IMG/VR virus record: IMGVR_UViG_3300017938_000095
Span: 1 to 22,784 of that record
Source: a virus
Length of the DNA stretch: 22,784 nt
Strand: one strand, 5' to 3'
In this document: piece after piece, positions 1 to 22,784 of the stretch
Numbering within the stretch: the stretch's first letter is position 1
Layout of the letters: each line of letters opens with the position of its first letter
The notes under the pieces: generated by a model
The model's input: the letters and a program-made list of their open reading frames with translations, nothing else
Told to the model about the DNA's origin: nothing
The model's database searches: none
Program-made: the position numbers and the translations under genes

Positions 1-120
1 ATTTTCACTGTGAAAAGTCTGAATCCGAGCAAACCGAAGAACGCAGTAACGGTTGAAGATCAGAACGGGAAAGGATTTGTTTGTAGTCCTGACCAGTTGA
101 AACGATTCATGAATCTATAA
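1..120 (+). CDS. C-terminal end of an unidentified protein (partial)
   Basis: An open frame enters from the left edge and ends with TAA at 118-120, giving the last 39 residues of a protein that ends in KRFMNL. The start is outside the window. The tail is basic and polar, with no motif I recognise, so no function can be given. Codon use matches the neighbouring plus-strand genes. Confidence 0.6.
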   Translation: MFTVKSLNPSKPKNAVTVEDQNGKGFVCSPDQLKRFMNL

Positions 121-135
121 TACGCAGAACGGTAC

Positions 136-244
136 TTGTTGATCGCCGTGGGTAGTCCCTAAAGATCAACGATTACTTTGGTAGTGGGGGAGGTTAAAAC
201 CACCGACAACCTGGAACGAATGAACTAACGAACGTTCGTTCCAG
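136..244 (+). other. Structured intergenic region with serial hairpins
   Basis: Between the first two genes lie several strong inverted repeats. GTTGATC at 138-144 pairs with GATCAAC at 164-170, with GGG/CCC nested inside. GTGG pairs with CCAC around 185-204. CTGGAACGAA at 211-220 pairs with TTCGTTCCAG at 235-244, and the 14 bp palindrome AACGAACGTTCGTT lies at 227-240. No U-run follows, so a simple terminator is unlikely. It could be an RNA leader of the gene at 268, a processing site or a protein-binding site. Confidence 0.4.
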
Positions 245-267
245 CTTTCATTAACTAAAAGGATATC

Positions 268-735
268 ATGTATCATAAAGCAAAAGAATTTGATAAAGAC
301 CTCTTTGATGCAAACGATCCAAGAGGCAGAGCAAAAGCAATCCAGATAATTACTACTTATTATCCATCTCTAAAAGTAAAAGAAAATCTGGACCCATATG
401 GAATTGATCTAATTTGTTATGGAAAAAAAGATACTGAAAGTATTCCTTTTTATTATGTTGAAGTTGAAGTTAGAGAAGCTTGGAACACTTCAAAATTTCC
501 TTGGAATACTGCTCATATACCAGCAAGAAAAGAAAAGTATTTTCAAAAATACGATAACGTATTATATTTTCAGTTCAATAATAAGTTAGAATCTTTATTG
601 ATTTTTGACGGAACAGTTATTAGAAAAATGCCTATCTATACAAATAAAGTAAAAAACGAAGAATTGTTTCGATATTATGAAATACCATATCCTGATGGAG
701 TATTGAAACGGATGTGGCAATTAGATAAGCTATAA
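268..735 (+). CDS. Hypothetical protein, possibly PD-(D/E)XK nuclease-like
   Basis: 155 residues, started by ATG at 268 behind AAGGA (258-262). No family is certain. The pattern GIDLICYG (about 45-52) followed by YVEVEVREAW (about 63-72) has the layout of a PD-(D/E)XK core: an acidic residue on one strand, then an E-x-E on the next. The usual catalytic lysine is not clear. The fold call is inference. A small phage protein of unknown role is the safe reading. A tRNA-like sequence follows 5 bases after the stop. Confidence 0.75.
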   Translation: MYHKAKEFDKDLFDANDPRGRAKAIQIITTYYPSLKVKENLDPYGIDLICYGKKDTESIPFYYVEVEVREAWNTSKFPWNTAHIPARKEKYFQKYDNVLYFQFNNKLESLLIFDGTVIRKMPIYTNKVKNEELFRYYEIPYPDGVLKRMWQLDKL

Positions 736-739
736 TTGA

Positions 740-811
740 TGCGGAATCTCCAGTGAGGAGCCGAGTCTCATAAGCTTGGATAGATCGGGGCAGCACCGTT
801 TTCCGCTACCA
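740..811 (+). tRNA. Candidate tRNA-Met (CAU), aberrant, initiator-like
   Basis: The acceptor GCGGAA/TTCCGC (741-746/801-806) closes the molecule, with a T1:T72 mismatch outside it, discriminator A and encoded CCA (809-811). The anticodon arm is CGAGT-CTCATAA-GCTTG, giving anticodon CAU. The variable loop has 5 nt and the T arm has a 7-nt loop. The D arm is about 4 nt short and lacks GG, and the T loop is GGCAGCA instead of TTCRANY. An unpaired 1:72 is an initiator hallmark. It may be a diverged initiator tRNA or a decayed gene. Confidence 0.5.
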
Positions 812-837
812 GAAATAAAAATGAAGGAGTTTAACTA

Positions 838-1343
838 ATGACAAAATAGTTGATATCATCAAAACCGTAGATGCTAAATCATTTAAACCACAAATTCTTA
901 TAACCTTTCAAGCTGATCTAGAACAACTACAAGACGATAAATCTACATATGGCGATAAAGCATATAACATGTTTGCTAAAGACCTCTTCAATAAAGTTGA
1001 TCTTTTTGAACCTGAACGCACACCTGGAATTGCCCTATATCATGTTGATATGCCAATAACAAGAGTAGAATATTTTACAAAATCTAACGACTCTTTTACT
1101 ATCAATTTACAAGCTGAGACTGCAAAATCAGACGATTTAAATCTGGAAAGGTTGTTCACTGAAATTGCTGGAGAGAATGCAGATATATTTTTGATGAGTA
1201 TTCGATCTGCTATAACAATTGATAACGATACCTTGAAAAGAAAAATGTATTATCTAGTTCGGTTTGCTTCTGTATCAGAAGAATTTAGAAAAGAGAAGAA
1301 TCTCAAAAAATGCATCAGCCACAGACAAAATGATTTTTTCTGA
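838..1343 (+). pseudogene. ORF of about 168 codons broken by a one-base loss near its start
   Basis: ATG at 838 has a good ribosome site (AAGGAG, 824-829) but reads only M-T-K before TAG at 847. The frame one base back is open from 843 to TGA at 1341-1343 and reads like a real protein from its first codons (I-V-D-I-I-K-T-V-D-A-K). One more A in the run 843-846 would join start and body into 168 residues. As it stands, the first in-frame ATG is at 969 (124 residues) without a clear ribosome site. Function unknown. It could be a real frameshift, an assembly error or slippage on the A run. Confidence 0.55.
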
Positions 1344-1352
1344 AAATAGTTG

Positions 1353-1381
1353 TTGACATTCAGCACGAAGTATGATAGACT
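1353..1381 (+). promoter_or_regulatory. Early (sigma70-type) promoter before the split tRNA
   Basis: TTGACA (1353-1358), 17 bp, then TAGACT (1376-1381). The predicted start near 1388 lies about 15 bases before the interrupted tRNA-Val and upstream of the RidA-like gene. The 17 bp spacer is the same as in the other promoters of this class in the window. Confidence 0.55.
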
Positions 1382-1402
1382 TGTTTTAAGATGTAGATAA
1401 TT

Positions 1403-1606
1403 CAGAGGGTAGCTTAGTTTGGCTTAAAGCACTCGTCTATGTTCAGGTAACTAAAGATCGTTAACAATCGATAGTCAAATGAACATGGGGAATAAGATTA
1501 GTAAGAAAGAAGAAGCGTCATTTAGCTAGTGATAGGGACTCTGACCGAAAACTTTATTTCAATGACATGCGAGAGATCGGGGGTTCGAATCCTTCCCCTC
1601 TGACCA
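1403..1606 (+). tRNA. tRNA-Val (GAC) interrupted by about 125 nt in the anticodon loop
   Basis: Both ends form a normal tRNA. Acceptor CAGAGGG (1403-1409) pairs with CCCTCTG (1596-1602), then A and CCA. The D arm is GCTT/AAGC with GG in its loop. Anticodon stem CTCGT (1432-1436) pairs with GCGAG (1569-1573). The T arm has loop TTCGAAT. Between the anticodon stem strands lie 132 nt where 7 are expected. Removing 125 nt after U33 leaves loop CTGACAT, which reads GAC and closely resembles the E. coli tRNA-Val (GAC) loop. Without removal it cannot decode. Confidence 0.75.
1439..1563 (+). other. Insertion (putative small intron) inside tRNA-Val
   Basis: The ends are set by the anticodon loop and may be off by one base. 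The 5' part makes a long hairpin, CTATGTTCA (1437-1445) with TGAACATGG (1480-1488), whose U1438-G1487 wobble sits exactly at the proposed 5' junction, as in the P1 helix of group I introns. A second stem pairs GTCATT (1517-1522) with AATGAC (1561-1566). Only 125 nt long, with no final G and no recognisable P7 core, it is not a standard group I intron. There is no ORF inside. Confidence 0.5.
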
Positions 1607-1627
1607 AAAATTTAACGAAAGGATATT

Positions 1628-2053
1628 GTGAAAACCAAAATTACAAATCTGAAAGTTTTGAATGAAGCGTACAATTATAAGAAACCATCGTCATTCAGCA
1701 GAGGAGTAAAAGTTTTTGTATCTCGACAACATTTCCTTTTTATCTCTGGTACAGCAAGTATAGATGAAAATGGAGAAAGTCTATATGTTGACGATTTCAG
1801 AAAACAAACAGAACGAGTATTTTACAATATCAAAAAGTTGCTTGCTACACAAAAAGCAACCTGGAACAATGTAGTAAAGACAACGATCTATATAAAAGAT
1901 ATTGCAAAACATTATGATGAATTCAACATCATAAGGAATGAGTTTTTTAGTAAAGAAGATATTCGTGTGTTGCCAGCTTCTGTATGTGTCCAGGCAGTTT
2001 TATGTAGGCCAGAATTGTTGATTGAAATGGAAGCAACGGCAATAGTATCATGA
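1628..2053 (+). CDS. RidA/YjgF/UK114-like protein
   Basis: 141 residues from GTG at 1628, behind AAAGGA. The chain matches the RidA (YjgF/YER057c/UK114) family: FISGTASIDENGE near 38, the central KTTIYIKDIAKHYDEFN near 83-99, and the C-terminal LCRPELLIEMEATAIV with the conserved arginine of the family site. RidA enzymes deaminate reactive enamine/imine intermediates made by PLP enzymes; other members have different roles. The family usually forms trimers in the cytosol. The stop overlaps the next start (ATGA at 2050), so the two genes are probably translated together. What a phage gains from it is unknown. Confidence 0.75.
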   Translation: MKTKITNLKVLNEAYNYKKPSSFSRGVKVFVSRQHFLFISGTASIDENGESLYVDDFRKQTERVFYNIKKLLATQKATWNNVVKTTIYIKDIAKHYDEFNIIRNEFFSKEDIRVLPASVCVQAVLCRPELLIEMEATAIVS

Positions 2054-2481
2054 AACCTTACAACAAATTTGGAGGATGGTTTCAGATCAGATGGAAAGAA
2101 AAACTCGGATTGCCAGAGCATCCTTACTTGTTCAGATGGACATTGATATTGTTTGGATTCTCGATTCGGTTGCATCATTGGATTAAGTCTGATGATCGTA
2201 GATTCTTCCATGACCATTCATGTGACTTGATATCGATCATCATCAAGGGTAAGTATAAGAACGTGACTCCTGGAGGAACCTTCGAAGCTACAGCATGGCA
2301 TCCTAGAAGGATGAATGCTCTCCAGAGACATTACTTGGATATACCGAAAGAAGGAGCATGGACAATTATTCTGTGCGGCAGACCGTATCATAAATGGGGA
2401 TTCTATGTGAATGATCACAAATGGCGTCCGTTAAGATATTTCCATAAGTTCGGAATTATACAAACGGAAGATTATCAATGA
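2050..2481 (+). CDS. Cupin-like phage protein
   Basis: 143 residues, overlapping the RidA-like stop by 4 bases. A histidine pair in FFHDHSCD (about 52-59), then GGTFEATAWHPRRMNAL and CGRPYHKWGF, fits a small single-domain cupin, where His/Glu side chains bind a metal. The pattern resembles short cupin-fold proteins annotated in phages, but the substrate is not known. Its stop in turn overlaps the start of the small membrane peptide at 2478, so 1628-2582 looks like one translationally coupled unit. Confidence 0.6.
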   Translation: MKPYNKFGGWFQIRWKEKLGLPEHPYLFRWTLILFGFSIRLHHWIKSDDRRFFHDHSCDLISIIIKGKYKNVTPGGTFEATAWHPRRMNALQRHYLDIPKEGAWTIILCGRPYHKWGFYVNDHKWRPLRYFHKFGIIQTEDYQ

Positions 2482-2582
2482 GTATAGGAGATTTTATAGC
2501 AATAGTTATTATTGTAAGTGTATGTATCTTAGCTATCGGTTTTGGTAAATTCGAAGCAGATACAAATCATAGAGGATACTAA
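2478..2582 (+). CDS. 34-residue single-pass membrane peptide
   Basis: ATG at 2478 overlaps the stop of the cupin-like gene (ATGA). The product has one hydrophobic segment, about residues 5-25 (FIAIVIIVSVCILAIGF), followed by a short polar tail ending NHRGY. Overlapping start and hydrophobicity support a real small membrane protein; the function is unknown. Confidence 0.55.
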   Translation: MSIGDFIAIVIIVSVCILAIGFGKFEADTNHRGY

Positions 2583-2597
2583 AAAGAAAGGAACACA

Positions 2598-2774
2598 ATG
2601 TCAAGAACCAATCTGTGGATTAAGAGAGACGATAACAAAAGAAAAAGAACTGAAGCTGAAGAGAGAAATGCGAAGTATGCTGCATTGACTCCGATCCAGC
2701 AACTTGCGTCTCTTCAAGGATTTGTTGCTGCAAAGCAGAGAGCTAAGATTCAGAAACGAATTAAAGAAGCATAA
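2598..2774 (+). CDS. Small basic protein of unknown function
   Basis: 58 residues from ATG at 2598 behind AAAGGA, 15 bases after the previous stop. Rich in Lys, Arg and Gln with helix-forming stretches (KRKRTEAEERNAKY, AAKQRAKIQKRIKEA) and no hydrophobic segment. Probably soluble and helical, perhaps nucleic-acid binding. It ends the unit that begins at 1628. Confidence 0.55.
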   Translation: MSRTNLWIKRDDNKRKRTEAEERNAKYAALTPIQQLASLQGFVAAKQRAKIQKRIKEA

Positions 2775-3045
2775 GAGTTGCGCTCGACCCTGGTTTCCAT
2801 AACTGTATGTGTGTCATGTATAATATCCCTTTCCGTTATACAAGACCTGACAGGTAAATCCATCTCCTTGGAAAAATGAAGAGTCGCTTGCTCTTCTACG
2901 GAAACATTTTTTTGACAATTTAAAAGTTTTTTGTTTCCACAATTATAGAGTGTTTGATTTCGACTAAGGAACACTGAAAGTTAAAATGTGGGTATCGTTG
3001 ACGAACGAATACAATTCCATACAATAATTGAGATACCCATAAGGA
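2775..3045 (+). other. Non-coding stretch with inverted repeats
   Basis: No convincing gene on either strand. Hairpins are visible: ATAAC/GTTAT around 2802-2840; GAAGAG/CTCTTC around 2879-2897; GGAAACA/TGTTTCC around 2900-2940 enclosing T-rich sequence; and TGGGTATC/GATACCCA around 2987-3038. No tRNA or recognised RNA family could be fitted. Confidence 0.3.
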
Positions 3046-3192
3046 TTGTTCATAGCAGCAGCAGAATATATAGTTATCGAAATTGCAAAATCTGTTGCTG
3101 TAGAAATGGTAAAAGACCTAATCATCCAGGAGTATAAAAAACGATTTGGCAAAACTGTAGCTCCTGATCAGATAACAGTTGTAAAAAAATAG
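3046..3192 (+). CDS. Possible 48-residue protein with TTG start
   Basis: A frame from TTG at 3046 to TAG at 3190-3192 has plausible content: an Ala/Ile/Val-rich helix, then EMVKDLIIQEYKKRFGKT. AAGGA (3041-3045) abuts the TTG with no spacing, so this start is doubtful; the next ATG is residue 21 (3106). An in-frame TAA precedes the TTG. It could be a real small gene with a misplaced start, or the remains of a larger one. Confidence 0.4.
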   Translation: MFIAAAEYIVIEIAKSVAVEMVKDLIIQEYKKRFGKTVAPDQITVVKK

Positions 3193-3206
3193 TAGAAATT
3201 TTGAAG

Positions 3207-3220
3207 TATAAATATAAATA
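3207..3220 (+). promoter_or_regulatory. Two overlapping T4-type late promoters
   Basis: TATAAATA occurs at 3207-3214 and again at 3213-3220, the octamer read by T4-type late sigma (gp55). It lies 25 bases before the 36-codon ORF at 3245, and a strong terminator follows that ORF, making a self-contained late unit. Confidence 0.65.
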
Positions 3221-3244
3221 AAAGAAACGCATATGGAGTACCAA

Positions 3245-3355
3245 ATGTTGAACCTAAGAAATTTAAATTATAATAACCCGATAGCACCTGCTAATATTAT
3301 ATTAGCCATTGGTGGACTCTATCCAGTAAGAGGAGAAGACCCGACAGAAGCGTAA
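3245..3355 (+). CDS. 36-residue late-expressed mini-protein
   Basis: ATG at 3245 behind GGAG (3235-3238). The peptide runs MLNLRNLNYNNPIAP and ends GGLYPVRGEDPTEA; no family is recognised. The reason to call it a gene is context: a late promoter 25 bases upstream and a rho-independent terminator from 3379 enclose just this ORF. A similar cassette with a different 28-residue peptide lies at 7685-7869. Confidence 0.5.
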   Translation: MLNLRNLNYNNPIAPANIILAIGGLYPVRGEDPTEA

Positions 3356-3378
3356 TGATACAAGTATATAGTGTACTC

Positions 3379-3418
3379 AAACCCTCTGTCGATCTCAAAA
3401 ATTGGCAGAGGGTTTTTT
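3379..3418 (+). terminator. Rho-independent terminator
   Basis: AACCCTCTG (3380-3388) pairs with CAGAGGGTT (3406-3414) and runs into six Ts (3413-3418). It ends the late mini-ORF unit and lies 6 bases before tRNA-Ala. Confidence 0.85.
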
Positions 3419-3424
3419 AGTTTT

Positions 3425-3503
3425 GGGGTATGGAAATGCTTGGGGTGTTTGCCTGACTTGCAATCAGGATACCAGATCGGTTCAAATCCGATATGCTCCA
3501 CCA
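3425..3503 (+). tRNA. tRNA-Ala (UGC)
   Basis: Acceptor GGGGTAT/ATGCTCC contains the G3-U70 wobble that marks alanine tRNAs; discriminator A and CCA are encoded. Anticodon arm CCTGA-CTTGCAA-TCAGG. T arm ATCGG-TTCAAAT-CCGAT. The D stem is only about 3 bp (AAA/TTT) and position 8 is G rather than T. Confidence 0.8.
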
Positions 3504-3514
3504 AAAAAGAATAT

Positions 3515-3599
3515 GGATGTACTGCGAAGTGGGAGAGTCGCACACGGCTGTAACCCGTTGCCTTCGGGCGAGTAGGTTCGAATCCTTCTACATCCACCA
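3515..3599 (+). tRNA. tRNA-Tyr (GUA)
   Basis: Acceptor GGATGTA/TACATCC, A, CCA. D stem GCGA/TCGC. Anticodon loop CTGTAAC gives GUA. A long variable arm (GCC-TTCG-GGC), as expected for bacterial tRNA-Tyr, is followed by T loop TTCGAAT. Confidence 0.85.
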
Positions 3600-3685
3600 A
3601 AAATTATGCCGGGAAGATAGAGGAGACTTTTATAAATGAGATTGCTCCGATCCTTTATAACTGCTATCTAGCGGCCTAAAATTTT
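3600..3685 (+). other. Folded spacer between tRNA-Tyr and tRNA-Arg
   Basis: The 86 bases between two tRNAs form nested pairs: AAATT (3601-3605) with AATTT near 3680, GCCG with CGGC, GATAG with CTATC, and TTATAAA with TTTATAA inside. No T-loop motif is present. It could be a processing stem, an orphan small RNA or a decayed tRNA. Confidence 0.35.
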
Positions 3686-3760
3686 GCCCTTGTAGCTCAG
3701 TGGATTAAGAGCAGGACGTTTCTACCGTCAAAGTCGGGAGTTCGAATCTCTCCAAGGGTG
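3686..3760 (+). tRNA. tRNA-Arg (UCU)
   Basis: Acceptor GCCCTTG/CAAGGGT with discriminator G; CCA not encoded. D stem GCTC/GAGC, anticodon loop TTTCTAC (UCU), T arm GGGAG-TTCGAAT-CTCTC. It reads the AGA codon common in AT-rich phages. Confidence 0.85.
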
Positions 3761-3776
3761 CTAGACAATTGAATAT

Positions 3777-3858
3777 GGGAGTGTGGTGGAATAGGTAGAC
3801 ACGTAGGATTTAGAATCCTATGGGGAAACTCATGCAGGTTCGATGCCTGTCGCTCCTA
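3777..3858 (+). tRNA. tRNA-Leu (UAG)
   Basis: Acceptor GGGAGTG/CGCTCCT, A; CCA not encoded. Anticodon arm TAGGA-TTTAGAA-TCCTA gives UAG. Long variable arm TGGGGAAACTCA, as in leucine tRNAs; T loop TTCGATG. Confidence 0.85.
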
Positions 3859-3863
3859 CGTTT

Positions 3864-3923
3864 CGTTTTTACCTAGTATCGAACTTTTATAAATAAAATA
3901 AAAGCTAGATACTAGGAGAAACG
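3864..3923 (+). promoter_or_regulatory. Late promoter inside a hairpin that hides the endonuclease ribosome site
   Basis: CCTAGTATC (3872-3880) pairs with GATACTAGG (3908-3916), extended by CGTTT/AAACG outside and CTTTTAT/ATAAAAG inside. The 3' arm covers AGGAG (3914-3918) of the endonuclease at 3925. TATAAATA (3888-3895) lies between the arms, so RNA from upstream can form the full hairpin while RNA started at the late promoter lacks the 5' arm. T4 I-TevI and gene e are controlled in this way. Confidence 0.75.
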
Positions 3924-3924
3924 A

Positions 3925-4602
3925 ATGAAAAAAGTTTATACTGTTTATAAAACAACAAATAAAGTAAACGGGAAGTATTATATAGGAGTTCATAAAACTT
4001 CTGATCTGTATGATGATTATCTTGGTTCTGGAAAATATCTTAAACGAGCAATTGAAAAATATGGTATAGAAAATTTTGAGAAAGAAATTATTGATATTTT
4101 CGATTCACCTGAAGAAGCATATACATTAGAAAAAATTTTGGTTACATTTGAATTGATAGAAACAGGACAAATATATAATTTAACAGAAGGTGGAAGAGGC
4201 AAAGGATTTGAATATGCTAACAAAGAAGGAATGAATTATGGTGGAGAAGAGAAAAGAAAATTAGGTTCTATTAACGGCAAAAAGAAATTTCTTGATTTAT
4301 ATTATAACAATATTAACTTTAGAACTAAACATAAGCAACATCTAAAACAAATTGGTATGAAAGGTAATATAAATGTAAACATCAAATATCCCAATGGCAC
4401 ATTTAAAGATAAATTACATACAGAAACAACAAAACGAAAAATAGGAATGTCTAATTCAATTCATCAACAAGGAAAAGGAAATTCTCAATACGGAACTTGT
4501 TGGATATACAACGAAAGTACAAAAGAGAATAAAAAAATTAAGAAAGAAGATTTAGATTTTTGGATAGAATCGTTGTGGATAAAAGGTAGAAAAATTAAAT
4601 AA
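3925..4602 (+). CDS. GIY-YIG homing endonuclease
   Basis: 225 residues. The N-terminal GIY-YIG nuclease domain (1-95) shows VYTVYKTTN, then YYIGVHKT, then YLGSGKYLKRAIEKYG, with a conserved Glu region EAYTLEK near 66-72. The rest is a Lys-rich DNA-binding region with NUMOD-like pieces (HTETTKRKIGMSNS near 166-179). Such free-standing Seg-type enzymes cut cognate DNA and promote their own spread. It sits between two tRNA-Leu genes, 4 bases before the second. Translation is probably limited to late RNA by the hairpin at 3864-3923. Confidence 0.9.
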   Translation: MKKVYTVYKTTNKVNGKYYIGVHKTSDLYDDYLGSGKYLKRAIEKYGIENFEKEIIDIFDSPEEAYTLEKILVTFELIETGQIYNLTEGGRGKGFEYANKEGMNYGGEEKRKLGSINGKKKFLDLYYNNINFRTKHKQHLKQIGMKGNINVNIKYPNGTFKDKLHTETTKRKIGMSNSIHQQGKGNSQYGTCWIYNESTKENKKIKKEDLDFWIESLWIKGRKIK

Positions 4603-4605
4603 TTT

Positions 4606-4689
4606 GGGGGTCTGGTGGAACGGCAGACACGCTCGATTTAAGATCGAGTGAGGAAACTCATATAGGTTCAAGTCCTATGATCCCTACCA
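4606..4689 (+). tRNA. tRNA-Leu (UAA)
   Basis: Acceptor GGGGGTC/GATCCCT, A, CCA. Anticodon arm CTCGA-TTTAAGA-TCGAG. Long variable arm TGAGGAAACTCA and T loop TTCAAGT. Confidence 0.9.
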
Positions 4690-4698
4690 AAACGACAT

Positions 4699-4781
4699 GG
4701 GGATATGGTGGAATTGGTATACGCAGTAGCCTCAAAAGCTACCGGGAAACCATACAGGTTCGATGCCTGTTATCCCTACCA
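4699..4781 (+). tRNA. tRNA-Leu (CAA)
   Basis: Acceptor GGGGATA/TATCCCT, A, CCA. Anticodon arm GTAGC-CTCAAAA-GCTAC gives CAA. Long variable arm and T loop TTCGATG. Third leucine tRNA in a kilobase. Confidence 0.9.
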
Positions 4782-4782
4782 T

Positions 4783-4857
4783 TGAAGGGTAACTCAGAGG
4801 CAGAGTACCGGCCTGATAAGCCGGAAGTCGAGATTTCGAAATTCTCTCCTTCAACCA
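4783..4857 (+). tRNA. tRNA-Ile (GAU)
   Basis: Starts one base after the CCA of the previous tRNA. Acceptor TGAAGGG/TCCTTCA, A, CCA. D stem ACTC/GAGT, anticodon arm CCGGC-CTGATAA-GCCGG, T loop TTCGAAA. Confidence 0.85.
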
Positions 4858-4877
4858 AACTTTTTAAATTTATTTTC

Positions 4878-4906
4878 TTGACTTTATTTTAAATTTATGT
4901 TATTAT
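4878..4906 (+). promoter_or_regulatory. Early (sigma70-type) promoter of the UvrD-like helicase
   Basis: TTGACT (4878-4883), 17 bp, TATTAT (4901-4906). The helicase start is about 33 bases below the predicted transcript start. Confidence 0.75.
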
Positions 4907-4945
4907 ACATTCATAAGTTGTTAAATAAAACCAAGGAGATACTTA

Positions 4946-6448
4946 ATGGCATTCATTCCTTCAACACAGCAGAACAGATACTTCGGTTGGATAGTTAACG
5001 AAGACGGTTCTTGTGTTCTTGAAGCGGTTGCTGGATCAGGTAAAACAACTACTCTGATCGAAGGATTGAAGTTAATGTCTGGTGATATTTTCTTTGGTGC
5101 TTTCAACAAAGCTATTGCTCTTGAGATAACTGAAAAGGTTGCCAAACTCTGTCTCTCCAATGTCAGTGTCTCTACAATACACGCAGCAGGATTTGCTATC
5201 TGGAGAAAAGTTGCCAGGAACGTAGTTGTCGATAACAACAAATGCCGTGACATCTTTCGCAAAATTGCTGGTTATGACAAAGAAACCCACAAGCTCTGTA
5301 ATGCAGTTCTTTCGTTAGTATCTTATGCCAAACAAGCTGCTCTTGGTTATGACAGTGACGATATCTTTGCAGCTATCAAAAGCAATACTGCATGGGAACA
5401 GATGATCGATCATTACAATGTTGATTGTCTTGAAAGAGAAATAGAAGTAATTGCTCTTGCTAAAGAAGTTCTTTTAAAATCCAATATGTCTGTCTGCGAA
5501 CTGGTTGATTTTGATGACATGATCTATGCTCCTCTGATCAACAAAACAAAATGCCCGAAATACGATTGGGTTTTAATTGATGAAGCACAGGACACAAACG
5601 CTTCTCGCAGGGCTTTAGCTCTCATGATGCTCAAGGAAGGTGGCAGGTTGGTAGCAGTTGGTGATCGGCATCAGGCGATTTATGGTTTCACTGGTGCTGA
5701 TAGTGATGCTCTGGATATCATAGCTAAAGAAGTTTCAGCTATTCAGATTCCTCTGACTGTTTCTTATCGTTGCCCGAAAAGTATTGTTACCGAAGCACAG
5801 CAGTTTGTAAGCCATATTGAAGCTCACGAATCAGCTATAGAAGGTATCGTATCTCATCTTAATGATCATGACGATATTACACAGATAGCAAAAGTTGGTG
5901 ATGCGATTCTCTGCCGCTTCAATGCTCCGATAGTTGAACTTGTTTATAAGTTCATTGCAGCAGGAATTCCTGCTAAACTTGAAGGTCGGGAGATCGGCAA
6001 TAATCTTAAAGCTCTGGCTAAAAGGTGGAAGATCGTAACTCTGAATGCTCTTGAAAACAAACTGAGCGAGTATCGTGATCGTGAAGTCAAGAAAGCTCGT
6101 CTGAAAGAAGAAGAAGGTAAAGTAGTAGCAATCCAGGATAAAGTGACCTGCATGTTCATTCTGATTAATCGTGTACGGTCAATCAATTCTTCTGCTACCA
6201 TCGAAACACTTTGCACAGAGATTGATAACATTTTTGAAAACAACGTTGATAATGCAAAAGTTCTTCTTTCTACCATCCATAAATCAAAAGGTCGGGAATG
6301 GAAAAAGGTTTTTTGGATTCAGGGTTCTGCAACATGGGCAAAGAAGGATTGGGAAAAACAGTGTGAGAAGAATCTCTCATACGTAGCAATTACCAGATCA
6401 CAGGAACATCTGATATTTGTTCCTGCTCCTGCTAAAGAAAAACATTGA
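4946..6448 (+). CDS. UvrD/Rep-like superfamily 1 DNA helicase
   Basis: 500 residues, ATG at 4946 behind AAGGAG. All SF1A motifs are seen in order: Walker A AGSGKT (29-34), Ia GAFNKAIALE (51-60), motif II DEAQD (212-216), III GDRHQAIYGF (239-248), IV SYRCP (273-277), V STIHKSKGR (442-450) and VI YVAITRSQEHL (479-489). It is shorter than bacterial UvrD/Rep (about 670-720), with reduced inner subdomains, so it is a compact 3'-5' translocase probably used in phage replication or repair. Its TGA stop lies within the -35 box of the next promoter. Confidence 0.92.
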   Translation: MAFIPSTQQNRYFGWIVNEDGSCVLEAVAGSGKTTTLIEGLKLMSGDIFFGAFNKAIALEITEKVAKLCLSNVSVSTIHAAGFAIWRKVARNVVVDNNKCRDIFRKIAGYDKETHKLCNAVLSLVSYAKQAALGYDSDDIFAAIKSNTAWEQMIDHYNVDCLEREIEVIALAKEVLLKSNMSVCELVDFDDMIYAPLINKTKCPKYDWVLIDEAQDTNASRRALALMMLKEGGRLVAVGDRHQAIYGFTGADSDALDIIAKEVSAIQIPLTVSYRCPKSIVTEAQQFVSHIEAHESAIEGIVSHLNDHDDITQIAKVGDAILCRFNAPIVELVYKFIAAGIPAKLEGREIGNNLKALAKRWKIVTLNALENKLSEYRDREVKKARLKEEEGKVVAIQDKVTCMFILINRVRSINSSATIETLCTEIDNIFENNVDNAKVLLSTIHKSKGREWKKVFWIQGSATWAKKDWEKQCEKNLSYVAITRSQEHLIFVPAPAKEKH

Positions 6449-6473
6449 CAAAGAGTTTAAAGTGTGGTAGAAT
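6445..6473 (+). promoter_or_regulatory. Early promoter driving a protein-free RNA region
   Basis: TTGACA (6445-6450), 17 bp, TAGAAT (6468-6473). The -35 box contains the helicase stop codon. No protein gene follows for about 700 bases; only tRNA-like and other folded sequence does, so the promoter seems to serve RNA genes. Confidence 0.7.
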
Positions 6474-6492
6474 GATTTATAAGTTCTACCAC
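6464..6492 (+). promoter_or_regulatory. Operator-like inverted repeat over the -10 box
   Basis: GTGGTAGAA (6464-6472) and TTCTACCAC (6484-6492) are perfect 9 bp inverted repeats separated by 11 bp, spanning the -10 box and the transcript start. They could be a repressor site or a hairpin at the very 5' end of the RNA. No other promoter in the window has this repeat. Confidence 0.45.
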
Positions 6493-6576
6493 AGAAAGAT
6501 CAGGGTTGTTTGGGATCAGGACATAGCTTCTGAGGTCCAAACGTAAAAAGTCAACCAGACTTTTCCGAAGAGTTTA
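6493..6576 (+). other. Two hairpins at the head of the RNA-only transcript
   Basis: GTTTGG near 6508 pairs with CCAAAC near 6537, with TCAG/CTGA stacked inside. AAAAGTC-aacca-GACTTTT follows at about 6546-6564. There is no ORF with a ribosome site. This looks like a folded 5' leader of the tRNA-like cluster or a separate small RNA. Confidence 0.4.
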
Positions 6577-6736
6577 GTTATGTGTCATTGGCAATATGAC
6601 AATGTGGGAAGCTTGCAACTTCTGCGAATATTGAAAATGTGAACGGATCACGTAATTTTGGTAGATTGCCGCCTATTATGAAAATGATCATCGCCAGCTT
6701 TCAATATTGTTCCTAATTCAAACTTAGGGCATAACT
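6577..6736 (+). ncRNA. tRNA-like RNA with a giant variable arm (anticodon-like UGC)
   Basis: Acceptor GTTATGT (6577-6583) pairs with GCATAAC (6729-6735). D arm CATTG/CAATG. Anticodon arm GGAAG-CTTGCAA-CTTCT. T arm CCTAA-TTCAAAC-TTAGG. Between the anticodon and T arms lie 88 nt instead of about 5, closed by a perfect 10 bp stem, AATATTGAAA (6627-6636) with TTTCAATATT (6699-6708). No CCA is encoded and there is no G3-U70, so it may not be an alanine acceptor. Perhaps a tRNA with an insertion, or a tRNA-shaped small RNA. Confidence 0.6.
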
Positions 6737-6791
6737 TTAAAAGTTTTGTAGCAAGATGAAAATGAGATAATGTATCGATGATTATGAAGTA

Positions 6792-6861
6792 GTGTCTGTA
6801 GCTCAGTTGGCAGGAGCACCTGCGAGAGCAGGGTGTCGGTGGTTCGAGTCCATCCATTCAT
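6792..6861 (+). ncRNA. tRNA-like RNA with a GNRA tetraloop in place of the anticodon loop
   Basis: T8, A9, D arm GCTC-AGTTGGCAG-GAGC and T arm GGTGG-TTCGAGT-CCATC are textbook. The arm between them is CCTGC-GAGA-GCAGG, five perfect pairs closed by GAGA, a GNRA tetraloop, so three loop bases including the anticodon are missing. The acceptor GTGTCTG/CATTCAT pairs at only 5 of 7 positions; ATGAA just upstream (6784-6788) pairs better with TTCAT. It cannot decode as written. A decayed tRNA or a tRNA mimic. Confidence 0.55.
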
Positions 6862-6928
6862 GAAAAGTAATTACTTACAAATTTCTGAAGATACTAGGAA
6901 CTTCTATATCTTGCTACAAACCGGATTT

Positions 6929-7020
6929 CCCAGGATACTTCCTAAACCTTGGCCGGGAAAGGAGAAAGTTCATTTGATTGGCGTGGTTAAAATGTTGGTT
7001 CGAGTCCAACTCCTGGGCCA
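6929..7020 (+). ncRNA. tRNA-like RNA: acceptor, T arm and CCA without an anticodon arm
   Basis: CCCAGGA (6929-6935) pairs with TCCTGGG (7011-7017), followed directly by CCA. T arm GTTGG-TTCGAGT-CCAAC is perfect. The 58 nt between contain no 5 bp/7 nt anticodon arm in any register that I tested; they fold better as rods (ACTT/AAGT with CCT/AGG, or AACC/GGTT with GCC/GGC). The layout recalls the tRNA-like domain of tmRNA or viral tRNA-like structures in miniature, or a rearranged tRNA. Confidence 0.5.
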
Positions 7021-7026
7021 GTAATT

Positions 7027-7149
7027 AACCAATTCGTTTAAGGGTAAGACTTCCTTCATAGGGTAACTGATCCGTTCAATTCGGCCTCTCGTAAGAGAGT
7101 ATGGTAAGTGTACACCGGGAAATAGTAAGTTCGAATCTTCTATTGGTTA
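7027..7149 (+). ncRNA. tRNA-like RNA of 123 nt with an internal insertion
   Basis: TTAACCAAT (7025-7033) pairs with ATTGGTTAA (7142-7150), nine perfect pairs. D arm GTTT-AAGGGTA-AGAC and T loop TTCGAAT fit a tRNA. The part between is about 48 nt too long, contains a second T-loop-like TTCAATT (7075-7081) and a hairpin CTCTC-GTAA-GAGAG (7086-7099) with a GNRA loop, and no clean anticodon arm. It may be two fused tRNA remnants or an inserted tRNA. It starts 6 bases after the CCA of the previous element. Confidence 0.5.
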
Positions 7150-7169
7150 AAAGGAGTAAAATTTTGAAG

Positions 7170-7177
7170 TATAAATA
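7170..7177 (+). promoter_or_regulatory. T4-type late promoter before an HNH-AP2 gene
   Basis: TATAAATA at 7170-7177, 12 bases before the ATG at 7189. The surrounding 17 bases (7169-7185, GTATAAATAAAAGAAAA) recur exactly at 7684-7700 on the other side of the endonuclease gene. Confidence 0.65.
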
Positions 7178-7188
7178 AAAGAAAAACT

Positions 7189-7689
7189 ATGAAAATTATT
7201 AAACTTAATTCTAGAAAATATTTAGGATATGAAACTATTGTTGATTATGAAGATTATGAATTGTTATTAAAATATAAATGGTATCCATATGTTAATGTTA
7301 AAAGCAATACAGTATATGCTATAAGTAAAATAGATAATAAAACAACACAAATGCACAGATTTATTCTCATGAATCATAATGAGAATATTGAAAATAAATT
7401 TATAGATCATTGGGATCATAATGGGTTGAATAACAAAAAGAAAAATTTAAGAATTTGTTCTCAATCTCAAAATCAACAAAACAACGAAAAGCCAAAACAC
7501 GGAAAAACTTCTAAATATAAAGGAGTTCATAAAAGGAAAAACAATACTTTTTATGCTCAAATTACATTGAACAATAAACAAATACATATTGGTAGTTATG
7601 ATACTGAAGAAAAAGCTGCACTTGCTTATAATAAAAAAGCAATAGAATTATTTGGAAAGTTTGCTAATTTAAATGTTATAAAAGTATAA
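7189..7689 (+). CDS. HNH homing endonuclease with AP2 DNA-binding domain
   Basis: 166 residues. HNH core: MHRFI (about 55-59), IDHWDHNGLNNKKKNLRIC (about 80-98) and SQSQNQQN. The C-terminal AP2 domain spans about 107-160: SKYKGVHKRKNNTFYAQI, then IHIGSYDTEEKAALAYNK and ending ELFGKFANLN. A typical free-standing phage HNH-AP2 enzyme, paralogous to the gene at 12312. Start ATG 7189 has only a weak ribosome site (AAGAAA). The stop codon lies inside the next TATAAATA, and a 17 bp direct repeat flanks the gene. Confidence 0.9.
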   Translation: MKIIKLNSRKYLGYETIVDYEDYELLLKYKWYPYVNVKSNTVYAISKIDNKTTQMHRFILMNHNENIENKFIDHWDHNGLNNKKKNLRICSQSQNQQNNEKPKHGKTSKYKGVHKRKNNTFYAQITLNNKQIHIGSYDTEEKAALAYNKKAIELFGKFANLNVIKV

Positions 7690-7700
7690 ATAAAAGAAAA
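7684..7700 (+). repeat. Direct repeat carrying a late promoter at the HNH-AP2 stop
   Basis: GTATAAATAAAAGAAAA here equals 7169-7185 upstream of the endonuclease. TATAAATA (7685-7692) contains the endonuclease stop TAA (7687-7689) and serves the 28-codon ORF at 7713. A similar ATAAATAAAAGAAA overlaps the stop of the other HNH-AP2 gene at 12820. Confidence 0.6.
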
Positions 7701-7712
7701 GGAATTTAACAT

Positions 7713-7799
7713 ATGAAATCGTGTACCCATACATTTTGGTTTAAAACAAGTCGCTCCTCAGATAAAGAGGAACAAGACAAGGGGTACTTCTATGCATAA
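7713..7799 (+). CDS. 28-residue late mini-protein
   Basis: ATG at 7713 behind AAGGA. The peptide starts MKSCTHTFWFKTSRSSDK and ends QDKGYFYA; no family is recognised. Like the mini-ORF at 3245 it is enclosed by a late promoter (7685) and a terminator (7834-7869) and sits directly before a tRNA. The two peptides are not alike. Confidence 0.45.
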   Translation: MKSCTHTFWFKTSRSSDKEEQDKGYFYA

Positions 7800-7833
7800 C
7801 TAATCTAAATTTACAATTAGATTTGAAGTATAG

Positions 7834-7869
7834 AAACCCCTTGTGATGATCAGTTACAAGGGGTTTTTT
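7834..7869 (+). terminator. Rho-independent terminator
   Basis: ACCCCTTGT (7836-7844) pairs with ACAAGGGGT (7856-7864), followed by a run of Ts (7864-7869). A weaker hairpin, AATCTAA/TTAGATT, precedes it at about 7803-7824. Confidence 0.85.
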
Positions 7870-7875
7870 ATTACG

Positions 7876-7951
7876 GAGCTATCTTAATAAGTGGTTAATT
7901 GACAAGACCTTCAATCTTGGGATATCGGTTCGATCCCGATACACAATACCA
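7876..7951 (+). tRNA. tRNA-Glu (UUC) with unpaired acceptor stem, possibly defective
   Basis: D arm TAAT-AAGTGGTTA-ATTG, anticodon arm CAAGA-CCTTCAA-TCTTG (UUC), T arm ATCGG-TTCGATC-CCGAT, discriminator A and CCA are all good. The 3' acceptor strand ACACAAT needs about ATTGTGT opposite, but the 5' position holds GAGCTAT, which does not pair. The terminator of the mini-ORF cassette ends only 6 bases before, so the 5' strand was probably overwritten. Position 33 is C, not U. Confidence 0.6.
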
Positions 7952-7984
7952 AATACGAGTCGTGGAAGACATACAAAGTGGGGT

Positions 7985-8110
7985 ATGTTGTGTGATAGTT
8001 TAGGTGATTGGGTTGCTATTACTGAAAATAAGGAAAGAGGATATAAACAAGACATGCGAAAACGTAAAGCACGAAAATTTAATTATGGAACAGTGACGCA
8101 ATTGGATTAG
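7985..8110 (+). CDS. Possible 41-residue basic protein
   Basis: ATG at 7985 to TAG at 8108-8110, overlapping the 5' part of tRNA-Lys. The product has an acidic start (DSLGDWVAITE) and a basic middle (RGYKQDMRKRKARKFNYG), plausible for a small nucleic-acid binding protein. The ribosome site is weak (GTGGGG, very close). The protein-like composition argues for it and the tRNA overlap against. Confidence 0.35.
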   Translation: MLCDSLGDWVAITENKERGYKQDMRKRKARKFNYGTVTQLD

Positions 8111-8165
8111 CGTATCCGGCTCTTAACCGGAAAGTTGATGGGTTCAAGTCCCTCCTGTTCCACCA
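8087..8165 (+). tRNA. tRNA-Lys (CUU)
   Basis: Acceptor GGAACAG/CTGTTCC, A, CCA. D stem ACGC/GCGT, anticodon arm TCCGG-CTCTTAA-CCGGA, T loop TTCAAGT with about 3 good T-stem pairs. The variable region is slightly long. Confidence 0.85.
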
Positions 8166-8171
8166 AGACTT

Positions 8172-8259
8172 GCATCCGTGAACTGAATGGTAAAGTACCA
8201 GACTTTTAATCTGGCGTGGCAATAGCTGCATGTGGGTTCGACTCCCACCGGATGCACCA
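8172..8259 (+). tRNA. tRNA-Lys (UUU) with an enlarged variable region
   Basis: Acceptor GCATCCG/CGGATGC, A, CCA. Anticodon arm CCAGA-CTTTTAA-TCTGG gives UUU. T arm GTGGG-TTCGACT-CCCAC. About 17 nt lie between the anticodon and T arms (around 8224-8236), forming at most a 3 bp hairpin (GCA/TGC), whereas lysine tRNAs normally have 5. Confidence 0.8.
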
Positions 8260-8271
8260 AAAATAAAATAT

Positions 8272-8367
8272 GGAAGGTCTGACCCCATTGGTGCGGGAAC
8301 TAGTCTTGAAAACTAGGGAACGTCTGAATAAGGCGTTTTGAGGGTTCGAATCCGTCACCTTCCTCCA
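8272..8367 (+). tRNA. tRNA-Ser (UGA)
   Basis: Acceptor GGAAGGT/ACCTTCC, T, CCA. Anticodon arm CTAGT-CTTGAAA-ACTAG. Long variable arm typical of serine tRNAs; T loop TTCGAAT. Length 96 nt. Confidence 0.88.
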
Positions 8368-8371
8368 ATAT

Positions 8372-8445
8372 GGTTTATTAGTGTAATGGGAGCACGTAAG
8401 ACTGTCAATCTTACAGGAGGAGATCGAAACTCCTATAGACCGCCA
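8372..8445 (+). tRNA. tRNA-Asp (GUC)
   Basis: Acceptor GGTTTAT/ATAGACC, G, CCA. D stem GTG/CAC, anticodon arm TAAGA-CTGTCAA-TCTTA, T arm AGGAG-ATCGAAA-CTCCT. Discriminator G agrees with Asp identity. Confidence 0.88.
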
Positions 8446-8567
8446 AATATGAATAGATAAATTTACTAAAAAGATTAATCTATTCAATATGTTCTATGAA
8501 AATATGAATAGATAATGAATAGATTTTGAATAGTTATACTCGATCTGACTTAGAAGTGAGTATAACT
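8446..8567 (+). repeat. Spacer with TGAATAGAT repeats and a 10 bp hairpin
   Basis: TGAATAGAT or a near copy occurs around 8450, 8504, 8513 and 8527, and its complement ATCTATTCA around 8479, so several alternative stems are possible. AGTTATACTC (8532-8541) pairs perfectly with GAGTATAACT (8558-8567). No gene is seen. It could be processing signals between tRNA-Asp and tRNA-His. Confidence 0.5.
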
Positions 8568-8573
8568 CTTATG

Positions 8574-8650
8574 GTGACAGAATGCAAAGTGGAGGAGCAG
8601 ACTGACCGTGACTCAGTTGATAGTGGTTTCAACGTCCACCTGTCACACCA
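8574..8650 (+). tRNA. tRNA-His (GUG)
   Basis: Acceptor GTGACAG/CTGTCAC, A, CCA, with an extra G just upstream (8573) where G-1 of histidine tRNAs would be. D stem TGC/GCA, anticodon arm ACTGA-CCGTGAC-TCAGT gives GUG. T stem has one mismatch, loop TTCAACG. Position 33 is C instead of U, and discriminator A instead of the usual C. Confidence 0.7.
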
Positions 8651-8656
8651 AAGTAT

Positions 8657-8744
8657 GGAAGATTACTCAAGCGGTCAAGAGGGAGGTTTGCTAAACCTCT
8701 AGGGTGTAAAAGCTGCGTAGGTTCAAATCCTACATCTTCCGCCA
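8657..8744 (+). tRNA. tRNA-Ser (GCU)
   Basis: Acceptor GGAAGAT/ATCTTCC, G, CCA. Anticodon arm GAGGT-TTGCTAA-ACCTC. Long variable arm and T loop TTCAAAT. Confidence 0.88.
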
Positions 8745-8752
8745 AATTTATC

Positions 8753-8781
8753 TTGACTTTGATTTCTAATTATGATACTAT
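8753..8781 (+). promoter_or_regulatory. Early (sigma70-type) promoter
   Basis: TTGACT (8753-8758), 17 bp, TACTAT (8776-8781), right after tRNA-Ser. It serves the small ORF at 8837 and perhaps the tRNA-Cys and genes beyond. Confidence 0.65.
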
Positions 8782-8836
8782 GGTTATAGAAAGGAATAAA
8801 CTAAATCCAGATAGTAATATACCTGGAGTTATGATT

Positions 8837-8962
8837 ATGGGATTCAAAGAACTTGCTTGGGATGCATGGCAAGCAGGAAAGCAGATAGGACTTAAGGGCC
8901 GGAACAAAAAAGATGAAGAAATTTCTAATAAAATATTTGCTTATTGTGTAAACAATCTATAG
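8837..8962 (+). CDS. Small protein of unknown function, 41 residues
   Basis: ATG at 8837, eight bases after GGAG (8825-8828); the ATG at 8831 is too close to that site. Sequence MGFKELAWDAWQAGKQIG, then a charged stretch and a C-terminal IFAYCVNNL. Probably a soluble, amphipathic small protein from early transcription. Homing-endonuclease-like sequence begins right at its stop, so its C-terminus may have been altered by that event. Confidence 0.55.
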   Translation: MGFKELAWDAWQAGKQIGLKGRNKKDEEISNKIFAYCVNNL

Positions 8963-8990
8963 GAGAATTTGCTTATCTAAATGTTATAAA
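8962..8990 (+). pseudogene. Relic of the 3' end of an HNH-AP2 endonuclease gene
   Basis: Read from 8962, the bases encode G-E-F-A-Y-L-N-V-I-N, matching the end of the intact HNH-AP2 protein at 7189 (G-K-F-A-N-L-N-V-I-K). The DNA is nearly identical there (7653-7682), including AAATGTTATAAA. It is out of context, just after another ORF, so it is best read as the scar of a lost endonuclease gene. Confidence 0.6.
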
Positions 8991-8996
8991 CAATAT

Positions 8997-9072
8997 GTGT
9001 GCATGACCCGAAAGGCTAGGGACATGATTGCAACCCATGTATATGCAGGTTCGACTCCTGTTGCACACTCCA
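8997..9072 (+). tRNA. tRNA-Cys (GCA)
   Basis: Acceptor GTGTGCA/TGCACAC, T, CCA. D stem CCC/GGG, anticodon loop TTGCAAC (GCA) on a 4 bp stem with one mismatch, T arm GCAGG-TTCGACT-CCTGT. Confidence 0.82.
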
Positions 9073-9092
9073 AAATTTAAAAGGAGAAACGA

Positions 9093-9440
9093 ATGAAGAA
9101 ATTACATTGGAATACTGTCAGAAGTGGTAATGTTGTTATGTTCGGGGATGAATTACAGATAGTTTATGAAGTATCCCATGATGGTGCAGTTTTACAATCT
9201 GTAAGAATGGTAAGTTTTTCTCATGAAAATTGTTCAACAATAGTTTCAAGAAAATCTCCATTCAAAGAAACATTATATCCTGTCGATTGTTTGAATGATA
9301 AATGTGATTGTCGTTGGGATTTTCATCCATATGTTGAAGTTCCTTCTGATAAATATTCGATAGATGCTATAAAGGTTGTAGCGGATACTGTTGAGAAATT
9401 CATAGACAGCAAGATCAAGAAGATATTTTATGCAGAATAG
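9093..9440 (+). CDS. Hypothetical phage protein, 115 residues
   Basis: ATG at 9093 behind AAAAGGAG. Mixed alpha/beta composition with a central cysteine and acid stretch (CLNDKCDCRWDF, about 69-80) and a C-terminal helix VADTVEKFIDSKIKK. I do not recognise a family. The end overlaps the next ORF by 11 bases, suggesting coupled translation. It probably belongs with the small early/middle phage genes. Confidence 0.7.
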   Translation: MKKLHWNTVRSGNVVMFGDELQIVYEVSHDGAVLQSVRMVSFSHENCSTIVSRKSPFKETLYPVDCLNDKCDCRWDFHPYVEVPSDKYSIDAIKVVADTVEKFIDSKIKKIFYAE

Positions 9441-9660
9441 AATAATCAAAACTGGTGGATATTGTTGTGATGGTGCTCAATGGAACTTCTGTTCTTATAT
9501 GAAAGATAGGTCTGTATCTAAGGAAGTATTTCAAGGAACATATATAACAACTGAACTACCTCCGATCTGCACGATGTTTGGTAATACAGAATTGGACCAA
9601 GGAGCATCATTGAAAGTTTGTAACACAGTTTATGGAAATAGTTACGAAGGAAATCCATAA
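9430..9660 (+). CDS. Hypothetical cysteine-containing protein, 76 residues
   Basis: ATG at 9430 overlaps the previous gene; AAGAAGA serves as a modest ribosome site. Contains GGYCCDGAQWNFC (about 8-20) and two further cysteines (PPICTMFG, LKVCNTV). The pairs could hold a metal or disulfides, but no known motif fits. Function unknown. Confidence 0.6.
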   Translation: MQNRIIKTGGYCCDGAQWNFCSYMKDRSVSKEVFQGTYITTELPPICTMFGNTELDQGASLKVCNTVYGNSYEGNP

Positions 9661-9694
9661 GAAATGAAAATATTGTGTTGTGGACTTACTAAAT

Positions 9695-9773
9695 AGGGGT
9701 ATGGTGAAGCGGCTTACCACACAGGGTTTTGAACCCTGCATTTTCGAAGGTTCGAATCCTTCTACCTCTGCCA
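9695..9773 (+). tRNA. tRNA-Gln (UUG)
   Basis: Acceptor AGGGGTA/TACCTCT, G, CCA. Anticodon arm CAGGG-TTTTGAA-CCCTG, T arm GAAGG-TTCGAAT-CCTTC. The variable region is about 7 nt. Confidence 0.88.
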
Positions 9774-9790
9774 AAATAAAAGGAGAAATA

Positions 9791-9925
9791 ATGAAAGATA
9801 TAAGAATATTTTTTAGAGGAAGTATTTCTGATCTGATAACTGATCTGAAAGATGTGTTAACTCAAGAACAAATGTTAGAATTAAAATATGAAATAGATAG
9901 GAGAATAACCAATGAAGTTGATTGA
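9791..9925 (+). CDS. Small hypothetical protein, 44 residues
   Basis: ATG at 9791 behind AAAAGGAG, just after tRNA-Gln. Sequence MKDIRIFFRGSISDLITDLK, then an acidic/basic helix ending EIDRRITNEVD. It overlaps the YqeY-like gene by 14 bases, so the two are probably co-translated. Function unknown. Confidence 0.65.
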   Translation: MKDIRIFFRGSISDLITDLKDVLTQEQMLELKYEIDRRITNEVD

Positions 9926-10322
9926 ACGAATCAGAGCAGATCGTATTGCAGCTTTCAAAGCTAAAGAGAATATCAAGAAGAACGTCCTCGGATGTTTGAT
10001 TGCTGATGCATGTAAGGAAAACAAAGAACCGGATGATCTTAAAGTTCTTGCTGTAATCAAGAAGTTTATTGAGGAAGCAGAATTTGTTAAGGAGAAGGTT
10101 GATCACAACGATTTCGAATATTACAAAGCTGATATGGAAGTTACTATTCTCCAGGAATACAAACCGAAACAGTTACTTGATACCGAAGTCCGAGCAATCG
10201 TTTGGAACTGTATCAAGCAAGGTGGAATGGATATGGGAAAGACCATGAAGTTTTTCAAAGAGAATCATACTAATATGTATGATGGAAAGAGACTTTCTGA
10301 AATAGTAAAAGAACTATTATGA
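9912..10322 (+). CDS. GatB/YqeY-domain protein
   Basis: 136 residues, ATG at 9912 behind AGGAG. The all-helical pattern matches the YqeY family: N-terminal LIERIRADRIAAFKAKE, a middle ADMEVTILQEYKPKQL (about 73-88) and a C-terminal GGMDMGKTMKFFKENHTNMY followed by a helix ending SEIVKELL. YqeY resembles the tail domain of the GatB amidotransferase subunit, which binds tRNA, though the role of the free protein is not settled. A location among phage tRNA genes is suggestive. The stop overlaps the next start (ATGA). Confidence 0.8.
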   Translation: MKLIERIRADRIAAFKAKENIKKNVLGCLIADACKENKEPDDLKVLAVIKKFIEEAEFVKEKVDHNDFEYYKADMEVTILQEYKPKQLLDTEVRAIVWNCIKQGGMDMGKTMKFFKENHTNMYDGKRLSEIVKELL

Positions 10323-10444
10323 GAGTTCATATAGTTTTAAAAACTAAAGATTTATACGATGAAGGTCAGCCAGGATTCAGAACTACTGTTGATTCTGTTT
10401 GTGAAAAATACATTGGTTGTAAGTTCATATATTCTCCTTTTTAA
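10319..10444 (+). CDS. Small hypothetical protein, 41 residues
   Basis: ATG at 10319 overlaps the YqeY-like stop in ATGA, so translation is likely coupled. Sequence MRVHIVLKTKDLYDEGQPGF and ending CEKYIGCKFIYSPF. No family is recognised. It ends 3 bases before tRNA-Thr. Confidence 0.55.
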   Translation: MRVHIVLKTKDLYDEGQPGFRTTVDSVCEKYIGCKFIYSPF

Positions 10445-10447
10445 AAT

Positions 10448-10523
10448 GTCGGTATCGTATAATGGTTATTATTAGTGGTCTGTACCCACTAGATGACGGT
10501 TCGATTCCAGTCTACCGGCTCCA
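10448..10523 (+). tRNA. tRNA-Thr (UGU)
   Basis: Acceptor GTCGGTA/TACCGGC, T, CCA. Anticodon arm AGTGG-TCTGTAC-CCACT gives UGU, with C at position 33. The T arm has one bulge (GACGG opposite CCAGTC) and loop TTCGATT. A wrong register could change the anticodon call. Confidence 0.7.
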
Positions 10524-10575
10524 GTTTTATTTATATAATTGTATCAGAATAATGATAAAAAGTCTATTATTTACA

Positions 10576-10604
10576 TTGACATTGTTTCTCAACTATGTTA
10601 TTAT
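10576..10604 (+). promoter_or_regulatory. Early promoter placed for a leaderless mRNA
   Basis: TTGACA (10576-10581), 17 bp, TATTAT (10599-10604). The expected transcript start, about 7 bases on, coincides with the A of ATG at 10611. Confidence 0.75.
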
Positions 10605-10610
10605 ATTTCT

Positions 10611-10925
10611 ATGCGTGAAGAACATCAAAACCGAATAGAAACCCGTCTTGCTCTCTGGAAGAAACAGAAGGGCATCTGTGTTTACTGCCAAAAACCAATC
10701 CCATATCATAAAGCTTCTCTGGACCATATCATTCCGGTTGTATACCTGGAAGAGAATATCGGACCCGAAAATCTAATCATGTGTTGTAAGTTTTGCAACA
10801 AGAACAAACTAGATCATATTATATTTACCAATCTTTTTGATCGAGAGATATATTTTATAATTGACATTCCAGTTTTTTTCCGATATGATTACATTACTGG
10901 TACGAAAAAAATTAAAAGTAAATGA
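10611..10925 (+). CDS. HNH endonuclease (McrA-like zinc type)
   Basis: 104 residues from ATG 10611. CVYC (23-26) and CKFC (59-62) form a likely zinc site around the HNH core DHIIP (38-42), N54 and N63, as in McrA-type and other phage HNH nucleases. No ribosome site precedes the ATG (TTATATTTCT) and the promoter places the RNA 5' end at the ATG, so translation is probably leaderless. An upstream in-frame extension to 10539 would cross the promoter and is rejected. The C-terminus is aromatic and basic. Confidence 0.82.
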   Translation: MREEHQNRIETRLALWKKQKGICVYCQKPIPYHKASLDHIIPVVYLEENIGPENLIMCCKFCNKNKLDHIIFTNLFDREIYFIIDIPVFFRYDYITGTKKIKSK

Positions 10926-10935
10926 GGATAACCGA

Positions 10936-11226
10936 ATGAATCTTTTTAGAACGAAACCAAAAATTGAAGTTAACATTGATGCTGAGTTTGATATTGAACA
11001 TAAACGAGTATTCTGTATTGAACGATTGAAGAACGGACAAACTGTTATTTCATATACAATGTTCAACGAAATTCAAACATGGTATATCTATACTACAGAC
11101 GAACAACATCAAACCTTTGTCAATAGATTTCGTAAGAAGCTTATAAAAGAAGAATGGGAAAATAAACAAAAAGAGATATGTAAAGGAACAAACCGAACAG
11201 CAGAATGTATAAAACAACATGTCTGA
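10936..11226 (+). CDS. Hypothetical protein, 96 residues
   Basis: ATG at 10936 behind GAGGATAACC; the longer frame to 10861 lies inside the HNH gene. N-terminal MNLFRTKPKIEVNIDAEFDI, a beta-rich middle (QTVISYTMFNEIQTWYIY) and a charged helical tail (RKKLIKEEWENKQKEICK). Unknown function. Its stop overlaps the helicase start by 8 bases, so it is probably co-expressed with the helicase. Confidence 0.65.
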   Translation: MNLFRTKPKIEVNIDAEFDIEHKRVFCIERLKNGQTVISYTMFNEIQTWYIYTTDEQHQTFVNRFRKKLIKEEWENKQKEICKGTNRTAECIKQHV

Positions 11227-12319
11227 TATCACTCCCACAGACGAGCAGACTAAAGCTATCAGATTGATAGCTATATGGTTCAAGAGTAAACCAAGAACAC
11301 CTTTTATATTAGGTGGATATGCTGGCGTAGGGAAGTCAACTATAATTCCTTTTATCGTTGACTTCTTAAAGCTCGAACAACATCAAGTACATTTCTGTGC
11401 TTATACTGGTAAAGCTTCTCTTGTTCTACGCAAAAAGGAAATGCTTGGTGCAACAACCATTCATCGTTTAGTTTATATTCCATATACTGATGCTGAAGGT
11501 AAACTGAAATTCAAAAGAAATCCTGCGGTATCTAATGAGTTAAGATTGATTATTGTGGACGAAGCAAGTACAGTAGATACTAAATTGAAAACTGATTTAG
11601 AATCGTATGGCATTCCTGTTCTTTACATTGGCGATTGCTTTCAGCTTCCTCCTGTATCTAAAGATCAAACCAATCTCATGTCTAAGCCTAATTTTATCTT
11701 AACAGAAGTTCATCGACAGGCAGCAGACAATCCTATTATCCATGTAGCACATATGATCAGAAAGAATCAATATGTCAAGTTTGGAAGATATGGAGAAACT
11801 TTCTTACGAGCAAAGAGAACAAAATTACATGATGAATGGTTGCTGAATGCATCTCAAATAATTTGTGGTAGAAATGATACTAGAAATTTTTTGAACAGAC
11901 AGATCAGAAGAACAGCAGGAACTACCGAGAAATATCCGGTAGTTGGCGATAAACTTATTTGTTTGAAGAACAATCATGATCTTGGTTTGATAAATGGTAT
12001 GCTTGGAAGTTGTGAAGCATTCGATCCTAAAACCTGGAACTTAACTTTTAAAAATGACGATGAAGAAGTTTGGAACTATCTGAACATCGAACCAGATATT
12101 TTTGCTGATACCAAAATAGAAATAAAATACCATAAAGAAATAGATCAATTTGACTTTGGATATGTTATCACATGCCATAAGGCTCAAGGGAGCGAATTTG
12201 ATAATGTTTTAGTATTTGAAGAGACTTTAGGACGAGATGAAGAGATGCACAGACGTTGGCTATACACTGCCATTACCAGAGCTAGTTCTCGTTTAATTTT
12301 GATAGGTACAGATGAGTAA
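11219..12319 (+). CDS. Dda/RecD-like superfamily 1B DNA helicase
   Basis: 366 residues. Walker A GYAGVGKST (33-41), DEAS motif II (114-117), motif III GDCFQLPPV (138-146), motif V CHKAQGSEF (319-327) and VI YTAITRA (349-355), with the domain order of the RecD2/Dda 5'-3' helicases. T4 Dda (439 residues) acts in origin initiation and recombination; this one is somewhat shorter. The start at 11219 overlaps the upstream gene and has only a distant AAGGA. Its 3' end overlaps an HNH-AP2 gene, an insertion at the extreme C-terminus that probably left the enzyme intact. Confidence 0.9.
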   Translation: MSDITPTDEQTKAIRLIAIWFKSKPRTPFILGGYAGVGKSTIIPFIVDFLKLEQHQVHFCAYTGKASLVLRKKEMLGATTIHRLVYIPYTDAEGKLKFKRNPAVSNELRLIIVDEASTVDTKLKTDLESYGIPVLYIGDCFQLPPVSKDQTNLMSKPNFILTEVHRQAADNPIIHVAHMIRKNQYVKFGRYGETFLRAKRTKLHDEWLLNASQIICGRNDTRNFLNRQIRRTAGTTEKYPVVGDKLICLKNNHDLGLINGMLGSCEAFDPKTWNLTFKNDDEEVWNYLNIEPDIFADTKIEIKYHKEIDQFDFGYVITCHKAQGSEFDNVLVFEETLGRDEEMHRRWLYTAITRASSRLILIGTDE

Positions 12320-12824
12320 AATTATCCAACTAAATTCTAAAAAATATCCAGGTCTAGAAACTATAGTAGATGATGAAGATTATGAAATACTTAAACATTA
12401 TAACTGGTATCCGCTTGTTAATGTTAAAAGCAATACTATATACGTTCAAACTATATTGGGTAATAGACCTAGCAGAAAAATTATAACTTTACATAGATTT
12501 ATTATGAACCTTCATGGTCATAATATTTATAAACAAGATATAGATCATGAAGATCATGACGGTCTTAATAATCAAAAAGAAAATCTTAGAATATGTTCTC
12601 ATTCTAAAAATATGCAAAATGCAAAGAAACAAAAAAGAACTACATCCTCAATGTATAAAGGAGTATGTATACATAGAACATCATTTGCAGCAAATATTCA
12701 ATTAGACAAAAAACAAATATACATTGGATTGTTCAAAACAGAAGAAGATGCTGCTAAAGCATACGATAAAAAAGCTATAGAATTATTTGGAAAATATGCT
12801 TATTTGAATTTTCCTTTCATATAA
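12312..12824 (+). CDS. HNH homing endonuclease with AP2 domain
   Basis: 170 residues, paralog of the gene at 7189. HNH core LHRFIMN (about 59-65) and IDHEDHDGLNNQKENLRIC (about 78-96); AP2 domain about 114-166 (MYKGVCIHRTSFAANIQL, IYIGLFKTEEDAAKAYDK, ELFGKYAYLN). ATG at 12312 overlaps the helicase stop by 8 bases. The C-terminal codons for FPFI form the 5' arm of the hairpin that covers the endolysin ribosome site, and the stop lies inside the late promoter. Insertion between helicase and endolysin thus couples to lysis control. Confidence 0.9.
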   Translation: MSKIIQLNSKKYPGLETIVDDEDYEILKHYNWYPLVNVKSNTIYVQTILGNRPSRKIITLHRFIMNLHGHNIYKQDIDHEDHDGLNNQKENLRICSHSKNMQNAKKQKRTTSSMYKGVCIHRTSFAANIQLDKKQIYIGLFKTEEDAAKAYDKKAIELFGKYAYLNFPFI

Positions 12825-12839
12825 ATAAAAGAAAGGAGA
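12810..12839 (+). promoter_or_regulatory. Late promoter inside a hairpin that hides the endolysin ribosome site
   Basis: TTCCTTTC (12811-12818) pairs with GAAAGGAG (12831-12838), which is the endolysin ribosome site. TATAAATA (12820-12827) lies in the 12-nt loop. Read-through RNA from the helicase and HNH genes can close the hairpin; RNA started at the late promoter cannot. This is the logic of T4 gene e (lysozyme). Confidence 0.75.
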
Positions 12840-12844
12840 TCACC

Positions 12845-13408
12845 ATGCAAAAAATAGACTTTCAAAAATTCATAACTGCTGTTCAAGCATCATTCACCAG
12901 AACTTTTAATCCTTCACAAACAACCGGACTTCAAAACTTAATAACTTACCTGGAGCAGGATGCAAACATGACAGACCTAAGATGGTGTGCTTATGCTCTT
13001 GCAACTTGTTATTGGGAAACCGGAAGAACCTTTCAACCCATTCAAGAGAATGGTCACGGAGCAGGGCATAAATACGGCATACCTGACCCTGTGACGCATC
13101 AGGCGTATTTCGGAAGGGGTGATGTCCAGCTTACATGGTTGGACAACTACAAGGAGTTCTCGAAGCTTCTGAGTGTAGATTTGGTAAATCATCCAGACTT
13201 GGCAGACGATCCTAAAATTGCATATGAGATTATGTCACTTGGAATGAGAAAAGGATTGTTCACTGGAGTTTCTTTAGGACATTATTTCAACGATACAACA
13301 AATGATGCAGTAAACGCTAGAAAGATTATCAATGGATTAGATCAGGCAAATACAATTGCAGGATTCTATACAAACATTTTGAGAGCATTACAAGGGAGTT
13401 TGGTATAA
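12845..13408 (+). CDS. GH19 (chitinase-class) endolysin
   Basis: 187 residues without signal peptide or membrane segment. GH19 features: WETG (57-60) with the likely catalytic E58, ENGHG (68-72) with a second acidic residue E68, then YFGRGDVQLTW (88-98). Phage GH19 enzymes cut the glycan strand of peptidoglycan and, lacking a signal, depend on a holin. The length is normal for a single-domain GH19 endolysin. A strong terminator follows. Late-only translation is likely because of the upstream hairpin. Confidence 0.9.
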   Translation: MQKIDFQKFITAVQASFTRTFNPSQTTGLQNLITYLEQDANMTDLRWCAYALATCYWETGRTFQPIQENGHGAGHKYGIPDPVTHQAYFGRGDVQLTWLDNYKEFSKLLSVDLVNHPDLADDPKIAYEIMSLGMRKGLFTGVSLGHYFNDTTNDAVNARKIINGLDQANTIAGFYTNILRALQGSLV

Positions 13409-13413
13409 AAAAT

Positions 13414-13437
13414 GGGGAGCTAACTGCTCCCCTTTTT
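13414..13437. terminator. Bidirectional terminator between convergent genes
   Basis: GGGGAGC (13414-13420) pairs with GCTCCCC (13426-13432), flanked by As on the left and Ts (13433-13437) on the right, so it works for the endolysin and for the minus-strand gene that ends at 13439. Confidence 0.88.
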
Positions 13438-13438
13438 A

Positions 13439-13621
13439 TTAGTAACCCCTACGTTCCTTACTGGCCTGTCGTTTGGTAATTCCTTTCTCTGCGGCATATT
13501 CTTTGTTGGTCAGATCACCACCAGTACGTACAATACGAGCAGGAAGCTTGCCGGAAATCTTACCACGAAGCGATACCGGAACGGTGTTATCATACTTTAC
13601 AACTACGGCTTTTTCTTTCAT
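13439..13621 (-). CDS. Small basic protein, 60 residues
   Basis: Minus strand, with ribosome site AAGGAG and an early promoter of its own. Sequence MKEKAVVVKYDNTVPVSLRG, then ISGKLPARIVRTGGDL and a basic tail TKRQASKERRGY. Highly charged (many Lys/Arg), with no membrane segment. Perhaps a nucleic-acid or host-factor binding early protein; no family is recognised. An early gene placed against the direction of the late genes. Confidence 0.7.
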   Translation of the reverse strand: MKEKAVVVKYDNTVPVSLRGKISGKLPARIVRTGGDLTNKEYAAEKGITKRQASKERRGY

Positions 13622-13655
13622 TGATTTCTCCTTTGGATTGATTTATCTATAGACA

Positions 13656-13684
13656 AAGATATCATATTCAACCAGAAAAGTCAA
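13656..13684 (-). promoter_or_regulatory. Early promoter, minus strand
   Basis: On the minus strand: TTGACT (13684-13679), 17 bp, TATCTT (13661-13656). The -35 box overlaps the stop codon of the minus-strand GIY-YIG gene. It serves the basic protein. Confidence 0.7.
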
Positions 13685-14205
13685 GAGATATTTTTAAGTT
13701 TTAAACTTTCAGAAATATGTCTTTTGTGTTCTTCAGAAAGATGAGTTCCTTTTTTCTTTTCTGAAAGTTTTTGTTTATGATCTTTCGACAATGTTCTTCC
13801 TCGTTTAATTGGTCTACCTTTCTTAGATAAAGATATTTTCTTACATGTTTCTTTTGAAACAGTTTTACCTTGTTCTGAATCAGATATTTTTTGTCTAGTA
13901 TATTCAGAACAAGGTCTTCCTAAACCTATACCTCCAGCATGTCCTCCTATAACAAGATTGTATGTATCTTCACGTTTTACAAATGTAACATCAACTAAAA
14001 CAGATTCTATTATATAAGCTTTTTCAGAAGATGAACAAAAATGAAGTATAGTTCGTTTAAAATTTTCTCTGCCATATTTTTTGATAGCTTTGGTTAAAGC
14101 TATTCCTCTACCAAGATATCCATCATCAATATTTTCGGTTGAATGTTTTCCAATATAGATTTTGTTGTTGATAAGATTAGTAGTTTGATATACGATATGA
14201 TGCAT
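13681..14205 (-). CDS. GIY-YIG homing endonuclease with NUMOD3 repeats
   Basis: 174 residues, minus strand. GIY-YIG domain in the first 90 (HHIVYQTTN, KIYIGKHST, GYLGRGIALTKAIKKYG, and an E near AYIIESVLVD). The C-terminal half is a row of NUMOD3-type DNA-binding motifs with the recurrent theme T-x-x-K-I-S-x-S-x-x-G (YTRQKISDSEQGK, SKETCKKISLSKKGR, SEEHKRHISESLK). Paralogous to the gene at 16175; both lie against the late genes with the same kind of upstream sequence. Ribosome site AAGGAG on the minus strand at 14217-14212. Confidence 0.9.
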   Translation of the reverse strand: MHHIVYQTTNLINNKIYIGKHSTENIDDGYLGRGIALTKAIKKYGRENFKRTILHFCSSSEKAYIIESVLVDVTFVKREDTYNLVIGGHAGGIGLGRPCSEYTRQKISDSEQGKTVSKETCKKISLSKKGRPIKRGRTLSKDHKQKLSEKKKGTHLSEEHKRHISESLKLKNIS

Positions 14206-14212
14206 AATATAG

Positions 14213-14295
14213 CTCCTTATAAATAGATATGAGGAGGACAGCAGTAGATAGCTCCACTGTTGTTTGGTTGCTTCGAACCAACCAAACTTACTCCT
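14213..14295 (+). ncRNA. Structured leader, copy 1 (three stems, paired SD/anti-SD blocks)
   Basis: AGGAG (14232-14236) pairs with CTCCT (14291-14295) as outer stem; ACAGCAGT (14238-14245) with ACTGTTGT (14256-14263); TTGGTT (14264-14269) with AACCAA (14280-14285). A late promoter at 14218 would start RNA at the base of this fold. The loop of the second stem carries GCTCC, and another CTCCT lies at 14213, so AGGAG and CTCCT blocks alternate and could exchange partners. A second copy at 16810 keeps the fold with compensatory changes. Confidence 0.6.
14218..14225 (+). promoter_or_regulatory. T4-type late promoter
   Basis: TATAAATA at 14218-14225, pointing right into the structured leader and the Hfq-like gene. 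It also overlaps the 5' leader of the minus-strand endonuclease. Confidence 0.6.
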
Positions 14296-14299
14296 GTTT

Positions 14300-14313
14300 T
14301 ATTTATATAAATA
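14300..14313. promoter_or_regulatory. Palindromic two-way late promoter
   Basis: TATTTATATAAATA (14300-14313) holds TATAAATA on both strands: 14306-14313 rightward toward the Hfq-like gene, 14307-14300 leftward toward the GIY-YIG gene and antisense to the leader. CTCCT (14291-14295) before it could pair with AGGAG (14328-14332) of the next gene only in longer transcripts. Confidence 0.6.
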
Positions 14314-14340
14314 ATAAAAAACCCGTAAGGAGAATGAATT

Positions 14341-14514
14341 ATGTGTATAACAAATTTTTTACAAAACTGTGTTCAAAATAAAACAGAAGTAAAAGTTTTT
14401 CTGACAAACAAAACAATGTTAACAGGACGTATTATAACTTATGATGATGTTTCTTTTATATTAGAAAAATGTCTAGTTCTAATACACAACACAATCTCTA
14501 TTGATCCAAAATAA
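14341..14514 (+). CDS. Hfq/Sm-like small RNA-binding protein
   Basis: 57 residues from ATG 14341, eight bases after AGGAG. It lines up with the Sm fold of Hfq without large gaps: FLQNC (6-10, Hfq FLNAL); VKVFLTNKTMLTGRII (17-32, Hfq Sm1 VSIYLVNGIKLQGQIE); YDDVSFILEKC (34-44, Hfq FDQFVILLKNT); and LIHNTISIDP (47-56, Hfq VYKHAISTVVP) with the histidine and final proline kept. The loop before the last strand is shorter and the N- and C-terminal tails of Hfq are absent. An Sm ring that binds U-rich RNA is inferred. It lies directly below the structured leader and 9 bases before the first tail gene. Confidence 0.68.
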   Translation: MCITNFLQNCVQNKTEVKVFLTNKTMLTGRIITYDDVSFILEKCLVLIHNTISIDPK

Positions 14515-14523
14515 GGAAATAAA

Positions 14524-15048
14524 ATGGCAGGACTAACTACAATAGACTCTTTTAGGCACAATCTTAAAAGTATCGTAAGACCAAATAGATTTTTGGTAAA
14601 TGTATTTCCTCCTTCAAGTTTAACAGAAGAAATATCTACAGAAGATTTGAAATTTTATGCTACCAGTGCAACCATTCCAGACAGAGCTTTCAATGAAATA
14701 GAATTGAAATATTATGGAATGACTTATAAAATGCCAGCAGCAGAAATCATTCAAGACTTGGTTATCAATTTCCTTTATGATGAAGATTGGGAAGTCAGAC
14801 AACTATTCGAAGATTGGGCGCAGTTAGTTAATAATAGAAACGATGCTAAAAAAGGATTTCTGAAAGACCTATACGATGAATGCCATATAGATGTAAATCA
14901 ACTAGATTTGCAAGGTAATATTATACAAACATATATCTTCAAATATTGTTATCCTAAACATGTTGATCAGACAGAACTTAATCAAGAAACTCCTGATACC
15001 ATTGCTACATTTCAAGTAACGTTTGGTTATAGTTATTGGACAAACTAA
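14524..15048 (+). CDS. Tail tube protein, T4 gp19-like (paralog 1)
   Basis: 174 residues, ATG at 14524 behind AAGGA. The N-terminal RPNRFLVNVFPPSSL and YATSATIPDRAFNEIELKYYG match the gp19-type tube fold, and TFQVTFGYSYW near the end corresponds to the last strand. T4 gp19 (163 residues) stacks as hexamers to form the tail tube. First of three related genes in a row; which of them forms the tube itself cannot be told from sequence alone. Confidence 0.8.
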   Translation: MAGLTTIDSFRHNLKSIVRPNRFLVNVFPPSSLTEEISTEDLKFYATSATIPDRAFNEIELKYYGMTYKMPAAEIIQDLVINFLYDEDWEVRQLFEDWAQLVNNRNDAKKGFLKDLYDECHIDVNQLDLQGNIIQTYIFKYCYPKHVDQTELNQETPDTIATFQVTFGYSYWTN

Positions 15049-15049
15049 T

Positions 15050-15622
15050 ATGACAACACCTTCTATACCAGCAAATAAATATACTGATTCATCTCTGATC
15101 TTTCATGTAGATTATCTAAAAGCTACATTCAACGATTTTGCTAGAACAAATCTGTATAAAGTCGAATTCATATTTGACAAAGCAACAGTTGTTCCTGAGT
15201 TTTTGAAATTAGAACTATTAGCAAAATCTGTAAACATGCCTGACTTTAACATAGGTACAAAAGAAATTAAGAGAATGGGACAGAGACTATATCTTCCTGC
15301 TACACAGAATTATGGAGATATACAAATGGTTTTTGTCTGTGATGATAATTATACACAGAAAAAAATGCTTCATAATTGGTTGTTCCAGTTAGTTTATAAC
15401 ACAGACGAAAATACTTTTCCGACATCCAGTAATTTTGGAAAATTTGTTACTAGAATATTACAATTAGATAACAAGTTCAATATTATTTTTGGAATAGAGT
15501 TTGGATTTTGTTGGCCTACCTCATTGGGCGAATTACAACTGTCTCAAGAATCAGATGCACAGATATCAGAATTTCCTGTTACGTTTAAGTTTAGCACATA
15601 TAAAGTTATGGATATAACATAA
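15050..15622 (+). CDS. Tail tube-like protein (paralog 2)
   Basis: 190 residues, ATG at 15050, two bases after the previous stop; an in-frame ATG at 15023 lies inside the upstream gene and is less likely. The pattern resembles paralog 1 with a longer N-terminus: ARTNLYKVEFIFDKA, LLAKSVNMPDF, then a C-terminal ISEFPVTFKFSTYKVM. Probably a tube-fold protein, perhaps a terminator, a minor tube ring or a baseplate tube piece. Its stop overlaps the next start (TAATG). Confidence 0.7.
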   Translation: MTTPSIPANKYTDSSLIFHVDYLKATFNDFARTNLYKVEFIFDKATVVPEFLKLELLAKSVNMPDFNIGTKEIKRMGQRLYLPATQNYGDIQMVFVCDDNYTQKKMLHNWLFQLVYNTDENTFPTSSNFGKFVTRILQLDNKFNIIFGIEFGFCWPTSLGELQLSQESDAQISEFPVTFKFSTYKVMDIT

Positions 15623-16188
15623 TGCCTACTAACTATATGAAAATAGATGAATTTTATGCAAACAGTCTGATCAATGGAGATAAGTTTCCAAATGGTCTTC
15701 TACGATTGAATAGATTCATAGGAATATTAGATATAACAAAAGCTCCAAAGACAGGATTCGACCAGGATTTTCTTACATGGCAAATTTTCAAAGCTACTTG
15801 TCCTGCATTGGCATTTGATGTTGAACATAGAGAAGTAGATATGATTCCTAGATATTATGTTAAGAACTATCGATACGATGATCTTTCTGTTTCGTATCTT
15901 GAATCCAGCAATTTGACTATTAAGAACTTCTTTTTCCAATGGATGAACAGTATTTTGAATGCTCAATCATATGTAAGACAATATTACAATGATATTTCTT
16001 CAGCATCATTCAAATTATATCCGCTAAATAAAGACGGAAACATTACTCGATATGATATTTTTAGAGACTTGATCCCGGTAAGTGTAGATTCTATTGAGTT
16101 TGATGTAGAGGGTGATGATGGAGGAGCAGCACTGACAACTATAAAATTTAAGTATATTTCTCACTCTATTGAAGCTAATGCATCTTAA
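15622..16188 (+). CDS. Tail tube-like protein (paralog 3)
   Basis: 188 residues, ATG at 15622 overlapping the previous stop. GLLRLNRFIGILDI, FKATCPALAFD, IPRYYVKNYRYDDLSVSYLE and a C-terminal ALTTIKFKYISHSIE follow the same strand layout as paralogs 1 and 2 but are the most diverged. Likely a tail or baseplate tube protein. The 3' end overlaps the convergent endonuclease by 14 bases. Confidence 0.65.
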   Translation: MPTNYMKIDEFYANSLINGDKFPNGLLRLNRFIGILDITKAPKTGFDQDFLTWQIFKATCPALAFDVEHREVDMIPRYYVKNYRYDDLSVSYLESSNLTIKNFFFQWMNSILNAQSYVRQYYNDISSASFKLYPLNKDGNITRYDIFRDLIPVSVDSIEFDVEGDDGGAALTTIKFKYISHSIEANAS

Positions 16189-16801
16189 TTTTACTTTTTG
16201 AAATTTTATTTTTTGTTTCTTCTGAACAAGGAATTCCTTTATTCCATGCTGTTCTTCCTTTATGACTTTCTGACATTTTCTTTTTAGTATCTTCAGATTT
16301 GAATTTTCCTTTTGCACTTTCTGACATTTTTCTTTTAGTATCTTCAGTATGAAATTTTCCTTCAAAATTAGCATGTCCTTTTTGTCCAATTGAGATTTTT
16401 ATTTTATGTTCTTTTGAAAAAATTCTACCTTTTCCGCTTTTTGACATCTTTATTCTGGTAGTTAGAGGTAAAGATTTTCCTTTTTTAATATTGGACATTT
16501 TTAATTTAGTTTCATTTGTATGAACATCTCCTCCACAACCACCAACACAAAGATTATAAGTATCTTTTCGTATAACAAAAGAAATATCTATTATTTGTGC
16601 TTCAACTTCATATGTTTGTTCTTTATTATAACAATAATGTAATATTATTCGTTCAAAATTTTCTTTACCATATTTTTTGATAGCTCTTTTAAGATTTTGT
16701 CCTGATCCTAAATATCCATCATCTAAATTATTTGTCGAATGAGCACCTACATAAATTTTGTTGTTGATTAAGTTTCGAGTAAGATAAACTAAATGATACA
16801 T
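16175..16801 (-). CDS. GIY-YIG homing endonuclease with NUMOD3 repeats
   Basis: 208 residues, minus strand. GIY-YIG part: HLVYLTRN, KIYVGAHST, GYLGSGQNLKRAIKKYG and EVEAQIID. The second half has six or more NUMOD3-type units of the form T-K-x-K-M-S-x-x-x-K-G (TKLKMSNIKKGK, TKRKMSESAKGK, TKKKMSESHKGR). Close paralog of the gene at 13681, including the upstream flank. It is inserted between tail genes, opposite to them, and its last codons run into the 3' end of tube-like paralog 3. Confidence 0.9.
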   Translation of the reverse strand: MYHLVYLTRNLINNKIYVGAHSTNNLDDGYLGSGQNLKRAIKKYGKENFERIILHYCYNKEQTYEVEAQIIDISFVIRKDTYNLCVGGCGGDVHTNETKLKMSNIKKGKSLPLTTRIKMSKSGKGRIFSKEHKIKISIGQKGHANFEGKFHTEDTKRKMSESAKGKFKSEDTKKKMSESHKGRTAWNKGIPCSEETKNKISKSKIKMH

Positions 16802-16809
16802 AGATTTTG

Positions 16810-16891
16810 CTCCTTATAAATAGATATGGGAGGACAGCAGTAATTTGCTCCTACTGTTGTTTAAATGTTACTAGCATTCAAACTTACTCCT
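16810..16891 (+). ncRNA. Structured leader, copy 2
   Basis: Same elements as 14213-14295: CTCCT (16810-16814), late promoter TATAAATA (16815-16822), GGAG (16829-16832) pairing with CTCC (16887-16890), ACAGCAGTA (16834-16842) with TACTGTTGT (16852-16860), and a third stem AATG (16864-16867) with CATT (16875-16878) extended by TTT/AAA. In the third stem, pairs have changed on both sides relative to copy 1 (G-C to A-U, U-A to A-U), which supports the fold. It lies between a minus-strand GIY-YIG gene and the gp26-like gene. Confidence 0.6.
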
Positions 16892-16894
16892 ACT

Positions 16895-16908
16895 TATTTA
16901 TATAAATA
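16895..16908. promoter_or_regulatory. Palindromic two-way late promoter, copy 2
   Basis: TATTTATATAAATA again: 16901-16908 rightward to the gp26/gp51-like gene, 16902-16895 leftward to the endonuclease. CTCCT (16887-16891) before it and AGGAG (16922-16926) after it can pair in longer transcripts. Confidence 0.6.
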
Positions 16909-16934
16909 ATAAAAAACTAAGAGGAGAAACAAAT

Positions 16935-17666
16935 ATGTCATTACCAATAATTAACGAAACAACTAGCTTTATGCAAAAAGAACTTCTGTCTGGAAAAAAG
17001 ATTGGTCTGAAACAATGGAGAACTAAAGAAGAAAGAGAATTGTTGTTTGCAACAGAAGGAATACAAGACACCGAAGATGGAAAGCGAGAGATCATAAAAT
17101 TCATTAAGAAATGTGTAGACGATCCAAACAAATTTGATACTTTGTCTAATACAGATTACATTAACTGTTTGATAGAACTTCGTAAGATATCTAAAGGATC
17201 GCTCATAGAATACAAACTAAAATGTTCAAAGGATAAGTTTGAACTATTCGATTCTATAAATCTGACAACAGATGTAAAAAGCAAAAAGTTTGACAGTAAT
17301 CCTATTCAATTGAGCCAGGATTTATCATTCAGTATTAAAGAAGTTCCATATGTTGTGTATGATGCTCTTCTGAAAAAGTATGAGAAGTCTTCTGAATTCA
17401 ATTTTTACTATACGATAAACTCCATTGATTCGATTGCTTACAAAGGAGAAGTATTCGATAAGTTTACAGAAGAAGAACTGATAGATTTTGTAGATGCTCT
17501 GCCCTCCTTAGAAAATGAGGAAGGTAAAAGCTTTTTAGATATCTTGACTGATGGGGTTGATCAAGCACAAGCAGAAATTTATCTTGAGAAAACTCTTATT
17601 TGTGGAAAATGCGGAACAGAAAATCCTGTAAGGTTTGGTGATCTATACCATTTTTTGGCTTTTTAG
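16935..17666 (+). CDS. Baseplate hub/tail assembly chaperone, T4 gp26/gp51-like
   Basis: 243 residues, ATG at 16935 behind GAGGAG. Acidic alpha/beta protein with a C-terminal CGKCGTENPVRFGDLYHF (about 224-241), the cysteine pair and FGDLYHF ending seen in T4-like baseplate proteins of the gp26/gp51 type. This assignment is from pattern memory and not certain. The zero-frame product stops at TAG 17664, but a slippery U UUU UUG just before it leads into an open -1 frame whose product looks like the continuation of the family. Late promoter and structured leader lie upstream. Confidence 0.65.
   Translation: MSLPIINETTSFMQKELLSGKKIGLKQWRTKEERELLFATEGIQDTEDGKREIIKFIKKCVDDPNKFDTLSNTDYINCLIELRKISKGSLIEYKLKCSKDKFELFDSINLTTDVKSKKFDSNPIQLSQDLSFSIKEVPYVVYDALLKKYEKSSEFNFYYTINSIDSIAYKGEVFDKFTEEELIDFVDALPSLENEEGKSFLDILTDGVDQAQAEIYLEKTLICGKCGTENPVRFGDLYHFLAF
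17651..17657 (+). promoter_or_regulatory. Slippery heptamer for -1 frameshifting
   Basis: T TTT TTG in the zero frame (codons TTT, TTG), a canonical X XXY YYZ site: after slipping, both tRNAs re-pair with TTT. The zero-frame stop TAG follows 6 bases later. No strong downstream stem or pseudoknot is obvious. Confidence 0.55.
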
Positions 17667-17824
17667 TATTCGATCTAACCCTGATCGATTACTTTAAAAT
17701 GTCCTTCTTTATGAAAGACGAAATGGGTTGGTCATTGGTAGAAATAGATAATATGTATCCATATGAGTTAGATATCTATTATGGACTTACTGTTAAAAAA
17801 TTGAAAGATAAACTTAACACATAA
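17651..17824 (+). CDS. -1 frameshift extension of the gp26/gp51-like protein
   Basis: From the slip at 17651 the -1 frame reads FFGFLVFDLTLIDYFKM, then MKDEMGWSLVEIDNMYPYEL, DIYYGLTVKKL and stops with TAA at 17822-17824, adding about 57 residues. The MYPYEL-DIYYGL stretch is typical of the C-terminal ends of T4-type hub chaperones. The first ATG in this frame (17699) has no ribosome site, so fusion by frameshift is more likely than separate initiation. Confidence 0.6.
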   Translation, partial: FFGFLVFDLTLIDYFKMSFFMKDEMGWSLVEIDNMYPYELDIYYGLTVKKLKDKLNT

Positions 17825-17826
17825 CG

Positions 17827-17850
17827 GAGAGGATCAGCAATGGTCCTCTT
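17827..17850. terminator. Terminator between convergent genes
   Basis: AGAGGA (17828-17833) pairs with TCCTCT (17844-17849), followed by TTATTTTCTTT. It closes the gp26-like unit; the opposite strand can use the same hairpin for the membrane protein gene. Confidence 0.6.
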
Positions 17851-18281
17851 TATTTTCTTTGTAAGAAAAGAATACCAATAAACATTGCAAGTATCACAGG
17901 AACTGCTTCTAACGTACCGATTAATGCAGAGCAAGTCAGTACAGCTAAACATATAACTCCCCACTTTCCAAAGACCAAAAACATAATCAATGGTACTCCA
18001 ATTATAAACGGAAAGAAAGTACAGTCAAATATCATGCTGCCCTTTTCTTCGTCTGTCAAATCATTGTACTGAACAGCACCCATGAAACCTTTTTTAGGTA
18101 CTGGTTTCACAACTGCTTTTTTGTTAGCATATACTTTAGGTTGCTTACATTCCTTTTTGTTTATTTTCATATACTCTTGTATTTCTTCTGGAGTATATCT
18201 CAAATCTCTTAGTTCTTTTACTTCTTTCAAAGTATATCCTAATTCTTTCCTTAGAATCTTTTCTTCAAAAGTTTCTCGCAT
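17850..18281 (-). CDS. Membrane protein with two transmembrane segments
   Basis: 143 residues, minus strand, with an early promoter of its own and ribosome site AAAGGAG. The N-terminal half is charged and helical (EKILRKELGYTLKEVKELRD, TPEEIQEYMKIN), followed by a basic linker. Two hydrophobic segments lie at about 85-101 (FFPFIIGVPLIMFLVFG) and 104-137, the latter possibly two short passes. No family is known. An early-type gene lying against the late tail genes suggests an added accessory function such as host takeover or exclusion. Confidence 0.75.
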   Translation of the reverse strand: MRETFEEKILRKELGYTLKEVKELRDLRYTPEEIQEYMKINKKECKQPKVYANKKAVVKPVPKKGFMGAVQYNDLTDEEKGSMIFDCTFFPFIIGVPLIMFLVFGKWGVICLAVLTCSALIGTLEAVPVILAMFIGILFLQRK

Positions 18282-18301
18282 GGTAATCTCCTTTATGAAA
18301 T

Positions 18302-18330
18302 ATCATATCATAATTCACACAAAATGTCAA
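18302..18330 (-). promoter_or_regulatory. Early promoter, minus strand
   Basis: On the minus strand: TTGACA (18330-18325), 17 bp, TATGAT (18307-18302), about 20 bases before the ATG of the membrane protein. It is back to back with the late promoter at 18334. Confidence 0.8.
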
Positions 18331-18333
18331 GGA

Positions 18334-18341
18334 TATAAATA
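18334..18341 (+). promoter_or_regulatory. T4-type late promoter
   Basis: TATAAATA at 18334-18341, 25 bases before the ATG at 18367. It probably drives the run of tail genes to the end of the window. Confidence 0.65.
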
Positions 18342-18366
18342 ATATAAAACTACATAGGAAAAATAA

Positions 18367-18864
18367 ATGGCATCTGGATTAGACATACTCAAAAGTACAT
18401 TAGGACTGCATGATGAAGGTGGTAACAAACTTTCTGGTAAGTCAAGCAAGTATACTCTGTTCAACGAGACACAGAATAAGATTATAACTGAATCTAATGA
18501 TGTTACATATAGAGTAGAAGTATATGAAAAGTTATTAAAGAGTTTTGTAGGAAAGTTCTATAACAAAAAACCAAAAACTACAACCGGCACAAGTAAGAAA
18601 AAATCTAACAAGACTCGTAATGGTGATGACGAAACTTTAGATTTCATCATACAGTATATTACTTTGTATTTTGAAACTTACAAATCTATAACTTCAGATG
18701 TAGATTCTTATAATGTAGCAAACGATCTTGAAGTTCTAGACAAACTCAAGAAAATGAAAATGAATTCATCAACAAGAATCTATGAGATCATTCATAGATT
18801 GTCTGACGTTGATGCTGAAAAAAAGATAAGAAGCAAAACTTCTGAAATATTTAGCAAAGTTTAA
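18367..18864 (+). CDS. Tail-region protein of 165 residues, unknown
   Basis: ATG at 18367 behind AGGA. Polar and mostly helical, with a Lys/Thr-rich low-complexity linker (KKPKTTTGTSKKKSNKTRNG, about 68-87). It ends in TAA at 18862, but the same frame stays open without a break into the next large gene, so it may be the N-terminal part of one longer tail protein (tape measure or hub). No family is recognised. Confidence 0.7.
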   Translation: MASGLDILKSTLGLHDEGGNKLSGKSSKYTLFNETQNKIITESNDVTYRVEVYEKLLKSFVGKFYNKKPKTTTGTSKKKSNKTRNGDDETLDFIIQYITLYFETYKSITSDVDSYNVANDLEVLDKLKKMKMNSSTRIYEIIHRLSDVDAEKKIRSKTSEIFSKV

Positions 18865-19017
18865 AAATTAGTAGCAAGCTATATAACTTTTAAAAAGAAT
18901 AATCACAAAAATATTGCTCAGTCAATAGTCGAAGAAACAAAAAGTGTAATCAAAACTGCTTGGCAGAAAAAAGGAACACTTGGTAAAGGATTATTAGCTG
19001 CTGGAGCAGGAGCAGCA

Positions 19018-20721
19018 ATGACCGAAGCAGGAAGTTTTCTCGGTCACTTCTTTAAACATGAAAAGATTGGAACTATAGCAAGAGTTCCAGGCGAACTATT
19101 TCTAGCAAGAGCAGCAGCAAAAGCAGAAAATTTTAGAGACAAACAACATAGACTAAAAGAATCTCTAGAAAAATTAGATAGAGATTCAAAAAAATCTAGA
19201 ATATACAAAGATATCAAAAGTAAATTTGGTGGTGGTGGATCATATAAAGCTTTACGATCATCTACAGTTATGGTTGGGGATAATCCTGGTGGAAGAGAAT
19301 CTGTAAATGTAGGAAATCAAGCTTTTAAAACAAGAGGTCCGTCTCTTATAAAAGTCAAAGCAGGACAATCTATTCATGCCAATCCATTATCAGGCATGGG
19401 GAAAACAAGAATCAATCCTGGAGATTTTGATGCTTTAGGTGGAGGAACAGAAGCACCTTTAACTGCTACAGCAAATACCGATAGAATTACGGATGCTCTA
19501 GATAAAAACACAGAAATTCTAGAGTTGATATATAAAGAACAACACAACAAATATAAAGAAGATAGAAAAATAGGTAGAAAGAAAACTTTAGGAGAACATG
19601 TTGGCGGATTTATAGATTCTCCTGATAAGAAAGGATACATCAAAAATCTTGTAAACAAATCATCTTTAGGAGAAACATCTTTAGGTGATAAGACTATAGG
19701 AGAACATGTTGGTGGATTTTTAGATGCAGCGGATAAAAAAGGATATATCAAAAATGTTATAAAAGATAAAACTATTAATAAGTTATTCGGTAAAGGAAAA
19801 GGAATAGCGGAAGGAATAGGAGAAGCAGGAAACTTAGCAAAAGGTGCTGAAGCGGCAGGAGGATTGGCTGAAGCAGCAGGAGGAGCAGAAGCCGTAGCAG
19901 GAGGAGCAGGATTATTAGCAACAGCAGCACCTGTAGCATTAACAGCCGCAGCAGCAGGATTACTCGGATGGGGCGGATATAAAATGGCAACGGGTCATAA
20001 TGCTGGTGTAGCACCAGAATCAATGTTACCTTCAATGGGAGGAGCAGGAAGAAGTGTTACTGTTGGTGATACTGTTAGAACAGGAACACATGCTTGGAGA
20101 GATAACAATCAAGGTAATATTAGATATGGTGACTTTGCTAAATCTCATGGAGCTATTGGCGAAGACAAAGGGTTTGCAGTGTTTCCAGATGCAAAAGCAG
20201 GAGAAGCAGCACAACAAAAATTATTGTTTGGTACTAAAGGTTACAAAGATAAAACATTAACAGAAGCTATTGCTAAGTATGCTCCTGCTTCAGAAAATAA
20301 TGTTCCGGCATATCAACAAGCTGTTTTGAGTAAAGTAGGAGCAAATAAGAAAATGTCAGAATATACTCCTGCTGAACAAAAGATAATTATTGATGCTATG
20401 AAAGTACACGAAGGATATAAAGAAGGAAAAATAACTGCGTTGTCTCCTACTGCTAATAATCCTGTACCAGTTACACCAAAGAAACTAGCAGAGAAACAAC
20501 TAGAAGTAGTTAAAGCTCAAGCTGATATTCATACAAAAGAGAAAACAGATGCACAGGCAAAGAAAGATGCACTCGCTAAAGTAGCTTCAAAGACAGCAGT
20601 AAATGTTGGCGATACTACTAGAAATGTAGATAGAGAAACTTCAACTAAAGGAACAACTGTTTTGTCTAGTGGAGACTCATCGTTAATAACTATGTTCAAT
20701 GCTCAATGGGGGAGAAGTTAA
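19018..20721 (+). CDS. Large tail protein with peptidoglycan-lytic domain
   Basis: 567 residues from ATG 19018 (GGAG five bases before). Residues 1-180 are helical and polar. A duplicated unit EHVGGFIDSPDKKGYIKN follows, then a Gly/Ala-rich hydrophobic part (about 270-320) that could cross a membrane. Residues about 357-470 are a lytic domain: THAWRDNNQGNIRYGDFAKS, EDKGFAVFPDAKAGEAAQ, then AYQQAVLSKVG, as in phage virion-associated muramidase/transglycosylase proteins. It probably opens the cell wall during DNA injection, as hub or tape-measure protein. The frame is open without ATG back to 18865, so the real start may be further upstream. Confidence 0.75.
   Translation: MTEAGSFLGHFFKHEKIGTIARVPGELFLARAAAKAENFRDKQHRLKESLEKLDRDSKKSRIYKDIKSKFGGGGSYKALRSSTVMVGDNPGGRESVNVGNQAFKTRGPSLIKVKAGQSIHANPLSGMGKTRINPGDFDALGGGTEAPLTATANTDRITDALDKNTEILELIYKEQHNKYKEDRKIGRKKTLGEHVGGFIDSPDKKGYIKNLVNKSSLGETSLGDKTIGEHVGGFLDAADKKGYIKNVIKDKTINKLFGKGKGIAEGIGEAGNLAKGAEAAGGLAEAAGGAEAVAGGAGLLATAAPVALTAAAAGLLGWGGYKMATGHNAGVAPESMLPSMGGAGRSVTVGDTVRTGTHAWRDNNQGNIRYGDFAKSHGAIGEDKGFAVFPDAKAGEAAQQKLLFGTKGYKDKTLTEAIAKYAPASENNVPAYQQAVLSKVGANKKMSEYTPAEQKIIIDAMKVHEGYKEGKITALSPTANNPVPVTPKKLAEKQLEVVKAQADIHTKEKTDAQAKKDALAKVASKTAVNVGDTTRNVDRETSTKGTTVLSSGDSSLITMFNAQWGRS
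19585..19764 (+). repeat. In-gene tandem repeat (about 24 codons, two copies)
   Basis: Codons at 19585-19656 and 19693-19764 encode near-identical units (GEHVGGFIDSPDKKGYIKN and GEHVGGFLDAADKKGYIKN) separated by 12 codons, also similar in DNA. An internal duplication in the tail protein. Confidence 0.8.
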
Positions 20722-20723
20722 TT

Positions 20724-21602
20724 ATGGCTGGAGGATTCACACAACCAACAGGACCAACAGGTGTTGCTTCAATGTTACCAACAACACCACAAGGAGGAGT
20801 TGCTAATCTTGTTCCTAAAACACCACAGGGCAATTTTGGACAACTATTACCAATTAAAAAAGCTACTCCAGGAGCTACACCAGCTAAGTTAGTATATCCA
20901 AGTGACAATACAGATAATGCAAAAGCTAGAGTAGTATTCAAATCTTTCAATTGGAAATTGGATACTCCTAGATTAGAAAATACACAAGACCCCATTATAT
21001 CTGGAGGAGAATCTTCTAACATTCAACTATATGTTCCTGGTCAATTCTCAGAAAAATATAGTGCTCAATGGGGAATGGATAAAGTAATAACAGCCGGTTT
21101 AGATATAGGAATGAATCAAGCATTAAAAGCAAGTTCATGGGAAGCAGCAGAAGCACAGACCGAAGAAAGAATAGGTGCTGCCGCTGTTAATACTATGAAG
21201 ATGAGAGCAGGAAGTACACAATTTCCTGGTGAATTTTTAGTCTTTCATAAAGGTGATCCTATTCAAATGGGATTTCATTTTGAATTGTTACCTCGATCTT
21301 CAGGAGAAGCTGCACAAATTACTAACATAGTAAACTCTTTTAAAACAAAATTGTTACCTACTCTTAATGGAGGGTTGTTAGATTTCCCTGATCTTTGGAA
21401 TATATACTTCAGCGGAATTAATGGAGTTGGTTTTCCTGATACTCCTACTAGATATTTGTATATGGCATTAGTAGGAGTCAATGCACAATACAGTGGTGGA
21501 AATCAATCAGCATTAGTATATCATGATAACTTTTCTGTAATGATTACTTTAGACTTACAATTTCATTCTGTACGTAATGCATATATTAACGGAGCTTCTT
21601 AA
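20724..21602 (+). CDS. Baseplate tail-tube initiator, T4 gp48/gp54-like
   Basis: 292 residues from ATG 20724, behind GGGGAG (20708-20713); ATG 20706 would overlap the upstream gene. A Pro/Gly/Thr-rich N-terminal 60 residues is followed by a tube-type fold. The C-terminal DFPDLWNIYFSG, RYLYMALVGVNAQY and SVMITLDLQFHSVRNAY match the junction proteins gp48/gp54 that cap the baseplate and start tube polymerisation. Length is close to T4 gp54 (320). Its stop overlaps the next start. Confidence 0.75.
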   Translation: MAGGFTQPTGPTGVASMLPTTPQGGVANLVPKTPQGNFGQLLPIKKATPGATPAKLVYPSDNTDNAKARVVFKSFNWKLDTPRLENTQDPIISGGESSNIQLYVPGQFSEKYSAQWGMDKVITAGLDIGMNQALKASSWEAAEAQTEERIGAAAVNTMKMRAGSTQFPGEFLVFHKGDPIQMGFHFELLPRSSGEAAQITNIVNSFKTKLLPTLNGGLLDFPDLWNIYFSGINGVGFPDTPTRYLYMALVGVNAQYSGGNQSALVYHDNFSVMITLDLQFHSVRNAYINGAS

Positions 21603-22123
21603 TGCCAAAATCTAGTGGAGTTGAATATACTTATTTTGATTCGTTTTCTAACGTAACAATAGACTTGACACAATATATTGCTTCTATTCAAACATCAACA
21701 GGAATAGATTATAAATTTACTAACATACAGCCTGTTAAAATACCTATGGTTAACTTTTTTGACCATACAGAAATTATAAGCAAGTTTGTTAATAATGTTC
21801 TTTTTTTTGATTCGTACACAGTTAAAGATGGACAACGACCAGAAGATATTTCTTTTGATACATATGGAACAGTAGAACATTTTTGGATAATTTGTATATT
21901 CAATAATGTAAAAACTTTGTTCAATGATTGGGTAATGACTGAACCTCAATTACAAACGTTAGCAGAATATTACTATAAAACAGAAAATCTTTATACACTA
22001 CAAACATATTATGATCTTTTACATGAAAGAAATGAAAACAAAAGAAACATCATTCTTTTAAAATATGATTATCTAAATGATGTAGTAACCTCATTTTATA
22101 ATGCAGTCAACGGAATTTCCTAA
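21602..22123 (+). CDS. Baseplate wedge protein, T4 gp53-like
   Basis: 173 residues. The middle segment SYTVKDGQRPEDISFDTYGT (about 78-97), then HFWIICIFNNVKTLFNDWVM, matches the LysM-like part of gp53, including the R-P-E-x-x-x-x-x-Y-G theme. The C-terminal helix (KYDYLNDVVTSFYNAVNG) resembles the gp53 tail. gp53 joins wedges around the hub at the end of baseplate assembly. T4 gp53 has 196 residues. Start overlaps the previous stop (TAATG), as does its own stop with the next start. Confidence 0.8.
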   Translation: MPKSSGVEYTYFDSFSNVTIDLTQYIASIQTSTGIDYKFTNIQPVKIPMVNFFDHTEIISKFVNNVLFFDSYTVKDGQRPEDISFDTYGTVEHFWIICIFNNVKTLFNDWVMTEPQLQTLAEYYYKTENLYTLQTYYDLLHERNENKRNIILLKYDYLNDVVTSFYNAVNGIS

Positions 22124-22784
22124 TGTCATTAGAACAAAAACGAACTTATAATTTTATACTCAAAAAGATTTATATCAAAGGATATGAACTATATCCTCAG
22201 TCTTATACTGAGCTAAACATATACGAGAGCTTAGTATTTCCTGCTATCACTGGAGATATAGCTGTACAAGATTGGCAAGGATTCAATGAAGTTGGTGAAA
22301 TCTATGCTATGGATCAAATTCAGATAATCTTTTCTACAGCAGATCGAGCAGACTTATCTTTAACGTTTACTATTTATGCTTCAGAAACTATTATGGCATC
22401 AACTGGTACACATCATCCGGTATTGTATAAGTTCTGTTCTCCTTGGCTTATCGATGCTATAGCTACTGAATATTCTAAGTCCTGGAAAGAAAAATATGTA
22501 CATGAAATTGTAACAGACATTTTAGAATATTGTGGAGCTACAATGGGAATTGTAGAACCAACTAAACAAAAACTTCATAGATTTACTACACCACTATGGA
22601 GTCCACTTCATTCAATACACCACTTATCTACATTCGCAATGAACCAAGATAACAAAGGTGGATATGTTTTCTGGACAGATTTGAAAACAGGAAAAGTAAA
22701 TTATACTACGATAGATTATTTGTTCACTGGCAAGTACGGAAAAGAAGATCAAGTTTTTAAAGCATTACCTAAGAATCAATTTTA
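22123..22784 (+). CDS. Baseplate hub protein, gp27-like (partial)
   Basis: ATG at 22123 overlaps the gp53-like stop; the frame is open to the window edge (220 codons). Beta-rich pattern with VQDWQGFNEVGEIYAMDQIQ near 46, then SPWLIDAIATEYSKSWKEKY, EIVTDILEYCGA and SIHHLSTFAMNQDNKGGYVF. This is the order of the gp27/gpD type hub fold, where two tube-like domains are separated by an insert. The family is inferred from layout and neighbours; the C-terminus is missing. Confidence 0.65.
   Translation, partial: MSLEQKRTYNFILKKIYIKGYELYPQSYTELNIYESLVFPAITGDIAVQDWQGFNEVGEIYAMDQIQIIFSTADRADLSLTFTIYASETIMASTGTHHPVLYKFCSPWLIDAIATEYSKSWKEKYVHEIVTDILEYCGATMGIVEPTKQKLHRFTTPLWSPLHSIHHLSTFAMNQDNKGGYVFWTDLKTGKVNYTTIDYLFTGKYGKEDQVFKALPKNQF

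Follow-up and report, generated by a model that had tools for sequence, protein, structure and literature searches.

A split tRNA-Val(GAC) gene in a phage genome fragment

The window (the whole stretch of DNA that was analysed, 22,784 bases) is an IMG/VR virus record and constitutes a genome fragment; 22.8 kb of this phage are known. The source is a T4-like phage with a contractile tail. The genes present encode gp19-like and other tail tube proteins, baseplate proteins, UvrD- and RecD/Dda-like helicases, homing-type endonucleases (HNH and GIY-YIG), and at least 15 ordinary tRNAs (ARAGORN without introns). Megablast of the window against 50,697 phage records gave no match. The nearest relatives found are contig L002 (UvrD, 95%) and short contigs with a tail tube gene 89–100% identical, and the tRNA cluster is highly variable from relative to relative.

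With introns of 0–300 nt allowed, ARAGORN reports a tRNA-Val(gac) at [1403,1606] with an intron of 125 nt (cgtct-Intron-gacat). Without introns the program misses this gene, and the Rfam tRNA model leaves it undetected. In 100 shuffles of the window, ARAGORN returned neither a tRNA with an intron nor a plain tRNA. The initial annotation had described complete tRNA arms with 125 nt between U33 and G34, and the program and the shuffles bear this out. Identical nucleotides at its two edges (U1438 and U1563) leave the position of the cut uncertain by one base: the insert lies at 33/34 or at 32/33, and both give an identical product.

The joined exons amount to 79 nt and form a standard cloverleaf (ARAGORN score 120), with seven of seven Watson–Crick pairs in the acceptor stem, a 4-bp D stem, a 5-bp anticodon stem (one U–G pair), and a 5-bp T stem with TTCGAAT; CCA is encoded. 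The anticodon loop is then CUGACAU, as had been read from the DNA (CTGACAT). Around the junction, the joined sequence is CTCGTCTGACATGCGAG and that of the precursor CTCGTCTATGTTCAGG. Since the joined exons make a textbook cloverleaf, both halves belong to a single tRNA gene. As generally expected of a tRNA intron, removal of the insert leaves an intact tRNA with a canonical anticodon loop. The region 1403–1606 is a real split tRNA gene. In the unspliced RNA, forcing the cloverleaf gives –47.1 versus –51.0 kcal/mol for the minimum free energy fold, a cost of 3.9 kcal/mol.

A promoter-like site, TTGACA-17-TAGACT with an extended TG, ends 21 bases 5′ of the gene (Table 1); it is only suggestive because shuffles yield about one such site per region. 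A terminator scan between the tRNA and the downstream RidA-like gene found none.

Table 1. Coordinates of the split tRNA-Val locus (positions in the window) and of the interrupted tRNA genes in other phages
Feature	Coordinates	Strand	Basis
sigma-70-like promoter	1353..1381	+	Consensus scan, 10/12 positions
tRNA-Val 5′ exon: acceptor 5′ strand, D arm, anticodon stem 5′ strand, C32 U33	1403..1438	+	ARAGORN intron mode
Insert (putative intron), U33/G34, one-base ambiguity	1439..1563	+	ARAGORN; without Rfam match or homologue
Insert 5′ hairpin: AUGUUCA (1439–1445) with UGAACAU (1480–1486), extended by exon 1436–1438 with GGG 1487–1489	1439..1486	+	RNA folds
Insert 3′ part, 77 nt, without recognisable core, T-arm or domain V	1487..1563	+	Rfam search, folds
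tRNA-Val 3′ exon: anticodon GAC, A37 U38, anticodon stem 3′ strand, variable loop, T arm, acceptor 3′ strand, CCA	1564..1606	+	ARAGORN
RidA/YjgF-like protein gene, 3′ of tRNA-Val	1628..2053	+	Pfam PF01042, E = 4e-25
Split tRNAs of Atu_ph07 (L160, L163, L164)	MF403008 68159..68280, 323905..324023, 335108..335213	-	
Nested-tRNA loci, L177	3330..3481 and 2870..3008		
Nested-tRNA locus, L195		-	
Nested-tRNA locus, L237	1359..1515		
Nested-tRNA locus, L217			

Other tRNA-like features of the window

At 740–811 (plus strand) lies a tRNA-Met-like gene with a CAT anticodon and an encoded CCA, missed by both ARAGORN and Rfam; its T-loop is GGCAGCA, not TTCRANN. A GGCAGYA T-loop recurs in L059 (3372–3445, Val UAC-like), and the mini-tRNAs enclosed by the tRNA-Leu genes of L177 and L195 have it too. 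The variant T-loop pattern has five matches (one of them GGCAGAA, in L240) versus one in shuffled sequence, and GGCAGYA possibly marks a variant class of phage tRNAs. Neither program calls the tRNA-His-like gene at 8574–8650, with a GTG anticodon and, at position 33, C in place of U.

Two further stretches, 7027–7148 and 7866–7951, are tRNA-like and degenerate or interrupted: they show AACCAAT...ATTGGTT flanking an internal T-arm, and a TTC anticodon arm plus a T arm for which no acceptor strand matches. An apparently non-coding block at 6434–7017, preceded by a promoter-like site (TTGACA-17-TAGAAT), corresponds to 4394–4982 of L002 at 89% identity. It contains a tRNA-like fold (6792–6862) whose anticodon arm is tipped by a GNRA tetraloop (GAGA; GGAA in L002), and the block may be a larger structured RNA.

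Structure of the insert and comparison with known intron types

The 5′ junction is spanned by a helix of 10 contiguous pairs (1436–1438 with 1487–1489, then 1439–1445 with 1480–1486) that includes the pair U1438–G1487. The U–G wobble at the junction, noted initially as resembling P1 of group I introns, is therefore present as described; the helix, then given as 9 bp, is one pair longer. Such a helix is weak evidence, since one of at least 10 bp spans the junction in 2% of dinucleotide shuffles (P ~0.02). For the 7-bp helix counted from the first base of the insert, P = 0.06 against shuffles. At the 3′ junction, GUCAUU and AAUGAC can pair over 6 bp, a chance-like result (P = 0.46). Folded alone, the insert is no better than its shuffles (z = –0.31).

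The region 1350–1660 (311 nt) was searched against Rfam with lax filters down to E≤10, and neither group I (RF00028) nor any group II family gave a match. A match to snoR442, whose 21.8 bits fall short of the cut-off of 50, was rejected as chance. The negative result for group I carries weight because the same library detected the group I intron, 204 nt long, that interrupts tRNA-Leu(UAA) of phage contig L190 (50.2 bits, E 3e-10). That locus (983–1186, minus strand) is a finding in its own right, a true group I intron (RF00028) within a phage tRNA-Leu(UAA); the phage group I introns known to a review of 2014 were in protein genes only (PMC3984707).

Other features agree with the first reading of the insert as undersized for group I, without a final G and without a core. 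It ends in CAAU or CAA, and shifting the cut so that it ends on G1564 leaves either a 6-nt loop or an AAC anticodon with A replacing U at the 5′ site. After the 5′ hairpin, about 75 nt are available for a core, and small phage group I introns measure about 200 nt (average 206; PMC12363816). The introns of bacterial tRNAs (tRNA-Leu UAA, including that of L190) also interrupt the anticodon loop and have a helix with a U–G pair at the 5′ site, of which the weakly supported junction helix here may be a counterpart, but they are at least ~200 nt long and have a conserved core, a final G and an RF00028 match, all of which the Val insert lacks. A group I intron is unlikely.

Hallmarks of group II are also missing: Rfam gives no domain V at E≤10, and the insert starts with AUGUUC, not GUGYG. 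The two junctions are not linked by any significant helix of the bulge-helix-bulge kind, and a search of eight related contigs gave no RtcB.

Search for relatives of the insert

Among phage records the insert has no homologue (a single match, at E = 5). Three exact stretches from the insert or the exons were not found in IMG/VR contigs, nor was a fourth in species genomes, and protein-anchored searches gave no relatives of the locus. A distant search with the tail tube protein led mostly to short marine contigs. On the tail-tube relatives L039–L047 (89–100% identical at that gene), there is no split Val among the tRNAs found. Homology of the insert with the insert-like part of 7027–7148 is not significant (119 of 500 shuffles score as well), and neither is that with the insert-like part of L002. 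At the sensitivities used the insert has no relatives, so the locus stands as single-copy evidence and conservation cannot be used.

Anticodon-loop inserts in other large phages

In contig L002, the anticodon loop of one tRNA is interrupted by 45 nt, and the gene nevertheless scores 33 bits with the Rfam tRNA model. When the Rfam tRNA model was run on the Lak phages, Atu_ph07, XacN1 and phage G, overlong matches occurred in Atu_ph07 and Lak. In the cultured Agrobacterium phage Atu_ph07, three tRNAs (54–57 Rfam bits) bear inserts: tRNA-Lys (48 nt), tRNA-Tyr (~46–48 nt) and tRNA-Met (~34 nt; labelled Ser by ARAGORN). Joining of the Lys exons would give the loop CTTTTAA, flanked by TCTGC and GCAGA as the two halves of the stem. 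The Lys and Tyr loci are without annotation in the record, and introns are unmentioned in the paper on this phage (PMC6102473). Like the Val insert, these are non-group-I and sit in strong tRNAs of a large phage; they differ in being shorter (~34–48 nt), and that of tRNA-Tyr includes both a T-arm and a stem resembling an acceptor.

In Lak megaphages, short inserts in the anticodon loops of tRNAs, several of them after U33, have been termed enigmatic, and one of the introns was predicted to contain a tRNA (Devoto et al. 2019, PMC6784885). No mechanism is given in that 2019 report, and we found no later proposal; our literature searches on tRNA introns and nested tRNAs of phages led to the Lak papers only. 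We extracted Lak introns from tRNA-Ala and tRNA-Ser/Tyr. Interruption of a tRNA gene in its anticodon loop after U33 (33/34) is common to the Lak tRNA-Ala, the Lak-like intron in the tRNA-Val(AAC) of L264, and the Val insert (there with one ambiguous cut base). Once aligned, seven Lak-type inserts show the same elements: a hairpin on the 5′ side, a linker rich in A, and a T-arm adjoining the 3′ junction; the Val insert has neither the A-rich linker nor the T-arm at the 3′ junction. The model built from these seven (R1) tests sequence and T-arm but not the whole fold, since its computed structure is the T-arm alone; with it, the Lak-type introns used or recovered score 42–80 bits. On the Val locus the best score is 9 bits, placed on the 3′ exon of the outer tRNA and outside the insert, which does not assign it to the Lak type.

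In two other insert-bearing tRNAs (G006 346–511 and G010 41100–41226) the loop boundaries could not be fixed. Some intron calls by ARAGORN are chimaeras of neighbouring tRNAs, as in L058, where a tRNA-Pro (ggg) is drawn around a nested tRNA-Gln; these were not counted.

tRNAs nested within tRNAs

IMG/VR was searched with a pattern of two T-arms 20–50 nt apart; this selects for two T-arms, and the matches listed serve as examples and give no rate. Among them, several tRNAs plainly enclose another tRNA. In L177, the outer tRNA-Glu(UUC), ACACCGCC-CUUUC^AC-GGCGGU, is interrupted by a complete tRNA with CCA, and the tRNA-Leu(UAA), CUU^AAAA, by a mini-tRNA; the same arrangement is seen in the tRNA-Leu of L195. 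The tRNA-Gln(UUG) of L237 also has a nested insert, and the tRNA-Arg(UCU) of L217 holds a tRNA-Phe. In all five, the acceptor stem of the inner element starts at base 1 of the insert (6–7 of 7 pairs), and a 4-nt tail separates it from the 3′ exon (NCCA in four of the five, ACCC in L217).

The Val insert resembles these flush nested tRNAs in having a stem that begins at the first insert base in the anticodon loop. However, their stems close 4 bases before the 3′ exon, whereas the Val stem closes 77 nt early and a T-loop is absent; a 7-bp stem drawn to close 4 nt before the 3′ exon would have 4/7 pairs in Val. In resemblance, the Val insert falls among the anticodon-loop inserts of phages; in membership, it belongs to neither definable class, Lak-type or flush nested.

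Because the inserted tRNA-like elements are flush at the 5′ end and have a 4-nt tail at the 3′ end, they suggest excision by tRNA end-processing enzymes, followed by sealing with a phage RNA ligase. Cleavage by RNase P and 3′ processing at the normal ends of an inner tRNA would leave a 3′-OH and a 5′-phosphate on the exons, which are substrates of T4-type RNA ligases. The PF09414 RNA_ligase domain is found in nine of the nine large phage records tested, and the T4 RNA ligase 1 domain in four of nine; in Atu_ph07, a PF09414 gene lies ~1.1 kb from the split tRNA-Lys. It is equally simple to suppose that the flush ends are those of mature tRNAs once ligated into cut anticodon loops; this explains the origin of the inserts, not their removal, and both readings can hold together.

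Interpretation of the Val insert

We give about an even chance to the Val insert being one of the enigmatic phage tRNA introns, short, non-group-I and so far unique, alongside those of Lak, Atu_ph07 and L002, with its removal at the RNA level inferred. We list in support the intact exons, the canonical loop obtained on removal, the modest 3.9 kcal/mol, the promoter-like site, the inserts in the relative L002 and in other phages, the five flush tRNA-like inserts, the ligases, and the lack of RtcB in eight related contigs. Against it stand an insert without homologue or intron-less allele that fits neither the Lak type nor the flush nested type, weak junction helices, and the degenerate look of other tRNAs in the window. 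A new type of intron, one of the options raised initially, gains support because other phages have non-group-I inserts in anticodon loops, but the Val insert itself remains without homologue. The death of the tRNA, another of these options, stays in play owing to this lack of a homologue and to those degenerate tRNAs. According to it, a recent insertion killed the gene and left a young pseudogene, which being young would still look intact. The absence of any relative wherever searched, the lack of significant structure, the decayed appearance of 7027–7148 and 7866–7951, and the variability of the tRNA cluster among relatives all favour this. Nevertheless, the exons are fully intact, the insert falls precisely in the anticodon loop, where intact tRNAs of other phages are independently interrupted too, and the promoter-like site is kept; we regard a dead gene as rather unlikely, though it is the main rival.

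If the insert were a decayed nested tRNA or tRNA-like element, derived from the inserts in which one tRNA lies inside another, this would account for the shared loop and for the 7-bp acceptor-like stem from base 1; in addition, GGTAACTA followed by a hairpin occurs, by eye, also in the Tyr insert of Atu_ph07. The missing T-loop, a stem closing at 1486 rather than at the 3′ junction, and the insignificant likeness to 7027–7148 make such a descent quite improbable. The very reduced group I intron proposed initially fares worse. A remnant of this kind, perhaps dependent on a protein or on a core in trans, would fit the U–G pair in the 10-bp junction helix, and L190 demonstrates that a phage tRNA-Leu can hold a group I intron. 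Yet the 311 nt gave no Rfam match despite the working control, the final G is absent, and the remaining ~75 nt are too few for P3–P8 when small phage examples reach ~200 nt (PMC12363816), so that we consider it very unlikely. An intron of the bulge-helix-bulge type, excised by an archaeal-type splicing endonuclease with RtcB as the ligase, is hardly credible: such introns usually sit in the anticodon loop and GUCAUU of the insert can pair with AAU-GAC over the 3′ junction, but that helix is chance-like, the start and end of the insert are unpaired with each other, and the eight related contigs yielded no RtcB. An endonuclease of this type is not known from bacteria.

If the Val insert is indeed a phage tRNA intron, the tRNA-Val(GAC) precursor would be transcribed and the insert removed from it by cutting and ligation, without self-splicing. 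The cloverleaf of the precursor would bring the exons together; nucleases would cut at both junctions in the loop, after which U33 and G34 would be rejoined by an RNA ligase such as phages use to repair cut anticodon loops. The likely cutters of the flush nested inserts would be RNase P on the 5′ side and the tRNA 3′-processing enzymes on the other. A broader proposal, which we consider improbable as a whole, is that large phages splice tRNAs neither by a ribozyme nor by the archaeal route: anticodon-loop inserts, typically tRNA-like, would be cut by end-processing enzymes and a phage ligase would seal the exons, with Val as a diverged case that uses a different cutter.

Introns in bacterial tRNAs have so far been explained mainly by group I ribozymes. 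Phages may use some tRNA splicing route that nobody has worked out. The wider pattern of anticodon-loop inserts in phages is a more valuable result than the Val case. If large phages widely have short anticodon-loop inserts of more than one structural type, some of these inserts being whole tRNAs flush with processing sites, a concrete model follows, with RNase P, 3′ processing and RNA ligase, and Atu_ph07 is a cultured phage in which it can be tested. Were the flush nested inserts excised in this way, the clearest of these genes would each yield two tRNAs, and the anticodon-loop RNA ligases of phages would gain a second job besides the repair of damage inflicted by defence.
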